DNA from: Solicola gregarius
GTDB lineage: Bacteria > Actinomycetota > Actinomycetes > Propionibacteriales > Nocardioidaceae
Assembly (NCBI RefSeq): GCF_025790165.1
Contig: NZ_CP094970.1
Coordinates: forward strand, 1,364,001-1,428,000
DNA: 64,000 bases
Direction of reading: 5' to 3'
In this document: positions 1 to 64,000 of the stretch, piece by piece
How the letters are laid out: each line of letters starts with the position of its first letter
Position numbering within the stretch: position 1 is the first letter of the stretch
Made by a program: the position numbers and the translations under genes
Notes under the pieces: generated by a model
Told to the model about the DNA's origin: nothing
The model's database searches: none
Seen by the model: only the letters and a program-made list of their open reading frames with translations

Positions 1-44
1 ACGGCGTCCTGCCACAAGACGGCGCTCTTGTGGCAGGACGCCGT
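1..44. repeat. Perfect 19-bp inverted repeat
   Basis: Arms 1-19 and 26-44 are exact reverse complements around a 6-nt loop. It lies downstream of groL, beyond that gene's own terminator hairpin, and the gene to its left is outside the window. It could be a terminator for a convergent gene or part of a dispersed repeat, because its right arm continues into a 24-nt segment found again near 24004. Confidence 0.75.
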
Positions 45-50
45 ACCTCG

Positions 51-94
51 GCGGATTGTGGCGGGTACGACAGCGGATTGTGGCGGGTACGACA
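51..94. repeat. Two perfect 22-bp direct repeats
   Basis: Positions 51-72 and 73-94 are identical 22-bp units in immediate tandem, between the inverted repeat at the window edge and the groL terminator. No coding function is apparent. Confidence 0.8.
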
Positions 95-95
95 A

Positions 96-123
96 CGGCC
101 CCCGGCGAGTACGCCGGGGGCCG
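96..123 (-). terminator. groL terminator hairpin
   Basis: A perfect 12-bp GC-rich stem (96-107 with 112-123) closes a 4-nt loop (AGTA), starting 33 nt after the groL stop codon. There is no long U tract, which is usual for high-GC actinobacterial terminators. Confidence 0.75.
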
Positions 124-156
124 AGTCGATGTGGTGCTACGACGAGCGGGCTGGAC

Positions 157-1905
<1,749 letters not shown>

Positions 1906-1951
1906 TCATCGGCTCGGTCCGCTGACTTCTTTGTTTCGGTACTGCGGTGTT

Positions 1952-1980
1952 GCTGGCACTCTCGTATATGGAGTGCCAGC
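1952..1980 (-). promoter_or_regulatory. CIRCE operator 1 (HrcA site)
   Basis: GCTGGCACTC and GAGTGCCAGC form a perfect 10-bp inverted repeat around a 9-nt spacer (1962-1970). The spacing and GCACTC/GAGTGC cores are those of CIRCE, the HrcA repressor site. It lies just downstream of the likely groL start point. Confidence 0.9.
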
Positions 1981-1984
1981 CTCA

Positions 1985-2014
1985 TGTTTAGCACTCGCCC
2001 CCCGAGAGTGCAAA
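1985..2014 (-). promoter_or_regulatory. CIRCE operator 2 overlapping groL promoter
   Basis: TTAGCACTC (1988-1996), nine bases, then GAGTGCAAA (2006-2014) is close to the CIRCE consensus, with one mismatch. On the minus strand it contains a -35-like TTGCAC (2013-2008) and a -10-like TAAACA (1990-1985) with a 17-nt spacer, so bound HrcA would cover the groL promoter. The operator is clear; the promoter hexamers are my reading. Confidence 0.85.
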
Positions 2015-2073
2015 CGAATCCAGGCCCGAACTAACCTGAACACTACTGTACAAGTTGACCGGATCGGCGTACG

Positions 2074-2101
2074 CTAACTCGAACAACCCTGTTCGAGTTA
2101 G
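2074..2101 (+). promoter_or_regulatory. 28-bp palindromic operator before MFS gene
   Basis: CTAACTCGAACA and TGTTCGAGTTAG are perfect 12-bp arms around 4 nt. The site ends at the AGGAG ribosome-binding site of the MFS gene, so a repressor here would block it. The TetR gene directly downstream (3540-4127) is the obvious candidate. The core resembles a LexA box, but its GAAC/GTTC half-sites are 6 nt apart instead of 4. Confidence 0.8.
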
Positions 2102-2111
2102 GAGTCGACCG

Positions 2112-3518
2112 ATGGCCACCAACGTCGACGGGCACCCGGTACGCACCGGGCCACAGCTCGCCGCCCTGTGTCTCGCCCAGTTCATGCTCGTTCTCGACAT
2201 CACGGTCGTGAACGTCGCGCTACCCACGATCGAAGCCGATCTCGATCTCGGGCGGTCCGCTCTGACCTGGGTGGTCACTGCGTACACACTCTGCTTCGGC
2301 GGGCTGATGCTGCTCGGCGGCCGACTCGCCGACGTCCTCGGCGCTCGGCGGGTGATGACCGCCGGTCTGGTCGTCTTCACGCTCGCCTCACTCACCGCGG
2401 CCGGCGCACCCGATGCGGCCTGGCTCATCACCGCCCGCGCGGCGCAGGGTGTCGGCGCCGCACTCGTGTCTCCCGCGGCGCTGTCGATCCTGACCTCGAC
2501 CCACCAGGGCGCGGCCCGCCACCGCGCGCTCGCGGTGTGGTCGGCGCTCGGCGGCGCCGGCTTCGCCGCCGGCGCGATCGTCGGCGGCGCGCTGACGTCC
2601 GGACCCGGCTGGTCGTGGGTCTTCTGGATCAACGTGCCGGTTGGCGCCGCTCTCGTCCTCGTCCTGCCCTTCGTCGTACCCACGATGGGAGCGCGGGCGC
2701 GCGACCGTCGAGTCGACCTCGTAGGCGCCGCGCTCGTGACCGTGGCGACCGCATCGGTGATCTACGCACTCGTCAACGCAGGCGAGGACGGCTGGGCCGA
2801 TCCGGTGACGCTCGGGGCGCTCGCACTCGGAGTGGTCTCGTACGCGATCTTCGCGCGGGCCGAGCGGGTCGTACGCGAGCCGCTGATGCACGTGACGATG
2901 CTCCGCCGCCGCCCGGTCATCGCGGGCAGTGCGCTGATGCTGGTCGCGAGCGCGCTGATGGTCGGAACGTTCTTCCTCGGCTCGCTCTACCTTCAGCACA
3001 TCCGCGGGTACGCGCCCGTTCGCACCGGGTTGTTGTTCGTACTACCCGCGATCGCGGTGACCGCCGGCGCACATCTGGCCGGGCGACTGATCGGCCGCAT
3101 CGGGCCGCGCCCGATCTCCGTGGCGGGGCTGGGCGTCGCGGCGCTCGGCGGCCTCCTCCTCGCGACGGTCTCCGAGCAGACCAGCGTGTACGCGAGCGTC
3201 CTACCCGGGATGACGCTGGTCGCCCTCGGCGTTGGCCCGGTGTTCGTCACCGCAACCACAACGGCGATGGGATACGTCCGCTCCGACGAGTCCGGGCTCG
3301 CGTCCGGACTGATCAACACGTCCCACGAGCTCGGCGGTGCGTTCGGCGTCGCGGTGCTGTCGACGATTGCGGCGCCCGCGCTCGCGACACCGGCTGTCGG
3401 GGCGTTCCGCGATGCGTACGTCGCCTGCACGATCGCCGCCGCTGTCGCGGCGGCAGCGGCCGTCGTGCTCGTACCACGTGGCGCGCCCGCCACGGCTCCG
3501 GGGCCGCATGCACATTGA
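2112..3518 (+). CDS. DHA2-type MFS drug exporter
   Basis: A 468-residue polytopic membrane protein of the EmrB/QacA (DHA2, 14-helix) major facilitator group, predicted to export toxic compounds by proton antiport. Residues 28-40 give the family motif LDITVVNVALPTI, and GRLADVLGARR at about 70-80 is the cytoplasmic loop motif A. The reading frame is open from 2055, but ATG 2112 is chosen because AGGAG lies 7 nt upstream. A perfect 28-bp palindrome immediately precedes that ribosome-binding site, and a TetR repressor follows 21 nt downstream. Local regulation by that TetR protein is likely; the substrate is unknown. Confidence 0.9.
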   Translation: MATNVDGHPVRTGPQLAALCLAQFMLVLDITVVNVALPTIEADLDLGRSALTWVVTAYTLCFGGLMLLGGRLADVLGARRVMTAGLVVFTLASLTAAGAPDAAWLITARAAQGVGAALVSPAALSILTSTHQGAARHRALAVWSALGGAGFAAGAIVGGALTSGPGWSWVFWINVPVGAALVLVLPFVVPTMGARARDRRVDLVGAALVTVATASVIYALVNAGEDGWADPVTLGALALGVVSYAIFARAERVVREPLMHVTMLRRRPVIAGSALMLVASALMVGTFFLGSLYLQHIRGYAPVRTGLLFVLPAIAVTAGAHLAGRLIGRIGPRPISVAGLGVAALGGLLLATVSEQTSVYASVLPGMTLVALGVGPVFVTATTTAMGYVRSDESGLASGLINTSHELGGAFGVAVLSTIAAPALATPAVGAFRDAYVACTIAAAVAAAAAVVLVPRGAPATAPGPHAH

Positions 3519-3539
3519 CGGATCATTAGGGTTGCGGCC

Positions 3540-4127
3540 ATGGGTGCTGACGGATCGACCGTACGACCGAGTCGGCGGGCAGACGCACAGCGCAACATCG
3601 ACCGCATCCTCGATGCCGCCACGACGCTGTTCGCCAAGTCCGCGACCGTGTCCATGTCTGAGGTAGCACGCGAAGCGGGCGTCGGCAGGGTGACGCTCTA
3701 CGGCCATTTCGCATCCCGGGAGGAGCTGCTGACCGCGGTCGTCGACCGCTCGCTGAGCGACGCGACCGCGGCAATGGACGAGGTCGTCGACGACGGCCGG
3801 CCGGCAGACGAGATCCTTCGCTCGCTGGTCGGTGCATCGTGGTCCACGCTCGACCGCTATCGCCGGATCCGCGTACACGCGCTGGCGATGCACTCGAACG
3901 AGTGGCTGCGCGACCGTCACGATCCCGTCCTGGAGCGGGTCGAGGCGCTGTTCGTCCGCGGCCGCGAGGAGGGCACCTTTCGTACAGACGTGCCCGTCAC
4001 CTGGATGGTCACGACCCTCTACACACTCATCCACGCCGCCGACGACGAGGCCGACAACGGCCGGCTCGATCGCGCCGACGCGCCTGCGCTGGTCATGCAG
4101 ACCGTGCTCGGCGCGTTCGCGCCGTGA
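3540..4127 (+). CDS. TetR-family repressor
   Basis: This 195-residue protein has an N-terminal TetR helix-turn-helix at about residues 39-62 (SEVAREAGVGRVTLYGHFAS). The rest is the variable ligand-binding and dimer domain. It lies 21 nt after the MFS exporter in the same direction, so the two form an operon, and the palindrome at 2074-2101 is its probable operator. Its last 35 nt overlap the convergent aminotransferase gene. Confidence 0.9.
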   Translation: MGADGSTVRPSRRADAQRNIDRILDAATTLFAKSATVSMSEVAREAGVGRVTLYGHFASREELLTAVVDRSLSDATAAMDEVVDDGRPADEILRSLVGASWSTLDRYRRIRVHALAMHSNEWLRDRHDPVLERVEALFVRGREEGTFRTDVPVTWMVTTLYTLIHAADDEADNGRLDRADAPALVMQTVLGAFAP

Positions 4128-5232
4128 GGGCATCGCCCAGCCGATCCAGCGCCTCGGTGAACTCGACCGGACCGAGATGCCCGAATCCCACCCGGAACAC
4201 CCGATCCGACTCGCCGAACCACGAACCCGGCGCCACCCGTACGTCGCGTTCCCCCAACCGCGCGTAGAACTCGTCAACGGCCGCCGGGTCTTCGGTACGC
4301 AACCGAAGGCAGGACATCGCGCCGCCATCGGGTTCGAGGAAGTCGACGGGCTGCTCGACGGCCCACGCCCCCAGCTCGGCCAGCGCGCGTCCAAGTCGCT
4401 CCGCGCGCGGCCGCAGAATCTCCGGCGCGTTGCGCAGTACGTGCACCCCGACGACCTCGTCCGCCGTTGAGCACGCAACCGTGCTGTAGAACTTCGCGGT
4501 TCGCAGCCGCTCGTACAGGTCGGCATCGGTCGTGGTGAGCCATCCCAACCGGAGTCCCGGGGCGCCGTGGCCCTTGGACAGCGACGAGCAGGTGACGACG
4601 CGCCCTGACAAAGACGCAGCAGACGCCGGAACAGGGCCGTCCCCGTACGTCGCGACACGGTACGTCTCGTCGACCAGAACGACCGCGTCAGGGGCGTACG
4701 CCTCGACCGCGCCGACGATGTCGCGGAGGTCTCGGTCGTCGATCCGAACACCCGACGGATTCTGCGGCGAGGCGAGCGAGACGAGCGTCGTCGCGGGCGT
4801 CAGTGCCTCAGCGATGCGCTCCGGGAGGACGCGGTAGCCGTCGTCGAAGGACAGGTCTACCCGGTCGACCGGCATGCCGAGGCCGGCCGGCACGATGCTC
4901 GCGGGCGGGAAGTGCGGGCTGGCGACGACGGCTCGTCCACCGCGACGGTCCTGCGCCAGTAGGTACATCGCGCCCATTGCGCCGACCGTGACCAGCACCT
5001 GGTCGGCCTCGACACCGGCGTTCGCGCCGATCAGCCGCCGCAGCTCGGCGTCGCCGGGTGTCGTCCCGTAGTCGAGCGCCAGGTTCGCGAGCGACGTCCC
5101 GTCGACGACGTCGCCGAGTCGCAGCGGCGGACACGTACTCTCGGCGAGATCGAACGGCACTGACGTGTCCACGAGGCTGGTCATCGGGCTGGCCGGAAAC
5201 GGTCCGGTGATGGTGCTGCGCACTGCGTTCAT
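4093..5232 (-). CDS. PLP-dependent class I/II aminotransferase
   Basis: A 379-residue fold-type I PLP enzyme. SLASPQNPSG (Asn158), VLVDETY (Asp188) and CSSLSKGHG with the Schiff-base Lys220 are all present in order. The substrate is unknown. The frame is open to 5424, but ATG 5232 gives the normal family length and clears the divergent gene. It is divergent from a MocR regulator 63 nt away, a usual regulator-target arrangement, so it may act in amino-acid or amine metabolism. It overlaps the TetR gene at its 3' end by 35 nt. Confidence 0.88.
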   Translation of the reverse strand: MNAVRSTITGPFPASPMTSLVDTSVPFDLAESTCPPLRLGDVVDGTSLANLALDYGTTPGDAELRRLIGANAGVEADQVLVTVGAMGAMYLLAQDRRGGRAVVASPHFPPASIVPAGLGMPVDRVDLSFDDGYRVLPERIAEALTPATTLVSLASPQNPSGVRIDDRDLRDIVGAVEAYAPDAVVLVDETYRVATYGDGPVPASAASLSGRVVTCSSLSKGHGAPGLRLGWLTTTDADLYERLRTAKFYSTVACSTADEVVGVHVLRNAPEILRPRAERLGRALAELGAWAVEQPVDFLEPDGGAMSCLRLRTEDPAAVDEFYARLGERDVRVAPGSWFGESDRVFRVGFGHLGPVEFTEALDRLGDALTARTRRARSA

Positions 5233-5280
5233 CTCGCCAGTGTGAAAGGACATCGGGGTGTAGGGCAGGGCCAATCGCGC

Positions 5281-5298
5281 TAGATTGGTTTGCCAATG
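5281..5298 (+). promoter_or_regulatory. Leaderless promoter and operator of MocR gene
   Basis: A -10 element TAGATT (5281-5286) sits 9 nt before the ATG at 5296. ATTGG and CCAAT (5284-5288, 5293-5297) form a short palindrome overlapping it, and a further CCAATC follows within the coding start. These repeated ATTGG/CCAAT units are a reasonable MocR autoregulatory site. Confidence 0.5.
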
Positions 5299-6738
5299 AG
5301 TCCAATCGAGGAGTTGGTCGCCGCACTGGGTCGGTGGTCGGCTGGGCGCGGGCCGCTGTTCGCCCTGCTGGCACAGCGTCTGCGTCGGATGATCGACGAC
5401 GGCGAGCTCGCCCCCGGCGCGCACCTGCCACCGGATCGCCGGTTGGCGTCCGCGCTATCCGTCGGGCGAACCACTGTCGTCGCCGCGTACGACCTGCTCG
5501 AGCAGGAAGGGCGCATCACCCGCCGCCGAGGCAGCGGAACGTGGGTGTCTCAGGGGTCGACGGTACGACGCGGGGGCGTCACCGACGTGTCGACGCCGTT
5601 GTTCCTCGACCTCCTCGAGCCATCCGAGCATCACTACCAGCTCACCTGCGCCGCACCGAGCGCGCCGCCTCCCCAGGTCAGGGCCGCCTTCGAGCGGATG
5701 CTCGCGAGGCCGCCGCGCGACGACATCGGATACCACCCCGCGGGCGACCCCGCGTTGCGCGAGGCAATCGCGCAGCGTTACACCGATCGCGGCCTGGCGA
5801 CCGAACCCGATCAGGTCATGGTGACGACCGGCGCCCAGCAGGCGCTGTCGATGGTCGCGCACCTGCTGGTCGGGCCGGGAGAGCGGGTACTCGTCGAAGC
5901 CCCGACCTATCCCGGCGCCCTCGAGGTGCTCAGGGAAGCGGCCGCAACCTTGTGTACGGTCGCGAACGGTCCGGACGGACTCGACGTCAACGCGGCGGTC
6001 ACGGCAATGCACGAGGTACGGCCGCGAGTCGCGTACCTCGTGGCCAGCCACCACAACCCCACGGGAGCGCTGCTCGGGGCTCTCGGCCGGCAGCGCATCG
6101 CCGACTCGGCCGCACGGCACGACGTGACCGTCGTCGACGACGAGGTCCTGACCGAGCTCGGCTTCGGCGGAGCGCCTCCCGTACCCCTCGCGGCCTACGC
6201 GCCCGAGCACGTGGTCACCGTCGGCTCGCTCAGCAAGCTCGTGTGGGGCGGCCTCCGGGTCGGCTGGGTACGCGCATCCGCGTCGACCACAAGGCAACTC
6301 TCGCGGCTGAAGGCGGTTCACGATCTGGGCGGCGACGCCATGACCCAGCGCGCCATGACGGAACTGTTCCGCGATCTCGACGAAATCCGTACGCACCGGG
6401 TCGCCGAGCTCGTGCACCAGCACGACAGGCTGTGCGATGCCCTCACCACGCACCTGCCGACCTGGCGGTTCGCGCGCGCAGAAGGCGGACAGACGCTGTG
6501 GGTCGAGCTGCCGGCCGGCGACGCAGTCTCATTCGCGCAGCATGCGCTCCGCCACGGCGTGGTCGTGCTGGCGGGAGGATCGCTCGATGCCTCGGGCGGC
6601 AGCCAGGCGTACCTACGGCTACCGTTCGTGGATCCAGCGGAGACGCTGGAGGGTGCGGTGCGCGCGCTCGCCGACGCATGGCGCACCTACTCGCCATCGA
6701 AGCGGCGACTGCGATCGCCCACGCCACTCGTCGTCTGA
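5296..6738 (+). CDS. MocR-type GntR regulator with aminotransferase domain
   Basis: A 480-residue MocR/PdxR-class protein. An N-terminal GntR winged helix (about residues 14-80, including LPPDRRLASALSVGRTTV) is fused to a fold-type I aminotransferase domain. HHNPTG, VVDDEV and VGSLSKLVWGGLR with the PLP lysine at about 314 are intact, so PLP binding is likely. Such proteins usually sense PLP with an amine or amino acid and control a divergent gene, here the aminotransferase at 4093-5232. A TTG at 5290 is an alternative start. Its last 52 nt overlap the convergent membrane-protein gene. Confidence 0.92.
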   Translation: MSPIEELVAALGRWSAGRGPLFALLAQRLRRMIDDGELAPGAHLPPDRRLASALSVGRTTVVAAYDLLEQEGRITRRRGSGTWVSQGSTVRRGGVTDVSTPLFLDLLEPSEHHYQLTCAAPSAPPPQVRAAFERMLARPPRDDIGYHPAGDPALREAIAQRYTDRGLATEPDQVMVTTGAQQALSMVAHLLVGPGERVLVEAPTYPGALEVLREAAATLCTVANGPDGLDVNAAVTAMHEVRPRVAYLVASHHNPTGALLGALGRQRIADSAARHDVTVVDDEVLTELGFGGAPPVPLAAYAPEHVVTVGSLSKLVWGGLRVGWVRASASTTRQLSRLKAVHDLGGDAMTQRAMTELFRDLDEIRTHRVAELVHQHDRLCDALTTHLPTWRFARAEGGQTLWVELPAGDAVSFAQHALRHGVVVLAGGSLDASGGSQAYLRLPFVDPAETLEGAVRALADAWRTYSPSKRRLRSPTPLVV

Positions 6739-7853
6739 CCGCGGCGCTGCCAGTACGCGAGCGTCGCGACCGCGAGCGCCGGGCCCCACAGCCACAGCGG
6801 CATGATCAGCACGAGCCAGACCTCGCCCTCGACGAACAGGCCCTGCTGCAGCAGCGAGCGGCCGGCGATCGTCAGTAGCAATGCGCCCGACAGCCCGGGG
6901 ATGACGGCGGCCATCACCGGTACGTCGCGCCCGCCGACGTAGGGAACCCAATGCGGGAAGACCTCACCGCGCGGCCGGATGAGTCCGAGGGTGAGCCACA
7001 GGCAGCATTCGGATACCAACCCCAGCAGAATCCCCAACAGCCGCGTCCCCGGCTCGGCGTCGAGGTCGATGCCGGCGGCGGCCACCGGCCACGGCGTCAG
7101 CCAGGTCAGCCTCGACAGCGCATACGGCACCGGGGCGAGGGCCGCGACCCACGTCGCGGTCACTCCCCAGCGCGCGATCCACGCCCGGGTCGCGATCACG
7201 AAACGCCCCGGACCGGCTCCCTTGACGTACGACGCGATGACGCCCACCCAGCAGGCGGCGACGGCCAATGCGAACAGCAGGTACAGCGGCCGAGCACCCA
7301 CGTCGGCGAACCCACCGCCGATGCCGCGACCGAGATCCGCGAACGTGTCGACCCGAAGGACGCCTCCGACGACGCCGAGGACGGCAAGGCCGCCCAGCCC
7401 CAGGGCGACGTACACCCTTGTTCGCGGATCTCGCAGGCCGTCTCGGATCTTCGTGCCCAGCAGCACCGGCGGCAAGGTGAAGGCCAGCATGTACGCGGTC
7501 AGTATCAGGATCTGGATGTCCGGAGCCAGCAGGGCGAGGACGACCACCTGCAGGCCTGCGACGGCCAACAGGAGCCGCGTCGTACGGCTGCCGGCGTACG
7601 CGAGGCCGCCCACCGTGAGAAGGCCGACGACGCCGATACCGATCGCCAGCCAGCCTGCGAGGACAGCGTCTGTCCCGGCCAGCAGGGACATGTCGGCGAA
7701 GCGATCATCAGGACCGAACGGGTAGGTACCCGGTTCGGCCTGCCACAGGACACCGATGAGCGCGACCAGGGTCGAGCCGACCGCCGCGAACACGAGGGCC
7801 TCCCGCGGCGTCGTTCGGCCGCCACCGTCCGCGTACGTCTCTGCCGAAACCAT
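6687..7853 (-). CDS. Polytopic membrane protein of unknown function
   Basis: A 388-residue protein with about ten hydrophobic segments separated by short basic loops. I recognise no catalytic motif or transporter signature. The frame is open to 8039, but ATG 7853 has GGGAGGG 6 nt upstream and starts just before the first hydrophobic segment. The 3' end overlaps the MocR gene by 52 nt, and the next gene upstream on the same strand (LysR) ends 109 nt away. An integral membrane location is clear; the role is not. Confidence 0.8.
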   Translation of the reverse strand: MVSAETYADGGGRTTPREALVFAAVGSTLVALIGVLWQAEPGTYPFGPDDRFADMSLLAGTDAVLAGWLAIGIGVVGLLTVGGLAYAGSRTTRLLLAVAGLQVVVLALLAPDIQILILTAYMLAFTLPPVLLGTKIRDGLRDPRTRVYVALGLGGLAVLGVVGGVLRVDTFADLGRGIGGGFADVGARPLYLLFALAVAACWVGVIASYVKGAGPGRFVIATRAWIARWGVTATWVAALAPVPYALSRLTWLTPWPVAAAGIDLDAEPGTRLLGILLGLVSECCLWLTLGLIRPRGEVFPHWVPYVGGRDVPVMAAVIPGLSGALLLTIAGRSLLQQGLFVEGEVWLVLIMPLWLWGPALAVATLAYWQRRGQTTSGVGDRSRRFDGE

Positions 7854-7962
7854 CCCGTCACCCTCCCGCCGCGGGCACTCGCCGCGCACGGTCCAACCGT
7901 CGCGGAGGCGCGCCGCCGAACACTCCCCCTCCGGAGCGAACCGGGCGGTCCCAGCGGGTGAG

Positions 7963-8868
7963 TCAGTCCTCCGAGGCCACCGCCCGCGCAGACCGTACGA
8001 GTGCGTCGAGCGCGTGGCGTACAGCGAGCCGCTCGGCACGGTCAGGACGCATCAGCGCGAAGATGTAGCGGGCCGTGGCGACGCCCGCCAACGGCCGCAG
8101 CACGACCCCGTCCCGCGGCCGGGTGGTGAACCGAGGTAGCACGGCCAGTCCATGCTCGGCCTCGACCATTGCCTCGACCAGCCGATTGTCGCGGATGCCG
8201 CGCTGCACGTAGCGCAACGTCTGCCCGGTACGCGCGGCGACCGCGTCCAGCACCGACTCGAACGGGAAGCCCGGCGGCACGCCTATCCACGACTCGTCCG
8301 CGACGTCCTCGGGCGTGACCCGCGTACGTCTCGCCAGCGGATGCGACGAGTAGAGGGCGATGTCCAGCGGCTCACGGATCAGCGGTTCGATGCGCAGACG
8401 TACCGAACCGGTCGACGGGCGCTCCGCGAGGCTGTGCGCGATCACGATGTCGTGGTCGACGGTCAGCGGCGCGTAGTCGGCCTCGGCGACGTCCTCGTCG
8501 GTGAACGTCACCCGGATCGACCGCGCCGCCAGGTCTCGTAGTGCCGCGGGGACGAGGTACTCGGCGGCGCTCGCGAGCCCGGCCATCGTGACGTGCCCGC
8601 TCGGCGCGTGCCGGAACTCGTCCCACTCGGCACGCGCCGACTCCACCGCCGTCGCGACGCCGACCGCACCGCGAGCAAGCACCCGACCGGCCTCGGTGAG
8701 TCGTACGCCCCGCCCGTGCGGCTCGACCAACGGCACTCCGAACTCACGCTGCGCCGTACGTAGCTGCTGCGAGACAGCCGACGGCGTACGGTGCGTCGCC
8801 GCGGCGACGGCGGTCACGCTGCCTCGCTCCGCGAGCTCGCGCAGGAGTTCGAGGTGCCGAATATCCAT
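7963..8868 (-). CDS. LysR-family transcriptional regulator
   Basis: A 301-residue LysR regulator. Residues 1-60 form the winged helix (AVAAATHRTPSAVSQQLRTA), followed by a two-lobe substrate-binding domain from about 90. On the minus strand TAGGCT (8880-8875) lies 6 nt before the ATG, so it is probably leaderless. It is divergent from an EamA exporter, and the intergenic dyad GATAGT-N6-ACTATC fits a LysR site controlling both genes. Confidence 0.93.
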   Translation of the reverse strand: MDIRHLELLRELAERGSVTAVAAATHRTPSAVSQQLRTAQREFGVPLVEPHGRGVRLTEAGRVLARGAVGVATAVESARAEWDEFRHAPSGHVTMAGLASAAEYLVPAALRDLAARSIRVTFTDEDVAEADYAPLTVDHDIVIAHSLAERPSTGSVRLRIEPLIREPLDIALYSSHPLARRTRVTPEDVADESWIGVPPGFPFESVLDAVAARTGQTLRYVQRGIRDNRLVEAMVEAEHGLAVLPRFTTRPRDGVVLRPLAGVATARYIFALMRPDRAERLAVRHALDALVRSARAVASED

Positions 8869-8874
8869 TTAGGC

Positions 8875-8902
8875 AGCCTACACGGATAGTGAATGAACTA
8901 TC
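8875..8902. promoter_or_regulatory. LysR box and lysR promoter
   Basis: GATAGT (8885-8890) and ACTATC (8897-8902) form a perfect dyad with a 6-nt spacer, adjoining the -10 element of the lysR gene (8880-8875). Placement between divergent lysR and eamA genes supports autoregulation plus control of the exporter. Confidence 0.6.
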
Positions 8903-8932
8903 GCTTGTGCTTACAGATCCGGGCGACCGACG

Positions 8933-9862
8933 ATGGACCGCATGACCATCCGCGACCGCTCCCTCGCACTCACCGTCGCCGTGCTCTGGGGCATCAACTT
9001 CATCGCGATCCACCTGTCGCTCGAGCACTTCCCGCCGATGTTCCTCGTCGCCCTTCGCTTCGCCGTGATCGCCGTGCCGACCATGCTGTTCGTGCCATGG
9101 CCGAACGTGCGGGTGCGCTGGCTGGTCGGGTACGGGATCGGCTTCGGCGTCCTGCAGTTCGCCTTCCTCTACTGGGGAATGTCGTCCGGCATGCCGACCG
9201 GCCTGGCGTCTCTGGTGCTGCAGGCGTCGGCGCCGTTCACCGTCGTACTCGGTGCGACGTTCCTGCGCGAACGCGTGTCCGGCCGTCAGGTGCTCGGCAT
9301 CGTGGTCGCGATCGGCGGTCTCGCGGTCGTGGGTTCGCACCGGGCGCAGGTCGCCGCCGTACTGCCCTTCCTGCTGACCCTCGCCGGCGGCTTCGGCTGG
9401 GCCATCGGCAACGTGTGCAGCCGGCAGTCGCGGCCGCAGAACCCACTGCACCTGACGCTGTGGATGTCGGTCGTCCCGCCGATTCCGATGCTCGCGGTCG
9501 CACTCGTCGTCGAGGGCCCGGACCGCATCGGCGCATCGCTGACCGGCGCGTTCACGGCCGAGGCCCTGCCTGCGCTGCTCGGACTCGCGTACACCGTGAT
9601 CATCGCGACCGTGCTCGGCTCGGGCCTCTGGACCTGGCTGATGAGTCGCCACCCGGCGGGCGTCGTCGCACCGTTCTCGCTGCTCGTTCCGGTCACCGGC
9701 ATGACCGCTGCGGCGGTGTTCCTCGGCGAACGCATCAGCGCGTACGAGGTTGCCGGCGGTGCCGTCGTGATCGCGGGCGTCCTCCTCGGGAGCACCGGTC
9801 GAGACCCCCGGCGGCCACGGGTCGAACCGAGGGACCGATACCATCGGGCGGTTGCCCGATGA
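8933..9862 (+). CDS. EamA/DMT-family exporter
   Basis: A 309-residue protein with ten predicted membrane helices in two EamA repeats. VLWGINFIAIHLSLE opens the first repeat, and LVPVTGMTAAAVFLGERIS is the conserved block of the second. Such proteins export amino acids or other metabolites. ATG 8942 is an alternative start. It is divergent from a LysR regulator and most likely controlled by it. Confidence 0.92.
   Translation: MDRMTIRDRSLALTVAVLWGINFIAIHLSLEHFPPMFLVALRFAVIAVPTMLFVPWPNVRVRWLVGYGIGFGVLQFAFLYWGMSSGMPTGLASLVLQASAPFTVVLGATFLRERVSGRQVLGIVVAIGGLAVVGSHRAQVAAVLPFLLTLAGGFGWAIGNVCSRQSRPQNPLHLTLWMSVVPPIPMLAVALVVEGPDRIGASLTGAFTAEALPALLGLAYTVIIATVLGSGLWTWLMSRHPAGVVAPFSLLVPVTGMTAAAVFLGERISAYEVAGGAVVIAGVLLGSTGRDPRRPRVEPRDRYHRAVAR
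9842..9861 (+). terminator. Hairpin over the eamA stop codon
   Basis: CATCGGGC and GCCCGATG form an 8-bp stem around GGTT and include the eamA stop codon. It is a short candidate terminator without a U tract. Confidence 0.4.
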
Positions 9863-9896
9863 CGGGCGTGTACCAAAGTCGATACAGGAGATGTAC

Positions 9897-10955
9897 ATGC
9901 GCTTGACACAGCCGACACGGGGGAGGCGGGTGCGACGGGTCGTCGCGGCTGCCGCGGCACCGGCCCTCGTCGCAGGAATCGCCTTGCCCGCGACGATGGC
10001 GTCCGCGTCCGCGCCCGAGTCCGAGAAGCGGCACACCGCATCGGCCGACGCCGTTCCGTACGCGTCGCAGACGGTGGACCTCGACAGCGCCCGTGCGGCT
10101 GACGCCGCGTACTGGACGCCGAAGCGCATGGCGAACGCCGTTCCGGCCGACCGGATCGCTCGCCAGGCCATGCAGCAGCAGACGCCTGCCTCACGCACCG
10201 CACCCGCCCCGACGAAGTCGCAGAGCGTGGCCAAGGCCGCGCTCCCGAGCGCTCCGGAGGCCCGCAAGAAGACCCGCAAGTCCAAGACGGTCGGCAAGGT
10301 CTTCTTCACGACCCGCAAGGGCGTCGACATGGTCTGCTCCGGAGCCGCCGTCAACTCCAAGCGCAAGAACATGGTGATGACCGCCGGACACTGTGTGCAC
10401 GGTGGCCGCGGTCAGGGCTGGCACAAGAACTGGATCTTCGTGCCCGGCTATGGTCCCGGAAACACCGCCAGGCACGGGGTGTACGGCGCGACGAGCAAGG
10501 TCGCGATGAAGGGCTGGATCAAGCACAACAACTTCAACTACGACACGGCGCTCGCCCTCGTGAAGCCGATCAAGTTCACGAAGAAGAAGCTGGTCAAGAA
10601 CGTCGGCGGGTACGGCCTGCAGGTCGGCCGCAGCCACAAGCGCCGCCTCGCCGCCGTCGGGTACTCCCAGCTCGGCTACAAGGGCGACAAGCAGAAGTCG
10701 TGCCGCAAGCGCACCCGCCCCGCCGCGGGCGGTAACCAGATCCGGCTCAACTGCCACAACCTCACGCCCGGTTCGAGCGGCGGCCCCTGGATCAAGGGCA
10801 AGGTCCGCATCGGCAAGAAGCGGCACTCGGCCCTCAACGGTGTCGTGAGCAACGGCCCGCGCCGGCACCCGAAGCACCCGAAGTTCATTCGCTCGCCGTA
10901 CTTCGACCGCAATGTGAAGAAGATGTACAACGCATACCGCAACAAGAAGCACTGA
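9897..10955 (+). CDS. Secreted trypsin-like serine protease
   Basis: A 352-residue exported peptidase. A signal peptide of about 38 residues (RRVRR, a hydrophobic Ala-rich core, then ASA) is followed by a pro-like region and a chymotrypsin-fold domain. His165 (MTAGHCVHG), Asp216 (NYDTALALV) and Ser294 (PGSSGGP) form the triad; the usual GDSGG is GSSGG here. The mature protein is unusually rich in Lys/Arg (RKKTRKSK, KFTKKKLVKN). ATG 9897 follows GGAG by 6 nt; an in-frame ATG at 9891 is less well placed. A strong terminator follows. Extracellular proteolysis is likely and the target is unknown. Confidence 0.88.
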   Translation: MRLTQPTRGRRVRRVVAAAAAPALVAGIALPATMASASAPESEKRHTASADAVPYASQTVDLDSARAADAAYWTPKRMANAVPADRIARQAMQQQTPASRTAPAPTKSQSVAKAALPSAPEARKKTRKSKTVGKVFFTTRKGVDMVCSGAAVNSKRKNMVMTAGHCVHGGRGQGWHKNWIFVPGYGPGNTARHGVYGATSKVAMKGWIKHNNFNYDTALALVKPIKFTKKKLVKNVGGYGLQVGRSHKRRLAAVGYSQLGYKGDKQKSCRKRTRPAAGGNQIRLNCHNLTPGSSGGPWIKGKVRIGKKRHSALNGVVSNGPRRHPKHPKFIRSPYFDRNVKKMYNAYRNKKH

Positions 10956-10977
10956 GGCGCGTCCAGCGTCCTTGAAC

Positions 10978-11026
10978 ATAAGCGACCGGCCCGGCATCGA
11001 TTCTCGATGCCGGGCCGGCCGCTTAT
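10978..11026 (+). terminator. Strong bidirectional terminator
   Basis: A 15-bp perfect stem (10986-11000 with 11004-11018) is extended by a further 7 bp (ATAAGCG/CGCTTAT) after one mismatch, with a 3-nt loop. It separates the protease gene from the minus-strand cold-shock gene. Confidence 0.85.
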
Positions 11027-11089
11027 GCGTACGGAAAGTTCTGCTTATCGAACCCTGCGCCTATTGAACTGAGTGCCAGGTGAAGAGGA

Positions 11090-11290
11090 TCAGACCGGGC
11101 TGACCTCGTGAGCCTCACGGCCCTTCGGGCCATCGACCACCTCGAAGTCGACCGGCTGGCCGTCCTCGAGTGTCTTGTAGCCCTCGGACTTGATCTTGGA
11201 CCAGTGGACGAAGACGTCGTCCTGACCTTCGACGGCGATGAACCCGTAACCCTTGTCTGCGTTGAACCACTTCACGGTGCCGCGCACCAT
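11090..11290 (-). CDS. Cold-shock protein (CspA family)
   Basis: A 66-residue single cold-shock domain. RNP1 (KGYGFI, residues 13-18) and RNP2 (DVFVHWS, 25-31) are intact, so it should bind single-stranded RNA/DNA as an RNA chaperone. GGAG sits 5 nt before the ATG. The 143-nt upstream gap could hold the long leader common for csp mRNAs. It lies downstream of moaD-like and thrC genes on the same strand. Confidence 0.96.
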
Positions 11291-11433
11291 ACGTACTCCA
11301 AGTTGCTCGTGCTGTTAGGCCCTTTAACCGGCCCCTGTGATATGGATTGGACCCTATCCCAGCACGGCATTCATGCAGCGTTCACAAGCTCGTCAACATT
11401 TGCATCTCGGACTTTGGGAAAGCTTCCGACGAG

Positions 11434-11709
11434 TCAGCCTCCGGCGACCGCGGGGATGACCGACACCTGAGTGCCGTCGGGCGTCGCCGTATCGAGACCG
11501 TCGGCGAAGCGTACGTCGTCGTTGCCGACGTAGATGTTCACGAATCGGCGAAGCGCGCCCTGCTCGTCGACGACGCGCGCCTTGATGCCGGGATAGTCGG
11601 CGTCCAGCGAGTCGATCACCGCGGCGAGGGTCTCGCCGTCGGCCTTCACCTGCGATTCCCCACTCGTGTAGGTACGCAGGATGGTCGGGATGCGGACGGT
11701 CACACTCAT
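11434..11709 (-). CDS. MoaD/ThiS-family sulfur-carrier protein
   Basis: A 91-residue ubiquitin-fold protein ending in the diagnostic Gly-Gly, the C terminus that is adenylated and thiocarboxylated. ATG 11709 is preceded by GAGGAGACCACC; the longer frame to 11754 lacks support. It follows threonine synthase on the same strand. In actinobacteria similar proteins beside amino-acid synthesis genes (for example CysO of mycobacteria) supply sulfur for cysteine, so a role in sulfur amino-acid metabolism is an inference. No activating enzyme or JAMM protease is nearby. Confidence 0.85.
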   Translation of the reverse strand: MSVTVRIPTILRTYTSGESQVKADGETLAAVIDSLDADYPGIKARVVDEQGALRRFVNIYVGNDDVRFADGLDTATPDGTQVSVIPAVAGG

Positions 11710-11718
11710 GGTGGTCTC

Positions 11719-11809
11719 CTCGCTCTGCGTTGGATGGTTCGCTCGGGTGCTCACTCGTACCTCACTCCGCTCCCTCGCGCTGCGTCGGATGGTTCGCTCG
11801 GGCGCTCAC
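11719..11809. repeat. 36-nt direct repeat at thrC 3' end
   Basis: Positions 11719-11754 and 11774-11809 match at 33 of 36 bases, period 55. The right copy contains the thrC stop codon (11806-11808) and the left copy lies in the thrC-moaD gap, suggesting local duplication or insertion of a short repeat unit. Confidence 0.75.
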
Positions 11810-13095
11810 AGGCCGGCGGCGGTGAACGCCGGGTACGTCGGGTCGATCGTCGCGGCCGGGCCGACCCGATCGGCAACGGCGTCGAGCGTCTTGAGCCCGT
11901 CGCCGGTATTGAACACGACGGTCTCCGCGTCGGGATCGAGCTGTCCGGTCTCGACCAGCTTCTTCAGCGTCGCGATCGTGACGCCGCCGGCGGTCTCGGC
12001 GAACACCCCTTCGGTGCGCGCGAGCAGCTGGATGCCGTCACGTACCTCGTCGTCGCTGACGTCCGCGACCGAGCCGCCGGTACGACGCGTGACGTCGAGG
12101 ACGTACGGCCCGTCGGCAGGGTTGCCGATCGCGAGCGACTTGGCGATGGTGTCCGGCTTGACCGGCTGAACGACGTCGTGGCCGTCGCGGAACGCCTGGG
12201 CGACGGGCGAGCACCCGGTGGCCTGGGCGCCGAAGATCTTGTACGGGGCGTCCTCGACCAACCCGTGCGAGACGAGCTCACCGAAGCCCTTGTCGACCTT
12301 GACCAACTGGGCGCCGGACGCGACCGGGATGACGACCTGCTGCGGAAGGCGCCAGCCGAGCTGCTCGGCGACCTCGAACCCGAGCGTCTTCGAGCCCTCG
12401 GCGTAGTACGGCCGGACGTTGACGTTGACGAACGCCCAACCCTCTTCCTCGCCGGCGATCTCGCTCGCGAGCTTGTTCACGTCGTCGTAGTTGCCGCGCA
12501 CCGCGACCAGCGTGCCGCCGTACACCGCGGTGGTGAGCACCTTCGGGCGCTCCAGGTCGTCGGGGATGAACACGACGCTCTTGATGCCCGCGCGGGCGGC
12601 GGCCGCCGCGACCGCGTTCGCGAGGTTGCCCGTCGACGGGCAGGCGAGCACCTCGAGGCCGAGCTCGCGGGCGGCCGAGAGCGCGACCGCGACGACGCGG
12701 TCCTTGAACGAATGCGTGGGGTTGCCGGAGTCGTCCTTCACCCAGAGCTTGTGGATACCGAGCTCGCGGGCGAGGTTGTCGGCCTGGATCAGGCGGGTGT
12801 AACCGGGCTCGGTGTTGGGGATCGACGCGATGTCGTCGGGTACCGGGAGCAGCGAGCGGTAACGCCAGATGTTCTTCGGGCCGGCCTCGATCTGTTCGCG
12901 GGTGACCGTCGGGAAGTCGTACGCGACCTCGAGCGGTCCGAAGCACTCGAAGCACGCATAGAACGGACCGAGCTGCTGTTCGGCGCCGCAGGCGCGACAT
13001 CGAAGGTTGGTCGCGTGGCCGAACGCGCCGGCGCGCGTCGTACCGCCCGAAGCGGTCGTACCGGTTGTCGTCGGGGTGTCGATGACTGCGCTCAC
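11806..13095 (-). CDS. thrC: Threonine synthase
   Basis: A 429-residue PLP enzyme converting O-phosphohomoserine to threonine. An N-terminal four-Cys zinc-ribbon-like segment (Cys33, 36, 48, 51) precedes the fold-type II domain. NPTHSFKDR places the PLP lysine at 131, and STGNLANA is the phosphate-binding loop. GTG 13095 is chosen over the upstream ATG at 13155 because GAGGAGGAGG lies 6 nt before it and the upstream stretch falls inside a riboswitch. The SAM-I aptamer just upstream implies control by the methionine/SAM branch, which competes for the same substrate pool. Confidence 0.96.
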   Translation of the reverse strand: MSAVIDTPTTTGTTASGGTTRAGAFGHATNLRCRACGAEQQLGPFYACFECFGPLEVAYDFPTVTREQIEAGPKNIWRYRSLLPVPDDIASIPNTEPGYTRLIQADNLARELGIHKLWVKDDSGNPTHSFKDRVVAVALSAARELGLEVLACPSTGNLANAVAAAAARAGIKSVVFIPDDLERPKVLTTAVYGGTLVAVRGNYDDVNKLASEIAGEEEGWAFVNVNVRPYYAEGSKTLGFEVAEQLGWRLPQQVVIPVASGAQLVKVDKGFGELVSHGLVEDAPYKIFGAQATGCSPVAQAFRDGHDVVQPVKPDTIAKSLAIGNPADGPYVLDVTRRTGGSVADVSDDEVRDGIQLLARTEGVFAETAGGVTIATLKKLVETGQLDPDAETVVFNTGDGLKTLDAVADRVGPAATIDPTYPAFTAAGL

Positions 13096-13105
13096 GAGGG
13101 CCTCC

Positions 13106-13245
13106 TCCTCATCTCTCCCGCGTCGACTTTCGCCGCGGGACGGAATTAGCACCATGACCAGCGCGACGCTTTCGAGCGCAGGTAGATCGCTGGCTGGTTG
13201 CCGGGGCTTCGTCGGGCCGTTTCCCTCTGCCCCTCTTGATGAGCG
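13106..13245 (-). promoter_or_regulatory. SAM-I (S-box) riboswitch in thrC leader
   Basis: Read on the minus strand from 13245, the leader shows CTCATCAAGAG, GAGGGA, GGCCCGACGAAGCC, GGCAACC, later GGTGCTAATTCC, and finally GAGAGATGAG. These are the SAM-I consensus blocks in order. P1 is CTCATC (13243-13238) with GATGAG (13113-13108); P2 is GGGGC/GCCCC. The 3' side of P1 runs into the thrC ribosome-binding site (GAGGAGG), and no U-tract terminator follows, so translational control is the more likely mechanism. Confidence 0.93.
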
Positions 13246-13319
13246 ATGACCAGCGTAACGACGTCGTCTCAGATGTTGTTAATCGGGTCCGGCATGTGGA
13301 CGCCTCGATGGCTTTCCCC

Positions 13320-13441
13320 GTTTGCGATCGGGGCGCCCCTGGTCGCAATCCGTTCGAGATCTGGGCGTCCCCGGTCGCCACCTAATCAACCTGGGCGTCC
13401 CCGATCGCAAACCGTTAGAGATCTGGGCGTCCCCGATCGCA
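13320..13441. repeat. Four imperfect ~31-bp tandem repeats
   Basis: The block GGGCGYCCCYGRTCGC recurs at 13331, 13363, 13393 and 13424 (periods 32, 30, 31), with variable ~14-nt connectors. GTTTGCGATCGGGG at 13320-13333 is an inverted copy of the CCCCGATCGCAAAC present in the third unit. The array lies between the otsB stop and the thrC leader. It is non-coding and of unknown function. Confidence 0.75.
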
Positions 13442-13448
13442 ACGTGCG

Positions 13449-14273
13449 TCACGCCGCGAGATCGTCAGCGAGCGAACCGAGCCATGCGGCGACCGCGGCC
13501 GGACCCGGGAGGACGAGGTCGGAGCGTGCCACCAGGGCGTCCTGTTCGTGTGACGCCGAGGCCACCAGCAATCCGGGGATCCCCTCGGTACGCATGCGGT
13601 CGACGGCGTCGTACGCCGGCAGGTCTCCGAGGTCGTCACCGGCGAAGACGACCTGACGGGCACCGGTCTCGCGCTGCAACCCGCGTAGCGCAACGCCCTT
13701 GTCCGTCTCGCTGCTGCGGATCTCGACCACGCTCTTGCCGGGCTCGACCATCAGCCCGTGGCGCGCGGCCAGCTCGCGTACGGGGCCGTCGAGCGTCGCG
13801 AGATCGGCGTCCGGGTCGCGGCGCCCGCGGGTGTGCAGCACGATCGCACGGCTCTTGTGCTCCACCCGGAGGTCGCCGAGCCCGAGGCCCTCGAGCAGGT
13901 CGGGGAGGGCGTGCTCGACCTCGCCGACGGCCCGCGGCGGTGGCGGTGCGACGGTCGGCCCGGACGGCGCGTCCCATCGCTCCGCGCCGTACTGCCCCAG
14001 GATCGTCATCGCCTCCAGGCCCGGTACGCCGGCGAAGCGGCCGAGTCGAAGGGCTGCCTCGGCAGGTCGGCCGGTCACGATCGCGACCCGGGCGAAGACC
14101 GGCCCCAGCCGCCCCAGCGCCGCGATCGCACCGGGATTCGCGCGCGCCGCCGCGGGGTCGTCGACGATGGGAGCGAGGGTGCCGTCGAAGTCGAGGGCGA
14201 GCAACGTGCCCGCCGGGTCGCGGCGGATCGCCGCCATCGCATCGGCACCGGCGGCCGTGACGATCTCAGTCAT
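13449..14273 (-). CDS. otsB: Trehalose-6-phosphate phosphatase
   Basis: A 274-residue HAD-superfamily phosphatase that removes phosphate from trehalose-6-phosphate. ALDFDGTLAPI (nucleophile Asp28, Asp30) is HAD motif I, IVTGRP is motif II, and FAGDDLGDLPAY near the C terminus supplies the Mg-binding aspartates. ATG 14273 has AGGA 7 nt upstream; the frame continues to 14351 without a better start. Its partner otsA is 12.6 kb away on the other strand. It is divergent from the ECF sigma gene. Confidence 0.93.
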   Translation of the reverse strand: MTEIVTAAGADAMAAIRRDPAGTLLALDFDGTLAPIVDDPAAARANPGAIAALGRLGPVFARVAIVTGRPAEAALRLGRFAGVPGLEAMTILGQYGAERWDAPSGPTVAPPPPRAVGEVEHALPDLLEGLGLGDLRVEHKSRAIVLHTRGRRDPDADLATLDGPVRELAARHGLMVEPGKSVVEIRSSETDKGVALRGLQRETGARQVVFAGDDLGDLPAYDAVDRMRTEGIPGLLVASASHEQDALVARSDLVLPGPAAVAAWLGSLADDLAA

Positions 14274-14415
14274 GGGTCGATCCTTGCGTACCCGGGCGGC
14301 CACCTGTGACGCGGCCCGCCACGTCCGCGGCACCACATTCAAACCGATCACGGCAATGCTCGCTCTTTACCTGGTGAGCCGAGACAATCGGACCGACAGA
14401 AGCGAGGGACACCAC

Positions 14416-14910
14416 GTGCGGCACGTCGACGACTTCACCGAGTTCGCCTCGTCGAGCGAGCAGCGCTTCTACCGTCATGCGTACCTGCTGTGCCGCGATC
14501 CCGACCGGGCGCGCGATCTGGTGCAGACGACGTTGCTGAAGCTCTACCGCGTCTGGGAGCGCGTACGCCAGACCGAGCACCTGCACGCGTACGCGCACAA
14601 GACGCTGGTCCGGACCTTTCTCGACGGCGAGCGACGCTCGCGGCGCGAACGCCGGCTGCACGCACTCCCCGACCCGCCGCGAGGGCGAGACAACTCCGAA
14701 CTGCGGATGACGATCATCGACGCGCTCGCCGAGCTGCCGCCGAGGGCGCGTGCCGTCGTCGTCCTCCGCTTCTGGGAGGACTACAGCGTCGCGCAGACCG
14801 CCGACGTCATGTCCTGCAGCCAGGGCACGGTCAAGGCACAGACGTCGCGCGCTCTCGGCCTGCTCCGCGACCGGCTCGGCGAGACCTTCTACCAACTGAT
14901 CGAAAGCTGA
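14416..14910 (+). CDS. ECF sigma factor (SigE-type family)
   Basis: A 164-residue group IV sigma factor. Region 2 (FYRHAYLLCRDPDRARDLVQTTLLKLYRVW) lies at about residues 14-46 and region 4 (LPPRARAVVVLRFWEDYSVAQTADVM) at about 105-150. GTG 14416 has GGGA 6 nt upstream; the much longer open frame upstream is the shadow of otsB. The next gene begins 7 nt downstream and encodes a single-span membrane protein, the usual anti-sigma position. Confidence 0.9.
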   Translation: MRHVDDFTEFASSSEQRFYRHAYLLCRDPDRARDLVQTTLLKLYRVWERVRQTEHLHAYAHKTLVRTFLDGERRSRRERRLHALPDPPRGRDNSELRMTIIDALAELPPRARAVVVLRFWEDYSVAQTADVMSCSQGTVKAQTSRALGLLRDRLGETFYQLIES

Positions 14911-14917
14911 GGCCACC

Positions 14918-15739
14918 ATGTCACCCGCCGACCTTCGCAGCCGGATCACCGACGAGATCTCGGACCTTCCACCCATGCGCACGGTCGTCCCCGACGTAGT
15001 CGCCGACGGTGCGCGCAGCCAACGCCGCCGCCGGGCCGCGAGCATCGGTCTCGTCGCTGCCGCAATCGTCGGCGCGGTCGCCGTCGGAACGGCCGGCATC
15101 GATCTCGGCGGCGACGCCCACCAACAGGTCGCACCGGCCACCAACGGGGTCGCGCCGCCCGCGACGGCTGCTCCGTCGGACAACCCGTTTCGGGCCATGC
15201 CTGCGACCTCGAATCCTGAGGAGTTCGCGCACTGGGCGGCTCCGAGGTTCTCCGACGCGCTTCCCGACGACTTCGAGGACGTACGCGTACTCGACCGCGG
15301 CGACGGTGTCTACGACTACGTCACCCGCGACGCCGACGGAACACAGCTGACGTTCCACCTCGAGATGTGGTCCATTCCGAAGGGCTACCCGAGCCTCGAC
15401 GGATGCGCCCCAGGTCATCGCGAGTGCGCCGTCGCACCGGAGATCGACGCGAAGGCGTACCTGGCCGAGGAGGAGCTCGGCGCGAACCCAAATCCGCCGA
15501 CCCGAGGGATCGCCGACCTCCAGATGCGGCCGACCGCCGGCCCGAAGGACTACGACCTGCTGCTCGAGTTCACCGCCGATCAGGATGTCACGGTTCCGCT
15601 CAGCCCCGAGGAGATCCTCGATCTCGCCGCTTCGAAGCCGTTCGACGCGATCTGGCAGGAGTACGCGTCCCACGGTGGCTGGGTCAAGGCCGGCGGAGCA
15701 TTCACGGATGAGGGGCTTGGCCAGGCGAACGAAGGCTAG
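14918..15739 (+). CDS. Putative membrane partner of the sigma factor
   Basis: A 273-residue protein with a short basic cytoplasmic N terminus, one membrane helix at about 42-62 (ASIGLVAAAIVGAVAVGTAG) and a ~200-residue extracytoplasmic domain that I do not recognise. It starts 7 nt after the ECF sigma gene, so co-expression is near certain. Position and topology fit an anti-sigma or signal-sensing protein, but no zinc-binding HxxxCxxC motif is present. It overlaps the convergent LytR_C gene by 4 nt. Confidence 0.75.
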   Translation: MSPADLRSRITDEISDLPPMRTVVPDVVADGARSQRRRRAASIGLVAAAIVGAVAVGTAGIDLGGDAHQQVAPATNGVAPPATAAPSDNPFRAMPATSNPEEFAHWAAPRFSDALPDDFEDVRVLDRGDGVYDYVTRDADGTQLTFHLEMWSIPKGYPSLDGCAPGHRECAVAPEIDAKAYLAEEELGANPNPPTRGIADLQMRPTAGPKDYDLLLEFTADQDVTVPLSPEEILDLAASKPFDAIWQEYASHGGWVKAGGAFTDEGLGQANEG

Positions 15740-16344
15740 ATCGCGGCGGTGAGGATCAGGCTGAGCCGGTCGCCGGACATCGGGGCTACAGCGGGCAGCA
15801 TCCGCCCGACGCCCAGGGTATCGGCGAGCAGCTTGGCCTGCTCCTCCATGCCGGGCGGGTAGTACACCGTCGTACTCGGGATGGCGCCGTACCAGTTGTC
15901 GACCCCGCCGACCACGAATCCCGCCGACTGCACGTCGCCGGAGGCCGACGCAGCGAGGTTCGTGATGCCGGAGTTGTTGTAGACGTCGACGGTCGCGTCG
16001 GGCGCGACCTCGGGTTGCGGCTGCTTCTTCTTCTCGGGCTTCTGTTGCTTCTTCTCGGGCTCGGCGTCCTGCTTGGCCTGCTGCTCGTCCGGCTTCGCCT
16101 TCTCGGCCGGCCCGTCGGAGTCGCCGGTGGCCCGCTGCCCGTCATCAGTCTTCTCGTCGTCGGGCGGCGAGTCCGACTCCGGTGCGTCGCTGGTCTGCGT
16201 TGGCTCCGACTGCGGCGACGCCTCGTCGGTGTTGTCGTTGTTGGTGGTGATGAAGTACGTGAGCGTCGCGATGACGACGGCGACCAGGCTCGCGGCGATG
16301 AGCCAGGACGGCAGCCGTACGGCGGAGTCGCGCTGATTCATCAT
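15736..16344 (-). CDS. LytR_C-domain cell-envelope protein
   Basis: A 202-residue membrane-anchored protein. One N-terminal helix (about 13-31) is followed by an acidic then Lys/Gln/Pro-rich linker (about 35-113) and a LytR_C-type domain (TVDVYNNSGITNLAASASGDVQSAG). Such domains occur alone or after LytR-CpsA-Psr enzymes that attach glycopolymers to the wall. A GAGG element precedes ATG 16344. It follows the DUF3263 gene by 13 nt and is likely co-transcribed with it. Confidence 0.85.
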   Translation of the reverse strand: MMNQRDSAVRLPSWLIAASLVAVVIATLTYFITTNNDNTDEASPQSEPTQTSDAPESDSPPDDEKTDDGQRATGDSDGPAEKAKPDEQQAKQDAEPEKKQQKPEKKKQPQPEVAPDATVDVYNNSGITNLAASASGDVQSAGFVVGGVDNWYGAIPSTTVYYPPGMEEQAKLLADTLGVGRMLPAVAPMSGDRLSLILTAAI

Positions 16345-16357
16345 CGGAGCCTCACGT

Positions 16358-16657
16358 TCATGTCAGCTCGATGCCCAGCCGACGAGCGGAGCGTGCCCGC
16401 TGGCGCGCGTGGCGCAGGCGACGGAGCCGCTTGACGAGCAGCGGATCATGGGCGAGTGCATCCTCGCGGTCGATCAAGGCGTTGAGCACCTGGTAGTAGC
16501 GCGTCGCGGACAGGTCGAACTTCTCGCGGATCGCCTGCTCCTTCGCGCCAGCGTACTGCCACCACGTACGTTCGAAGTCGAGAATCGCGGCATCGCGCTC
16601 GGAGAGGCTCGTGGTGCTGGCCTGCTGCGCCTGCGACGCGACGTGTGCGGCATCCAT
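16358..16657 (-). CDS. DUF3263 helix-turn-helix-like protein
   Basis: A 99-residue protein of the actinobacterial DUF3263 family (ILDFERTWWQYAGAKEQAIREKF, SATRYYQVLNALIDREDALAHDP, LVKRLRRLRHARQRARSARRLG). The core looks like a small sigma/HTH-type DNA-binding module but its function is unproven. TACGAT (16670-16665, minus strand) lies 7 nt before the ATG at 16657, favouring that leaderless start over the ATG at 16666, which overlaps the -10. The LytR_C gene follows 13 nt downstream. Confidence 0.9.
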   Translation of the reverse strand: MDAAHVASQAQQASTTSLSERDAAILDFERTWWQYAGAKEQAIREKFDLSATRYYQVLNALIDREDALAHDPLLVKRLRRLRHARQRARSARRLGIELT

Positions 16658-16710
16658 GCCCTCCATCGTAGGCGACGAACCACAACGATGTCATTTGGCA
16701 CAATGCCTGC

Positions 16711-17715
16711 ATGTCGCAGCTCACGACCGACCAGCCGACCGCCCCCGTTCGGTGGGGCATCCTCGCGACCGGCAAGATCGCCGAGTCGTTCGCCACCGAC
16801 CTCGCGCTGGTGCCCGATGCGACGCTTGCCGCGGTCGGCTCGCGCACCCTGTCGGGCGCGCGCGACTTCGCCGAGCGTCACGGCGCGCCGCGCGCGTACG
16901 GGAGCTATGCCGAGCTGGCGGCCGATCCCGAGGTCGACGTCATCTATGTCGCGACCCCGCACGGCCGGCACGTCGAGGACGTCCTGCTGTGCTTCGAGCA
17001 CGACAAGCCGGTGCTGTGCGAGAAGGCACTCACCCTCAACGCGCGTCAGGCCGCCGAGCTCGTCGCCGCCGCGCGGCTGCACAACCTGTTCTTCGCCGAG
17101 GCGATGTGGATGCGCTGCAACCCACGCATCCGGCACCTGCTGCGCCGCATCGGCGACGGTGCATGCGGTGACGTACGCCAGGTACGCGCCGACCTGGGTT
17201 TCGTGCTGCCGGCCGAGGCGTCGGCACGGTTGGTCGATCCCGCGTTGGGTGCCAGCGCGCTGCTCGACGTCGGGATCTACCCCCTGACGTTCGCGTACCT
17301 CGTGCTCGGCGAACCGGCCGACGTCGTCGCGGCGGGCGCCCTGTCCGACCGAGGCTTCGACCTGAACGGCGGCGCGACCCTGCGGTACGACAGCGGCGCG
17401 GTCGCAAGCGTCTCGTGGACCCAGACAGCGTGGTCGGACGCGCAGGCGTCGGTCGCCGGCCCGGACGGCCGGATCGAGGTAGCGTCCCGCATGCACATGC
17501 CGCCGTCGTTCTCGTACGCCCATGGCTGGGAGACCCATACGTACGCCGATCCGGTCATCGGCCGCGGATACGCCCACGAGATCATCGAGGTGGGCGATTG
17601 TCTCCGCGCCGGGCGTACCGAGTCGGAGCTGCTCCCGCTCGACGACACCCTCGCGATCATGGCGTTGATGGACCGGATCCGCGACCAGCTGGGCGTGCGG
17701 TACGCCGTCGACTGA
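16711..17715 (+). CDS. Gfo/Idh/MocA-family oxidoreductase
   Basis: A 334-residue NAD(P)-dependent dehydrogenase. An N-terminal Rossmann motif (WGILATGKIAESFA, about 15-28), the VIYVATPHGRH loop and CEKALTLN (EKP-like) are typical, with the substrate domain after residue 125. Substrate is likely a sugar, polyol or trans-dihydrodiol. It is divergent from the DUF3263 gene and ends before a strong hairpin. It appears monocistronic. Confidence 0.92.
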   Translation: MSQLTTDQPTAPVRWGILATGKIAESFATDLALVPDATLAAVGSRTLSGARDFAERHGAPRAYGSYAELAADPEVDVIYVATPHGRHVEDVLLCFEHDKPVLCEKALTLNARQAAELVAAARLHNLFFAEAMWMRCNPRIRHLLRRIGDGACGDVRQVRADLGFVLPAEASARLVDPALGASALLDVGIYPLTFAYLVLGEPADVVAAGALSDRGFDLNGGATLRYDSGAVASVSWTQTAWSDAQASVAGPDGRIEVASRMHMPPSFSYAHGWETHTYADPVIGRGYAHEIIEVGDCLRAGRTESELLPLDDTLAIMALMDRIRDQLGVRYAVD

Positions 17716-17752
17716 CCCGCTGCGTCCGCGTATCGCCGCCCGAGCCGGTTCC

Positions 17753-17805
17753 GGAGTCGGTGTGGGAACGGTGGATACCTAGTCCATCGATCCCACACCG
17801 ACTCC
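17753..17805. terminator. Bidirectional terminator hairpin
   Basis: A perfect 15-bp stem (17753-17767 with 17791-17805) encloses 23 nt. It sits between the convergent Gfo/Idh/MocA gene and the SWIM gene and can serve both. Confidence 0.8.
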
Positions 17806-17822
17806 ACCTGGCGACCACGACC

Positions 17823-18587
17823 TCACCCCGGCGACGCGAGCAGGTCGGCGGCCCGCGCGGCCGCCGATGCCACGAGCCGCCGCATCGCGTCCGGGTCGAT
17901 GCCCGGGCCGGGCGGCACGTCCTCGCCTCGCTGGTACGCCGGCGCGAACTCCCAGCGCGGCAAGGGAGCCGGCTCGCGCGCGTACGCCTCGGCGGCATCA
18001 TCGCCGCGCCAATCGTCGTCGGTCGGCTCGGCGACCCGCGTACGCAACCGGCCGACCAAGGCGTCTTCGCCCCGCCCACGCAGCAACATGAGCACGAACG
18101 GGTCGGTGTCGAGCAGCCATGACACCTGGTACGCGAGCGCGGCCGCGTGTACGCACGGGATCTCCCAGGCATCGCAGTCACACTCGGGCTCGAGGTCGCC
18201 GAAGGTCGGCAACAGCGGTACGTCGGCAGCCGCTGCCGACTCCACCAGCTCCGCCGGCATCTCGCCGTCGAGCAGGGCGAGGAGGTGCCCCGACTTGGCG
18301 GCGACCTCATCGCCGAAGCGATCCCACTGCGCGTCCGTCAGCTGCTCGACACTCACGGCCGCCCGGAACTCCTCGAGCGACGCGTCGCGCACCGTCGCGA
18401 CCACCCGCCCCGGCTCGACCAGGATCGCCCCGACATGACCGCGCCGGGCGTACGCCCGACCTCTGCGCAGCTGCTTCGAGTCGAGCGAGACGTCTTCAAC
18501 CGCCCCGACCCAGGCCTTGCCCCACCACGTACGCGCGAACGAACGTGCGGCATGCGTCGCGGGGAACGGCTCGAATACCCGGCTCAT
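17823..18587 (-). CDS. SWIM zinc-finger protein
   Basis: A 254-residue protein with a SWIM motif CxC-x6-CxH (Cys136, Cys138, Cys145, His147). The N-terminal region (RSFARTWWGKAWVGAVE, LRRGRAYARRG) is the conserved start of the SWIM proteins that accompany SNF2 helicases. SWIM fingers bind DNA or proteins. GGAGG precedes the ATG, and the helicase stop is 33 nt upstream in the same operon. It probably acts with that helicase in DNA transactions. Confidence 0.92.
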   Translation of the reverse strand: MSRVFEPFPATHAARSFARTWWGKAWVGAVEDVSLDSKQLRRGRAYARRGHVGAILVEPGRVVATVRDASLEEFRAAVSVEQLTDAQWDRFGDEVAAKSGHLLALLDGEMPAELVESAAAADVPLLPTFGDLEPECDCDAWEIPCVHAAALAYQVSWLLDTDPFVLMLLRGRGEDALVGRLRTRVAEPTDDDWRGDDAAEAYAREPAPLPRWEFAPAYQRGEDVPPGPGIDPDAMRRLVASAAARAADLLASPG

Positions 18588-18620
18588 CCTTGCCTCCTCA
18601 GGCTCACCAGCTCCTCCAGC

Positions 18621-21356
18621 TCACCGTCGCTCAGCTCCGACAGCGACGCCTCGCCCGACTTCGAGCACCGCGGCGGCCAGCTGACGCTTGCCGCCGAGCA
18701 TCGCCGCGATGCGGTCCTCGATCGTCCCCTCGACGACCATCCGATGTACCTGCACCGGGCGGGTCTGCCCGATCCGGTACGCACGGTCGGTCGCCTGGTC
18801 CTCGACCGCGGGATTCCACCAGCGGTCGTAGTGCACAACGTGATCGGCACGGGTCAGGTTGAGGCCGGTGCCTGCGGCCTTGAGCGACAGCAGGAACACC
18901 GACACCTCACCGGCCTGGAACCCGTCGACCATCTCCTGTCGCCGGGCGACCGGCGTGCTGCCGTCGAGCAGGTACACGTCGACGCCACGCGCGACAAGAT
19001 GCCGCCGCAGCAGTCGCGCCATCGCGACGTACTGCGTGAACACCAGGGCCGCGCCGTCCTCGCTGAGGATCACGTCGAGCAGCTCGTCGAGCAGCTCGAG
19101 CTTTCCGGAGCGGCCGGGCAGCCGCGGCTCGTCCTCGCGCAGGTACTGCGCCGGGTGGTTGCAGATCTGCTTGAGCGCGGTGAGCATCGCGAAGATCCTG
19201 CCCCTACGCTCGATCGCAGCACCGCCGGCCGTCACCTCGCTCATGCCTTCGCGCACGGCCGCCTCGTACAATCCGATCTGCTCGTCGGTCAGCGATACGA
19301 ACTGGTCGGTCTCGGTCTTTCGAGGCAGCTCCGGCGCTATCCCGGGGTCGGTCTTGTGTCGTCGCAGCATGAACGGTCCCACCAAACGCTTGAGGCGTTC
19401 GGCGACGACCGCGTCACGCTCCGACTCGATCGGGCCCGCGTACTGTCGCGCGAACTGAGCCGGCGTCCCGAGCAGTCCCGGCACCGCCCAGTCGAGGATC
19501 GCCCACAGCTCCGCCAGGTTGTTCTCGACCGGCGTACCCGTCAAGGCGACGCGCGCGTCCGCACCGATCCGGCGCAGCTCGCGGGCGGTGCTCGACCGGT
19601 GGTTCTTGACGTGCTGCGCCTCGTCGGCGACGACCAGCCCCCACGCAACGGATCCGAGGCGTTCCGCATCCCGGCGCATCGTGCCGTACGTCGTGAGCAC
19701 GAATCCGTCGCGTACGTCGTCGACCGACCGGCCCTGACCGTGGAACCGCCGCACGGGCGTCCCGGGCGCGAACCGCTCGACCTCGCGCTCCCAGTTGCCC
19801 ATCAGGCTCGCCGGGCACACGACCAGAGTCGGACCGGTACGCGGATCGCGCTCGTGGCGCACGAGATGCAACGCGATGAGCGTGATCGTCTTTCCGAGTC
19901 CCATGTCGTCGGCGAGGCAGCACCCGAGCCCGAGTGACGTCATCCGGTCGAGCCATCGGACGCCGCGGAGCTGGTAGTCGCGCAGGGTCGCCTGCAGCTT
20001 CACGGGCTGCCCGAGCGGCTCATCGCCGTCCTCGCGCGCGGCGATCCGGTCGCGGAGCTCCGCGAGTGCAGGCGCGGGCGCGACCTCGGCGGTTCGGCCA
20101 CGGTCGGAGTCGACCCGACCGCTCAGGGCCGCACTGATCGCCTCGACACCGGAGAGCGGCGTACGCGAACGCTCCCGCGCACGCGCGGCGACGTCGCCGG
20201 AGATCACCACCCACTGGTCGCGCAGACGTACGACGGGACGCGTCGACTCGGCGAGACGGTCGAGCTCGGCCTTGCTCAGCTCGCGGTCACCGACGGCGAC
20301 CTGCCAGCGGAAGTCGAAGACCCGGTCACCGCCGAGCGCCGACGGCCCGGGCAGGCCGGCACTGCCGATGTGCGCACGCACGCGAACGTCGGTCACCAGC
20401 GACCGCGGCCACCGAACCTCGACTCCGACGTCGCGCAGCCGCTCGCCCGCGACACCGACCAGATCACCCGTCTCGTCATCGCTCAGCTGGATCCGGTCGG
20501 GCACCGCGCGGTCGAGCAGGCGTTCCAACGGCGGCCACACCCGTGCCGCCCGTCGGATCGCGAGCGCGGCATCGACCTGTGCACGAGGGCCGAAGTCGTG
20601 CGCACCCGACCAGAGCCGGTCGGCGTCGAGGACCCGTGCGGGCTCGTCGGGCGCATAGAACGCGAGCGCGGCCGCGAGGTCACCGCTGTCGTCACCAGCA
20701 TCCACATCGTGCTCGACGCGCAGCACGATTCGCAGCCCACCGGCGAGTTCGTCTGCCCATTCGCGCAGCTCGGGCCGCGCGACGACCGACGGCGTCGCGT
20801 ACGGCGCCGACGGGTCCGCGTGATCGCCCAGTCGCGGCAGAACGTCTGCACAGGCGTCGAGGTACGCGCGAAGCAACCGCTGCGCATCGGGGAGCCGCGA
20901 CCCGTCGCTCAGTCCAGCGAACCGCGCTCGGTCGTCCGCTCCCTCGTCGCGCAGGGCCCGTGCTGTGGCGGGCATCGACGCGACCAGCTCGTCGATCCGG
21001 CCGAGGTCCTCGGCGTCCAGCGGCCCGGCGCGCCACTCGTCAACGTCACCGGACGCCAACCGCGACAGGATCCTGCCGCGCCCGACCAGGTCGAGTGCGA
21101 GCGCGGTCGCCGCCCCCCACCAGGCCGCGCTCGGCGTCGCCGCCGCGTCGCGATAGGCGAGCAGCAGGGCCGGCACCGCGTCCTCGACCCGGCTCCGGTG
21201 GGCTCGCACGTCGCGATGCTCGACGCCATCATCGCCCGGAACGAGGACGCGCGCCTCGCTGGTCAGCTCGTTGCCGTTCGTACCCCAGAACACGACCCGG
21301 CCCTCGCGAGCCGGGTCGCCTGGCGCGAAACACACCTCTAGATCGGTCAAGCTCAC
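18621..21356 (-). CDS. SNF2-family DEAD/DEAH-box helicase
   Basis: A 911-residue SNF2/RapA-type translocase. A ~440-residue N-terminal region (SNF2_assoc-like) precedes the motor domain. DDMGLGKTIT (Walker A, about 484), VADEAQHVKN (DEAQ box, about 576) and TDRAYRIGQTRPVQVHR (motif VI, about 855) are intact. Such ATPases remodel protein-DNA complexes. Its GTG start overlaps the ABC permease stop (GTGA), and a SWIM partner follows 33 nt downstream. Confidence 0.95.
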   Translation of the reverse strand: MSLTDLEVCFAPGDPAREGRVVFWGTNGNELTSEARVLVPGDDGVEHRDVRAHRSRVEDAVPALLLAYRDAAATPSAAWWGAATALALDLVGRGRILSRLASGDVDEWRAGPLDAEDLGRIDELVASMPATARALRDEGADDRARFAGLSDGSRLPDAQRLLRAYLDACADVLPRLGDHADPSAPYATPSVVARPELREWADELAGGLRIVLRVEHDVDAGDDSGDLAAALAFYAPDEPARVLDADRLWSGAHDFGPRAQVDAALAIRRAARVWPPLERLLDRAVPDRIQLSDDETGDLVGVAGERLRDVGVEVRWPRSLVTDVRVRAHIGSAGLPGPSALGGDRVFDFRWQVAVGDRELSKAELDRLAESTRPVVRLRDQWVVISGDVAARARERSRTPLSGVEAISAALSGRVDSDRGRTAEVAPAPALAELRDRIAAREDGDEPLGQPVKLQATLRDYQLRGVRWLDRMTSLGLGCCLADDMGLGKTITLIALHLVRHERDPRTGPTLVVCPASLMGNWEREVERFAPGTPVRRFHGQGRSVDDVRDGFVLTTYGTMRRDAERLGSVAWGLVVADEAQHVKNHRSSTARELRRIGADARVALTGTPVENNLAELWAILDWAVPGLLGTPAQFARQYAGPIESERDAVVAERLKRLVGPFMLRRHKTDPGIAPELPRKTETDQFVSLTDEQIGLYEAAVREGMSEVTAGGAAIERRGRIFAMLTALKQICNHPAQYLREDEPRLPGRSGKLELLDELLDVILSEDGAALVFTQYVAMARLLRRHLVARGVDVYLLDGSTPVARRQEMVDGFQAGEVSVFLLSLKAAGTGLNLTRADHVVHYDRWWNPAVEDQATDRAYRIGQTRPVQVHRMVVEGTIEDRIAAMLGGKRQLAAAVLEVGRGVAVGAERR

Positions 21357-22144
21357 CTACCCAGTCTCTGGTACCCGCGTACGGCGAGCACACCGAAGAC
21401 GAAGGTGATCACGATCGGCCACCCGACGGCCAGCAGGGTGGCGTGCTCGACCGGCCACGCATCGCCGCCCGTGCCAGGGCTCGCCAGCAGCTCGCGTACG
21501 GCAGCGACGGTCGCCGACAACGGATTCCAGTCGGCGATCGGCGCCAGCCAGTCCGGCATCGTCGCGGTCGGTACGAACACGCTCGAGACGAACCCCAGTG
21601 GGAACACCAGGATCTGCACGAGCGCAGTTGCGTCGGGCGAGTCGATCATCACGCCGAGGAAGATCCCGACCCAGATCATCGACATCCGCAACAGCACCAG
21701 CAATCCCAATGCGGCCGCGAACTCTGCGGGCGACGCGTCGAACCTCCAACCGATGAGCAGCCCACAACCCACCAGGGCAACGAGATTGAGCCCCGAGTCG
21801 AGGACGTCGGCAACCGCCCGACCGCCGACGACCGCCGAGCGTGACATCGGCATCGCGCGGAACCGGTCGGCCAGCCCCGCCGACTTGTCCTGCACGACGT
21901 TCAGCATCGTCGCCTCGAGACCGAACATCATCGACATGCCGAGGATGCCCGGCACAACGAAGTCGAGATAGTCGCCGCCACCGGGCACCTGCATCGCGCC
22001 ACCGAACAAGAACCCGAACAGCAGCATGAACATGAACGAGAACAGGATGCCCGCGACCGGCGTCATCGGCTCGCGCTGCCAGTGGATCAGCGCGCGTTTC
22101 GTCAGCGTCCAGCTGTCGCCGACGGTGTCGGTCAGAATGCTCAC
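21353..22144 (-). CDS. ABC-2 type exporter permease
   Basis: A 263-residue ABC-2 permease with six membrane segments (residues ~30-60 to 240-258) and the conserved block around GLEATMLNVVQDKSAGLADRFR. It pairs with the ATPase upstream; its GTG start overlaps the ATPase stop and its own stop overlaps the helicase GTG. This group (DrrB-like) exports lipids or drugs. Confidence 0.93.
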   Translation of the reverse strand: MSILTDTVGDSWTLTKRALIHWQREPMTPVAGILFSFMFMLLFGFLFGGAMQVPGGGDYLDFVVPGILGMSMMFGLEATMLNVVQDKSAGLADRFRAMPMSRSAVVGGRAVADVLDSGLNLVALVGCGLLIGWRFDASPAEFAAALGLLVLLRMSMIWVGIFLGVMIDSPDATALVQILVFPLGFVSSVFVPTATMPDWLAPIADWNPLSATVAAVRELLASPGTGGDAWPVEHATLLAVGWPIVITFVFGVLAVRGYQRLGR

Positions 22145-23136
22145 GCGGCCACCTCCTCGTCGTCCGATCCGGCTTCCGCCGCGGGTACGCGGTGCCCCGT
22201 GACCGTCAGGAACACGTCGTCGAGCGTCGGTCGGCGTACGCCGATGTCGTCGATGGCGATGCCGCTAGCGTCGAGCCGCCCGAGCGCGGCCTCCAGGGCA
22301 CGTACGCGGTCGGCGACCGGCGCAGAGACGGTGCTGGTCTCGGCACGCACGGATGCGTCGACCCCGATCGCCTCGGCCACGACGGTGCGGGCATCGTCGA
22401 GTGCGGCCTGGTCGCGGACGACGACCTCGAGGTGATCGCCACCGGCCGTCGCCTTCAACTCGGTCGCGGTGCCCTCGACGATCACCCGGCCCGCCTGCAT
22501 GACGGCGATGCGATCGGCCAGCTGGTCTGCCTCGTCGAGGTACTGGGTGGTCAACAGCACGGTCGTCCCCCTCTCGACCAGCATGCGTACGGCCGCCCAC
22601 ACCTCGTTGCGACCCCGCGGATCGAGACCGGTCGTCGGCTCGTCGAGGAAGAGCACGTCGGGTCGCAGCACGAGGCTCGCCGCCAGGTCGAGCCGGCGAC
22701 GCATACCGCCGGAGAACTTCTTCACCGACCGGTCACCGGTGTCGGTCAGGTCGAACTGCTCGAGCAGCTCATCGGCCCTACGCGCGGCCGCCCGCGCGTC
22801 GAGATGGAACAGTCGGCCGAACATGACGAGGTTCTGCCTGGCATTGAGCACCTCGTCGACGGCGGCGTTCTGCCCGACCAGGCCGATGCTCTTGCGTACC
22901 TCATCGGGGGCGGAGGCCACGTCGTGGCCGGCCACGCTCGCGTACCCCTCGTCGAGACGGGCGAGCGTCGTGAGCACCCGCACCGCCGTCGTCTTGCCCG
23001 CGCCGTTCGGACCGAGCAATCCGCAGACCGTCCCCGGCGCGGCCCGCAGATCGAATCCGTCGAGTGCGGCCAACTGCTCCTTCTTTCGCCCGTAGACCTT
23101 GCGGAGTCCCGCCGCATCGATCGCCAGCTGTGTCAC
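22141..23136 (-). CDS. ABC exporter ATPase (DrrA-like)
   Basis: A 331-residue ABC ATPase. Walker A GPNGAGKTT (42-50), signature FSGGMRRRLD (141-150) and Walker B VLFLDEP (161-167) are complete. A C-terminal ~90-residue extension is typical of DrrA-like daunorubicin-resistance ATPases. GTG 23136 has AGGAGA 4 nt upstream; the longer upstream frame is the shadow of the divergent TetR gene. It heads the operon ATPase-permease-helicase-SWIM, controlled from the 23137-23231 region. Confidence 0.95.
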   Translation of the reverse strand: MTQLAIDAAGLRKVYGRKKEQLAALDGFDLRAAPGTVCGLLGPNGAGKTTAVRVLTTLARLDEGYASVAGHDVASAPDEVRKSIGLVGQNAAVDEVLNARQNLVMFGRLFHLDARAAARRADELLEQFDLTDTGDRSVKKFSGGMRRRLDLAASLVLRPDVLFLDEPTTGLDPRGRNEVWAAVRMLVERGTTVLLTTQYLDEADQLADRIAVMQAGRVIVEGTATELKATAGGDHLEVVVRDQAALDDARTVVAEAIGVDASVRAETSTVSAPVADRVRALEAALGRLDASGIAIDDIGVRRPTLDDVFLTVTGHRVPAAEAGSDDEEVAA

Positions 23137-23172
23137 ACGATCTCCTTCGCTCGCCCGGTAATCGTGGTAGAA

Positions 23173-23215
23173 ACTGCGTACACTGTATCGAAGAACTACG
23201 TACAGCGTACTCAGT
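23173..23215. promoter_or_regulatory. TetR operator between ABC operon and tetR
   Basis: A 43-bp imperfect dyad: ACTG-n-GTAC-n-CTGTA on the left mirrors TACAG-n-GTAC-n-CAGT on the right. It holds repeated GTAC units and lies in the 95-nt divergent gap, where a TetR dimer pair could repress both directions. Confidence 0.65.
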
Positions 23216-23231
23216 TTTAGGATGAGCGCAA

Positions 23232-24002
23232 ATGACCACCGAATATTCCGGCAGCGGCGATCTACAACGCACCCTCGACCTGATGTGGGGCACGACGGCC
23301 GCGCCGAGCAGAGGACCACGCCCCGGCCTGTCCGTCGAGCGGATCGTCGACGTGGCGATCGGCGTCGCCGACGCCGAGGGCCTCCCCGCGGTGTCGATGC
23401 GCCGCATCGCAAGCGACCTGGGCATCGGCGCGATGGGGCTGTATCGCTACGTACCGGGAAAGTCGGAGCTGGTCGACCTGATGCTCGACGCCGTGCAGCG
23501 CGGCATCCCCGACCCGTACCCCCTCGGCGACGACTGGCGCTCGCGGCTGCGGGTCGTGACTCAGAACCTGATCGCGCATTACCGCGACCATCGGTGGCTG
23601 CTGCAGGTCTCGCAGGCCCGACCGCTGATGGGACCGGAGTCGATCCGCACGTACGACGACGCGCTGCGCTGCATGGACGGCATCGGCCTGACCGACCACG
23701 AGATGGCATGGACGGTCGCGATGCTCGACTCGCTCGCCCGGGGCGCGAGCCAGTGGGTCGTCGAGTACAAAGAGGCCGCCGATCGTACGGGCATCAGCGA
23801 CGACGACTGGTGGGCGACGCAGATGCCCTACATCGAGAGGGCGATGGCCGACGGCAAGCACGAGACGATGGCCCGCGTGGTCGCCAACGACCCGTACGAG
23901 GACGACACCGACTTCGTGATCGACCGCGCACTCGACGGCATCGCCGCCCTCATCACCGACCGGCCGCCGAGGTACGAACTCCCGCCAATACAGCGTCTCT
24001 GA
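23232..24002 (+). CDS. TetR-family repressor with TetR_C-type domain
   Basis: A 256-residue regulator with the HTH at about 38-75 (VDVAIGVADAEGLPAVSMRRIASDLGIGAMGLYRYVPGK region) and an all-helical ligand domain like that of TetR itself (TetR_C). It is divergent from the ABC exporter operon and shares the dyad at 23173-23215. Drug-responsive control of the exporter is the natural hypothesis. AGGA lies about 10 nt before the ATG. Confidence 0.92.
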   Translation: MTTEYSGSGDLQRTLDLMWGTTAAPSRGPRPGLSVERIVDVAIGVADAEGLPAVSMRRIASDLGIGAMGLYRYVPGKSELVDLMLDAVQRGIPDPYPLGDDWRSRLRVVTQNLIAHYRDHRWLLQVSQARPLMGPESIRTYDDALRCMDGIGLTDHEMAWTVAMLDSLARGASQWVVEYKEAADRTGISDDDWWATQMPYIERAMADGKHETMARVVANDPYEDDTDFVIDRALDGIAALITDRPPRYELPPIQRL

Positions 24003-24003
24003 T

Positions 24004-24027
24004 TGGCAGGACACCGTACCTCGGCGG
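24004..24027. repeat. Second copy of the 24-nt repeat from 31-54
   Basis: This 24-nt stretch matches positions 31-54 at 23 of 24 bases. Both copies are just downstream of gene 3' ends, here between convergent TetR genes. It lacks the inverted arm present in the first copy. Confidence 0.7.
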
Positions 24028-24085
24028 GAACCACGCCCCCGGGATCGCGAATGTTCGGCGCAGCCCACAGCGAGCCGCGCGACCA

Positions 24086-24682
24086 TCAGCGTGCGGCAAA
24101 GGCGCCGGCCTGAGCAGCGGCCAGTGCCGCGCCGGCAGCCTGGTCGGCGAGCGCCTCGGTCAGCGGTTGCCCGCTCTGCAGCAGCGCGTAGTACAGCGGC
24201 GCCGAGACGGCCGCGATGACCTGTCGCGCGTCGGTACCGTCGGGAAGTTGTCCGCGCCCGATCGCTTCGTCGACGCAGGGCGCCCATTCGTCGATACGCG
24301 CCGCATAGAACCCGTGCAGCGCGTCCGCGGCCCGGTCGTCACACGCACCCGCAACAACGACCGCCTTGAACAGTCGCCCCTGGCGTACGTCGGCCAGCGT
24401 GGACCGCACGAGCCGGGCATTGGCCCGCAGGTCGTCCGCGATTGAGCCGGTACGCGCACGAGGAACCGACTCGTCTGCCATCGCGACCAGCACATCGGCG
24501 ATCAGACCCGTCGGCGTGCCCCAGCGGCGATAGACCGTGGTGCGCCCGACCCCCGCGTGCCGTGCGACCTCGGCCAGGTCGAGCGCGGCGAATCCGCTCT
24601 CGGCGAGCAGGTCGCCGGTCGCGCGGAGGACCGCGTCACGTACGCGCGCAGTGCGTCCGCCGGGACGCGTCAGAGAACTCAT
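24086..24682 (-). CDS. TetR-family repressor of the aldo-keto reductase
   Basis: A 198-residue TetR protein with the HTH at about 32-55 (LAEVARHAGVGRTTVYRRW) and a C-terminal TetR_C_16-like region. Its ATG abuts an operator, and TATGGT (-10, within that operator) lies 9 nt upstream, so it is probably leaderless and autorepressed. It is divergent from an aldo-keto reductase that has a second, inverted copy of the same operator. Confidence 0.92.
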   Translation of the reverse strand: MSSLTRPGGRTARVRDAVLRATGDLLAESGFAALDLAEVARHAGVGRTTVYRRWGTPTGLIADVLVAMADESVPRARTGSIADDLRANARLVRSTLADVRQGRLFKAVVVAGACDDRAADALHGFYAARIDEWAPCVDEAIGRGQLPDGTDARQVIAAVSAPLYYALLQSGQPLTEALADQAAGAALAAAQAGAFAAR

Positions 24683-24749
24683 AACGGGATGACCATACCG
24701 TTAAGCCCGCGATCCTGCTACGGTCTTAACGGTATGGTCATCCCGTTAA
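24682..24749. promoter_or_regulatory. Twin inverted TetR operators
   Basis: Positions 24682-24704 and 24726-24748 are perfect 23-bp reverse complements. Each is itself a quasi-palindrome beginning TTAACGG and ending CCGTTAA. Each carries a TATGGT -10 hexamer for the gene it faces, leftward tetR and rightward aldo-keto reductase, so one repressor can shut both promoters symmetrically. Confidence 0.88.
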
Positions 24750-24758
24750 GGAGCTCTC

Positions 24759-25805
24759 ATGGAATACCGCAGACTCGGCGCGTCAGGGCTGATGGTGCCC
24801 GCGCTTTCGTTCGGCGCAGGAACGTTCGGCGGGCGTGGCCCCCTGTTTGGCAACTGGGGCACGACCGACGTCACCGAGGCGAAACGACTGATCGACATCA
24901 ACCTCGACGCGGGTGTGACGATGTTCGATACCGCCGACGTCTACTCCGACGGCGCGTCCGAGGAGGTGCTCGGCGCGGCGCTGCGTGGCCGCCGCGACGA
25001 GGTCCTCGTCTCGACCAAGACCGGCCTGCCGATGGGTGACGGACCCGGCGATGCGGGCACTTCTCGCTCGCGGTTGATCCGTGCCGTCGACGACTCGTTG
25101 CGCCGTTTGCGTACAGACCACATCGACCTGTTCCAACTACACGCGTACGACGCGGCAACACCGATCCCGGAGATTCTCCAGGCGCTCGACGACCTGGTGC
25201 GTTCGGGAAAGCTGCGGTACGTCGGCGTGTCGAACTTCTCCGGCTGGCAGCTGATGAAGTCTCTCGCCACCGCCGACGCGCACGGCTGGCCGCGGTACGT
25301 CGCGCACCAGGTGTACTACTCGCTGATCGGACGCGACTACGAGTGGGAGTTGATGCCGCTGGGTCTCGACCAGGGCATCGGCGCGATCGTGTGGAGCCCC
25401 CTCGGGTGGGGCCGGTTGACCGGCAAGGTACGCCGCGGGCAGCCGCTCCCCGAGCGCAGCCGCCTGCACGCGACCGCCGACTTCGGTCCGCCGGTCGACG
25501 ACGAGCGGTTGTACGACGTGGTCGACGCGCTCGACAAGGTGGCCGCGGACACCGGCAGGTCGGTTCCCCAGGTGGCGATCAACTGGCTGCTCCGACGGCC
25601 GACGGTGTCGTCGGTGATCATCGGCGCCCGTAACGAGGAGCAGCTGCGGCAGAACCTCGGCGCGGTCGGATGGGAGCTCACGCCGGACCAGATCGCCATC
25701 CTCGATGCCGCCAGCGCGACCGTCGCACCGTACCCATACTTCCCGTACGAACGGCAGGAGGGCTTCGCACGGCTCAACCCACGCTCGGTTCCATCGGGCC
25801 TCTGA
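24759..25805 (+). CDS. Aldo/keto reductase
   Basis: A 348-residue NADPH-dependent TIM-barrel oxidoreductase. Asp57 and Tyr62 (MFDTADVY), Lys87 (STKTG) and His128 (FQLHAYD) form the catalytic tetrad. AAGGAG precedes the ATG by 6 nt. Strict TetR control by the twin operators suggests induction by a xenobiotic or reactive carbonyl; the substrate is unknown. Confidence 0.95.
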   Translation: MEYRRLGASGLMVPALSFGAGTFGGRGPLFGNWGTTDVTEAKRLIDINLDAGVTMFDTADVYSDGASEEVLGAALRGRRDEVLVSTKTGLPMGDGPGDAGTSRSRLIRAVDDSLRRLRTDHIDLFQLHAYDAATPIPEILQALDDLVRSGKLRYVGVSNFSGWQLMKSLATADAHGWPRYVAHQVYYSLIGRDYEWELMPLGLDQGIGAIVWSPLGWGRLTGKVRRGQPLPERSRLHATADFGPPVDDERLYDVVDALDKVAADTGRSVPQVAINWLLRRPTVSSVIIGARNEEQLRQNLGAVGWELTPDQIAILDAASATVAPYPYFPYERQEGFARLNPRSVPSGL

Positions 25806-25841
25806 TCCCGATCGTCCGGTGGCCGCTGGCATGCTGGCGCC

Positions 25842-26813
25842 ATGAAGTACGTGGTGCTCGGCGCAGGAGCGATCGGCGGCGTGGTCGGAGGGCGTCTCGC
25901 GCAGGCTGGTCACGATGTCACGCTCATCGCTCGCGGCCCGCATCTCGCCGCAATGCGAGAGTCCGGCCTCCGGATCGAGTCACCCACCGGTACGGAGAAG
26001 GTCGACGTGCGCGCCGTCGGCGACCCGGCGGAGGTCGACTGGACCGACGACCATGCCGTGCTCCTGGCGGTCAAGAGCCAGCAGACGGACGCGGCACTCG
26101 AATCGCTCGCCGTCGCTGCCTCTGCGCGTACTCCGGTCGTGTGCCTGCAGAACGGTGTCGCGAACGAGCGGGCGGCACTGCGCCTGTTCGCAAACGTCTA
26201 CGCGGTATGCGTCGCGTTGCCGGCCACCCATCTCGTGCCTGGTGTCGTTCAGGCTTGGTCGAGCCCGGTGACCGGCATGCTCGATCTCGGACGCCATCCG
26301 GGAGGTGTCGACGCGACCGCGGAGACGGTCGCCGAAGACTTCCGATCGGCCGCGTTCGACTCGTACGCGGTCGACGACATCGCCCGCTGGAAGTACCGCA
26401 AGCTGTTGAGCAACCTCGGCAATGCGATCGAGGTGATCTGCGGTCACGACGAGCGCGGTGGCCGGCTCGACGACGTCGTGCGCGCCGAAGGGGAGGCCGT
26501 GCTCGCCGCGGCCGGGCACGCCGTCGCAACCGCCGACGAGGATCGGGCGCGCCGGTCGGGCGTCCTTCGCATCGGCGATATCCACGGGAAAGCGCGCGAG
26601 GGCGGGTCGTCGTGGCAGAGCGTGCAGCGACAGACCGGTGACATCGAGACCGACTACCTGAACGGCGAGATCGTACAGCTCGGCCGTGTCCACGATGTGC
26701 CGACTCCCGCGAACGAGCTGCTGCAACGGCTGGCTCGAGACCGGATGACCAAACGCCTCCCAGACCCGATCCACGCGGCGGACGTCCTTCGGATGCTGGA
26801 GCACACCGCCTGA
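25842..26813 (+). CDS. Ketopantoate reductase family (ApbA/PanE)
   Basis: A 323-residue NADP-binding protein with the Rossmann motif GAGAIGG (7-13) and a C-terminal ApbA_C helical domain (RWKYRKLLSNLGNA). PanE makes pantoate for coenzyme A, but many paralogues have other substrates and no pan gene is adjacent, so only the family is assigned. It lies 36 nt after the aldo-keto reductase, in the same direction. Confidence 0.88.
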   Translation: MKYVVLGAGAIGGVVGGRLAQAGHDVTLIARGPHLAAMRESGLRIESPTGTEKVDVRAVGDPAEVDWTDDHAVLLAVKSQQTDAALESLAVAASARTPVVCLQNGVANERAALRLFANVYAVCVALPATHLVPGVVQAWSSPVTGMLDLGRHPGGVDATAETVAEDFRSAAFDSYAVDDIARWKYRKLLSNLGNAIEVICGHDERGGRLDDVVRAEGEAVLAAAGHAVATADEDRARRSGVLRIGDIHGKAREGGSSWQSVQRQTGDIETDYLNGEIVQLGRVHDVPTPANELLQRLARDRMTKRLPDPIHAADVLRMLEHTA

Positions 26814-26831
26814 CCTCGCCCGACGACCGAA

Positions 26832-26856
26832 CGGGCGATCGCCCGCGGGATAGGCT
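26832..26856 (+). promoter_or_regulatory. otsA promoter region with 14-bp palindrome
   Basis: CGGGCGATCGCCCG (26832-26845) is a perfect palindrome immediately upstream of a -10-like TAGGCT (26851-26856). It may be an operator or the terminator of the preceding gene. Confidence 0.4.
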
Positions 26857-26882
26857 CGCCCCGAGGACCCGAGGAGGACGCC

Positions 26883-28313
26883 TTGAGCAATCCCCCCACC
26901 GCCGCATTCGTCGTCGTCGCCAACCGCCTGCCGGTCGACCGGGTCACGCTGCCCGGAGGTCGTACCGCGTGGCGCACGTCGCCGGGCGGCCTCGTCTCGG
27001 CACTCAAACCCGTGCTGCAGCGCAACGAGGGCGCCTGGATCGGCTGGCACGGCGCCCCCGCCGAGGAGCTAGAGCCCTTCGTCGACGACGGGCTCGAGCT
27101 CGTCCCCGTCCCGCTGACCCACTCGGAGGTCGAGGAGTACTACGAGGGCTTCTCCAACGGCACCTTGTGGCCGCTCTACCACGACGTCGTGGCGCCACCG
27201 GAGTTCCACCGCGAGTGGTGGGAGGCGTACGTCCGCGTCAACCGGCGCTTCGCGCAGCGCGCCGCCGACGTCGCCGAGCGCGGCGGCGTGGTGTGGGTGC
27301 AGGACTACCAGTTGCAGCTGGTTCCCGCGATGCTGCGCGAGATGCGCCCCGATCTGCGCATCGGGTTCTTCCTGCACATCCCGTTCCCCCCGACCGAGCT
27401 GTTCCAGCAGATGCCGTGGCGCCGCCAGATCCTGGAGGGGCTCCTCGGCGCCGACCTGGTCGGCTTCCAGCACCAGGGGGCCTCGCAGAACTTCGTCCGG
27501 CTCGTACGCCAGCGGGTCGGCCACAAGACGCACCGCGACACCGTCTATCTGCCCGACGGCCGGCTGGTCACCGCCGGCTCGTTCCCGATCTCGATCGACG
27601 CCGAGTCGTTCGAGAAGCTCGCCCGCGATCCCGCGACCGAGCAGCGCGCCGACGAGATCCGCGAGGAGCTCGGCGCGCCGAAGCACGTACTGCTCGGCAT
27701 CGACCGCCTCGACTACACCAAGGGTCTTCGTCAACGGCTGCGGGCGTTCGGGGAGCTCCTCGCCGAGGGCAGCATCGACCTCGATGACGCGGTCTTCGTC
27801 CAGGTCGCGACTCCGTCGCGCGAGCGCGTCGACCAGTACAAGGTTCTCCGCGACGACATCGATCGCCTCGTCGGCCGGATCAACGGCGACGTCGGCCGCA
27901 TCGGGCGGGTACCCATCACGTACCTGCACTCGTCGTACCCCAAGGCGGAGATGGCCGCGCTGTACCGTGCGGCCGACATCATGGTGGTCACGCCCCTGCG
28001 CGACGGCATGAACCTGGTCGCGAAGGAGTACGTCGCCTGCCGCTACGACGACCAGGGGGCGTTGGTGCTCAGCGAGTTCGCGGGCGCCGCCGACGAGCTC
28101 AAGCAGGCGTACCGGGTCAACCCGTACGACATCAACGGCATGAAGGCGACGCTGCTGCAGGCAATGGAGTCCCCCGACCGGGAGAAGTCTCGGCGGATGC
28201 GCTCGATGCGCAAGTACGTGAGCGAGCACGACATCGACCGTTGGGCGAAGTCGTTCCTCGACCGCCTCGCCGGCAGCGAGACGCACCACGACAAGCACCC
28301 ACGGCCGGTCTGA
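26883..28313 (+). CDS. otsA: Trehalose-6-phosphate synthase
   Basis: A 476-residue GT20 glycosyltransferase joining UDP- or GDP-glucose to glucose-6-phosphate. NRLPVDR (14-20), VWVQDYQLQLVP, HIPFPPTELF, GIDRLDYTKGL and the DGMNLVAKEYVA nucleotide-site segment are all present. The start is TTG 26883, preceded by GAGGAGG at 6-8 nt. It works with otsB (13449-14273) in trehalose synthesis for osmotic and desiccation stress. Confidence 0.97.
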   Translation: MSNPPTAAFVVVANRLPVDRVTLPGGRTAWRTSPGGLVSALKPVLQRNEGAWIGWHGAPAEELEPFVDDGLELVPVPLTHSEVEEYYEGFSNGTLWPLYHDVVAPPEFHREWWEAYVRVNRRFAQRAADVAERGGVVWVQDYQLQLVPAMLREMRPDLRIGFFLHIPFPPTELFQQMPWRRQILEGLLGADLVGFQHQGASQNFVRLVRQRVGHKTHRDTVYLPDGRLVTAGSFPISIDAESFEKLARDPATEQRADEIREELGAPKHVLLGIDRLDYTKGLRQRLRAFGELLAEGSIDLDDAVFVQVATPSRERVDQYKVLRDDIDRLVGRINGDVGRIGRVPITYLHSSYPKAEMAALYRAADIMVVTPLRDGMNLVAKEYVACRYDDQGALVLSEFAGAADELKQAYRVNPYDINGMKATLLQAMESPDREKSRRMRSMRKYVSEHDIDRWAKSFLDRLAGSETHHDKHPRPV

Positions 28314-28376
28314 CGGCGGCCCCCGCGCTGTAGCGCCTGCACCCAGCCGGGCAGGGACGCGCAATATGCTTCGCAC

Positions 28377-29615
28377 ATGGCCTGGATCCCGCGTCCGCAC
28401 CAGATCGTCGACGGTGCCACCAACGTCGCGCACAAGGCGCTGTACGGCCACCACGCCGACCTGCGCCCGATGCCGCGTACGTTGATCGACGACGGCGAGC
28501 TACGCGAGGTCTACCACTACCGGCCACACGCGGGCGTCCAGCGTCGAGGCGAGCCGGTGCTGCTGGTGACGCCGCTGGCCGCACCTTCGATGTGCTTCGA
28601 CCTGCGGCGCGGCTGCTCCCTCGTCGAGCATCTCGTCGGCAGCGGTCGGCCGACCTACCTGGTCGAGTACGGCGCAGTGTCGTTCTCCAACCGTCGGCTC
28701 GGCGTCGAGCACTGGGTCGACGAGGTGATCCCGCAGGCGATCCGCGCGGCGTCGGAGCATGCCGGCGACCGGCCCGTACACGTGGTCGGTTGGAGCCTCG
28801 GCGGCATCTTCGCCGTGCTCACCGCGGCCGACCAGCATGATCTGCCGATCGCGTCGATGACCGTGCTGGGCAGCCCGTTCGACGTCGAGCAGGTGCCGCT
28901 CATCGCGCCGTTGCGACCGCTGCTCAACGTCGCCGACGGCGTGCCGCTGAGCCTCGCGTACCGGATCCTCGGCGGAGCACCGAAGCCCATCGTCAAGCGG
29001 GTGTTCCAGTACTACAGCTTCGACAAGATGATCACCAAGCCCCTCGCGATCGCGCGGCACCTCGACGATCGAGAGTTCCTCGCCCAGATCGAGGCGGTCG
29101 ACCGGTTCACCGAGAACATGATCGCCTACCCCGGGCGGTCGTTCGGCCAGCTGTATCACCGGTTCGTGCGCGACAACTCGCTTGCACACGGTCGGCTGCA
29201 GGTCGGCGACCGTACCGTCGACATCGCGACGCTCGCCACTCCCCTGTTGGTGTTCGCGGGCAGCAGCGACGGCATCGCTCCCGTTCCATCGGTACGCGCG
29301 CTGATGGCCCTGGTGCCGAAGGCGAAACCGGCCCGGTTCGAGGTCGTGCCCGGCGGCCACCTCGGTCTGCTCACGGGCCGCGCAGCGCGGCGTACGACCT
29401 GGCGGACCCTGGACGCCTTCCTGGACGAGCACAGCCTGGACGAGCACAGCCGCGCCGAGCACGGCCGCGCCGACGGTGCGCGGGCGGCCACCGCCACGAA
29501 CGCCAACACGACGCCGACCGCACCGAACGGACCCCGGCCGGACATCGGCACCAACCCGAAACGCCGGCACTCCTCGGCCTCGTCGCGAGCCCTGGCCGAC
29601 GGACCCGCCTCGTGA
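28377..29615 (+). CDS. Alpha/beta hydrolase related to PHA synthases
   Basis: A 412-residue alpha/beta hydrolase. The nucleophile elbow is GWSLGG (Ser140) within VVGWSLGGIFAVLTA; overall layout resembles PhaC-like hydrolases, but PHA synthases use Cys there, so polymer synthesis is unlikely. The C-terminal ~60 residues are low-complexity, built partly from a 15-bp DNA repeat (LDEHS-LDEHS-RAEHG). TATGCT (28365-28370) is 6 nt before the ATG, suggesting a leaderless start. The next gene begins at its stop codon, so it heads a three-gene cassette. Confidence 0.82.
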   Translation: MAWIPRPHQIVDGATNVAHKALYGHHADLRPMPRTLIDDGELREVYHYRPHAGVQRRGEPVLLVTPLAAPSMCFDLRRGCSLVEHLVGSGRPTYLVEYGAVSFSNRRLGVEHWVDEVIPQAIRAASEHAGDRPVHVVGWSLGGIFAVLTAADQHDLPIASMTVLGSPFDVEQVPLIAPLRPLLNVADGVPLSLAYRILGGAPKPIVKRVFQYYSFDKMITKPLAIARHLDDREFLAQIEAVDRFTENMIAYPGRSFGQLYHRFVRDNSLAHGRLQVGDRTVDIATLATPLLVFAGSSDGIAPVPSVRALMALVPKAKPARFEVVPGGHLGLLTGRAARRTTWRTLDAFLDEHSLDEHSRAEHGRADGARAATATNANTTPTAPNGPRPDIGTNPKRRHSSASSRALADGPAS

Positions 29616-30955
29616 CCCTGACCCCACGCGTACGCCGTTCGTACGCGCTGGGCAGCGTTGCCACGGGGACGTTCGGAACGGTGCCCGGGCTGCTGCTGCT
29701 CCCGTACCTGACCGACACGCTCGGCATCGCCGCACTCGCAGCGGGGTTCATCGTCTTCGTGCCGAAGGCGTGGGACGTCGTGCTCAACCCGATCGCCGGC
29801 CGGATCAGCGACCGTTCGACGTCTCGCCGCGGCCGGCGCCGTCCGTTCCTGCTCCGCGGCGGCATCGCGCTCGCCGTGTGTTTCGCGCTGCTGTTCGCCG
29901 GACCTGGCGAACCCACCGCGCTCGCAGCCGCCTGGGTGGTCGTCGCCTTCCTCGGCTGCGCGAGCGCGTACGCGTTCTTCCAGGTGCCGTACGTCGCGAT
30001 GCCTGCCGAGATGACCGACGACTACGACGAGCGCACCCGGCTGATGACCTGGCGAGTCGCGGTGCTCGCGCTCGCGATCCTCGTATCGGGTGCCACCGCC
30101 CCGGCCGTACGTGACGCGATCGGCGGACACACCGGCTACCGCGTGATGGGCTTGTACGTCGCAGCGCTGCTTCTCATCGGCGTACTTGGGGCGTACTTCG
30201 GCACCCGCTCCGCACCGTCGATCCCCACCGAGGCGGGCGGCGACGGGCTTCGTACCCAACTCGCCGTCGTCGCGCGGGCACCGGAGTTCCGGCACCTGCT
30301 CACGACCTTCGTACTGCAGGCCCTTGCCACCGGCGCGATGCTCGCCGCGGTCGACTACGTCGCGCGCTACCTGCTCGACTCACGCGGGCAGTCGAGCGTG
30401 TTGTTCGCCTGTTTCGTGGCACCCGCGCTGTTGGTCTCGGGCGCGTGGTCGCGGTTCGCCGACCGGTACGGCAAGCGGCGTGGGTACACGAGTGCCTCGG
30501 TGCTGCTGGCCGCCGGCGCGCTCGGCCTCGTCGCCTCTCTGTCCGGGCCGGCGATCATCGTGTACGTGGCCACTGCGGTTGCCGGAGTCGGGTACGCAGG
30601 TGCACAGGTCTTCCCGATGGCGATGCTGCCCGACGTCGCTGCGATCGACGCGGCGCGTACCGGTCAGAATCGCATCGGCGTGTTCACCGGTGTCTGGACC
30701 GCCGGCGAGACGCTCGGCCTCGCGCTCGGCCCCGGGTTGTACGCGCTCGTACTCGCCGTCGGCGGGTACGTCTCGTCGACGGGCGGAGACGCGGATCAAC
30801 CGCACAGTGCGGAGATCGCGATCGCCGCCGGGTTCTCGGTCGTGCCCGCCGCCCTGGTGCTGCTCAGCCTGTTGGCCCTGCGCCGATATCGTCTGGGTGC
30901 GGCCGAGGTGCGCGCGGCAGCCCGGCAGTCACCGACCGAAGAGGGAGCATCATGA
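29612..30955 (+). CDS. MFS_2/GPH-type transporter
   Basis: A 447-residue, about 12-helix transporter. The N-terminal PKAWDVVLNPIAGRISDRS is the cation-symporter (GPH/MelB-like, MFS_2) loop motif; QVPYVAMPAEMTDDYDERTR is the conserved central motif. GTG 29612 overlaps the hydrolase stop (GTGA) and its own stop overlaps the next ATG (ATGA). The family moves sugars, and in animals lysolipids; the substrate here is unknown. Confidence 0.88.
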   Translation: MTLTPRVRRSYALGSVATGTFGTVPGLLLLPYLTDTLGIAALAAGFIVFVPKAWDVVLNPIAGRISDRSTSRRGRRRPFLLRGGIALAVCFALLFAGPGEPTALAAAWVVVAFLGCASAYAFFQVPYVAMPAEMTDDYDERTRLMTWRVAVLALAILVSGATAPAVRDAIGGHTGYRVMGLYVAALLLIGVLGAYFGTRSAPSIPTEAGGDGLRTQLAVVARAPEFRHLLTTFVLQALATGAMLAAVDYVARYLLDSRGQSSVLFACFVAPALLVSGAWSRFADRYGKRRGYTSASVLLAAGALGLVASLSGPAIIVYVATAVAGVGYAGAQVFPMAMLPDVAAIDAARTGQNRIGVFTGVWTAGETLGLALGPGLYALVLAVGGYVSSTGGDADQPHSAEIAIAAGFSVVPAALVLLSLLALRRYRLGAAEVRAAARQSPTEEGAS

Positions 30956-32355
30956 CGATCCTCGAACGCCTGCAGGCAATGCGCGCCGGCGATGTGCCCA
31001 CTCACGGCGGGCGCACGCTCGCGTACGTGTACGACTCCGGCCTGCGCGACGCCGACGCGATCGGACGCGAGGCGCTGTCGATGTACGCATCGAGCAACGG
31101 GCTCGACCCGACGGCGTTCCCGAGCCTGCTCGCGATGGAGAACGAGCTGATCGACCTGGCCGCCGGCCTCCTCGACGCCCCTGACACTGCGGTCGGCACG
31201 GTCACCTCGGGCGGCACGGAGTCGATCCTGCTTGCCGTGCAGGCGGCGCGTGATGCGCGCACCGATGTACGGAAGCCCAACGTCGTCATGGCGACCAGCG
31301 CACACGCGGCCTTCCACAAGGCGTGCCACTACTTCGGCGTCGAGCGCCACATGGTCGACGTCGACCCCTCGACGATGCGCGCCGACGCCGACGCGATGGC
31401 TGCCGCGATCGACTCCGACACCGTGCTCGTCGTGGCATCGGCTCCGTCGTACGCACACGGCGTCGTCGATCCCGTACGCCCGATCGCGCAGGCGGCGAAG
31501 GCTGCGGGCGTACGCTGCCACGTCGACGCGTGCATCGGGGGGTGGGTGCTTCCGTACCTCGACGAGCCCCCTGCCGGACCGTGGACGTTCGCCGTCGGCG
31601 GCGTCACCAGCATCTCCGTGGACCTGCACAAGTACGCGTACACCCCGAAGGGCGTCTCGCTGCTGCTGCATCGCGACCCGGAGCTCAGGCGACCGCAGTT
31701 CTTCGCCAGCGCCGACTGGCCCGGCTACACGATGCTCAACAGCACAACGCAGTCGACGAAGTCGGGCGGGCCGCTGGCGGCCGCGTGGGCGGTCGTACAG
31801 CACATCGGGTCCGACGGGTACGCGCAGCTGGCCCGCGATGCACGCTCCGGTGTCGACGAGCTGATCGCGGGAATCGCGACGATCGAGCACCTGTCGCTGA
31901 TCGCGGCGCCCGACTCGACGCTGCTCGCGGTCGAGACCGACGACGCCTGCGACGTGTTCACGATCGCCGACGAGATGCTCGACCAGGGCTGGTACGTGCA
32001 GCCTCAGCTGAGCTTCCGCGGTATGCGCCCGTCGCTGCATCTGTCGCTCAGCGCAGCGACGGCGCCGCACGTACCGCAGTTCCTGACGGCGCTCGGCAAA
32101 GCCGTCGACGCGGCCGTCGCCTCCGGCCCGATCGAAGTGGCCTCCGAGCTGGTCGAGGCGGCGCAGGCGATCGACCCCGCGACACTCGACGATGCGGCGT
32201 TCGACGGACTGCTGCAGATCGCCGGGCTCGGCGGCGACGGCACGGTCGGCATGCCCGAGCGGATGGCACCGGTGAACGCACTGCTCGACGCCGCTCCCCC
32301 GGCGCTTCGCGAGGCGCTGCTCGTCGCGTATCTCGACCGTCTCACGCGTCGCTGA
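30952..32355 (+). CDS. Sphingosine-phosphate-lyase-like PLP decarboxylase
   Basis: A 467-residue fold-type I PLP enzyme of the group II decarboxylase/S1P-lyase branch. TSGGTESILLAV (85-96), HVDACIGGWVLP (Asp192) and SVDLHKYAYTPKG (PLP Lys227) are diagnostic. ATG 30952 is coupled to the transporter stop; the longer upstream frame is its shadow. A C-C lyase on a phosphorylated long-chain base or a related amine is plausible, but no sphingolipid synthesis genes are in view. Its end overlaps the convergent regulator by 14 nt. Confidence 0.85.
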   Translation: MTILERLQAMRAGDVPTHGGRTLAYVYDSGLRDADAIGREALSMYASSNGLDPTAFPSLLAMENELIDLAAGLLDAPDTAVGTVTSGGTESILLAVQAARDARTDVRKPNVVMATSAHAAFHKACHYFGVERHMVDVDPSTMRADADAMAAAIDSDTVLVVASAPSYAHGVVDPVRPIAQAAKAAGVRCHVDACIGGWVLPYLDEPPAGPWTFAVGGVTSISVDLHKYAYTPKGVSLLLHRDPELRRPQFFASADWPGYTMLNSTTQSTKSGGPLAAAWAVVQHIGSDGYAQLARDARSGVDELIAGIATIEHLSLIAAPDSTLLAVETDDACDVFTIADEMLDQGWYVQPQLSFRGMRPSLHLSLSAATAPHVPQFLTALGKAVDAAVASGPIEVASELVEAAQAIDPATLDDAAFDGLLQIAGLGGDGTVGMPERMAPVNALLDAAPPALREALLVAYLDRLTRR

Positions 32356-34504
32356 CGGGTACGTCCAGGCTCTCGATCAGGAGCGTCAGCTCCTCTCGAC
32401 CGACCTCTCGGGTCTCCGCGACACCGATCGTGCTGAGTACCTGCAACGCCTCGCTCCAGCAGTCACGCGCCGCGTCTCGCTCGCCGAGGTCACGGTGGAA
32501 GATGCCGAGCTTGCGCAATGCACTCGCCTCGTCCTTACGCATGTACAAAGCGCGATACGCCTCGATCGCCGTGCGCATCGTTTCGACCGCGTCGGCCAAT
32601 CGTCCGGTTGCGGCCTGCACGTCGCCGAGGTTGTCGACGGCAAGTGCGCGCGCATCGGAGTCAGCCTCCCCGAGCACGTCGACCGACTCCTCCGCAGCGT
32701 GGATTGCGTCATCGACCCTGCCGGCCGACAGGTAGACGTCCGAGGCGTTGAACAGATTCCAACCCAGCCGCCCCCGTGCCCCCAGCTCACGCGCGTCGTC
32801 GATCGCGCGCTCGAACGCAGCAATCGCCTCGTCGACCCGATCGAGTGTGTAGAGCGCGACCGCGAGGTTGCTCTGCGCGCGAAGCCCACCGTCGACGTCA
32901 CCCGCAGCCGCGTAGAGGTCACGCGCTCGCTCGACCGCGCCAATGGCTTCATCCATCTCGTTGCGCTCGAAGTGGCAGCCGGCCACGCTGTTCGCACACG
33001 CGGCCTGCCCCACGGCGTCTCCGAGCCGCCTGGCGGACTCCTCCGCGCGCCGGAACAGCTCCAACGAGTCCGTCGCCATTCCGCTGCTCTGGAGGTACGA
33101 GAACAACAGCGGCGCAAGCTGGTGACCCGTTGCATCCTCGTCCTCGATACACGCTGCGACGAGCCTGAGCACGTAGGCGGCGTTCGTCTCCAGCCACGCG
33201 AACCCGGCCTTCGGGGAGTCGAAGTTCTCCGGGGCGACCCCGGGCTCGAGATCTGGTAGGTGCACCCCGGCGATGCGCGGCGCCCACGCAAGCCTCGCCC
33301 GTGCGGTCGAGTGGGCGAACCAGTTGCGGAGTCGCCGTGTTGCGGCCACCCGATCGGGCTCCGGCTCCTCGTCGGCGACCTGAGCCGCGAACGCGCGTAC
33401 GAGATCGTGCATCACGTAGTGCCCGTCGCGGATCGGCGTCAGCAAGTGACGATCCGTCAACCGATCGATCGGCCGGTTCGTCCTCGCCGGCTCCACCCCG
33501 ATCAGCGCGGCGACTGCACCGGTCGAGATCAACGGCGCCGAATACAGTCCCAACAGGCGAAACGTCCGCGCCGAGTCGTCATCGAGGGAGCGGTACGACC
33601 AGTCGAGTACGGCACGCACATTGGTGAGCGGGTCGTCGTCGCCGCTGTCGAGAGCACCCAGCCGGCTCCGGTGGTCGCCGAGCTCGGCGATGAAGGCCTC
33701 GACCGGATGTGGATCGTGATCAACCCGGCCGATGCGTTCGGCGGCGACCGCCAACGCGACCGGCAGGTGACCACAAAGCTCGGCGAGCTCGCGCAGCGCG
33801 GCCTCGCCGACGTCGCCGCCGGTCCGACGTTGAAGCAAGGCGATCGACTCGGCCGGAGACATCGGGTCGACGCGGACCCGGTCCGCGGCCTCGCGCACGG
33901 CGAGTCCGCGCAGCTGCGTACGGCTCGTCACGAGGACGAACGCGTCCGCGCCGGGCAGCAACGGGCGAACCTGCTCGGCGTCTCGCGCGTTGTCGAGCAC
34001 GACCAGCATGCGTCGGCCGTGCGTCTCCGATCGCAGCATCGCGCGCCGGTCGTCGACATCGTCGGCGATACGCTCCCCCGGAACCCCGAGACCGCGGAGC
34101 AAGGCGGCCAAGGACTGTTCCGTGCTCATCGGATCACCGGGGCCATAGCCCCGCAGGTCGAGGAACAGCTCACCGTCGGGAAACTCGTCCCTGACGTGAT
34201 GAGCCCAGTGGACGGCGAGGGTGGTCTTGCCAGCGCCTGCCGGACCATGCAGTGCCAGGACGGCGCCGTCGGGCTGGCCCGATGACCGGGTCAGCACCCG
34301 ATCCATGTCACTGAGCTGGTCGTCCCGCCCGACGAAGCCCCTGATGCGAGCCGGCAGCTGGTGCGGTACGACCGCCGGCACACGCTGTTCATCGAGATTC
34401 GCGTGCTCGTCGGCCCGCTCGAGCAGCGTCGCGTAGACCCCGCGCAGGTCCGGCGACGGGTCGACGCCCAATTCCTCGGCGAGCCGCTTGCGCACGCCCT
34501 CATA
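32342..34504 (-). CDS. AfsR-like regulator, C-terminal part (NB-ARC + TPR), frameshifted
   Basis: This reading frame continues an AfsR/SARP protein whose N terminus is in another frame. It resumes with YEGVRKRLAEELGVDPSPDL, the end of the BTAD domain, then an NB-ARC ATPase (Walker A HGPAGAGKTTLAVHWA, LVVLDNARD) and a TPR array to the C terminus. About 720 residues. The frame is open back to 34576, but sequence before 34504 is not regulator-like. Joined to the N-terminal part it would be ~930 residues, normal for AfsR-type activators. Without translational frameshifting it is inactive. Confidence 0.75.
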   Translation of the reverse strand, partial: YEGVRKRLAEELGVDPSPDLRGVYATLLERADEHANLDEQRVPAVVPHQLPARIRGFVGRDDQLSDMDRVLTRSSGQPDGAVLALHGPAGAGKTTLAVHWAHHVRDEFPDGELFLDLRGYGPGDPMSTEQSLAALLRGLGVPGERIADDVDDRRAMLRSETHGRRMLVVLDNARDAEQVRPLLPGADAFVLVTSRTQLRGLAVREAADRVRVDPMSPAESIALLQRRTGGDVGEAALRELAELCGHLPVALAVAAERIGRVDHDPHPVEAFIAELGDHRSRLGALDSGDDDPLTNVRAVLDWSYRSLDDDSARTFRLLGLYSAPLISTGAVAALIGVEPARTNRPIDRLTDRHLLTPIRDGHYVMHDLVRAFAAQVADEEPEPDRVAATRRLRNWFAHSTARARLAWAPRIAGVHLPDLEPGVAPENFDSPKAGFAWLETNAAYVLRLVAACIEDEDATGHQLAPLLFSYLQSSGMATDSLELFRRAEESARRLGDAVGQAACANSVAGCHFERNEMDEAIGAVERARDLYAAAGDVDGGLRAQSNLAVALYTLDRVDEAIAAFERAIDDARELGARGRLGWNLFNASDVYLSAGRVDDAIHAAEESVDVLGEADSDARALAVDNLGDVQAATGRLADAVETMRTAIEAYRALYMRKDEASALRKLGIFHRDLGERDAARDCWSEALQVLSTIGVAETREVGREELTLLIESLDVPVSDA

Positions 34505-35132
34505 GCGCTTCGAGCGCCTCGGCAGTGCGCCCCATCCGATCGAGGGCCCCGAGCAGCCTGACCCAGAGCGGTTCACGCAGCGGGTGTCGCTCGACCTCCT
34601 GGTTCAGCTCCTCGAGACACGAACGATGGTTGCCCGCCTCGAACGACAGGTCGACCCACCGCTCGAACACCTGCAGGCGACGCTCCTCCCACTGTGGGCG
34701 CTCGTTCCGGTCGAGCCACTCCGACGGCGCCTCGCCGAACGGCTCGTCGTGCCACCGCGCCAGTACCGCCGCCAGCGCCGCGCACTCGTCCGCCGAGTCG
34801 GCCTCGCGGCGCGCGCCCTGGGCGCCGTCCCACAGCGCGAGCAGATCCACGGCATCGCGAGGGACGAGCAACGCGTACCCGTCACGACGGGTCGCGACCC
34901 GTTCGCCGCCGAGCACCCGCCGCATCCGCGCGACGTACGTCTGCAGGCTGCCGCGTACGCGCTCGGGCGGATCCTCGCCCCAGATCGCGGTCCCGAGGCT
35001 TTCGACCGAGACGGTCTCCCCCGGAGTGAGGGCCAACACGGCGAGCAACGCTCGGACCCGTCGTCCGGGCAGCTCGACCGGCTGCCCGTCGAGCAGTGCC
35101 TCGACGGTGCCGACCAGCCTGATCTCGAGCAC
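34500..35132 (-). CDS. AfsR/SARP-type regulator, N-terminal part
   Basis: A 210-residue frame from GTG 35132 (GGGAG 6 nt upstream). Residues 1-90 are the OmpR-like winged helix (LPGRRVRALLAVLALTPGETVSVESL, VRGSLQTYVARMRRVLG) and 95-209 most of the BTAD domain. It stops at TGA 34502-34500 within GRTAEALEAL, just where homologues continue EAYxxxRxxL. Removing one C at about 34505 restores the downstream frame. It may be a sequencing error, a true mutation or a +1 frameshift site. Confidence 0.78.
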   Translation of the reverse strand: MLEIRLVGTVEALLDGQPVELPGRRVRALLAVLALTPGETVSVESLGTAIWGEDPPERVRGSLQTYVARMRRVLGGERVATRRDGYALLVPRDAVDLLALWDGAQGARREADSADECAALAAVLARWHDEPFGEAPSEWLDRNERPQWEERRLQVFERWVDLSFEAGNHRSCLEELNQEVERHPLREPLWVRLLGALDRMGRTAEALEAL

Positions 35133-35219
35133 GTGACACTCCCGGTCGGACGTGACTTTCGGCCGCGGCCGATCGGTGACAGCGCGACGACAGCGGCGTG
35201 GCAGCGACTGTACATAACG

Positions 35220-35240
35220 TTCCTCGCAATCCGCGAGGAA
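35220..35240 (+). promoter_or_regulatory. Inverted repeat in the lysE leader
   Basis: TTCCTCGC and GCGAGGAA are 8-bp arms around 5 nt, just downstream of a -10-like TACATA (35211-35216) and 10 nt before the start codon. It is suited to be an operator or a hairpin masking translation. Confidence 0.5.
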
Positions 35241-35250
35241 TGGGGGCCCG

Positions 35251-35877
35251 ATGCTACCGACGACACAGACGCTGCTGGTATTCGCCGCGTCGACGTTCGC
35301 ACTCCTGGTCGTACCCGGCCCGTCCGTGGTCTACGTGATGACCCGCAGCATCGAGCAGGGACGCGGCGCCGGGCTGATGGCGATGCTCGGGCTCGAGACC
35401 GGAGCTCTCCTGCACGCGGTCGCGGCCGCAACGGGTCTGGCGTCGTTGCTCGCGGCATCGTCCGTTGCGTTCTCGACCATCAAGTGGACCGGCGCCGCAT
35501 ACCTGGTCTACCTCGCGGTCCGGCAGTTCCGCCTGACGTCCCCCGACACCGAAACGGACCGTGGGGTCAGGACCTCCTCGCGGGGGCGACTCTTTCGCGA
35601 CGGGGTTCTCGTCGACCTGCTGAACCCCAAGACGTGCATCTTCTTCATCGCGTTCCTGCCGCAGTTCGTGGACGAGTCGCGCGGTCCCGCACCGACCCAG
35701 ATGCTGGCGCTCGGGTTGTGCTTCGTCGTGCTCGCCGGGCTCTGCGACGGCACATACGCCCTGGTCTCCGGCGGCATCGGCGGGCGGATCGGGCAGTCCC
35801 CGCGGTTGCAGGGCCGCGTCAACCGCGCAACCGGCGGCGTGTACGTCCTGCTCGCCGTGGTCGCGGTCTCGTCCTGA
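35251..35877 (+). CDS. LysE/RhtB-family amino-acid exporter
   Basis: A 208-residue six-helix exporter. The family signature is GPSVVYVMTRSIEQGRGAGL near residue 23-42, and LLNPKTCIFFIAFLPQF at about 125-141 is the second conserved block. It should export an amino acid or derivative across the cytoplasmic membrane. It is divergent from the AfsR-like regulator gene and ends before a 14-bp terminator. Confidence 0.94.
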   Translation: MLPTTQTLLVFAASTFALLVVPGPSVVYVMTRSIEQGRGAGLMAMLGLETGALLHAVAAATGLASLLAASSVAFSTIKWTGAAYLVYLAVRQFRLTSPDTETDRGVRTSSRGRLFRDGVLVDLLNPKTCIFFIAFLPQFVDESRGPAPTQMLALGLCFVVLAGLCDGTYALVSGGIGGRIGQSPRLQGRVNRATGGVYVLLAVVAVSS

Positions 35878-35885
35878 CCGCATAC

Positions 35886-35919
35886 CGCGACCGGCCGCCC
35901 TGGCAGGCGGCCGGTCGCG
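35886..35919 (+). terminator. lysE terminator
   Basis: A perfect 14-bp GC stem (35886-35899 with 35906-35919) with a 6-nt loop begins 9 nt after the LysE stop codon. Confidence 0.85.
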
Positions 35920-35927
35920 AGAGGTCC

Positions 35928-36100
35928 TCAGCAGGCTAAGGCAGGTGGCCTCGAGTGGTCACCGATCCAACGTGTGCGCAGCGCACGGAGGCCGCCGCAT
36001 CCCGGACAGTAGCCCCCCGTGAGGCTCTGTGCGGGCAGCGGCCCCAGCTCCCCCACCGTGCGGATCGCGGACGGCAAGATCGACACGACGCCGAAGGCTA
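35928..36100 (-). pseudogene. Possible DUF2752 remnant
   Basis: A short minus-strand frame contains LTGGYCPGCGGLRALRTRW, which resembles the cysteine motif of DUF2752 membrane proteins (CPxCGxxRA). The surrounding membrane helices are missing, so this looks like a decayed fragment. The rest of the 329-nt gap to the next gene holds only hairpins. Confidence 0.35.
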
Positions 36101-36140
36101 TCTGCTGGACGGCATGCGTGGGACCTGGTGAAGGACATGC

Positions 36141-36191
36141 TTGGGCCCGTGGCGGACGGAGGGGGGTCGTTGAGGCCCGCCACGGGCCCAA
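36141..36191 (-). terminator. Terminator of secreted-protein gene
   Basis: A perfect 15-bp stem (36141-36155 with 36177-36191) around a 21-nt loop lies 16 nt past the stop codon of the minus-strand gene. Confidence 0.7.
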
Positions 36192-36206
36192 GATCAGCGC
36201 GGACGA

Positions 36207-36686
36207 TCAGGTGTAGGCCTTCGCCCACTTCGTGCAGCCGTGGTGGTCGATGCACAGCTTGATCTTGATCCGCTTGTTCTCGGTCAGGTCGTTGTCGCTG
36301 CCGAGCTGGATCGCACGGCTCGAGCCGGTCTTGTAGCGGTACTTGTACGGACCGCCCGGCCCGTAGTACCTGACCTTCACCAGCGCCTTGTGGCTGTCGG
36401 CGTTGTCGTCACGCAGGTACAGGACCTCGTCGTACGCCTGGAAGTCCGCGGCGTACTTGCCTCCGCCGCGGAATCCCGTGATCCGCGTCCTTGCGTTGCG
36501 TCCACCCTGGTCGCTGGGGACCGCGCTGAGGTTGCTCTTCGCCTTGAACTTGCAGTGCACGCGGCTCGGCTTGCACGGGTTGTCGTGGCCGTGGTCCGCC
36601 TGGGCGGGCGCGGCGACCAATCCGACGGCCAGCACGGACACCGCCGTACCGGCCAATGCGTTGCGAACTGTTCTCGTCTTGCTCAC
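36207..36686 (-). CDS. Secreted protein of unknown function
   Basis: A 159-residue exported protein. The signal peptide (SKTRTVRNALAGTAVSVLAV, cleaved after APAQA) leaves a mature basic protein beginning DHGHDNPCKP. Four cysteines could form two disulfides. I recognise no domain. GTG 36686 has GGAGG 5-6 nt upstream, better than ATG 36704, which has none. Confidence 0.75.
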   Translation of the reverse strand: MSKTRTVRNALAGTAVSVLAVGLVAAPAQADHGHDNPCKPSRVHCKFKAKSNLSAVPSDQGGRNARTRITGFRGGGKYAADFQAYDEVLYLRDDNADSHKALVKVRYYGPGGPYKYRYKTGSSRAIQLGSDNDLTENKRIKIKLCIDHHGCTKWAKAYT

Positions 36687-36810
36687 GGGTCTCCTCCGAG
36701 TCATTGCGGCGACCGTTGTCGCCGGGTGACCAGAGCGTGCAGGGTGGCGGTCACAGTTCGCTGTCGATTCGCTGTCGCCCGTGCACGCACCGTGTCAGCC
36801 GGGTGTCGGC

Positions 36811-37008
36811 TAGGGTCCTGTGTACGAAGTGGTTTGACGGAAAACGTCGTCCAGGTGGATGCATCCGCAAGGCCGAGGAGGAAGGTCATAGCTTGTGGGG
36901 GCACCTCCCGGCGCTCTAGCGCCGGGGGACTATTTCCGACGACGAGGACGCCGCGGGGCGCCGCGTGGGCGGCGAAAGACGTCCAATCATTTCGTACACA
37001 GGGCACTA
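36811..37008. mobile_element. MITE-like element with 28-bp terminal inverted repeats
   Basis: IRL 36811-36838 and IRR 36981-37008 match at 23 of 28 bases with the core CCTGTGTACGAA. Both ends lie in CTAG. The ~198-bp body has no long reading frame but contains a hairpin (36907-36926). The structure fits a non-autonomous transposon. No transposase with these ends is in the window. The right end adjoins the -10 element of the GNAT gene. Confidence 0.65.
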
Positions 37009-37019
37009 GGGTCACGAAC

Positions 37020-37622
37020 GTGACGACGGACCCGACCCCATGGCACGAGGCGCCGGACCTCGACGGCTCGCGCGTACGCCTGACGCGAGTGCGACCAGAG
37101 CATGCGGCCGGCCTCTTCACCGCGGCCGATGACGACGCCGTGTTCACCTGGCTCAGCAATCACCGCCCGCGTGACCTCGGCGACGCCGAGCGCCACGTGG
37201 CCGACTCGATCGAGGCCGCCGACAGGGGCACTCGAGCCGTGTGGACGCAGATCGACACTGCGTCGGGCGAGGTCGCCGGCAGCACGTCGTACTACGACAT
37301 CGACGCCACCTTGCGTACGGTCGCGATCGGCTACACCTGGCTCGGGAGACGGTTCCAGCGCACCGGCGTCAACACCGAGTCGAAGCTGCTGCTGCTGGAG
37401 CGCGCGTTCGACACCCTCGGCGCCGTACGCGTCGTGTGGCACACCGATGCACTGAACGCACAGTCTCGGGCCGCGATCGAACGTCTCGGCGCGACGTTCG
37501 AAGGCATCCTCCGCAAACACAAGCCGCGCAAGGACGGCTCCTGGCGCGACACCGCTCAGTACGCGATGACCGACGACGACTGGCCCGAGGCGGGCGCGGC
37601 GCTGCGGGCGCGACTGCGCTGA
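37020..37622 (+). CDS. GNAT acetyltransferase (RimJ/RimL type)
   Basis: A 200-residue N-acetyltransferase. GYTWLGRRFQRTGVNTESKLLLLERAF contains the acetyl-CoA pyrophosphate loop region, and VVWHTDALNAQSRAAIERLGATFEGILRKH is the RimJ/L-like C-terminal block. It probably acetylates a protein N terminus or small amine. GTG 37020 follows TAGGGT (37007-37012) by 7 nt, a leaderless arrangement that begins at the edge of the MITE-like element. Confidence 0.9.
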   Translation: MTTDPTPWHEAPDLDGSRVRLTRVRPEHAAGLFTAADDDAVFTWLSNHRPRDLGDAERHVADSIEAADRGTRAVWTQIDTASGEVAGSTSYYDIDATLRTVAIGYTWLGRRFQRTGVNTESKLLLLERAFDTLGAVRVVWHTDALNAQSRAAIERLGATFEGILRKHKPRKDGSWRDTAQYAMTDDDWPEAGAALRARLR

Positions 37623-37655
37623 GCCTGTCGGTCGCGCCGAGTAGGGTGCGATCTC

Positions 37656-38033
37656 ATGGCACATCCGCGGATGTACGAGGACGACGACCCGCTGCTGGCG
37701 AAGGTGCGTTCGGTCTGCCGCGACTTTCCCGAGTGTCGTGAGGTCGAGGCATGGGGGCGCCCGACGTTCCGCGCGGGCAAGAAGATCTTCACCGTCTACT
37801 CCACCGACGACGAACACGACCACTCGCTGGTGTTCAAGCCGGAGCCGGGCGAACGTGCGGCGCTGGTGCAGGACCCCCGCTTCTACGCGCCTCCGTACTT
37901 CGGCCCCTCGGGCTGGCTCGCACTGGATCTCGTCGCAACGCCACCCGACTGGACCGAGGTCGCCGAGCTCGCCGAGGCGTCGTACCGCCAGGTCGCGCTG
38001 AAGCGGATGCTGCGGGCGCTGGACGGCGCCTGA
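37656..38033 (+). CDS. MmcQ/YjbR-family protein
   Basis: A 125-residue single MmcQ/YjbR domain ([26 protein letters not shown]), with the CyaY-like fold described as DNA-binding. TAGGGT (37642-37647) lies 8 nt before the ATG, suggesting a leaderless start. A second member of the family is at 42187. Confidence 0.9.
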
Positions 38034-38067
38034 CGCGCAGCCGCCCCGGCGTGGCTCCGTCGCCCTT

Positions 38068-38161
38068 GGATGTTTACCATGTAAACATGGTAAAGGTCCG
38101 CTTTGCGCGGTGAATCCACCATGCAAGGCGAATGTTTACCATGTTTACATGGTAAACATCC
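38068..38161. repeat. 94-bp element with 27-bp perfect inverted ends, each palindromic
   Basis: Positions 38068-38094 and 38135-38161 are exact 27-bp reverse complements. Each end is itself a palindrome: TTTACCATG/CATGGTAAA around TAAA on the left and ATGTTTACCATG/CATGGTAAACAT around TTTA (38132-38159) on the right. The ends are AT-rich in a very GC-rich region. It lies between an MmcQ gene and ung. It could be a small mobile palindromic unit or a strong double operator. Confidence 0.85.
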
Positions 38162-38205
38162 CACTGCCCGTCGGGCGCGGCCGCCGCGCCGCTACGCTGG
38201 CGCCC

Positions 38206-38883
38206 GTGTCCGCGAAGCCATTGAGCGAGCTGGTCGCGCCCGACTGGGCCGAGGCGCTCGCACCGGTCGAACCGACGATCACCCAGGTGGGTGCGTTCCT
38301 GCGCGACGAGATCGGCGCGGGTCGGACGTACCTCCCGGCCGGCGATAACATCCTGCGCGCGTTCCGGGAACCGATGGCCGACGTGAAGGTGCTGATCGTC
38401 GGCCAAGACCCTTACCCGACGCCGGGCCATCCGATCGGGCTGTGCTTCTCGGTGGCGCCCGACGTACGCCCGGTGCCGGCCAGCCTGAAGAACATCTACG
38501 CCGAGATGGGCACGGACCTGGGCCTCGCCGAGCCCGAGTCCGGTGACCTCACGCCCTGGACGAAGCAGGGCGTCCTGTTGCTGAACAGGGTTCTGACCGT
38601 TCAACCGGGTAAGCCGGCGAGCCACCGCGGCAAGGGCTGGGAGGCCGTCACCGAGCAGGCGATCCGCTCGCTCGTCGAACGCGACGCTCCGCTGGTCGCC
38701 CTGCTGTGGGGCCGTGACGCGCAGACCCTCGAGCCGATGCTCGGCGATACGACGGTGATCAAGAGCCCACACCCGAGCCCCCTGTCGGCATCGCGCGGCT
38801 TCTTCGGCTCACGCCCGTTCAGTCGGGCGAACGCCGCCCTCGAGGCGGCTGGCGCGGCCCCGGTCGACTGGCGCCTCGCCTGA
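38206..38883 (+). CDS. ung: Uracil-DNA glycosylase, family 1
   Basis: A 225-residue UDG that removes uracil from DNA in base-excision repair. [14 protein letters not shown] (catalytic Asp68) and [18 protein letters not shown] (catalytic His, minor-groove loop) are intact. GTG 38206 is chosen because TACGCT (38193-38198) sits 7 nt upstream, a leaderless start; the longer frame from 38110 crosses the palindromic element. Its end overlaps the convergent MFS gene by 75 nt. Confidence 0.96.
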
Positions 38884-40110
38884 CCCACCTCCCCGCTGAG
38901 CGGGACGTTCGAGTGCGACATGCCGGCGTGTCGCCGCGCGAACGTCCCGCTGAGCGGGCGGACGGCGCAACGGTCGCCACAGCAGCGCGGTGACGAGCAG
39001 CGACGCGCCCGCCATGCACGCCATCGCCTCGCCGGGTGCCAGCAGCTCCGCGAGTGTGCCGGACAGTGTCGCCGCTACGCCTTGCATGGTGAGCATTCCG
39101 GCGCTGTGCAGACCGAGCGCCTGGCCGCGCACCTGCTCGGGTACGAGAGCCACGAGCCGTTCCTGGAGCATGATCCCGGCACCGAACCCGACCGACGCGA
39201 CGGCCACCAGCACCGCCGCGACAGACACGGGCAACGCGACCGCGAATGCGAGGTACGGCAGGGCGAGCAGCGCCTGCACCGGTGACACGAGCCAGCGCCG
39301 AAGGTGCGGCGGCACGAGTCGACCGGTCACTGCATCGCCGCAGAGCATGCCGAGAGCCCCCGCGATGAACAACGCTCCCGCCGCCTCCGGGGCGTACGGG
39401 ACGAACAACGCCTCGCACCCCACGACGAGCCCGTTCGGTAGCCACAGCGCGGCGTACGTGACGCGTACGCCCGATCCGGACCACAGCAGCCGGTTCACCC
39501 GCCACGTCTCCCGGATCGAAGGACGTCCCTCCGCCCTCGCCGGCCGTCGGGTCAGCCCGAACCGGGTGACCACGGCGCCAACACCCGCCAGCCCTGCAGC
39601 GACGAGCAACGCCGCCCGCGGCGACAGTACGACCAGCAGCACGCCACCCGTGGCAAATCCGGCGATCTGCATCGCGCCGACCGCCATGTTGAGCACGGAG
39701 CGCCCGAGTACGTAAGCGTCGTCGGGCAGGATCTCGGTGAGGAGGCCCCAGCGCGTACCGCCCGCGACCGATCCGATCAGCCCTTCGGCCAGGATGATCG
39801 CGAGCATCACGGCGATCGGCATCCCGGGCAGGGCAAGCGCCGCGATCGAGACCGCGAGTACGAACGAGCTGGTGGCGAGGACTGTACGCGGGGGCAACCT
39901 GTCGGCGATCGACATCATCGTGAGCGCGCCCGCCAACTGCGCGAAGGCCGGGCCGAACATACTGAGCGCGGCCAGCAGCGGCGAGCCCGTACGCGCGTAC
40001 ACGAGCGTCGCGAGAGCGAGTCCCGCTAATGTCCCGCTGGCGACGTTCGCGCACACGGCGAGGAAGAACACGCGGAACTCGCGTACCGCGAACAACTGGC
40101 GATAGGTCAC
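38809..40110 (-). CDS. MFS transporter
   Basis: A 433-residue 12-helix major-facilitator protein of the MFS_1 type, likely an exporter. It starts at GTG 40110. The last ~50 residues are Arg-rich and non-membrane; they are encoded across the ung terminator hairpin and the end of ung, so the ancestral C terminus was probably near 38970 and the tail is read-through. It is divergent from an ArsR/DUF5937-type regulator 58 nt away, which probably controls it. Confidence 0.85.
38893..38957 (+). terminator. ung terminator hairpin
   Basis: Arms 38893-38911 and 38939-38957 pair at 18 of 19 positions, starting 10 nt after the ung stop. Each arm contains the small palindrome CCCGCTGAGCGGG. It lies inside the convergent MFS frame. 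Confidence 0.75.
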
Positions 40111-40143
40111 GTGGACAGTGTCGAATGCGCGCCCGGGCGAGAG

Positions 40144-40167
40144 TAGAGTTTCGCCTGGAGGCGAAAC
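40144..40167 (+). promoter_or_regulatory. Operator over promoter and RBS of ArsR-like gene
   Basis: GTTTCGCC and GGCGAAAC (40148-40155, 40160-40167) are perfect arms around TGGA. The left arm overlaps a -10-like TAGAGT (40144-40149) and the right arm follows the GGAGG ribosome-binding site, so bound repressor would block its own gene and possibly the divergent MFS gene. Confidence 0.75.
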
Positions 40168-40168
40168 G

Positions 40169-41128
40169 ATGGGCTACTGGAAGATCGACACAGAGGCACT
40201 CGCCCGCGGCCGGTTCGCGGTGTCTCCACTCGCCGAGACCGTTGCATCGACCCTCGCCCTGCGTTCGCGACGCAAACAGCCGGGGCTCGAGGAGTGGCAG
40301 CACGCCCACCAGCGAGCGTTCCGCGAGTTCGTCGCGGAAGACGGGTTCGCGCAGGCCTTCCTCGACGCGGCGTTTCGGCCACGCTGGAACGCCGACTTCG
40401 TTGTGGCGCCGCCCTATCGCACGGATCGCACCTTCCACGACGAGCTGCGGCACGTACGCGAGACACCGCGCGACGTCGCGCTCGCAGACCTCGGCACCTC
40501 GCGCGCCGAGGCGAAGGGCACTCCGCTCGACGTACCCGATCTGGCCAACCGCTGCGCCGACATCCTCGAATGGGTTTGGACGCACATGGTTCGACCCGAC
40601 TGGACGCGTCGGCGGTGGATCCTGGAGTCGGACATCGTGGCGCGCACCCACCAGCTCAGCTCCCACGGCTGGGCGGCGGCTCTCGAGGGCCTGGGCCCGG
40701 GCGTGCGCTGGCTCGGCGACGGGCGGCTGCGGATCAACGCACTCGACAACCCACCGCGCGAGATCGCCGACGCGGAACTGCTGTTCATCCCGTCCGCCAC
40801 CCGGCACAGCTGGGTCGGTTGGGACGAGCCGCACCGGTACGCGGTCGTCTATCCGTGCTCCGGCGTTCTGGCGAGCCCCGAGCCGGCCACCACGCCGACC
40901 GCCCTTCGAAGGCTGATCGGCCCTGCGCGGGCGAGCGTGCTCGCGCTACTCGAGGCGCCGAAGTCGACCAGCCAGCTCGTCGCGCTCACGGGTTACACGC
41001 TCGGCTCCGTCGGCGGGCACCTACGGATCATGCTCGACGCCGGGTTGGTACGCCGGAGCCGCTCGGGACGATCGGTGCTCTACTACCGCACGCCGCTCGG
41101 CGACGACCTCGCACGCGACGACGCCTGA
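40169..41128 (+). CDS. ArsR-type regulator with N-terminal DUF5937-like domain
   Basis: A 319-residue regulator. A ~220-residue N-terminal region (FAVSPLAETVASTLAL, ELLFIPSATRHSWVGWDEPHR) is followed by a C-terminal ArsR winged helix (SVLALLEAPKSTSQLVALTGYTLGSVGGHLRIMLDAG, about 262-300). This order, sensor first and HTH last, is common in actinobacteria. GGAGG precedes ATG 40169. The operator at 40148-40167 implies autorepression. Confidence 0.85.
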   Translation: MGYWKIDTEALARGRFAVSPLAETVASTLALRSRRKQPGLEEWQHAHQRAFREFVAEDGFAQAFLDAAFRPRWNADFVVAPPYRTDRTFHDELRHVRETPRDVALADLGTSRAEAKGTPLDVPDLANRCADILEWVWTHMVRPDWTRRRWILESDIVARTHQLSSHGWAAALEGLGPGVRWLGDGRLRINALDNPPREIADAELLFIPSATRHSWVGWDEPHRYAVVYPCSGVLASPEPATTPTALRRLIGPARASVLALLEAPKSTSQLVALTGYTLGSVGGHLRIMLDAGLVRRSRSGRSVLYYRTPLGDDLARDDA

Positions 41129-41207
41129 GCACACTCCGGTTCGGAGCACACGTACCCACCCGAGCGCGATCCGTTCAAGGAACCCGGATGACCGCGATGA
41201 TGATGCC

Positions 41208-42140
41208 ATGCCGACTCCGATCATCCTGGACTGCGACCCGGGCCACGACGACGCGCTCGCCCTGCTGCTCGCGTACGCGAGCCCGACCCTCGACCTGCGG
41301 GCCATCACGACCGTTGCGGGCAACCAGACGCTGCCGAAGGTGACCGAGAACGCGCGGCGGGTCGCCACGCTCGCCGGCATCACCGACGTCCCGATCGCCG
41401 CCGGTGCCGACCGACCGCTCGTCCGCGACCTCGTCGTCGCCCAGGACGTCCATGGCAAGACCGGCCTCGACGGCGCCGACCTGCCCGAGCCGGAGGTGCC
41501 GCTGAGCAGTACGACGGCGACGACCCTGATGGCCGAGACGATCGCGTCCGCGGACCGTCCCGTCACGCTCGTACCGACCGGCCCGCTCACCAACGTCGCC
41601 CACCTGCTGCGCGAGCATCCCGAGTCGGCGGTCGGCATCGCGCAGATCGTCTGGATGGGCGGCAGCACGACCCGGGGCAACGTCACGCCGTACGCCGAGT
41701 TCAACGCGTTCGTCGACCCGGAGGCGGCAGCGGAGGTGCTCGACAGCGGCATTCCCGTCACCATGATCGGGCTGAACGTCACGCATCAGGCGCTGGCGAC
41801 CGACGAGATCATCGCGCGCATCCGCCGTCTCGGCACTGACCTCGCCACCACGATCGCCGACCTGCTCGGCTTCTTCGCCGCGACGTACGAGCGGATCTGG
41901 GGCCTGCCCGCGCCACCTGTCCATGATGCCGTCGCGGTAGCGCGCGTGATCGACCCCGGGCTGGTCGGGTGCGTACGCGCGCCGATCTCGATCGAGACGA
42001 AAGGTGATCTCACCAGCGGAGCCACGGTCGTCGACCTGTACGAGCGCACGGGTCGACCCGCCAACGCATACGCGGGCGTCGCGGTCGACGTAGAACGCTT
42101 CTGGGATCTGATGATCGACGCGCTCGCGACGTACCCCTGA
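41208..42140 (+). CDS. Inosine/uridine-preferring nucleoside hydrolase
   Basis: A 310-residue ribonucleoside hydrolase. DCDPGHDDALAL (Asp8, Asp10, Asp14, Asp15) is the calcium-binding family signature, MGGSTTRGNVTPYAEFNAFVDPEAA is the central conserved block, and PPVHDAVAVA provides the C-terminal His-Asp. It splits nucleosides to base and ribose in salvage. Confidence 0.95.
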   Translation: MPTPIILDCDPGHDDALALLLAYASPTLDLRAITTVAGNQTLPKVTENARRVATLAGITDVPIAAGADRPLVRDLVVAQDVHGKTGLDGADLPEPEVPLSSTTATTLMAETIASADRPVTLVPTGPLTNVAHLLREHPESAVGIAQIVWMGGSTTRGNVTPYAEFNAFVDPEAAAEVLDSGIPVTMIGLNVTHQALATDEIIARIRRLGTDLATTIADLLGFFAATYERIWGLPAPPVHDAVAVARVIDPGLVGCVRAPISIETKGDLTSGATVVDLYERTGRPANAYAGVAVDVERFWDLMIDALATYP

Positions 42141-42186
42141 GTTCCGCACGCCCGCGGGTGTCAGCGGGGGGTCGTACGCTGCTGGC

Positions 42187-42600
42187 ATGGTTGGGCGCAC
42201 TGACGTACCCGAGCCGGCCATAGCGCGGCTTCGCGCCATCTGCCGCGCGCTGCCCGATGCGTACGAGGAACCTGCCTGGGTTGGCGTGCGGTGGCGGGTA
42301 CGCGGGCGGACATTCGCACACGCCCTGGTCATCGAGGAAGGCCGCCCACAGGCGTACGCACGCGCGGCGGGTACCGACGGGCCCGCCTGTGTCGTGACGT
42401 TCCGGGTGACGGGTGAGGAGCTCGCGGCACTCGAACATGCGGGGAGTCCGTACTTCGCGGTGCGATGGGGCCGCGACGTCGGTGGCGCCGCGCTCGACGA
42501 GTTCGACGACTGGGATCAGTTGGCGGAACTACTGACCGAGAGCTACTGCGCGCTGGCGCCCGAGAAACTGGCCCGGATGGTCGAGCGTCCCGACCCGTGA
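42187..42600 (+). CDS. MmcQ/YjbR-family protein
   Basis: A 137-residue protein of the MmcQ/YjbR family (LRAICRALPDAYEEPAWVGVRWRVRGRTFAHAL), longer and more divergent than the copy at 37656. TACGCT (42175-42180) is 6 nt before ATG, a leaderless start. It is convergent with the peroxiredoxin gene, 4 nt away. Confidence 0.88.
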   Translation: MVGRTDVPEPAIARLRAICRALPDAYEEPAWVGVRWRVRGRTFAHALVIEEGRPQAYARAAGTDGPACVVTFRVTGEELAALEHAGSPYFAVRWGRDVGGAALDEFDDWDQLAELLTESYCALAPEKLARMVERPDP

Positions 42601-42604
42601 CCCG

Positions 42605-43183
42605 TCAGCGCGGGTGTTCGACGAGCCAGTCGAGCACCTGCCGGGCATGGCCGTCCGGCGGGAAGACCGGGTAGAAAACGTGCTCGATGGTTCCGTCGCG
42701 CACGATCATGGTGAGCCGCTTGTACAGCCGCGCGCCGCCCGCTTCGAACGTCGGCAGGCGCAGCCCGTCGGCCAGCGCGAACTCGGGGTCCGACAGCATC
42801 GCGAACGGTAGGTGCAGGCGCTCCATGACCTCGCGCTGGTACGCGGTGGGCTGGCTCGACATTCCGTACACCCGAGCGGCACCGGCGCCGAGCAGCTCAC
42901 GATGGTGGTCGCGGAACCCACACGCCTCGGGCGTGCATCCGCGTGCGCCCGGGATCTCGTTCCAGCCGTCCGGCAGGTCCACACCGGGACGCCCGGTCAT
43001 CGGATAGAGATACAACACCGTGCGCCCTGGACCCAGGCCGTCGAGCGCCACCGCCTCGCCGCTCGTCGCCTTCAGTACCAGCGCGGGCATGGTGGTGCCC
43101 GACAGCTGGTCAGCGGCGCCGTCGTCTTCGGGTACGGGTAGGTCGGCGGGCAGTCGGAGCGGGTCGTGCATCGGGTCTGCCAT
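42605..43183 (-). CDS. Peroxiredoxin / redoxin-domain protein
   Basis: A 192-residue thioredoxin-fold protein of the AhpC/TSA-redoxin group. The active region reads YLYPMTGRPGVDLPDGW then IPGARGCTPEACGF, with a CxxxxC pair; the usual peroxidatic TxxC is displaced, as in the group annotated simply as redoxin. It should reduce peroxides. TAGGGT (43196-43191) lies 7 nt before the ATG, giving a leaderless start. Confidence 0.87.
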   Translation of the reverse strand: MADPMHDPLRLPADLPVPEDDGAADQLSGTTMPALVLKATSGEAVALDGLGPGRTVLYLYPMTGRPGVDLPDGWNEIPGARGCTPEACGFRDHHRELLGAGAARVYGMSSQPTAYQREVMERLHLPFAMLSDPEFALADGLRLPTFEAGGARLYKRLTMIVRDGTIEHVFYPVFPPDGHARQVLDWLVEHPR

Positions 43184-43193
43184 GCACTCGACC

Positions 43194-43355
43194 CTACGCG
43201 GCCCGCGCGACCGGCGACGTACGTACGAGCTCGTGCTCCCCTTCGGCGAGCGTCACCCGCCAACGGCCGCACGTGCACTGTTCGTAGACGATCAGCCCCT
43301 CGCTCGTGGAGTGCTGCGATCTCGGCTGCCAGGTATGGGTCTCGTGGACGTTCAT
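43194..43355 (-). CDS. Small Cys-containing protein, unknown function
   Basis: A 53-residue protein beginning MNVHETHTWQPRSQHSTSEGL and containing YEQCTCGRWRV. The H-T-W, S-x-H and CTCGxW pattern looks like a conserved actinobacterial small protein, perhaps metal-binding. Its stop codon overlaps the peroxiredoxin -10 element. It is divergent from the CGNR gene across only 25 nt. Confidence 0.65.
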   Translation of the reverse strand: MNVHETHTWQPRSQHSTSEGLIVYEQCTCGRWRVTLAEGEHELVRTSPVARAA

Positions 43356-43380
43356 ACCTCGAGCCTGCTGTAATGGCCTT

Positions 43381-43899
43381 ATGTGGCTCAACCCTTACGG
43401 ACAGGATGCCGTCGAGCTGATGGCAGATTTCGCGAACGCGAGGCCGCGGTCGGTCGGCGACCTCGTCGGCCGATGTCGCACCGCCGGAGTCGCCGTCGAC
43501 ATGCCGATCGACGAGGCGGACCTCGCGACCACGCTCGAGCTCATCGACCGCTGGTGCGAGATCGTCGACACCGCGGACGAGCAGGAGCGGGCGACCCTCG
43601 TGAATCGACTGCTCGCCGAGACGACGGCACATCCGCGGATGTCCGACCACGACGGCGTGTGGCACATGCACTACCGGCCCGACGACATTCCGCTCGGAGC
43701 CGTGCTGTGCGCATTGGCGAGCGTCGGAACAGCCCTGCACCTGTCCGGCCGCGGCATGCACCGACTCGACCGCTGCGCGCTCTCCGAGTGCGACAACGTC
43801 TATGTCGACACGTCGCGCACCGGCAGGCAGCGCTACTGTTCCACGCGATGCTCCAACCGCGACGCCGTACGACGGCACCGCGCACGAAAGGCGAGCTGA
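43381..43899 (+). CDS. CGNR zinc-finger / ABATE-domain protein
   Basis: A 172-residue protein. The C-terminal CGNR zinc finger (RCALSECDNVYVDTSRTGRQ, RYCSTRCSNRDAVRRHRAR) supplies four cysteines and basic residues for DNA binding; the N-terminal part is the ABATE-like region. These are probable transcription regulators responding to stress. TGTAAT ends 6 nt before the ATG. The hydrolase follows 2 nt after the stop codon. Confidence 0.9.
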   Translation: MWLNPYGQDAVELMADFANARPRSVGDLVGRCRTAGVAVDMPIDEADLATTLELIDRWCEIVDTADEQERATLVNRLLAETTAHPRMSDHDGVWHMHYRPDDIPLGAVLCALASVGTALHLSGRGMHRLDRCALSECDNVYVDTSRTGRQRYCSTRCSNRDAVRRHRARKAS

Positions 43900-43901
43900 C
43901 G

Positions 43902-44660
43902 ATGGCGTGGTTCGAACGAGACGGGCAGCGGACCTACTTCGAGGACGCAGGCCAAGGGGAGGCCGTGCTGGCACTTCCGGGATGGGGCGGCAGCATCGCC
44001 GAGTTCGCGCGGCTGCGGGCCGAGCTCGCCGACGGGTTCCGAGTCGTCGCCGCCGACCTTCCTGGTTCCGGCCGATCGCACCCCCAGCCACGCGCGTACC
44101 CGGCGACGTTCTACCGGGACGACGCACGTACGTTCCTCGACCTGCTCGACCACCTCGCGATCGACGCCGCCCATGTCGTCGGGTTCAGCGACGGCGGCGA
44201 GGTCGGGCTCGTCATGGCCGGCCTCGCACCGGACCGCATCCGGTCGGTCGTGGCATGGGGAGCCGCCGGCTACCTCGAGCCGACGCCCGAGACGAGCGCC
44301 GGCTTGAGCCGCCTCATCGACGACCCACCGGAATCGCTCCTGCCGCTCGCCGCGTACCTGGCCGAGGCATACGGTGCCGATCACGCAAGAACGATGGCCG
44401 CGAACTGGTCCGCGGCCCTCGCCGAGATCGCTGCGGCCGGCGGCTCGATCAGCCGCGACCTCGCCGACCGGGTCACCTCTCCGGCACTGCTGATCACCGG
44501 ATCCGACGACCCGTTCTGCCCGCCCCGCGTCGTACGCGAGACCGTCGGTGCCTTGCCACGTGGAGAGTTCATCGAGGTCGAGGGCGGCGGCCACCCGCTG
44601 CACCTGTCGCATACCGACTGGCTTCACGCCGTCGTGCTCGACTGGCTCGGTGAGCACTAG
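43902..44660 (+). CDS. Alpha/beta fold hydrolase
   Basis: A 252-residue hydrolase. The oxyanion/lid start is LPGWGGSIAEF, the nucleophile elbow GFSDGGE, the acid TGSDDPFCPP, and the base GGGHPLH. The substrate is unknown. It is coupled to the CGNR regulator. Its TAG stop lies inside the terminal repeat of a MITE-like element, so the insertion set the present C terminus, though the length is normal. Confidence 0.9.
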   Translation: MAWFERDGQRTYFEDAGQGEAVLALPGWGGSIAEFARLRAELADGFRVVAADLPGSGRSHPQPRAYPATFYRDDARTFLDLLDHLAIDAAHVVGFSDGGEVGLVMAGLAPDRIRSVVAWGAAGYLEPTPETSAGLSRLIDDPPESLLPLAAYLAEAYGADHARTMAANWSAALAEIAAAGGSISRDLADRVTSPALLITGSDDPFCPPRVVRETVGALPRGEFIEVEGGGHPLHLSHTDWLHAVVLDWLGEH

Positions 44661-44825
44661 GGCGTGTCTGCTTATGCCCCGCCGGCTCGCGTGCCTCCGC
44701 ATCCCGCCGGGCTGCGTTGCGGTCACTCGCAGGAGAAGCCAACTACAACTTCGCTCCCGCGCCTTGACCGATCGGGCGCGGGGACCCGCTCCCTGATCGA
44801 CGCGGCACAAGCAGACGCGACCTAG
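44657..44825. mobile_element. MITE-like element, 169 bp, CTAG ends
   Basis: IRL 44657-44678 and IRR 44804-44825 match at 19 of 22 bases (core GTCTGCTT / AAGCAGAC). Both ends are CTAG. There is no coding capacity. The terminal sequence differs from the element at 36811, so it is a separate family. A solo end copy lies at 45271-45285. Confidence 0.6.
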
Positions 44826-44841
44826 GCCGTACGCTCTCGGC

Positions 44842-45270
44842 ATGCCAACTCCGTGGGACAGCGCGGCTCCGGGCGTACTTGCGCTGCCTTCAGGGAGGCT
44901 CGTCCGCGGCCGCGGCTTACGCCGCCCTCTCCCACCGGGTCAGCGGCCGACGTACGGCCTGTACCTGCTCGGCCGACCGCATCCGCCCGTCGACTGGGAC
45001 AGCGAGTGGATCCGCTGGCCGGACTTTCGTCTGCCGAGCGACCGTGAAGCGGCCCGCGCCGCCATGCATGCCGCGTGGCGGCGAGCGGACACCGAGCGCG
45101 TGGAAGTCGCGTGTGGAGGAGGCGTCGGGCGTACGGGCACCGCACTCGCCTGCCTCGCCGTCCTCGACGGGGTTCCCGCACCCGAGGCGGTTGCGTACGT
45201 ACGCAAGCACTACGCACCCCGTGCGGTCGAGACACCCTGGCAGCGACGTTTCGTCGCGCGATTCGCTTAG
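44842..45270 (+). CDS. Protein-tyrosine-phosphatase-like protein
   Basis: A 142-residue dual-specificity-type phosphatase. The P-loop CGGGVGRTG has Cys91 and Arg97 (CxxxxxR), and WIRWPDFRLPSDREAA is the general-acid-loop region. TACGCT (44830-44835) is 6 nt before the ATG. The gene is bracketed by a MITE-like element on the left and a solo terminal repeat on the right. Confidence 0.85.
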   Translation: MPTPWDSAAPGVLALPSGRLVRGRGLRRPLPPGQRPTYGLYLLGRPHPPVDWDSEWIRWPDFRLPSDREAARAAMHAAWRRADTERVEVACGGGVGRTGTALACLAVLDGVPAPEAVAYVRKHYAPRAVETPWQRRFVARFA

Positions 45271-45285
45271 GCAGACGCGATCTAG
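45271..45285. repeat. Solo terminal repeat of the 44.7-kb element
   Basis: Matches 14 of 15 bases of the right terminal repeat (44811-44825) in the same orientation and ends in CTAG. It directly follows the phosphatase stop codon. Confidence 0.6.
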
Positions 45286-45308
45286 CCCCGATGTGGCAGG
45301 CTCACCGC

Positions 45309-45896
45309 ATGGCGACACCAGACCCCAAGGACGTCCTCCACCGATACCTGCAGACCGCCCGCGACGTGATGCTCTGGAAGCTCGACGGCGTTTCGGAGTA
45401 CGACGTACGCCGCCCGCTCACGCCGACCGGCACGAACCTTCTCGGGTTGGTGAAGCACTTGACGGGGGTGGAGGCCGGCTACCTCGGCGTGACCTTCGAC
45501 CGGCCGTTCGAGCTGCTTCCGTGGTTGACCGACGACGCCGACGACAACGTCGACATGTGGGCGACACCCGACGAGACCCGCGAACAGGTCGTCGGCCTCT
45601 ACCGGCAGGTGTGGGAGCACTCTGACGAGACGATCGACACCGTCGACCTGGACGCGCCCGTTGTCGTGCGCCACTGGCCGCCCGAGCGCCGCGACGTCAC
45701 CCTGCACCTCATCCTGGTGTATGTGATCGCCGAGACACATCGCCATGCAGGGCACGCCGATATCGTGCGCGAGCTCATCGACGGTGCGGCAGGGATGCGC
45801 GACGGCACCAGCAACCTTCCCGGTGGCGACCCGACCTGGTGGAGCGACTACCGCGAGCAGGTCGAGCGTGCCGCCCGCATCGCGGGCGAGCCGTGA
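45309..45896 (+). CDS. DinB-family (DUF664) metalloprotein
   Basis: A 195-residue four-helix protein of the DinB/DUF664 superfamily. HLTGVEAGY and AETHRHAGHADIVREL carry the conserved metal-binding histidines. Related proteins are thiol transferases using mycothiol or bacillithiol; the reaction here is unknown. The next gene starts inside its stop codon (GTGA). Confidence 0.9.
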   Translation: MATPDPKDVLHRYLQTARDVMLWKLDGVSEYDVRRPLTPTGTNLLGLVKHLTGVEAGYLGVTFDRPFELLPWLTDDADDNVDMWATPDETREQVVGLYRQVWEHSDETIDTVDLDAPVVVRHWPPERRDVTLHLILVYVIAETHRHAGHADIVRELIDGAAGMRDGTSNLPGGDPTWWSDYREQVERAARIAGEP

Positions 45897-46837
45897 CGTT
45901 CGCAGACCCGAGCCCGTCGACGATCGCAACCGCACGCACGCGGATCGCACCGCACGTACGCCCGCTCGCGACACGGCGCTCCGAATCGCGGAGCACCTTG
46001 GTAGACGGCGATGTGGTCCTCGCGCTCGAGAACGAGCAGCCGACCGGAAGCTTCAAGATCCGAGGCGCCGCGAACGCCGTCCTCTCGCACCTCGAGCGGG
46101 GCGTCACGGGCATCACCACGGCTTCGACCGGCAACCATGCGCGCGCAGTGGCGCACATCGCCCTCGCACACGGATTGCCCGTACGCGCGTACGTCTCACG
46201 CGACGTGAGCGACGGCCGGGTACGCGGCCTACACGCATTGGGCTCCGAGGTCGACCCGTCGGCGGCCGACCAGACCGAGGCGATCGAGCGCGCGCAGGCG
46301 TACGCGGACGAGCACGGCCACGCGTTCGTACCGCCGTTCGACGATCCGGACGTGATCAGCGGGCAAGGAACCCTCGGGCTCGACGTCGCGGATGCCCTTC
46401 CCGGCTTGGACATCGTCGTCGTGCCCGTCTCCGGTGGCGGTCTCGCGTCCGGACTAGCGATCGCCGTCAAGACCGCTCTCCCTGTCGCCCGAGTGATCGG
46501 TGTTTGCGCCGAGCGGGCACCCGCGATGAGGGCGGCCCTTGATGCCGGGCACCCAGTGGACGTACCCGAGCGCGAGACCGTCGCCGACTCGCTGCGCGGC
46601 GACCTCGGCCCCGATAACCGCTACACGTTCCGGCTGGTTCGCGACTTCGTCGACGAGGTAGCGACGATCGGCGAGGACTCGATCCTCGAAGCGCAGCACG
46701 AGCTGCGGCGCGACGGCCTGGCGGTCGAAGGCGCCGCTGCCGCTGCCGCGGCATACGTGAGCGCGACGCCGGCGGCCTTCGCCGGCCTCCGGACCGCAGT
46801 CATCGTGTCGGGGGCGGCCGACGACGCGCGCAGCTGA
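45893..46837 (+). CDS. Threonine-dehydratase-like PLP enzyme
   Basis: A 314-residue fold-type II PLP enzyme. PTGSFKIRGAANA (PLP Lys55), TASTGNHARAVA and VVPVSGGGLASGLA are diagnostic of threonine/serine ammonia-lyases and related EutB-like enzymes. There is no C-terminal ACT domain, so it is the catabolic or non-allosteric type. GTG 45893 overlaps the DinB stop. Confidence 0.9.
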   Translation: MTFADPSPSTIATARTRIAPHVRPLATRRSESRSTLVDGDVVLALENEQPTGSFKIRGAANAVLSHLERGVTGITTASTGNHARAVAHIALAHGLPVRAYVSRDVSDGRVRGLHALGSEVDPSAADQTEAIERAQAYADEHGHAFVPPFDDPDVISGQGTLGLDVADALPGLDIVVVPVSGGGLASGLAIAVKTALPVARVIGVCAERAPAMRAALDAGHPVDVPERETVADSLRGDLGPDNRYTFRLVRDFVDEVATIGEDSILEAQHELRRDGLAVEGAAAAAAAYVSATPAAFAGLRTAVIVSGAADDARS

Positions 46838-46856
46838 CCGCCAAGCCCGCGAATCG

Positions 46857-47726
46857 TCAAGGACGCCTTGGATCTGTGTGTCTAACGATGGCGGGTACGA
46901 CGAGGTCCCACGTCGATCTCGGCGGCACCTGGTGACCCATGCCGTCGACAATCAACAGCTCGGCACCGTCGATCTCCGCGGCCAGGGCCTCACCGTGCTC
47001 CGGCGGGAACATCGGATCCTCGCGCCCATGGATGACGAGCGTCGGCGCGAGCACGTTTCTCATCGGCGGTGAGTCGTACTCGCTGTCGCCCAGGTCCAGC
47101 CAGTGGTTCTTGGTCGCCGATTCGATGCGGGTCGTCCGGTCGACGGTCCGGGCGGCGACCGCTCGCGCGTACGCCTCGTCGAACTCACCCGGCGCGGCCA
47201 GCGGGCGCTCGGCCTCGACCAGGTAGTCGATCACCGCAGCCCGATCCGACCAGTCGGGCTCTGGCGGCGGGTTCTCGAACGACTCTCGCGCACGTGGCGC
47301 CATCGATGGCAGATCGCGTTGCGTGCTTGGCGTACCGGCAATGCTCGTCGACATCAGGGTGAGCGTCGTGACCCTCTCCGGCGCGTACGCGGCGATGTAC
47401 TGCGCGATTCCGCCGCCCATCGAGATGCCGACGACGTGCGCCGTTCCACCCGCGACCTCGTCGATGAGCGCGATCGGGTCGCGGGTGAGGTCGTCGCCGG
47501 TGTACGTGGGTTCGCCGGGCGGAGAGCTCGTCGAACGTCCGGTATCGCGATGGTCGTACCGGATGACGAATCGCCCGGCCTCGCCGAGAGCGCGACAGAA
47601 GTCGGGATCCCACCCATCCATGGATCCTGCCGCACCCGAGATGAGCAGCATCGCGGGTGCATCGCGGTCGCCGAATGTGTCGACGCAGATCTCGACCCCG
47701 CGGAGCTGCACCATCGTCTCGACCAT
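46857..47726 (-). CDS. Alpha/beta fold hydrolase
   Basis: A 289-residue hydrolase with RYDHRDTGRST, the nucleophile elbow GISMGGG, acid HGREDPMFPP and base GMGHQVPP. The layout is that of esterases and aclacinomycin-methylesterase-like proteins. ATG 47726 has TAGGGT (47739-47734) 7 nt upstream, so it is preferred to GTG 47735, which overlaps that -10. Confidence 0.9.
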   Translation of the reverse strand: MVETMVQLRGVEICVDTFGDRDAPAMLLISGAAGSMDGWDPDFCRALGEAGRFVIRYDHRDTGRSTSSPPGEPTYTGDDLTRDPIALIDEVAGGTAHVVGISMGGGIAQYIAAYAPERVTTLTLMSTSIAGTPSTQRDLPSMAPRARESFENPPPEPDWSDRAAVIDYLVEAERPLAAPGEFDEAYARAVAARTVDRTTRIESATKNHWLDLGDSEYDSPPMRNVLAPTLVIHGREDPMFPPEHGEALAAEIDGAELLIVDGMGHQVPPRSTWDLVVPAIVRHTDPRRP

Positions 47727-47800
47727 GCGCCGCACCCTACGCCGGAGACGACTTTCTCGAATGTGCTCCGACGGAGCGTTACTCGCCGCTACGGTACGTA

Positions 47801-47879
47801 CAAGGTGCGTAAAGGCATCAGGCCCGCTCCCTCGGGTTGCGCACCTTGTGACCCCGGCCTCGCTCGCGAGGCCGGGGTC
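47801..47879 (+). ncRNA. Structured leader or small RNA with terminator
   Basis: After a -10-like TACGGT (47790-47795) the sequence opens with a 9-bp stem (47801-47809 with 47840-47848). It is followed at once by a perfect 13-bp GC terminator stem (47850-47862 with 47867-47879, loop CTCG). It lies 99 nt before the secreted C39-type peptidase gene. It matches no riboswitch class I know and may be an attenuator or an independent small RNA. Confidence 0.5.
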
Positions 47880-47978
47880 TCGGCGTCTCTGGTTTCGCTG
47901 CTCGGGTTTCGGGTAGGTGCTCTGTCACAGGGACCAGTCGGTGCTCCACACGGGAGCATGCCGAGTTAGGACAGCGCC

Positions 47979-48620
47979 ATGAAGCGACAGATAGCCGCCG
48001 GTCTCGGGGCTGCGACCCTCACCCTGGGCATCGCGGTCAGCACGGGAGCGTCCGCTGATGCACTCCCGCAGACTCAACAACAGACCAGCTCGCGCGTCGA
48101 GATCGCGTCCTCGCGAATGCTCGAGACGGTCCACCAGTGGCAGGAGACCGGCTACTGGTGTGGGCCGGCCGCAACCCGTCACGCACTCACCGCGCGAGGC
48201 ATCGAGAGCTACTCCCAGTCGGAGCTCGCGGACCGCCTCGGAACAGACACCGGCGGGACCGATCACATCAGTCAGGTGACCGGCGTGCTCAACGACCTCG
48301 GAGCCGGCAACTACAAGACGGTGGAGACGCTCAGCGATCCCATGTCGGATTCGCAGAAGGCGGCCCTGTGGGACCACATCGTGGAGAGCGTCAACGCCGA
48401 CCGCGCCGTGGTCGCCAACATCATCTCGATGCCGTCCAGCAAGCCGGACCACTATCCGAACTCGACGATCTACCACTACTTCACGATCAGTGGGTACGAC
48501 TCGGACACCGATCGGGTGCGGATCGTCGACTCCGCCTTCGGCGTCGCACGCTACTGGCTGCCGTTCGACCAGGCGGCTCGGCTGATCGCCGGAAAGGGGT
48601 ACTCGTACCACGACGCGTAG
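47979..48620 (+). CDS. Secreted C39-family peptidase
   Basis: A 213-residue exported papain-fold peptidase. A signal peptide (about 1-28) precedes the peptidase_C39-like domain with Cys61 (YWCGPAATRHAL), His at about 167 (IYHYFTISGYD) and Asp (VRIVDSAFG). AGGA precedes the ATG. The upstream RNA structure may control its expression. The substrate is unknown; wall peptides or exported leader peptides are options. Confidence 0.85.
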   Translation: MKRQIAAGLGAATLTLGIAVSTGASADALPQTQQQTSSRVEIASSRMLETVHQWQETGYWCGPAATRHALTARGIESYSQSELADRLGTDTGGTDHISQVTGVLNDLGAGNYKTVETLSDPMSDSQKAALWDHIVESVNADRAVVANIISMPSSKPDHYPNSTIYHYFTISGYDSDTDRVRIVDSAFGVARYWLPFDQAARLIAGKGYSYHDA

Positions 48621-48695
48621 GTCGCACAACGCGACCGTGCTGCGCCGACGGGATAACGCGTTTACGTGCTCGCCTCGCCGCCATACGATCACGGC

Positions 48696-49454
48696 GTGAC
48701 CCCTCGTGCCCTCTCGTTCGGCTCGGCCGCGGCGGCGTACGAGCGGTTCCGGCCGGGCTACCCCGACGCGCTGGTCGAGCGCGTGCTCGCGTACGGCACT
48801 GGGCCGATGCGGACTGCCCTGGAGATCGGTGCGGGTACGGGCAAGGCCACGCGTGCCTTCGTGCGGCACGGCGTGGAGGTGCTCGCATCGGAGCCCGATC
48901 CGTTGATGCTGGCCGAGCTACGTCGTCAGGTGCCAGGGGCGGCGACACAGCAGGCAACGTTCGAGGAGGTCTCGACGGAGCCGACGTACGACCTCGTGTA
49001 CGCGGCCGCCTCGTTGCACTGGACCGATTCGGCGACCCGGTGGCGTCGAATCGCTGCCCTGCTGCGACCTGGCGGCACCCTTGCCTCGTTCGGCGCTCCG
49101 ATCCAGCTGGCGACCGCGGCAGACCGCGCGACGTACGAGGCCGCGCGCAGCCCGTACCTCGACCACGACTTCATCCCGTCGCCGGACGGCACGCCCGCCG
49201 ATGCGGCCCTGGAGTGGCCCGGAACGGAGCTGATGGGCTCCGACCTCTTCACGGACGTACAGCAGGTGGTCGTCGAGCGGCGTTGGTCGGGTACGGCGGC
49301 CGAGTACGTCGGCTACCTCTCGACCGTGTCGGCGTACCTGCAACTGCCGTCTGAACGGCGCGCCGAGGCGTTGCGGCAGGTCGCCGCGGCCCTTCCCGAG
49401 CGGGTTGAGATATCCGGCGACCTGACGGTCCACCTCGCTCGCCGCGCGGGATGA
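48696..49454 (+). CDS. Class I SAM-dependent methyltransferase
   Basis: A 252-residue methyltransferase with SAM motif I ALEIGAGTGKATR (41-53), the acidic EPDP at the end of strand 2, and LVYAAASLHWTD motif post-II. The substrate is unknown. GTG 48696 follows TACGAT (48684-48689) by 6 nt, a leaderless start. Confidence 0.9.
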   Translation: MTPRALSFGSAAAAYERFRPGYPDALVERVLAYGTGPMRTALEIGAGTGKATRAFVRHGVEVLASEPDPLMLAELRRQVPGAATQQATFEEVSTEPTYDLVYAAASLHWTDSATRWRRIAALLRPGGTLASFGAPIQLATAADRATYEAARSPYLDHDFIPSPDGTPADAALEWPGTELMGSDLFTDVQQVVVERRWSGTAAEYVGYLSTVSAYLQLPSERRAEALRQVAAALPERVEISGDLTVHLARRAG

Positions 49455-49551
49455 CCACCGGCCGTTCCGAAGGCACGCGGGGTCGCCTGCCGGCGGGCGG
49501 CGCCGTCGTGCCAGCGTAGAGGTTCGAACCCGAGCCGGAGGTGCCCGCAGC

Positions 49552-50322
49552 ATGTCGTACTTCGAGCGCACAGGTGCGTCAACGTACCGCGCGACGAGCA
49601 ACGTGAGCGGCGCCTGGGACCCCGCTGACCAACACATCGCTCCCGCCCTCGGGCTGCTCGCGCACGTCGTCGAGATGGATCGTGACCGGCGCGGCCGCGA
49701 CGACCTCGTCATCGGCCGCCTCTCGTACGACATCTTGGGCACGGTGCCCGTCGAGGAGATGGAGACATCGGTCGAAGTCCTGCGGCCCGGTCGTACGATC
49801 GAGCTGGTCGAGGCGGTCCTCCGGCACAACAACCGCGACGTCGTACGAATGCGGGTCTGGCTGCTACAACCGCGCGACACCGCCGACCTGGCCGGCACCG
49901 CGCTGCCGCGGATCCCATCGCCGGACGACACGCCCGCGTGGGATCCGGCGACCGTGTGGCCGGGCGGGTTCATCGGCTCCGTCGAGGTTCGTCGCGCACA
50001 GGTCGAGCCCGGGCGCGCGGCGTTCTGGGTACGTACCACGCAGCCGCTCGTCGACGACGAGAAGGCGAGCCGGCTCGCGGCGGCCGTCGGACTCCTCGAC
50101 ATCGCGAACGGCATGACCGTGCGCGCCGATCCCAAGGCCGTGGTCTTCCCGAACGTCGACCTGACTGCTCATCTGTTCGCTGAGCCGCAGGGCGACTGGC
50201 TCGGCTTCGACACCACCGTCTCGTTCGGTACGTCCGGGCTGGGTACGACGAGCACCGTCATCCACGACGCCGGCGGGCCGATCGGGACGATGACGCAGAT
50301 GCTGACGGTCAGGCCCCGCTAG
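49552..50322 (+). CDS. Acyl-CoA thioesterase-like (double hot-dog)
   Basis: A 256-residue protein with two hot-dog halves of the TesB/4HBT_3 type. HIAPALGLLAHVVE starts the first fold, and LTAHLFAEPQGDWLGFDTTVSFGTSGLG is the conserved end of the second. It should hydrolyse acyl-CoA esters. GGAGG lies about 10 nt before the ATG. Confidence 0.85.
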   Translation: MSYFERTGASTYRATSNVSGAWDPADQHIAPALGLLAHVVEMDRDRRGRDDLVIGRLSYDILGTVPVEEMETSVEVLRPGRTIELVEAVLRHNNRDVVRMRVWLLQPRDTADLAGTALPRIPSPDDTPAWDPATVWPGGFIGSVEVRRAQVEPGRAAFWVRTTQPLVDDEKASRLAAAVGLLDIANGMTVRADPKAVVFPNVDLTAHLFAEPQGDWLGFDTTVSFGTSGLGTTSTVIHDAGGPIGTMTQMLTVRPR

Positions 50323-50344
50323 AGCGCGAGATCCGAGCGAGTCG

Positions 50345-51304
50345 TCAGTCGGCCGGTGGCGACTCGGCCCCATCGCGCTCGTCTCGGTCGGCCCATTCCA
50401 GCAAGGGTGCGATGTCGAAGACCGCCTCGTCGATGCGTGCGTGCAGGTCACCCAGCTTGGCGTACCGCAAGGGCATCGACGTGATCGTGAAGTCTTCGGG
50501 ACGTACGTCGTCTATCTCGTCCCACCGCACCGGCGCCGACACCCTTGCATCGGGCACGCCACGGACGGAGTATGCACACGCGATCGTGTGGTCGCGGGCG
50601 TTCTGGTTGTAGTCGACGAAGAGCATCGCCGGATCCCGGTCCTTGCGCCACCAGGTCGTGGTCACGTCGTCGGGCGCCCGGCGCTCGACCTCGCGAGCGA
50701 ACGCCAATGCCGCCCGCCGTACGTCGGCGAATCCGTGCTCGGGTGCGATGCGGACGTACACGTGCATTCCGCGTCCCCCCGACGTCTTCGGCCACCCCGT
50801 CGCGCCGAGCTCGTCGAGGAGCTCGTGAACGACGTGAGCCACCCGCTGGACAGTGGCGAAGTCGCAGTCGGGCATCGGATCGAGGTCGATTCGCCACTCG
50901 TCGGGTACTTCGGTGTCGGCGCGCCGGCTGTTCCACGGATGGAACTCGACCGTCGACATCTGCACGGCCCAGATCACCTGCGCCAGGTCGGTGACGCACA
51001 GTTCGTACGCGTGCCTGCCGTACCGGGGGAACTCCACCCGTACGGTCTCGATCCAGGGCGGCGCACCGGCCGGGATCCGCTTCTGGTGGACCTTGTCGCC
51101 GCTGATGCCGGTCGGAAAGCGGTGCAGCATGCACGGCCGCTCGCGCAGCGCGTTGACGACACCGTCGCCGACGGAGAGGTAGTAGTTGACGAGGTCGCGC
51201 TTGGTCGCCCCCGTCTGCGGGAAGTAGACGCGGTCGGGATTCGTAACCCGCACCACGTACGGCCCGACCTCGATCTCGACCGGATCGCCCGCTTTCGACG
51301 CCAT
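50345..51304 (-). CDS. Stand-alone LigD-type polymerase/primase domain
   Basis: A 319-residue protein equal to the polymerase domain of LigD (archaeo-eukaryotic primase fold). RIDLDPMPD carries catalytic Asp140 and Asp142, followed by KTSGGRGMHVYVRI and DYNQNARDHTIACAYSVRG. It makes short RNA/DNA additions in non-homologous end joining. GGAGG is 4 nt before the ATG. No ku or ligase gene is in the window, so its partner genes are elsewhere. Confidence 0.92.
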   Translation of the reverse strand: MASKAGDPVEIEVGPYVVRVTNPDRVYFPQTGATKRDLVNYYLSVGDGVVNALRERPCMLHRFPTGISGDKVHQKRIPAGAPPWIETVRVEFPRYGRHAYELCVTDLAQVIWAVQMSTVEFHPWNSRRADTEVPDEWRIDLDPMPDCDFATVQRVAHVVHELLDELGATGWPKTSGGRGMHVYVRIAPEHGFADVRRAALAFAREVERRAPDDVTTTWWRKDRDPAMLFVDYNQNARDHTIACAYSVRGVPDARVSAPVRWDEIDDVRPEDFTITSMPLRYAKLGDLHARIDEAVFDIAPLLEWADRDERDGAESPPAD

Positions 51305-51346
51305 GCCGCCTCCCGTAGCCGCACGTGCCGCGGCCGCGGCACCACC

Positions 51347-51829
51347 CTACTCAGAGCCGGCGCCCTCCACGTACGCCTTGATGCCCTCGAGCCAGGTGCG
51401 GATGTTATCGGCGAGCACGCCGTCGTCGATGTGTGGCGCAACGGCGGCGGCGTCCATCGACTCCTCGCAGCGGATCCGGGCCCGGGCGGGGCCGAGCTCG
51501 TCGAACTCATAGACGCATGCCATCGCCATACCCGGTGCAGTGTTAGCCCAGGTCAGACGGGTAGCGCGCTCCACCAGCGCGAACGCCGAGGTGACCGGGA
51601 CGCCGCCGGCGTGCCAGGTGAACCCACTGCCCGTCGCCGGTGGCCCGGATGGAACTGCCTTCGATATGTCGTCGCGCAGACTCGGCCAGTTCTCGACATG
51701 CGCGAGGGTGTCCCACACTGCGTCGCGTGGCGCCTCGATGTCGATGGAGCCGGTTGCGCACGCGGGTGCGGCAGCGTCCACTGAGCCGATCAACGCCTGC
51801 CGATACGCGGGGCTTTCGGTTGGTCTCAT
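51347..51829 (-). CDS. SRPBCC-family protein
   Basis: A 160-residue START/Bet v1-like protein (polyketide cyclase/COQ10 type). IEAPRDAVWDTLAHVENWPSL is the first conserved block. The fold binds hydrophobic ligands; the function is unknown. GGAGG precedes the ATG and a perfect 9-bp dyad lies just upstream, so the divergent TetR protein probably represses it. Confidence 0.88.
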   Translation of the reverse strand: MRPTESPAYRQALIGSVDAAAPACATGSIDIEAPRDAVWDTLAHVENWPSLRDDISKAVPSGPPATGSGFTWHAGGVPVTSAFALVERATRLTWANTAPGMAMACVYEFDELGPARARIRCEESMDAAAVAPHIDDGVLADNIRTWLEGIKAYVEGAGSE

Positions 51830-51840
51830 TATTCCTCCAA

Positions 51841-51861
51841 TATCGATACGGTGTATCGATA
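51841..51861. promoter_or_regulatory. TetR operator
   Basis: TATCGATAC and GTATCGATA are perfect 9-bp arms around GGT, 11 nt upstream of the SRPBCC start codon and between divergent SRPBCC and tetR genes. Confidence 0.8.
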
Positions 51862-51921
51862 CAGCGTAACGGATCGAGTTGGATACGGTCGATCGAGCAC
51901 AGCTGGAGGTGGTTCGACATC

Positions 51922-52665
51922 GTGCGATTCGACCGAACTCTTGCCCTGCTGTGGGGCGACGACTCCAAAGCGGTCGGGCGCTCCGGCCTCACTATCGCGG
52001 ACTTCGTGGCGGCCGCGACCGCGATCCTCGACGAGCGAGGGTCCGTGGGGCTCTCGATGCGTACCGTCGCGAGCCGCCTCGGCGTACGCACGATGGCGGC
52101 ATACACCTTCGGAAACAAGGGCGATCTGGTCGCATTGGTGGTCGACCGCGCGTACCGGGAGATGTATCCGCCACGTAGGCGTCCCCGTCGAGACTGGCGC
52201 CGCGGCCTTGCCGACATCGCCAACGCCAACCGCGCGCTCGGCCTGGCGCATCCGTGGCTCACGGAGCTCCAGGCGGTTCGCTCACTGATGGGACCGCACG
52301 AGTTCCAGAAGCGCGAACGTGAGCTTGCTCCGCTCGAGTCGACTCCGCTCAGCGATGTCGAGAAGGACCAGGTGCTGACCCAGGTACTCCTCCATGTCGC
52401 CGGGATGACCCGGATGGAGACGGCGTTGCGGCACGAGCGAGAGGAGACCGGACTCAATGACCCTCAGTGGTGGCGGGCCATCATGCCCACCCTCGAACCC
52501 GTCGTCGATCCGCAGCAGTTCCCGCTGTCCGTGCGTGTCGGCCTGGCGACGCAGGACGCCCGCAACGGCGAGTTCTCGGGCGACGCGATATTCAGGTTCG
52601 GACTCGACCGCCTCCTCGACGGGATCGGCGTCCTCATCGAGGGCCGCCGACCGCGCGACAGTTGA
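51922..52665 (+). CDS. TetR-family repressor with TetR_C-type domain
   Basis: A 247-residue regulator. An N-terminal FDRTLALLWG segment, HTH at about 40-68 (MRTVASRLGVRTMAAYTFGNKGDLV) and TetR-like C-terminal domain resemble the 23232 regulator. GTG 51922 is the best start; GGAGG lies 12 nt upstream, so the exact start is uncertain. A beta-lactamase-fold gene follows 18 nt later. Confidence 0.85.
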   Translation: MRFDRTLALLWGDDSKAVGRSGLTIADFVAAATAILDERGSVGLSMRTVASRLGVRTMAAYTFGNKGDLVALVVDRAYREMYPPRRRPRRDWRRGLADIANANRALGLAHPWLTELQAVRSLMGPHEFQKRERELAPLESTPLSDVEKDQVLTQVLLHVAGMTRMETALRHEREETGLNDPQWWRAIMPTLEPVVDPQQFPLSVRVGLATQDARNGEFSGDAIFRFGLDRLLDGIGVLIEGRRPRDS

Positions 52666-52683
52666 CATCGTGTGGAGGTTGCC

Positions 52684-54090
52684 TTGAGCCGGATTGACGT
52701 TGTGCGCCGACGACTGGACGAGGAGCTGCCGCGCGTGACTGCGGCTCACGACGTGCCGGGTGTGTCGATGGCTGTGCTTGTCGACGGACAGGTCGTCGAG
52801 GCCGCGGCAGGCGTGGTGAATCTTCGGACGCGGGTCCCGGTGACCCCTGACTCGGTGTTCATGATCCAGTCGATCACCAAGGTATGGACTGCGACCCTGG
52901 TGATGCAGTTGGTCGACGACGGTCTGTGCGAGTTGGACACCCCGGTCCGCGAGTACCTGCCGGAGTTCCGGACCGCGGACGAGCGGGCCAGCGCCGAGAT
53001 CACGATCCGGCACCTGTTGACACACACCGGCGGGTTCGAAGGTGACATCTGGGCTGCGACGACCGACGGCGAGGATGCACTGGAGCGGTTCGTCGGAGAT
53101 CTGGTCGCGAACGCCCCGCAACGTACCCGGCCGGGAACGATGTACTCCTACTGCAGCGCGGGGTACGGAGTCCTGGGCAGGCTGGTGGAGGTGCAGCGCG
53201 AGATGTCGTACTCGACGGCGGTTCGGCGGTACCTGGCCGAGCCGCTGGGCATCGACGAGATCGCCTTCTGCGCGAACGAGGCGCTGGGCTTTCGTACCGC
53301 CATCGGACACGCCCGACCGAGACCCGACGCGCCGCAGCGGCCGCTGCAGGTATGGGCGGTGATGCCGCCTTCCAACCCGGCGGCCGGAAACCAGCTGGCG
53401 ATGTCAGCGCGGGCGCTGATCGCGTTCGCCGGCATGCACCTGGCCGACGGGGCCACACGCAACGGTGACCGGCCGCTGTCCGCGAAAAGCGCGCGTGCCA
53501 TGCGCGTACGGCAGGTCGACCACCCGGCCGCGATCGGCGCTCCGAGCGGGCACGGTCTCGGCTGGTTCCTGTCCGATCGACCGGGAGTCGTCGAGCATGG
53601 CGGCGACATGATCGGCGTGGCCGCGATGCTGCGAATAGTGCCCGAGGAGGGCATCGCGGTCGCGGTGTTGACGAACGGCGGCGCTGCAGGGCCGCTGATG
53701 CGCGACGTGATCGACCCGTTGCTGCATGACCTCGCCGGTGTCGGGCGGCGACCGACGGTGCCTTCGCCGCCCGCCACCAGTCGAACGTCAAACCCCGATC
53801 GATACGTCGGCCGCTACGAGACCCGACCGGCACTCAACGAGGTCACTCTCGACGACGACGGTCGCCTGTGGCTCACGGTTGCCGATCGGCGCGAGGCGCT
53901 CACGCTGGCCGAAAGGGCCGGATCATCGGCCGAGTCGATTCGGAGCGAACTGCGCCAGGTCGACGGCGACCTCTTCGTACGGACCGACGCCGCGGGTACG
54001 GGGATGGGGCTGGTGGAGTTCCTCGACACCGACGACTCCGGTCGTGCTCGATTCCTCCACACCGGACGCGCCCAACAGAGAACCGATTGA
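52684..54090 (+). CDS. Class C beta-lactamase-fold serine hydrolase
   Basis: A 468-residue protein with a ~365-residue beta-lactamase/DD-peptidase domain: nucleophile SITK (Ser63, Lys66), YSYCSAGYG in the place of YxN, and EHGGD in the place of KTG. A C-terminal beta-rich extension follows. No signal peptide is seen, so it is probably a cytoplasmic esterase or peptidase, not a resistance enzyme. The start is TTG 52684, with GGAGG 6 nt upstream. Confidence 0.87.
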   Translation: MSRIDVVRRRLDEELPRVTAAHDVPGVSMAVLVDGQVVEAAAGVVNLRTRVPVTPDSVFMIQSITKVWTATLVMQLVDDGLCELDTPVREYLPEFRTADERASAEITIRHLLTHTGGFEGDIWAATTDGEDALERFVGDLVANAPQRTRPGTMYSYCSAGYGVLGRLVEVQREMSYSTAVRRYLAEPLGIDEIAFCANEALGFRTAIGHARPRPDAPQRPLQVWAVMPPSNPAAGNQLAMSARALIAFAGMHLADGATRNGDRPLSAKSARAMRVRQVDHPAAIGAPSGHGLGWFLSDRPGVVEHGGDMIGVAAMLRIVPEEGIAVAVLTNGGAAGPLMRDVIDPLLHDLAGVGRRPTVPSPPATSRTSNPDRYVGRYETRPALNEVTLDDDGRLWLTVADRREALTLAERAGSSAESIRSELRQVDGDLFVRTDAAGTGMGLVEFLDTDDSGRARFLHTGRAQQRTD

Positions 54091-54142
54091 TCACACCGGC
54101 AGAGACGTACGCGTGGGTGTTCGTTCTCGTCGGCCCGTGCGC

Positions 54143-54763
54143 CTACCGCTCGCGGACTGCGTACGTCAGGTGCGTCACCCGCGGGGACGTCTCCCCACGC
54201 ACCGGCTCCAGGGCCACGCGACCCGCGTCCACGCCCTCGAACAGGCGGATTCCGGAGCCGAACAGCACTGGTGAGAGCGCGATCGTGAACTCGTCGACCA
54301 GGCCGGCGTTCACGTACTGCAGGATCGTCGCGCCGCCCCCGGCGATGCGGACGTCTCGATCGCCGGCGGCCTCGCGAGCCCGGTCGAGCGCGGACTCGAT
54401 GCCGTCGTTGACGAAGTGGAACGTGGTGCCACCCGGCCGCTCCCAGGGGTCGCGCTTCTCGTGCGTCACAACGAAGACCGGCGTGTGGAACGGCGCCTCC
54501 TCGGGCCATGCGTGCTCGCCGGCATCGAACATTCGCTTGCCCATGACGCTCGCGCCCGTACGCTCGAACGTCTCCCGCACGATGTCGTTGTCGCGTCCTT
54601 CCTCGCCGCCCTTGCCGAGCAACACGTTCTCCCGGAAGAACCGCTGCGGGAATACCCACCGCTGCAGTTCCATCCACTGCCGCCCCATCAACTCCTCGGG
54701 CGACTCGGGCGCGATGAACCCGTCCAGCGACATCGACACGCTGAAGAAGACCTTCCCGGCCAT
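54143..54763 (-). CDS. Dihydrofolate-reductase-family (RibD_C) protein
   Basis: A 206-residue protein of the RibD C-terminal/DHFR superfamily (KVFFSVSMSLDGFIA, ASVMGKRMFDAGE, VRIAGGGATILQYVNAGLVDEF, ALSPVLFGSG). These NADPH-dependent reductases have diverse substrates. Its ATG overlaps the AHSA1 stop by one base. It is the last gene of the ArsR-AHSA1-DHFR cassette. Confidence 0.92.
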   Translation of the reverse strand: MAGKVFFSVSMSLDGFIAPESPEELMGRQWMELQRWVFPQRFFRENVLLGKGGEEGRDNDIVRETFERTGASVMGKRMFDAGEHAWPEEAPFHTPVFVVTHEKRDPWERPGGTTFHFVNDGIESALDRAREAAGDRDVRIAGGGATILQYVNAGLVDEFTIALSPVLFGSGIRLFEGVDAGRVALEPVRGETSPRVTHLTYAVRER

Positions 54764-55269
54764 CAGTTCTCAGCTCCCTTCCGAGCCAGCTCGGTGACGT
54801 ACGCAGCCAGGTTGCCGAGAGTCTGCCGGCCGGCTTCGATCGCGTGGTACTTCTCGACCGCCTCGTCGCGCAGCTCCTTGGTGGGGAACACCGTGCGCAT
54901 CTCGATCCGGGTCGCCGCGCCGTCGGGCGCGAAGGTCAGCACCGACTCGAAGGCGTCGGGGTCGTCGCGGGACTCGCCGTGCAGAAACTCGATCCGCTCC
55001 GGTGGGGCGAGCTCGGTCCAGGTGATCCACTCCTGGTAGTCGGTCCCGTCCGGCCCGTGCATCACGAAGTCCCACTCGCCGCCGACGCCGAACTCGAACG
55101 ACCGCGTGGTGGTGGTGAACCCCTCCGGCCCCCACCACCGCGACAGGTGCCGCACCTCGGTGAACGCCTCGAACACCAACTCTCGTGGGGCGTCGATGAC
55201 CCGGGAGATCACAGTCTCCCGGTCGGCCGTCGCGGACTGCGACGGCGCTCCTCGTCCCATCTCGCTCAT
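54763..55269 (-). CDS. AHSA1/SRPBCC-domain protein
   Basis: A 168-residue AHSA1-type START-like protein (VIDAPRELVFEAFTEVRHL, SRWWGPEGFTTTTRSFEFGVGGEW). Members in this operon type are regulated by the preceding ArsR and may bind small hydrophobic ligands. It is 3 nt after the arsR-like gene. Confidence 0.92.
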   Translation of the reverse strand: MSEMGRGAPSQSATADRETVISRVIDAPRELVFEAFTEVRHLSRWWGPEGFTTTTRSFEFGVGGEWDFVMHGPDGTDYQEWITWTELAPPERIEFLHGESRDDPDAFESVLTFAPDGAATRIEMRTVFPTKELRDEAVEKYHAIEAGRQTLGNLAAYVTELARKGAEN

Positions 55270-55272
55270 CAG

Positions 55273-55614
55273 CTACTCCTCGTGCCTTGTCTGCTTCAGG
55301 TCCTGCACGTACGCGTCCAGCCGGTCGAAACTCTCGTTCCAGAACCGCTCGAACCCACCAGTCCACTCATGAACCGTTCGAAGCCCACTGGCGTCCAGGT
55401 CGTACAGGCGCTGCTTACCTGCCTTGCGATCCCGCACCAGCCCGACCTCCCGGAGCACCCGCAGGTGCTTGGACGCCCCTGGCTGGGACATCCCCAGCTC
55501 CTGGGACAACTCGGTCACCGGCCGCTCACCCGCCCGCAACAGCACCAGGATCTCCCGGCGCTGTGGCTCGGCGATCGCGTTGAAGACGTCCGACGTCGTC
55601 GCTGCACGTGCCAT
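55273..55614 (-). CDS. ArsR-family repressor (SdpR-like)
   Basis: A 113-residue winged-helix protein (AIAEPQRREILVLLRAGERP, ELSQELGMSQPGASKHLRVLREVGLV) lacking metal-binding cysteines, so it is the non-metal type. ATG 55614 is preceded at 6 nt by TATGAT with a -35 TTGACG, a near-consensus promoter for a leaderless mRNA. It leads the AHSA1 and DHFR-like genes. Confidence 0.93.
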   Translation of the reverse strand: MARAATTSDVFNAIAEPQRREILVLLRAGERPVTELSQELGMSQPGASKHLRVLREVGLVRDRKAGKQRLYDLDASGLRTVHEWTGGFERFWNESFDRLDAYVQDLKQTRHEE

Positions 55615-55620
55615 GGGACC

Positions 55621-55648
55621 ATCATATGCCCATATCGGCATGCGTCAA
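55621..55648 (-). promoter_or_regulatory. arsR-cassette promoter with operator in the spacer
   Basis: On the minus strand -35 TTGACG (55648-55643) and -10 TATGAT (55626-55621) are 16 nt apart. The dyad ATGCC-N6-GGCAT (55626-55630, 55637-55641) fills the spacer. This fits autorepression by the ArsR protein. Confidence 0.75.
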
Positions 55649-55710
55649 GCCGGCGGGACCGCGGGCGGGTCATATCGGGCGTTGATGCAGTCGGGCGCGG
55701 TGATGGGTGG

Positions 55711-55783
55711 AGCCGGTGACAGGAGTCGAACCCGCGACATCCTCATTACAAGTGAGGCGCTCTACCAACTGAGCTACACCGGC
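55711..55783 (-). tRNA. tRNA-Thr (TGT anticodon)
   Basis: The minus strand folds as a complete cloverleaf of 73 nt. The acceptor stem is GCCGGTG/CACCGGC, the D arm GCTCAGTTGGTAGAGC, the anticodon loop CTTGTAA and the T arm GCGGGTTCGACTCCTGT. The anticodon TGT reads ACA. CCA is not encoded. Confidence 0.97.
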
Positions 55784-55852
55784 AGGTGCCCCGACATCGT
55801 AACGAACGTGGTGACGTGCGTCGCCGGACGCCCGCGCCCACGGTGGGGCGCG

Positions 55853-55892
55853 CGTTTCGGCCGTGCCGGGTCGATCCGGCACGGCCGAAACG
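55853..55892. terminator. 17-bp hairpin between tRNA and deaminase genes
   Basis: A perfect stem (55853-55869 with 55876-55892) around GTCGAT. It lies upstream of both divergent transcripts, so it is not an ordinary 3' terminator; it may insulate the deaminase operon or be a mobile palindrome. Confidence 0.55.
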
Positions 55893-55970
55893 TGCGGCTC
55901 AGGGGGGCGGTGGGTGCGGCGGGAACCCTGGGGGCGGCGGCAGTGCTCCGCGCGCGAGATACTCGTAGGC

Positions 55971-57140
55971 ATGGCACCGACCGTTCTCCCCGGCATGGAG
56001 CGCATCGAGCGGCTCACCGCCGACCTCGACCCACCGTTCGCCGTCGTCGACGAGGCGACGCTGTGGCGCAATGCCGACGAGCTCGTACGCCGCGCGGCGG
56101 GCAAGCCGATTCGCGTCGCATCCAAGTCGGTACGGGTGCGCGCGCTGCTCGAGCGGGTCCTGCAGCGCCCCGGGTACGCGGGCGTGCTCGCGTACTCGAT
56201 CGGTGAAGCCAACTGGCTGGCCGACAACGGCTTCGACGACATCCTCGTCGCGTACCCGAGCGTGGACCGCAAGGCCATCCGCGACCTCGCCGCCGACGAA
56301 CGCCGCGCCACCGCGATCACCGTCATGATCGACAGCACCGACCATCTCGACCTGATCGACCGGGCCGCGCCGCGCCACACCGACATCCAGGTCTGCGTCG
56401 ACGTCGACGCGTCGCTGCGCATCGGCCCCGTGCACCTCGGCGTCCGACGGTCCCCGATCCGCACCCCCGCACAGGCTTCCCGCCTCGCGAAGGCGATCAC
56501 CGAACGCAACGGCTTCCGCCTCAACGCGGTGATGTTCTACGACGCCCAGATCGCCGGCATGCCCGACTCGTCGCCCGCGGTCCGGATGGTCAAGCGGCGC
56601 AGCGCCGACGAGCTGGTCGACCGGCGGGCCGCCGTCGTCGACGCCGTACGCGCGTACGCCGAGCCGAAGGTCGTGAACGCCGGCGGCACCGGCAGCCTCG
56701 ACGTACTCAACACCGACACGACCGCGACCGAGCTCGCCGCGGGCTCGGGCCTGTTCATGCCGACGCTGTTCGACTCGTACGACGACTTCGCCGCCCATCC
56801 TGCGGCGATGTTCGCCCTCGGCGTCGTACGCAAGCCGCGCAAGGAGATCGCGACGCTCTACTCCGGTGGCTACGTCGCCTCCGGGGCACCCGGCAAGGCG
56901 CGCGTGCCCACCCCGGTCTGGCCGCCCGGGCTCGCCCTGCTCGGCGCGGAGGCCGCCGGCGAGGTCCAGACTCCCGTGAAGGGTCGCAGCGCACGTGCCT
57001 TGAGCCTCGGCGACCGCGTCTGGCTTCGGCACGCCAAGGCGGGCGAGATGTGCGAGCGATTCGATAGCGTGCGACTGGTTGGGCGCGCGTCATTTGAGAC
57101 GTTGCCGACGTACCGCGGCGAGGGCCTCAACTTCGGATGA
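55971..57140 (+). CDS. Amino-acid deaminase/aldolase (alanine-racemase fold)
   Basis: A 389-residue PLP protein of the alanine-racemase N-terminal/D-threonine-aldolase type. RVASKSVR places the PLP lysine at 52; GGTGSLDVLN and the C-terminal D-ser_dehydrat-like region (KGRSARALSLGDRVWLRHAKAGE) complete it. Likely substrates are D-threonine or D-serine type amino acids. ATG 55971 is preceded by a -10-like GATACT. It heads a three-gene operon with the lactone oxidase and DUF4032 genes. Confidence 0.88.
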   Translation: MAPTVLPGMERIERLTADLDPPFAVVDEATLWRNADELVRRAAGKPIRVASKSVRVRALLERVLQRPGYAGVLAYSIGEANWLADNGFDDILVAYPSVDRKAIRDLAADERRATAITVMIDSTDHLDLIDRAAPRHTDIQVCVDVDASLRIGPVHLGVRRSPIRTPAQASRLAKAITERNGFRLNAVMFYDAQIAGMPDSSPAVRMVKRRSADELVDRRAAVVDAVRAYAEPKVVNAGGTGSLDVLNTDTTATELAAGSGLFMPTLFDSYDDFAAHPAAMFALGVVRKPRKEIATLYSGGYVASGAPGKARVPTPVWPPGLALLGAEAAGEVQTPVKGRSARALSLGDRVWLRHAKAGEMCERFDSVRLVGRASFETLPTYRGEGLNFG

Positions 57141-57166
57141 CTGGCGAGGGGATGAACTTCGGATGA
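57117..57166. repeat. 24-nt duplication at a stop/start junction
   Basis: Positions 57117-57140 and 57143-57166 match at 21 of 24 bases. The first copy encodes the end of the deaminase including its stop codon; the second supplies the region just before and including the oxidase ATG. Confidence 0.75.
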
Positions 57167-58479
57167 GCACAGCCGACCCATGGCGCAACTGGGCCGACTC
57201 GGCCTCCTGCGAGCCCGACCTGATCGCGCATCCGAGCACGGCCACCGAGGTGTCCGACCTGGTGCGTAACGCCGAGCGCCACGACCAGCGTGTCAAGGCG
57301 GTCGGATCCGGCCACTCGTTCACGTCGATCGCCGTCACCGACGGCGTACTCCTCGACATGAGCGACCTCGACGACCTGATCGGCGTCGATCGGTTGCGCA
57401 ACCGGGTCACCGTGGGTGCAGGCATGACGCTGTGCCGACTCAATGCGCACCTGCACAAGCACGGCCTCGCATTGCCGAACCTCGGCGACATCGACCAGCA
57501 GACGATCTCCGGCGCCGTCAGCACCGGCACCCACGGCACCGGCGGCGCACTGCACGGCATCGCCAAGGCGATCGTCGGGCTCGACCTGGTCCACGCCGAC
57601 GGGAGCATCGGCCAGATCACCGAGGACGACGGCGACGTGTTCGACGCCGCCCGGGTCAGTCTCGGCGCGCTCGGCATCACCACTGCCGTCACGCTGCAAT
57701 GCGTACCCGCGTTCCTGCTGCACGCGCACGAGGCACCGATGGCGCTGGGCGACGTACTCGACAACATCGACTCGCTCGTCGACGACAATGACCACTTCGA
57801 GTTCTACTGGTTCCCGCATACCGAGCAGACGATGACCAAGCGCAACAACCGTGTCGCCGACGACGCCGAGCGTAAGCCGGTCGGTCGCATCCGCGGGTTC
57901 ATCGACGACGAGCTGCTCAGCAACACCGCGTTCGAGCTGCTCAACCGGGTTGCAACGATGCGGCGCCGCATCGTGCCGAGGCTCAATCGCCTTTCCAGCA
58001 AGGCGTTGTCCGAACGCCAGTACACCGACGACTCCTACCGCGTCTTCTGCTCGCCTCGCCGCGTGCGATTCCGCGAGATGGAGTACGCGGTGCCGCGCGA
58101 CCGGCTGCCCGACGTACTCACCGACGTGAAGGCGTGGATCGACGGGCACGACGAGCTCGTCTCGTTCCCGATCGAGGTACGCTTCACCGCCCCCGACGAC
58201 ATCTGGATGTCCACCGGGTACGACCGCGCCAACGCGTACATCGCCGTTCACCAGTACCACCGGATGGACTACGAGCCGTACTTCAGGGGGATCGAGCAGA
58301 TCCTCACGTCGGCAGACGGCCGGCCCCACTGGGGCAAGCTCCATACGCTCGACTCCGTCGCACTGCGCGGACGCTATCCCCGCTTCGACGACTTCGTGGC
58401 CGTACGCGACAAGCTCGATCCGAATGGGATGTTCCGCAACGACTACCTCGACCGAGTGCTCGGTCCGCCACCGGCATGA
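57163..58479 (+). CDS. D-arabinono-1,4-lactone oxidase family flavoprotein
   Basis: A 438-residue FAD-linked oxidoreductase. FAD_binding_4 motif KAVGSGHSFTSIA (His51 is the position used for covalent FAD in this family), SGAVSTGTHGTGG, and a C-terminal ALO domain ending GMFRNDYLDRVLG. It resembles mycobacterial gulonolactone dehydrogenases. It oxidises a sugar lactone or alditol. It is 22 nt after the deaminase stop. Confidence 0.92.
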   Translation: MSTADPWRNWADSASCEPDLIAHPSTATEVSDLVRNAERHDQRVKAVGSGHSFTSIAVTDGVLLDMSDLDDLIGVDRLRNRVTVGAGMTLCRLNAHLHKHGLALPNLGDIDQQTISGAVSTGTHGTGGALHGIAKAIVGLDLVHADGSIGQITEDDGDVFDAARVSLGALGITTAVTLQCVPAFLLHAHEAPMALGDVLDNIDSLVDDNDHFEFYWFPHTEQTMTKRNNRVADDAERKPVGRIRGFIDDELLSNTAFELLNRVATMRRRIVPRLNRLSSKALSERQYTDDSYRVFCSPRRVRFREMEYAVPRDRLPDVLTDVKAWIDGHDELVSFPIEVRFTAPDDIWMSTGYDRANAYIAVHQYHRMDYEPYFRGIEQILTSADGRPHWGKLHTLDSVALRGRYPRFDDFVAVRDKLDPNGMFRNDYLDRVLGPPPA

Positions 58480-59690
58480 GCATTCGACTGCGGGCGACCC
58501 GGCCTGATCCCGCACTCATCCGGCTGCCGTGGAACGTACCGCTGGCGGACTGGGACCCTGCGCTCGACGTCCCACTCGCCCGCGGCATCTCCCGGCACGT
58601 CGTTCGATTCGTACGCGCGGGCGACACAGTCGTCGCGGTCAAGGAGACGCGGGAGTCGTTTGCCAACCGGGAGTACGGCCTGCTCCGCAACCTCGACCGC
58701 ATCGGCGTACCGGCCGTCAAGGCCGTGGCGGTCGTGACCGGCCGCGAGACACCGGTCGGAGAGCCCATCGAGCCCGCCCTGGTCACCCGCGTGCTGCCGC
58801 AGTCGCTCCCGTACCGCTCGCTGTTCTCGCACAAGCTGCGCGAGGACACCCTGGAGCGGGTGATCGACGCCCTCGTCTTACTGCTCGTGCGTCTGCACCT
58901 CGAGGGCTTCTACTGGGGTGACTGCTCACTCTCCAACGTGCTGTTCCGGCGTAACACCGACGAGCTCGAGGCGTACCTCGTCGACGCCGAGACCGGCGAG
59001 CTGCACGAAAACCTGAGCGACGGCCAGCGGGCGTACGACATCGACCTGCTGCGGACGAATGCGTTCGGCGAGCTCCTCGACCTGCAGGCGGGCGGCATGC
59101 TCGGCGACGAGGACGACGCCGTCGAGATCGTCGACCAGATCGTGCAGCGCTACGAGGGTCTGTGGGAGGAGATCACCGGCATCGAGGAGTTCGGGCTCGA
59201 TGAGATGTGGCGGATACAGCAGCGAATCGAGCGGTTGAACGAGCGCGGCTTCGACGTCGAGGAGATCGACATCGTCACCGACCTCGGCGGCGACTACGTA
59301 CGCATCCAGCCGAAGGTGCTCGACGCGGGACACCACTGCCGTCGCCTGCGTGGGCTCACCGGCCTCGACGTACCCGACAGCCAAGCGCGCCGGCTGCTCA
59401 ACGACCTCGACGCATACACCGCATCGCACGAGCTCGGCGACGAGGACTCGATGACGGTCGCCCACCAGTGGCTGACCCAGGTCTACCAACCGCTCGAGGA
59501 GATGATCCCAACCGAGTACACCGACGTCGTCGAGACGCCGCAGGTGTTCCACGACGTGCTCGTGCATCGCTGGGCACTGTCGGAGGCAGCCGGCCACGAG
59601 GTCGACTTCTTCGAGACCGCCCGGTCGTACATCGAAAACGAGCTGCCCGCCACCGTCGAGACCCTCCGCACGGCCGCGGCGGCGACCTGA
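58476..59690 (+). CDS. DUF4032 kinase-like protein
   Basis: A 404-residue protein. The N-terminal ~240 residues have a kinase-like layout: VVAVKETRESFANREY (Lys-Glu pair), LLVRLHLEGFYWGDCSLSNVLF (catalytic-loop-like D..N) and YLVDAETGEL (DxE in the DFG position). The rest is the DUF4032 domain. Its ATG overlaps the oxidase stop, so it belongs to that operon. The substrate is unknown. Confidence 0.88.
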   Translation: MSIRLRATRPDPALIRLPWNVPLADWDPALDVPLARGISRHVVRFVRAGDTVVAVKETRESFANREYGLLRNLDRIGVPAVKAVAVVTGRETPVGEPIEPALVTRVLPQSLPYRSLFSHKLREDTLERVIDALVLLLVRLHLEGFYWGDCSLSNVLFRRNTDELEAYLVDAETGELHENLSDGQRAYDIDLLRTNAFGELLDLQAGGMLGDEDDAVEIVDQIVQRYEGLWEEITGIEEFGLDEMWRIQQRIERLNERGFDVEEIDIVTDLGGDYVRIQPKVLDAGHHCRRLRGLTGLDVPDSQARRLLNDLDAYTASHELGDEDSMTVAHQWLTQVYQPLEEMIPTEYTDVVETPQVFHDVLVHRWALSEAAGHEVDFFETARSYIENELPATVETLRTAAAAT

Positions 59691-59708
59691 CGCCGCCTCG
59701 CGTCGTGG

Positions 59709-60254
59709 CTACGCCTCGAGGCGGGCGATCTCTCGCGCGAGCGCCTTCTGTCGCAGCTCGGGCGTACGCGCCTTGAGCAGCGGCAGGATCACCGCGTAGC
59801 GCTCCGACCTGCCCATGCTCTCGAACGCGCCACGAGCCCGAGCGCTCCCGGCGAGCGCCTCCGCAAGGTCGGCCGGCACGTCCGCTGTTCGCTGAGGCTC
59901 GTACGCGGCGTCCCAGCGGCCGTCGGCCTTGGCCGCCTCGACCTCCGCGAGTCCGGACGGGCGCATGCGTCCGGCGGCGATCAAACTCTCGACCTTCTCG
60001 ACGTTCACCTGCGACCACGGACTCCGCTTGCGTCGCGGCGAATACCGCTGCAGGAAGGAGCCGTCGTCGTACGCCCGGCGCTGACCGTCGATCCAACCGA
60101 AACAGAATGCACCCTCGGCCGCCTCGGAGATCGTGACCAACGCGAGGTCCGCGTGGCGCTTGCGGATCCGCAGCCAGGCCTCGGTCTGCTCGGCGTGGTT
60201 GACGTCCAGCCATGCCTCCCAGACGGCCGCGTCAGGAAACTCGAGGATGTCCAT
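59709..60254 (-). CDS. YdeI/OmpD-associated family protein
   Basis: A 181-residue protein (AWLDVNHAEQTEAWLRIRKRH, AFCFGWIDGQRRAYDDGSFLQ, RYSPRRKRSPWSQVNVEKVE) with the C-terminal OmdA-type region. The role is unknown. It starts 1 nt after the VOC gene. Confidence 0.9.
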   Translation of the reverse strand: MDILEFPDAAVWEAWLDVNHAEQTEAWLRIRKRHADLALVTISEAAEGAFCFGWIDGQRRAYDDGSFLQRYSPRRKRSPWSQVNVEKVESLIAAGRMRPSGLAEVEAAKADGRWDAAYEPQRTADVPADLAEALAGSARARGAFESMGRSERYAVILPLLKARTPELRQKALAREIARLEA

Positions 60255-60255
60255 C

Positions 60256-60678
60256 TCACGCCCGTATCGACTCGAGCATCTCGAGGTAGTGCGGGTTGGA
60301 CATCACGCCGAGCACGTTCCCGAACGGGTCGACGACCGACGCGGTCACGAATCCCGAGTCGCCTCGCGGCGTGATCGGCTCGTACTCGCGGGCGCCCATC
60401 GAGAGCAGGCGCTCAACCGCGCTGCCGAGGTCGTCGACGTGCCAGTGCATGATCGCGCCTCCGGGCTCCGTCGACGCACCCGCGGGCGCGAACCGACGAT
60501 CGATGATGCCGAGCTCCGACTGGTAGTCGCCGATCCGGAACTCGACGTACACGGCCGCGCCTTCGGGTCCGGAACGCTCGAAGTACGGTTCGACGCCCAG
60601 GAACTCGGCGTACCAGGCGGCAGCAGCGGGCACGTCGTCCGCCCAGATGTTCAGGGTGGCGAATCCTCGCAGGCTCAT
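60256..60678 (-). CDS. VOC-family (glyoxalase-like) protein
   Basis: A 140-residue vicinal-oxygen-chelate protein with two beta-alpha-beta-beta-beta halves. Metal-ligand positions are suggested by the His in IMHWHVDD and the acidic residue in VVDPFGNVLGVM. The substrate is unknown. It is co-transcribed with the YdeI-like gene. Confidence 0.9.
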   Translation of the reverse strand: MSLRGFATLNIWADDVPAAAAWYAEFLGVEPYFERSGPEGAAVYVEFRIGDYQSELGIIDRRFAPAGASTEPGGAIMHWHVDDLGSAVERLLSMGAREYEPITPRGDSGFVTASVVDPFGNVLGVMSNPHYLEMLESIRA

Positions 60679-60801
60679 CAGGAGACCCTCTCGTCGTAGG
60701 TGCCGTCAGCCTATTCGCTCTTGCGGCCCGAGAGCGTCCTAATCCAGTCGCCGGATCCGTTCCCGACGGAACCGGGCCGCGGCGCCCTGCGTCCCAGCCG
60801 T

Positions 60802-62454
60802 ATGAGACGCCACCTGACCACCGCCGCTGTCATCGCCCTCGTCGCAGCGACCGCTTGCAGCAACGCGTCCGACGAGGCCGATGACCAACCCGCCAGCATC
60901 GATGCGCGAGCGTTCTACGAGGAGTACGAAGCGGGTGCCGACGACGACTCGCAGAGGCTGTTCGGCACCGCCGAGGCCGAGGACGGCGCCATCGCACCCG
61001 ATGCGGGCTCTCCCGAGAAGATCGTTCCCTGCAACGACTGTGGGCCTTTGCCTCCACGTCGCGAGCCGCCGATCACCGCCGGCAACACGTTCGACGATGC
61101 CGGCACGAATCCGGTCGTCAACGCCGCGAAGCAGCCGACGTCGACGTTCGGACTCGACGTCGACACGGGCTCGTACCGCGTTGCGCAACACCTGCTCAAG
61201 CGAAACCTGCTGCCTCCCGGGGCGTCCGTTCGTCCGGAGGAGTGGATCAACGCGTACGACTACGGCACTGCTGCTCCGACGACGTCCGACCTCGGGGTCT
61301 CGGCCGAGACCTCGGCGTCGCCGCGTACGTCGACCCAACTGCTGCGGGTAGGCGTCGATGCGCGCGAGTTCCCGGACAGCGAGCGCCCTCCCGCGGCGCT
61401 GACGTTCGTCGTCGACACCTCCGGCTCGATGGACATTCGAGAGCGACTTGGACTGGTGAAGGCGTCACTGGCCTTGCTCGCAAAGAGCCTGCGTCCCGAC
61501 GACACGATCTCGATCGTCACGTACGACAACCAGGCACGCAGCGTGCTCGAACCGACCTCGGTCGACGACACCGACACGATCCTGGCCGCGATCGACGACC
61601 TGAAGCCCGGAGGCGGCACAAATCTCTCGGCAGGTGTCGACCTGGGATACAAGTACGCCGCGCAGTCCGCCGACAAGGCAGGCATCAACGCGGTGATCCT
61701 CGCGTCCGACGGAGTCGCGAACATCGGGCTGACAAACCCGAGCGGCCTTGCAGACAAGGTCAACTCGGCCGCGTCCAAGGACGACATTCAGCTGGTCACC
61801 GTCGGCTATGGAATGGGCAACTACAACGACGACCTGATGGAACAGCTCGCCGACCAGGGTCAGGGCTTCTACTCGTACGTCAGCACGTACGCCGATGCGA
61901 AGCGCCTGTTCGTCGACGACCTCACCGGCACGCTGGGCGTGGTGGCGAACGACGCGAAGGCGCAGGTCGAGTTCGATCCCGCGGCGGTCGAGTCGTATCG
62001 GCTGATCGGCTACGAGAACCGCGCGATGTCCGACGCCGAGTTCGACGACTCCACGGCGGATGCGGGCGAGGTGGGCTCAGGCATGGATGTCACTGCCCTG
62101 TATGAGGTGACGCCGTCCGAGGACGCAGCGCCGAGCGCGCCGATCGGCACGGCGACCGTGCGCTGGGAGTCCGCGACCGGAGGCTCACAGGAGGAGGCGT
62201 CAACGGAGATCCGGATGCCGGGTATCTCCGCCGCACCGTCCGACGCCACGCAGCTCGCCGGCACCGTGGCGGAGTTCGCCGAGACGATCAAGCACGACCA
62301 AGGCACCAAGGCGCTTGACGTCCGCCTGCGTGCGTTACGGGACACCGCCGACTCACTTGCGGACGACGGCGTCGAGGGCGCGGGCGAGCTGAGCACGATG
62401 ATCGGCCAAGCCATCGAGGCGCATCCGACCGGCGGGCCGTACGAGATCCAGTGA
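60802..62454 (+). CDS. von Willebrand factor A lipoprotein (YfbK-like)
   Basis: A 550-residue surface lipoprotein. The signal peptide ends VAATAC with Cys19 as the lipidated residue. The YfbK N-terminal region (FGLDVDTGSYRVAQHLLKRN) is followed by a VWA domain with MIDAS DTSGSM (from Asp205), and a C-terminal DUF3520-type domain. It probably mediates protein contacts outside the membrane. ATG 60802 is chosen for the signal peptide; no clear ribosome-binding site. Confidence 0.88.
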   Translation: MRRHLTTAAVIALVAATACSNASDEADDQPASIDARAFYEEYEAGADDDSQRLFGTAEAEDGAIAPDAGSPEKIVPCNDCGPLPPRREPPITAGNTFDDAGTNPVVNAAKQPTSTFGLDVDTGSYRVAQHLLKRNLLPPGASVRPEEWINAYDYGTAAPTTSDLGVSAETSASPRTSTQLLRVGVDAREFPDSERPPAALTFVVDTSGSMDIRERLGLVKASLALLAKSLRPDDTISIVTYDNQARSVLEPTSVDDTDTILAAIDDLKPGGGTNLSAGVDLGYKYAAQSADKAGINAVILASDGVANIGLTNPSGLADKVNSAASKDDIQLVTVGYGMGNYNDDLMEQLADQGQGFYSYVSTYADAKRLFVDDLTGTLGVVANDAKAQVEFDPAAVESYRLIGYENRAMSDAEFDDSTADAGEVGSGMDVTALYEVTPSEDAAPSAPIGTATVRWESATGGSQEEASTEIRMPGISAAPSDATQLAGTVAEFAETIKHDQGTKALDVRLRALRDTADSLADDGVEGAGELSTMIGQAIEAHPTGGPYEIQ

Positions 62455-62464
62455 CCGCGGTCAA

Positions 62465-62523
62465 GAGTTCGCGGAGCTTTTCGTGGTCTGCGGTGCGTGC
62501 ACCACGAAGAACTCCGCAAACTC
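62465..62523. terminator. Terminator between convergent genes
   Basis: Arms 62465-62486 and 62502-62523 pair at 19 of 22 positions, between the VWA lipoprotein and acyl-CoA dehydrogenase ends. Confidence 0.7.
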
Positions 62524-62526
62524 GTC

Positions 62527-63669
62527 TCAGCGGAGCAGGTCGCGGGCGATGACCATCCGCTGGATCTGGTTGGTGCCCTCGAAGATCTGCGCCACCTTCG
62601 CTTCGCGCATGTACCGCTCGACCGGGAATTCACGCGTATAGCCGTACCCGCCGAAAACCTGCACCGCATCGGTCGTCACCTGCATCGCGGCATCCGTCGC
62701 GACCAGTTTCGCGACCGACGCCTGCCTGCTGAACGGCCGCCCCGCGTCACGCAGCCGGGCGGCGAGCACGTACGCCGCCCGCGCCGACTCGGTGGCCGCC
62801 GCCATATCGGCCAACAGAAACTGCAGGCCCTGGAAGTCGCCGATCGCACGACCGAACTGCGATCGCTCGCCTGCGTACTGCGTCGCCGCGTCAAGCGCCG
62901 CCTGCGCCAGGCCGGTCGCACACGCAGCGATACCGAGGCGGCCAGAGTCCAATGCGCCAAGGGCGATGCGCATCCCTTCGCCCTCCTCGCCGATCCTCAG
63001 CTCGGCCGGCACGCGGGCATCGTCGAACAGCACCTGCGTGGTCGTCGACGCCGTGAGGCCCATCTTCTTCTCGGGTGCTCCGAAGCTCAGGCCCTCGGTG
63101 TCGGCGGGCACATAGAACGCACTGATACCCGAGGTGCGGTCGGGCGCCGTGCGTACGAATGCGAGATAGAAGTCGGCCCGGCTGCCATGGGTGATCCAGG
63201 CCTTGACGCCGTTCAGCACGTACGCGTCGCCGTCGAGTACCGCCTTGGTGGTCATACCCGCGACATCGGAGCCCGCCTGCGGCTCCGACAGGCAGTACGC
63301 GCCCAACATCTCGCCGCCGAGAACGCCAGGGAGCAACGATGCCTGCTGCTCGGGCGTACCGTGCTTGGCGACCGCGGACGTTGCGAGCGAGTGCACCGAG
63401 GTGCCGACGCCGATCGACATCGACACGCTCGCGATCTCCTCGAGCACCTGCAGGTACACCTCGTACGGCTGCGCCCCGCCGCCGTACTCCTCCGGGTACG
63501 GGAGCCCGAGCAGTCCCGCCTTGCCCAGCAGCGCGAAGTGGTCACGCGGGAAGTGCTCGGTGGCCTCATCCGTCGCGACCCGCGGCGCGATCTGCTCTGC
63601 GCAGATCTGCCGGGTGAGGTCGATCAGGTCGTACGCCTCGGGCGTAGGAAGAAGTCGCTCCACGGTCAT
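62527..63669 (-). CDS. Acyl-CoA dehydrogenase
   Basis: A 380-residue FAD enzyme. YCLSEPQAGSD and WITHGSRADFYL are the FAD/substrate signatures of the middle domain; QVFGGYGYTREFPVERYMREAKV is the C-terminal signature, followed by IFEGTNQIQRMVIAR. It catalyses the first step of fatty- or branched-acyl-CoA oxidation. It appears monocistronic. Confidence 0.96.
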   Translation of the reverse strand: MTVERLLPTPEAYDLIDLTRQICAEQIAPRVATDEATEHFPRDHFALLGKAGLLGLPYPEEYGGGAQPYEVYLQVLEEIASVSMSIGVGTSVHSLATSAVAKHGTPEQQASLLPGVLGGEMLGAYCLSEPQAGSDVAGMTTKAVLDGDAYVLNGVKAWITHGSRADFYLAFVRTAPDRTSGISAFYVPADTEGLSFGAPEKKMGLTASTTTQVLFDDARVPAELRIGEEGEGMRIALGALDSGRLGIAACATGLAQAALDAATQYAGERSQFGRAIGDFQGLQFLLADMAAATESARAAYVLAARLRDAGRPFSRQASVAKLVATDAAMQVTTDAVQVFGGYGYTREFPVERYMREAKVAQIFEGTNQIQRMVIARDLLR

Positions 63670-63729
63670 GCCGCCACGGTAACGCGAGCGCGTCCCACCC
63701 CGCGTCCGCGCCGCGGAGCGTACGCGAGC

Positions 63730-64000
63730 TCAGGATCGTACGCGGGCCACCTCGTACAGCGCGACCCCGGCCGCGACACCGGCGTTGAGCGACTCGAGGC
63801 TCGACCCCATCGGGATCGATGCGAGTACGTCGCACGTCTCGCTCACCAGCCGCGACAGTCCCTTGCCCTCGCTGCCGATGACGACCACGAGCGGACCGTC
63901 GGCCAGATGCAGGTCGGTGATCGACTCGGTGCCGTCGGCGGCGAGCCCGACCACCATCAGCCCGGCCCGCTGGTACGCCTTCAGCTGCCGGGTCAGGTTG
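63730..64000 (-). CDS. rlmB: TrmH/SpoU rRNA methyltransferase, 3' part
   Basis: The last 89 codons of a SpoU-family 2'-O-methyltransferase, cut by the window edge. [20 protein letters not shown] (motif 2) and [25 protein letters not shown] (motif 3) form the SAM-binding knot. Closest in type to RlmB, which methylates G2251 of 23S rRNA. The N terminus lies beyond 64000. Confidence 0.92.

Follow-up and report, generated by a model that had tools for sequence, protein, structure and literature searches.

A dispersed nested palindrome of Solicola gregarius and an AbiEi-Vsr-like gene as its candidate partner

The 94-bp element described here is probably (at roughly 60%) a non-autonomous, REPIN-like nested palindrome, whose family is served by an AbiEi-Vsr-like gene in a REPIN-RAYT-like arrangement. 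Its family is dispersed in the genome, palindromes of the family bracket the gene, and such genes are matched to palindromes of their own; moreover, the arrangement recurs with other sequences in many actinobacteria, as well as in several paralogs within one genome. Mobilisation of the elements by the nuclease is what we infer from this arrangement; its main rivals, a regulon controlled by a repressor and a gene carried as a passenger, are considered below with the evidence that bears on them.

Structure and dispersal of the element

The window, i.e., the whole stretch of 64,000 nucleotides that was analysed, carries the element in an intergenic position between two same-strand genes, MmcQ-like and ung-like (Table 1). 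The first-pass annotation, made from the sequence alone, had described inverted ends of 27 bp, each able to fold by itself and forming an AT-rich island, and this description holds: positions 38068-38094 are the exact reverse complement of 38135-38161; P3 has perfect arms of 13 bp, while P1 has perfect inner arms and mismatches at its foot; and the G+C content is 41% in P1 and 34% in P3 vs 69% across the window. It is refined by a third hairpin, C, located between the two ends. Regarding its stability, the RNA fold of the 94-nt element reaches -66.6 kcal/mol, with none of 200 dinucleotide shuffles being equally stable (z = -14.9). A search of Rfam with the element returned five matches, all of them microRNA-hairpin models and each under its gathering cut-off, and a known RNA family was dropped as its identity on these sub-threshold matches.

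Table 1. Positions in the window of the element, its hairpins and the adjacent features
Feature	Position	Strand	Basis
Family-A element, P-C-P, three successive hairpins, 94 bp	38068..38161	.	inverted ends, fold, dispersed copies
P1 palindrome, core TTTACCATG-TAAA-CATGGTAAA	38068..38099	.	fold and covariation
C hairpin, central	38100..38129	.	fold and covariation
P3 palindrome, core TTTACCATG-TTTA-CATGGTAAA	38130..38161	.	fold and covariation
MmcQ-like gene (naming of the first-pass annotation), left neighbour, stop at 38033	37656..38033	+	
ung-like gene (naming of the first-pass annotation), right neighbour, GTG start at 38206 inferred	38206..38883	+	
Family-D copy, nested palindrome of a second, unrelated family, immediately after ung	38890..38958	.	

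The conserved fold was studied by covariation among the 15 full-length P-C-P copies of the genome to which the window belongs (G000). Pairing within an end is kept in 95% of the cells for P1 and 92% for P3, compared to 86% for pairing between the ends, as in the outer stretch of a single long hairpin. The most telling columns are 4, 27, 66 and 89, where the within-end pairs 4-27 and 66-89 are present in 13 and 14 of the 15 copies, respectively, with swaps from G-C to C-G; across the ends, the same columns are paired in four copies (4-89) and two copies (27-66) out of 15. Other columns are less clear, the between-end pair 3-90 holding in 13 of the 15 copies; the foot pair 63-92 of P3 is broken in nine of them. 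Cells with double changes number 13 in the outer part of the long hairpin, 13 in P1 and 12 in P3, and six of the 13 from the long hairpin belong to the centre columns 15-78 and 16-77, those used to orient the copies. The covariation favours three separate hairpins over one long hairpin as the conserved unit, despite the frequent pairing in the outer part of the latter. The 27-bp identity of the two ends is partly peculiar to the window copy. At the outer side of the same 15 copies, a G occupies position -3 in 24 of the 30 ends, a possible foot motif.

The family of this element, named A, has at least 81 match rows in at least 40 places of G000 (4,915,757 bp), two of them beside the AbiEi-Vsr-like gene, the 40 places being a lower bound because only 40 of the 41 first-look candidates were scored. 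A second species of the genus (G001) carries a diverged form, with at least 53 rows in at least 33 places (40 of 46 candidates scored), again with two beside the gene. Both genomes are the only two with family-A matches among the 197 genomes of the taxonomic family, taken to be Nocardioidaceae. Divergence among the copies is about 10-20%, with no sign of recent bursts. The plasmid and phage collections searched with the element gave no match, and an origin from either was dropped.

Among the matches listed, 38 loci of G000 and 32 of G001 compared with about 1.5 kb of flank each, three syntenic pairs were seen: the gene locus, a shared copy (L049/L065), and a third pair in which the copy is missing in G001, although not with base precision. 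At the window locus of G001, 5 bp separate the MmcQ stop from the ung start and the element is absent, compared to a gap of 172 bp, element included, in G000. The empty sites in G001 are not base-precise, and are compatible with either a gain in G000 or a loss in G001. A genome-wide count of the palindromes and an empty site in a relative had both been proposed as checks by the first-pass annotation, which now has its answers in the dispersed copies of G000 and the element-free MmcQ-ung locus of G001, respectively.

That annotation had also considered a binding site controlling ung or the MmcQ gene, which would have been favoured by a single-copy site conserved in position among relatives. The intergenic position and the strong RNA hairpin do suit an operator or terminator of one of these genes; however, the family is dispersed over about 40 places in G000 and its site is empty in the sister species, being neither single-copy nor conserved in position, and an ordinary operator or terminator is therefore barely credible. 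The single-copy operator was dropped on the same two observations. Regarding the other suggestion, a REP or MITE unit mobilised by an outside transposase, the part concerning the repeat stands, as the family is dispersed, variable between species and brackets a gene, but a TnpA-REP/IS200-like transposase is not supported, no such gene having been found in G000 by a search for Y1_Tnp (PF01797) that was positive in six of 14 genomes; mobilisation by a RAYT was dropped accordingly. No target-site duplication was seen by eye at 15 copies.

The bracketed AbiEi-Vsr-like gene and its paralogs

The gene linked to family A is located at G000:C1:431226-432203, about 970 kb from the window element, and encodes a protein of about 326 amino acids. 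It is bracketed by the palindromes as P-C...C-P at a syntenic locus in both G000 and G001, forming a cassette of about 1.3 kb. The N-terminal part carries an AbiEi_4 domain, with the AbiEi models of PADLOC matching residues 2-181. An AlphaFold2 model was built on the homolog L143 with a 66-row alignment, reaching a mean pLDDT of 95.6, and was compared with solved structures by VIA-align. Residues 204-317 match the catalytic domain of I-Bth0305I (3r3p_A; Z 11.4, rmsd 2.4, 97 aligned) and the C-terminal part matches Vsr (1cw0_A; Z 9.6, rmsd 3.5 over 108), while residues 1-199 match AbiEi (Z 9.4, rmsd 7.1), and a match to TnsA has a Z of 5.9. Foldseek by itself placed AbiEi chains alone below E 0.001, with 1cw0 at E 1.3, and a profile search by sequence among solved structures gave no credible hit; the Vsr and homing endonuclease matches come from VIA-align, together with weak Pfam hits of paralogs to DUF559/MTES_1575, mostly under the cut-offs. 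According to the model, the protein is an AbiEi-like DNA-binding region fused to a predicted Vsr/EDxHD-like endonuclease domain. In the alignment, which comprises the 66 of 80 loci having no internal stop and at least 280 amino acids, Glu207, Glu251, Asp253 and Lys257 (E207, E251, D253, K257) are invariant in all 66 rows and Asp240 (D240) is present in at least 90% of them, and these five residues form a putative PD-(D/E)XK-like active site.

The predicted C-terminal fold is shared with Vsr and with the EDxHD/Vsr-fold homing endonucleases, such as I-Bth0305I; however, unlike in those enzymes, the domain is fused here to an AbiEi-like part within a free-standing open reading frame flanked by palindromes, and the dispersed copies have no common target site recognisable by eye. 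Likewise, the N-terminal region is similar to that of the AbiE type IV toxin-antitoxin systems, from which the protein differs by its extra nuclease-like domain and by its neighbourhood, where no AbiEii-type hit was obtained among four neighbour proteins (NUDIX/GNAT, unknown, MetH and HAD) of L068, an A locus, and L081, a B locus. No transposase domain was found in the two A proteins (G000, G001) nor in up to 10 paralogs and homologs scanned, and a second near-identical copy of the A gene was not found in either genome. In the left flanks of L080, L081, L125, L130 and L138, the stretch from the left element to the gene contains TCCACA motifs, some of which resemble a DnaA box.

Besides the A gene, the same genomes possess paralogs with palindromes of their own. 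Paralog B of G000 has 41% identity to A and lies between two P-C-P elements of an unrelated family, whose palindrome occurs in 11 further places of G000 (rows merged by hand) and has no match in G001. Meanwhile, the B gene of G001 has the same neighbours and is bracketed by another, unrelated palindrome, which is found in at least seven further places. The B cassette (L081 1261-2648; L223 1262-2759) is inverted between the species, with MetH and HAD-type neighbours in L081.

A profile search with A1 retrieved 10 homologs in G000, seven in G001 and three in a third genome, G055. Matched inverted flanks, defined by a score of at least 17 (a threshold chosen after a first look at the data), were found at 11 of the 20 loci, among them those of A and B. 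The loci without them are L250, L252, L253, L254, L239, L242, L249, L237 and L243, of which L252 consists of the AbiEi part only, L239 scores 21 under another choice of gene start, and L254 has a family-D relative on each side of its matched part, one of the two inside the upstream open frame.

The places counted for the paralog families are lower bounds, with 40 candidates scored per genome. Away from their genes, family C was found in at least three places of G000; family G in at least 12 places of G000, some of them 44-bp tandem arrays; family H in at least two places of G000 and 10 of G001, having in G000 a hairpin on one side of the gene only; family I in at least two places of G001; and family F in at least one place of G000 and two of G001, while for family E the two gene-flanking copies are the only ones among the matches listed. 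One array of the 44-bp units of family G (G000:C1:4426658-4426894) adjoins a paralog at 4427000, and similar short arrays occur elsewhere. Family D, also represented in the window (Table 1), has at least 15 places in G000 and 12 in G001. Weaker relatives of it (74% and 80% identity) flank the matched part of the paralog G000:C1:2925552-2926163, and its link to this gene is the least certain, since these relatives are weaker and one lies inside the upstream open frame. At least two places of G000 (L031 ~1681-1702, L040 ~8492-8513) carry another palindrome, ATTACCATGGGCCCATGGTAAT, adjacent to a hairpin that contains AGCAAATTTGCT or GGCAAGTTTGCC.

AbiEi antitoxins are autorepressors, and the AbiEi type of the N-terminal region would suit a regulon, where an AbiEi-like repressor binds the flanking palindromes for its autoregulation and controls other genes through the dispersed copies as their operators. 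This explanation is quite unlikely, considering that the copies are mostly at different sites in the sister species, with three syntenic pairs among the matches listed (38 and 32 loci), one of which has the copy missing in one species, and that the window site is empty in G001. Moreover, palindromes are located downstream of the gene too, the putative nuclease motif is invariant and the repeat of one paralog forms 44-bp tandem arrays.

A classical MITE relationship, in which the P-C-gene-C-P cassette would be an insertion sequence and P-C-P units would derive from it by deletion, is very unlikely: despite the inverted ends of the 1.3-kb cassette and the B cassette being inverted at its locus between G000 and G001, the A gene is syntenic in both species with no second near-identical copy found in either, the two A proteins show no transposase domain and no duplicated target was seen by eye. 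The elements do resemble the MITEs of DDE insertion sequences in their small size, inverted ends and presence or absence between species, but differ from them in having a partner gene that is syntenic, not multi-copy and without a recognised transposase domain.

Flanking palindromes of homologous genes across the phylum

The bracketing was compared between homolog loci and shifted windows. Matched inverted flanks were present at all 31 homolog loci of the family search (L080 and L081 included) vs one of 58 shifted windows and, when the score was raised to at least 20, at 29 of the 31 vs none of the 58. The flank sequences differ between species groups and are alike in near relatives (e.g., L129, L132 and L134). 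A strong self-palindrome (score of at least 20) occurs in at least one flank of 24 of the 31 loci vs one of the 58 shifted windows, and in both flanks of 15 loci vs none, being absent from both in seven loci. In the set of named genomes, which partly overlaps the 31 loci and from which two of 80 loci were excluded as too short, matched flanks were found at 59 of 78 loci (19 without) vs four of 557 shifted windows, whereas the pairing of the left flank of one locus with the right flank of another gave 87 matches in 6006. They are present at 42 of the 48 closer homologs and 17 of the 30 more distant ones in this set. In a sample of the phylum, a homolog at E 1e-12 was detected in 60 of 246 genomes, and matched flanks at 12 of 29 loci (17 without) vs one of 57 shifted windows, one of the 12 (L259) belonging to the window's own family.

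In addition, the correspondence between genes and dispersed repeats was studied in 16 genomes with a combined query of 13 elements, with 24-27 candidates scored per genome. These were taken from gene flanks, with the exception of family A in both G000 and G001, represented by dispersed copies instead. All 12 gene-bearing genomes were matched by their own element, with 11 to 57 rows each, and every row among the matches listed was the element of that same genome. Places away from the gene were seen in at least 10 of the 12, while in G127, with 14 rows, and G050, with 34, those among the matches listed are gene-flank rows. None of G055, G053, G042 and G024, the genomes lacking a homolog at E 1e-30, was matched by the elements of other species, a result that concerns specificity only and not the absence of repeats, because such elements are not expected to match there. 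Among the three distant homologs of G055, one has matched inverted flanks (L240, score 34).

This specificity bears on the possibility that the palindromes are primary, either selfish or copied by the host, and that the nuclease gene is merely located between two copies or has been retained to trim or contain the repeats. It would agree with repeats more numerous than the genes and with movement lacking direct evidence, but is nevertheless unlikely, as several paralogs are matched gene-specifically to several unrelated palindromes within two genomes, and this gene-specific matching is seen across species as well.

Likeness to REPIN-RAYT systems and proposed mechanism

According to two publications on REPIN/RAYT systems, their repeats are non-autonomous and the partner gene is flanked by hairpin repeats at a single place, not being multi-copy (PMC8049555, PMC3733652); there, short palindromic repeats that have a partner gene of their own are tied to HUH tyrosine transposases (PMC3733652, PMC8049555). 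The system described here is similar in its short, dispersed, hairpin-forming palindromes, found partly in pairs or arrays, and in a partner gene that lies between copies of these palindromes and stays in place, as seen by synteny between two species. However, its partner is AbiEi-Vsr-like instead of an HUH/Y1 transposase, with PF01797 not found in G000, and its unit is a P-C-P of about 94 bp with no common GTAG foot at 30 ends. It is named REPIN-RAYT-like, and not a member of that group, because the partner protein differs.

Considering a REPIN-RAYT-like system based on the nuclease, the most likely mechanism would start with the recognition by the AbiEi-Vsr-like protein of its own palindrome, either in duplex form or as a hairpin that is extruded while the DNA is replicated or transcribed. 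The protein would then nick or cut at the palindrome ends, and repair-coupled copying would place P-C-P units elsewhere in the genome; the gene, meanwhile, would stay where it is and be inherited vertically.

The similar palindrome-bracketed genes in many actinobacteria suggest an undescribed way to carry and spread short repeats. We lean slightly towards a wider proposal, namely an actinobacterial counterpart of REPIN-RAYT that evolved independently, where each AbiEi-like/Vsr-like nuclease would recognise a nested palindrome of its own and propagate it, with several orthogonal pairs per genome and the codivergence of gene and palindrome. Until now, such nucleases have been known only under the names of AbiEi antitoxin or DUF559-type domains, and the titles and first parts of abstracts of the papers listed from open PMC text, a collection with most subscription papers and preprints outside it, contained no link of AbiEi, DUF559 or Vsr-like genes to dispersed palindromes. 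If true, this proposal would place a second, unrelated class of enzymes in a REPIN-RAYT-like genome arrangement, meaning that the strategy had more than one origin. Many actinobacterial AbiEi-like and DUF559-like genes, whose homologs are present in 60 of the 246 phylum genomes, would also acquire a role, and natural enzyme-hairpin pairs of differing specificity, directly testable in vitro, would become available.
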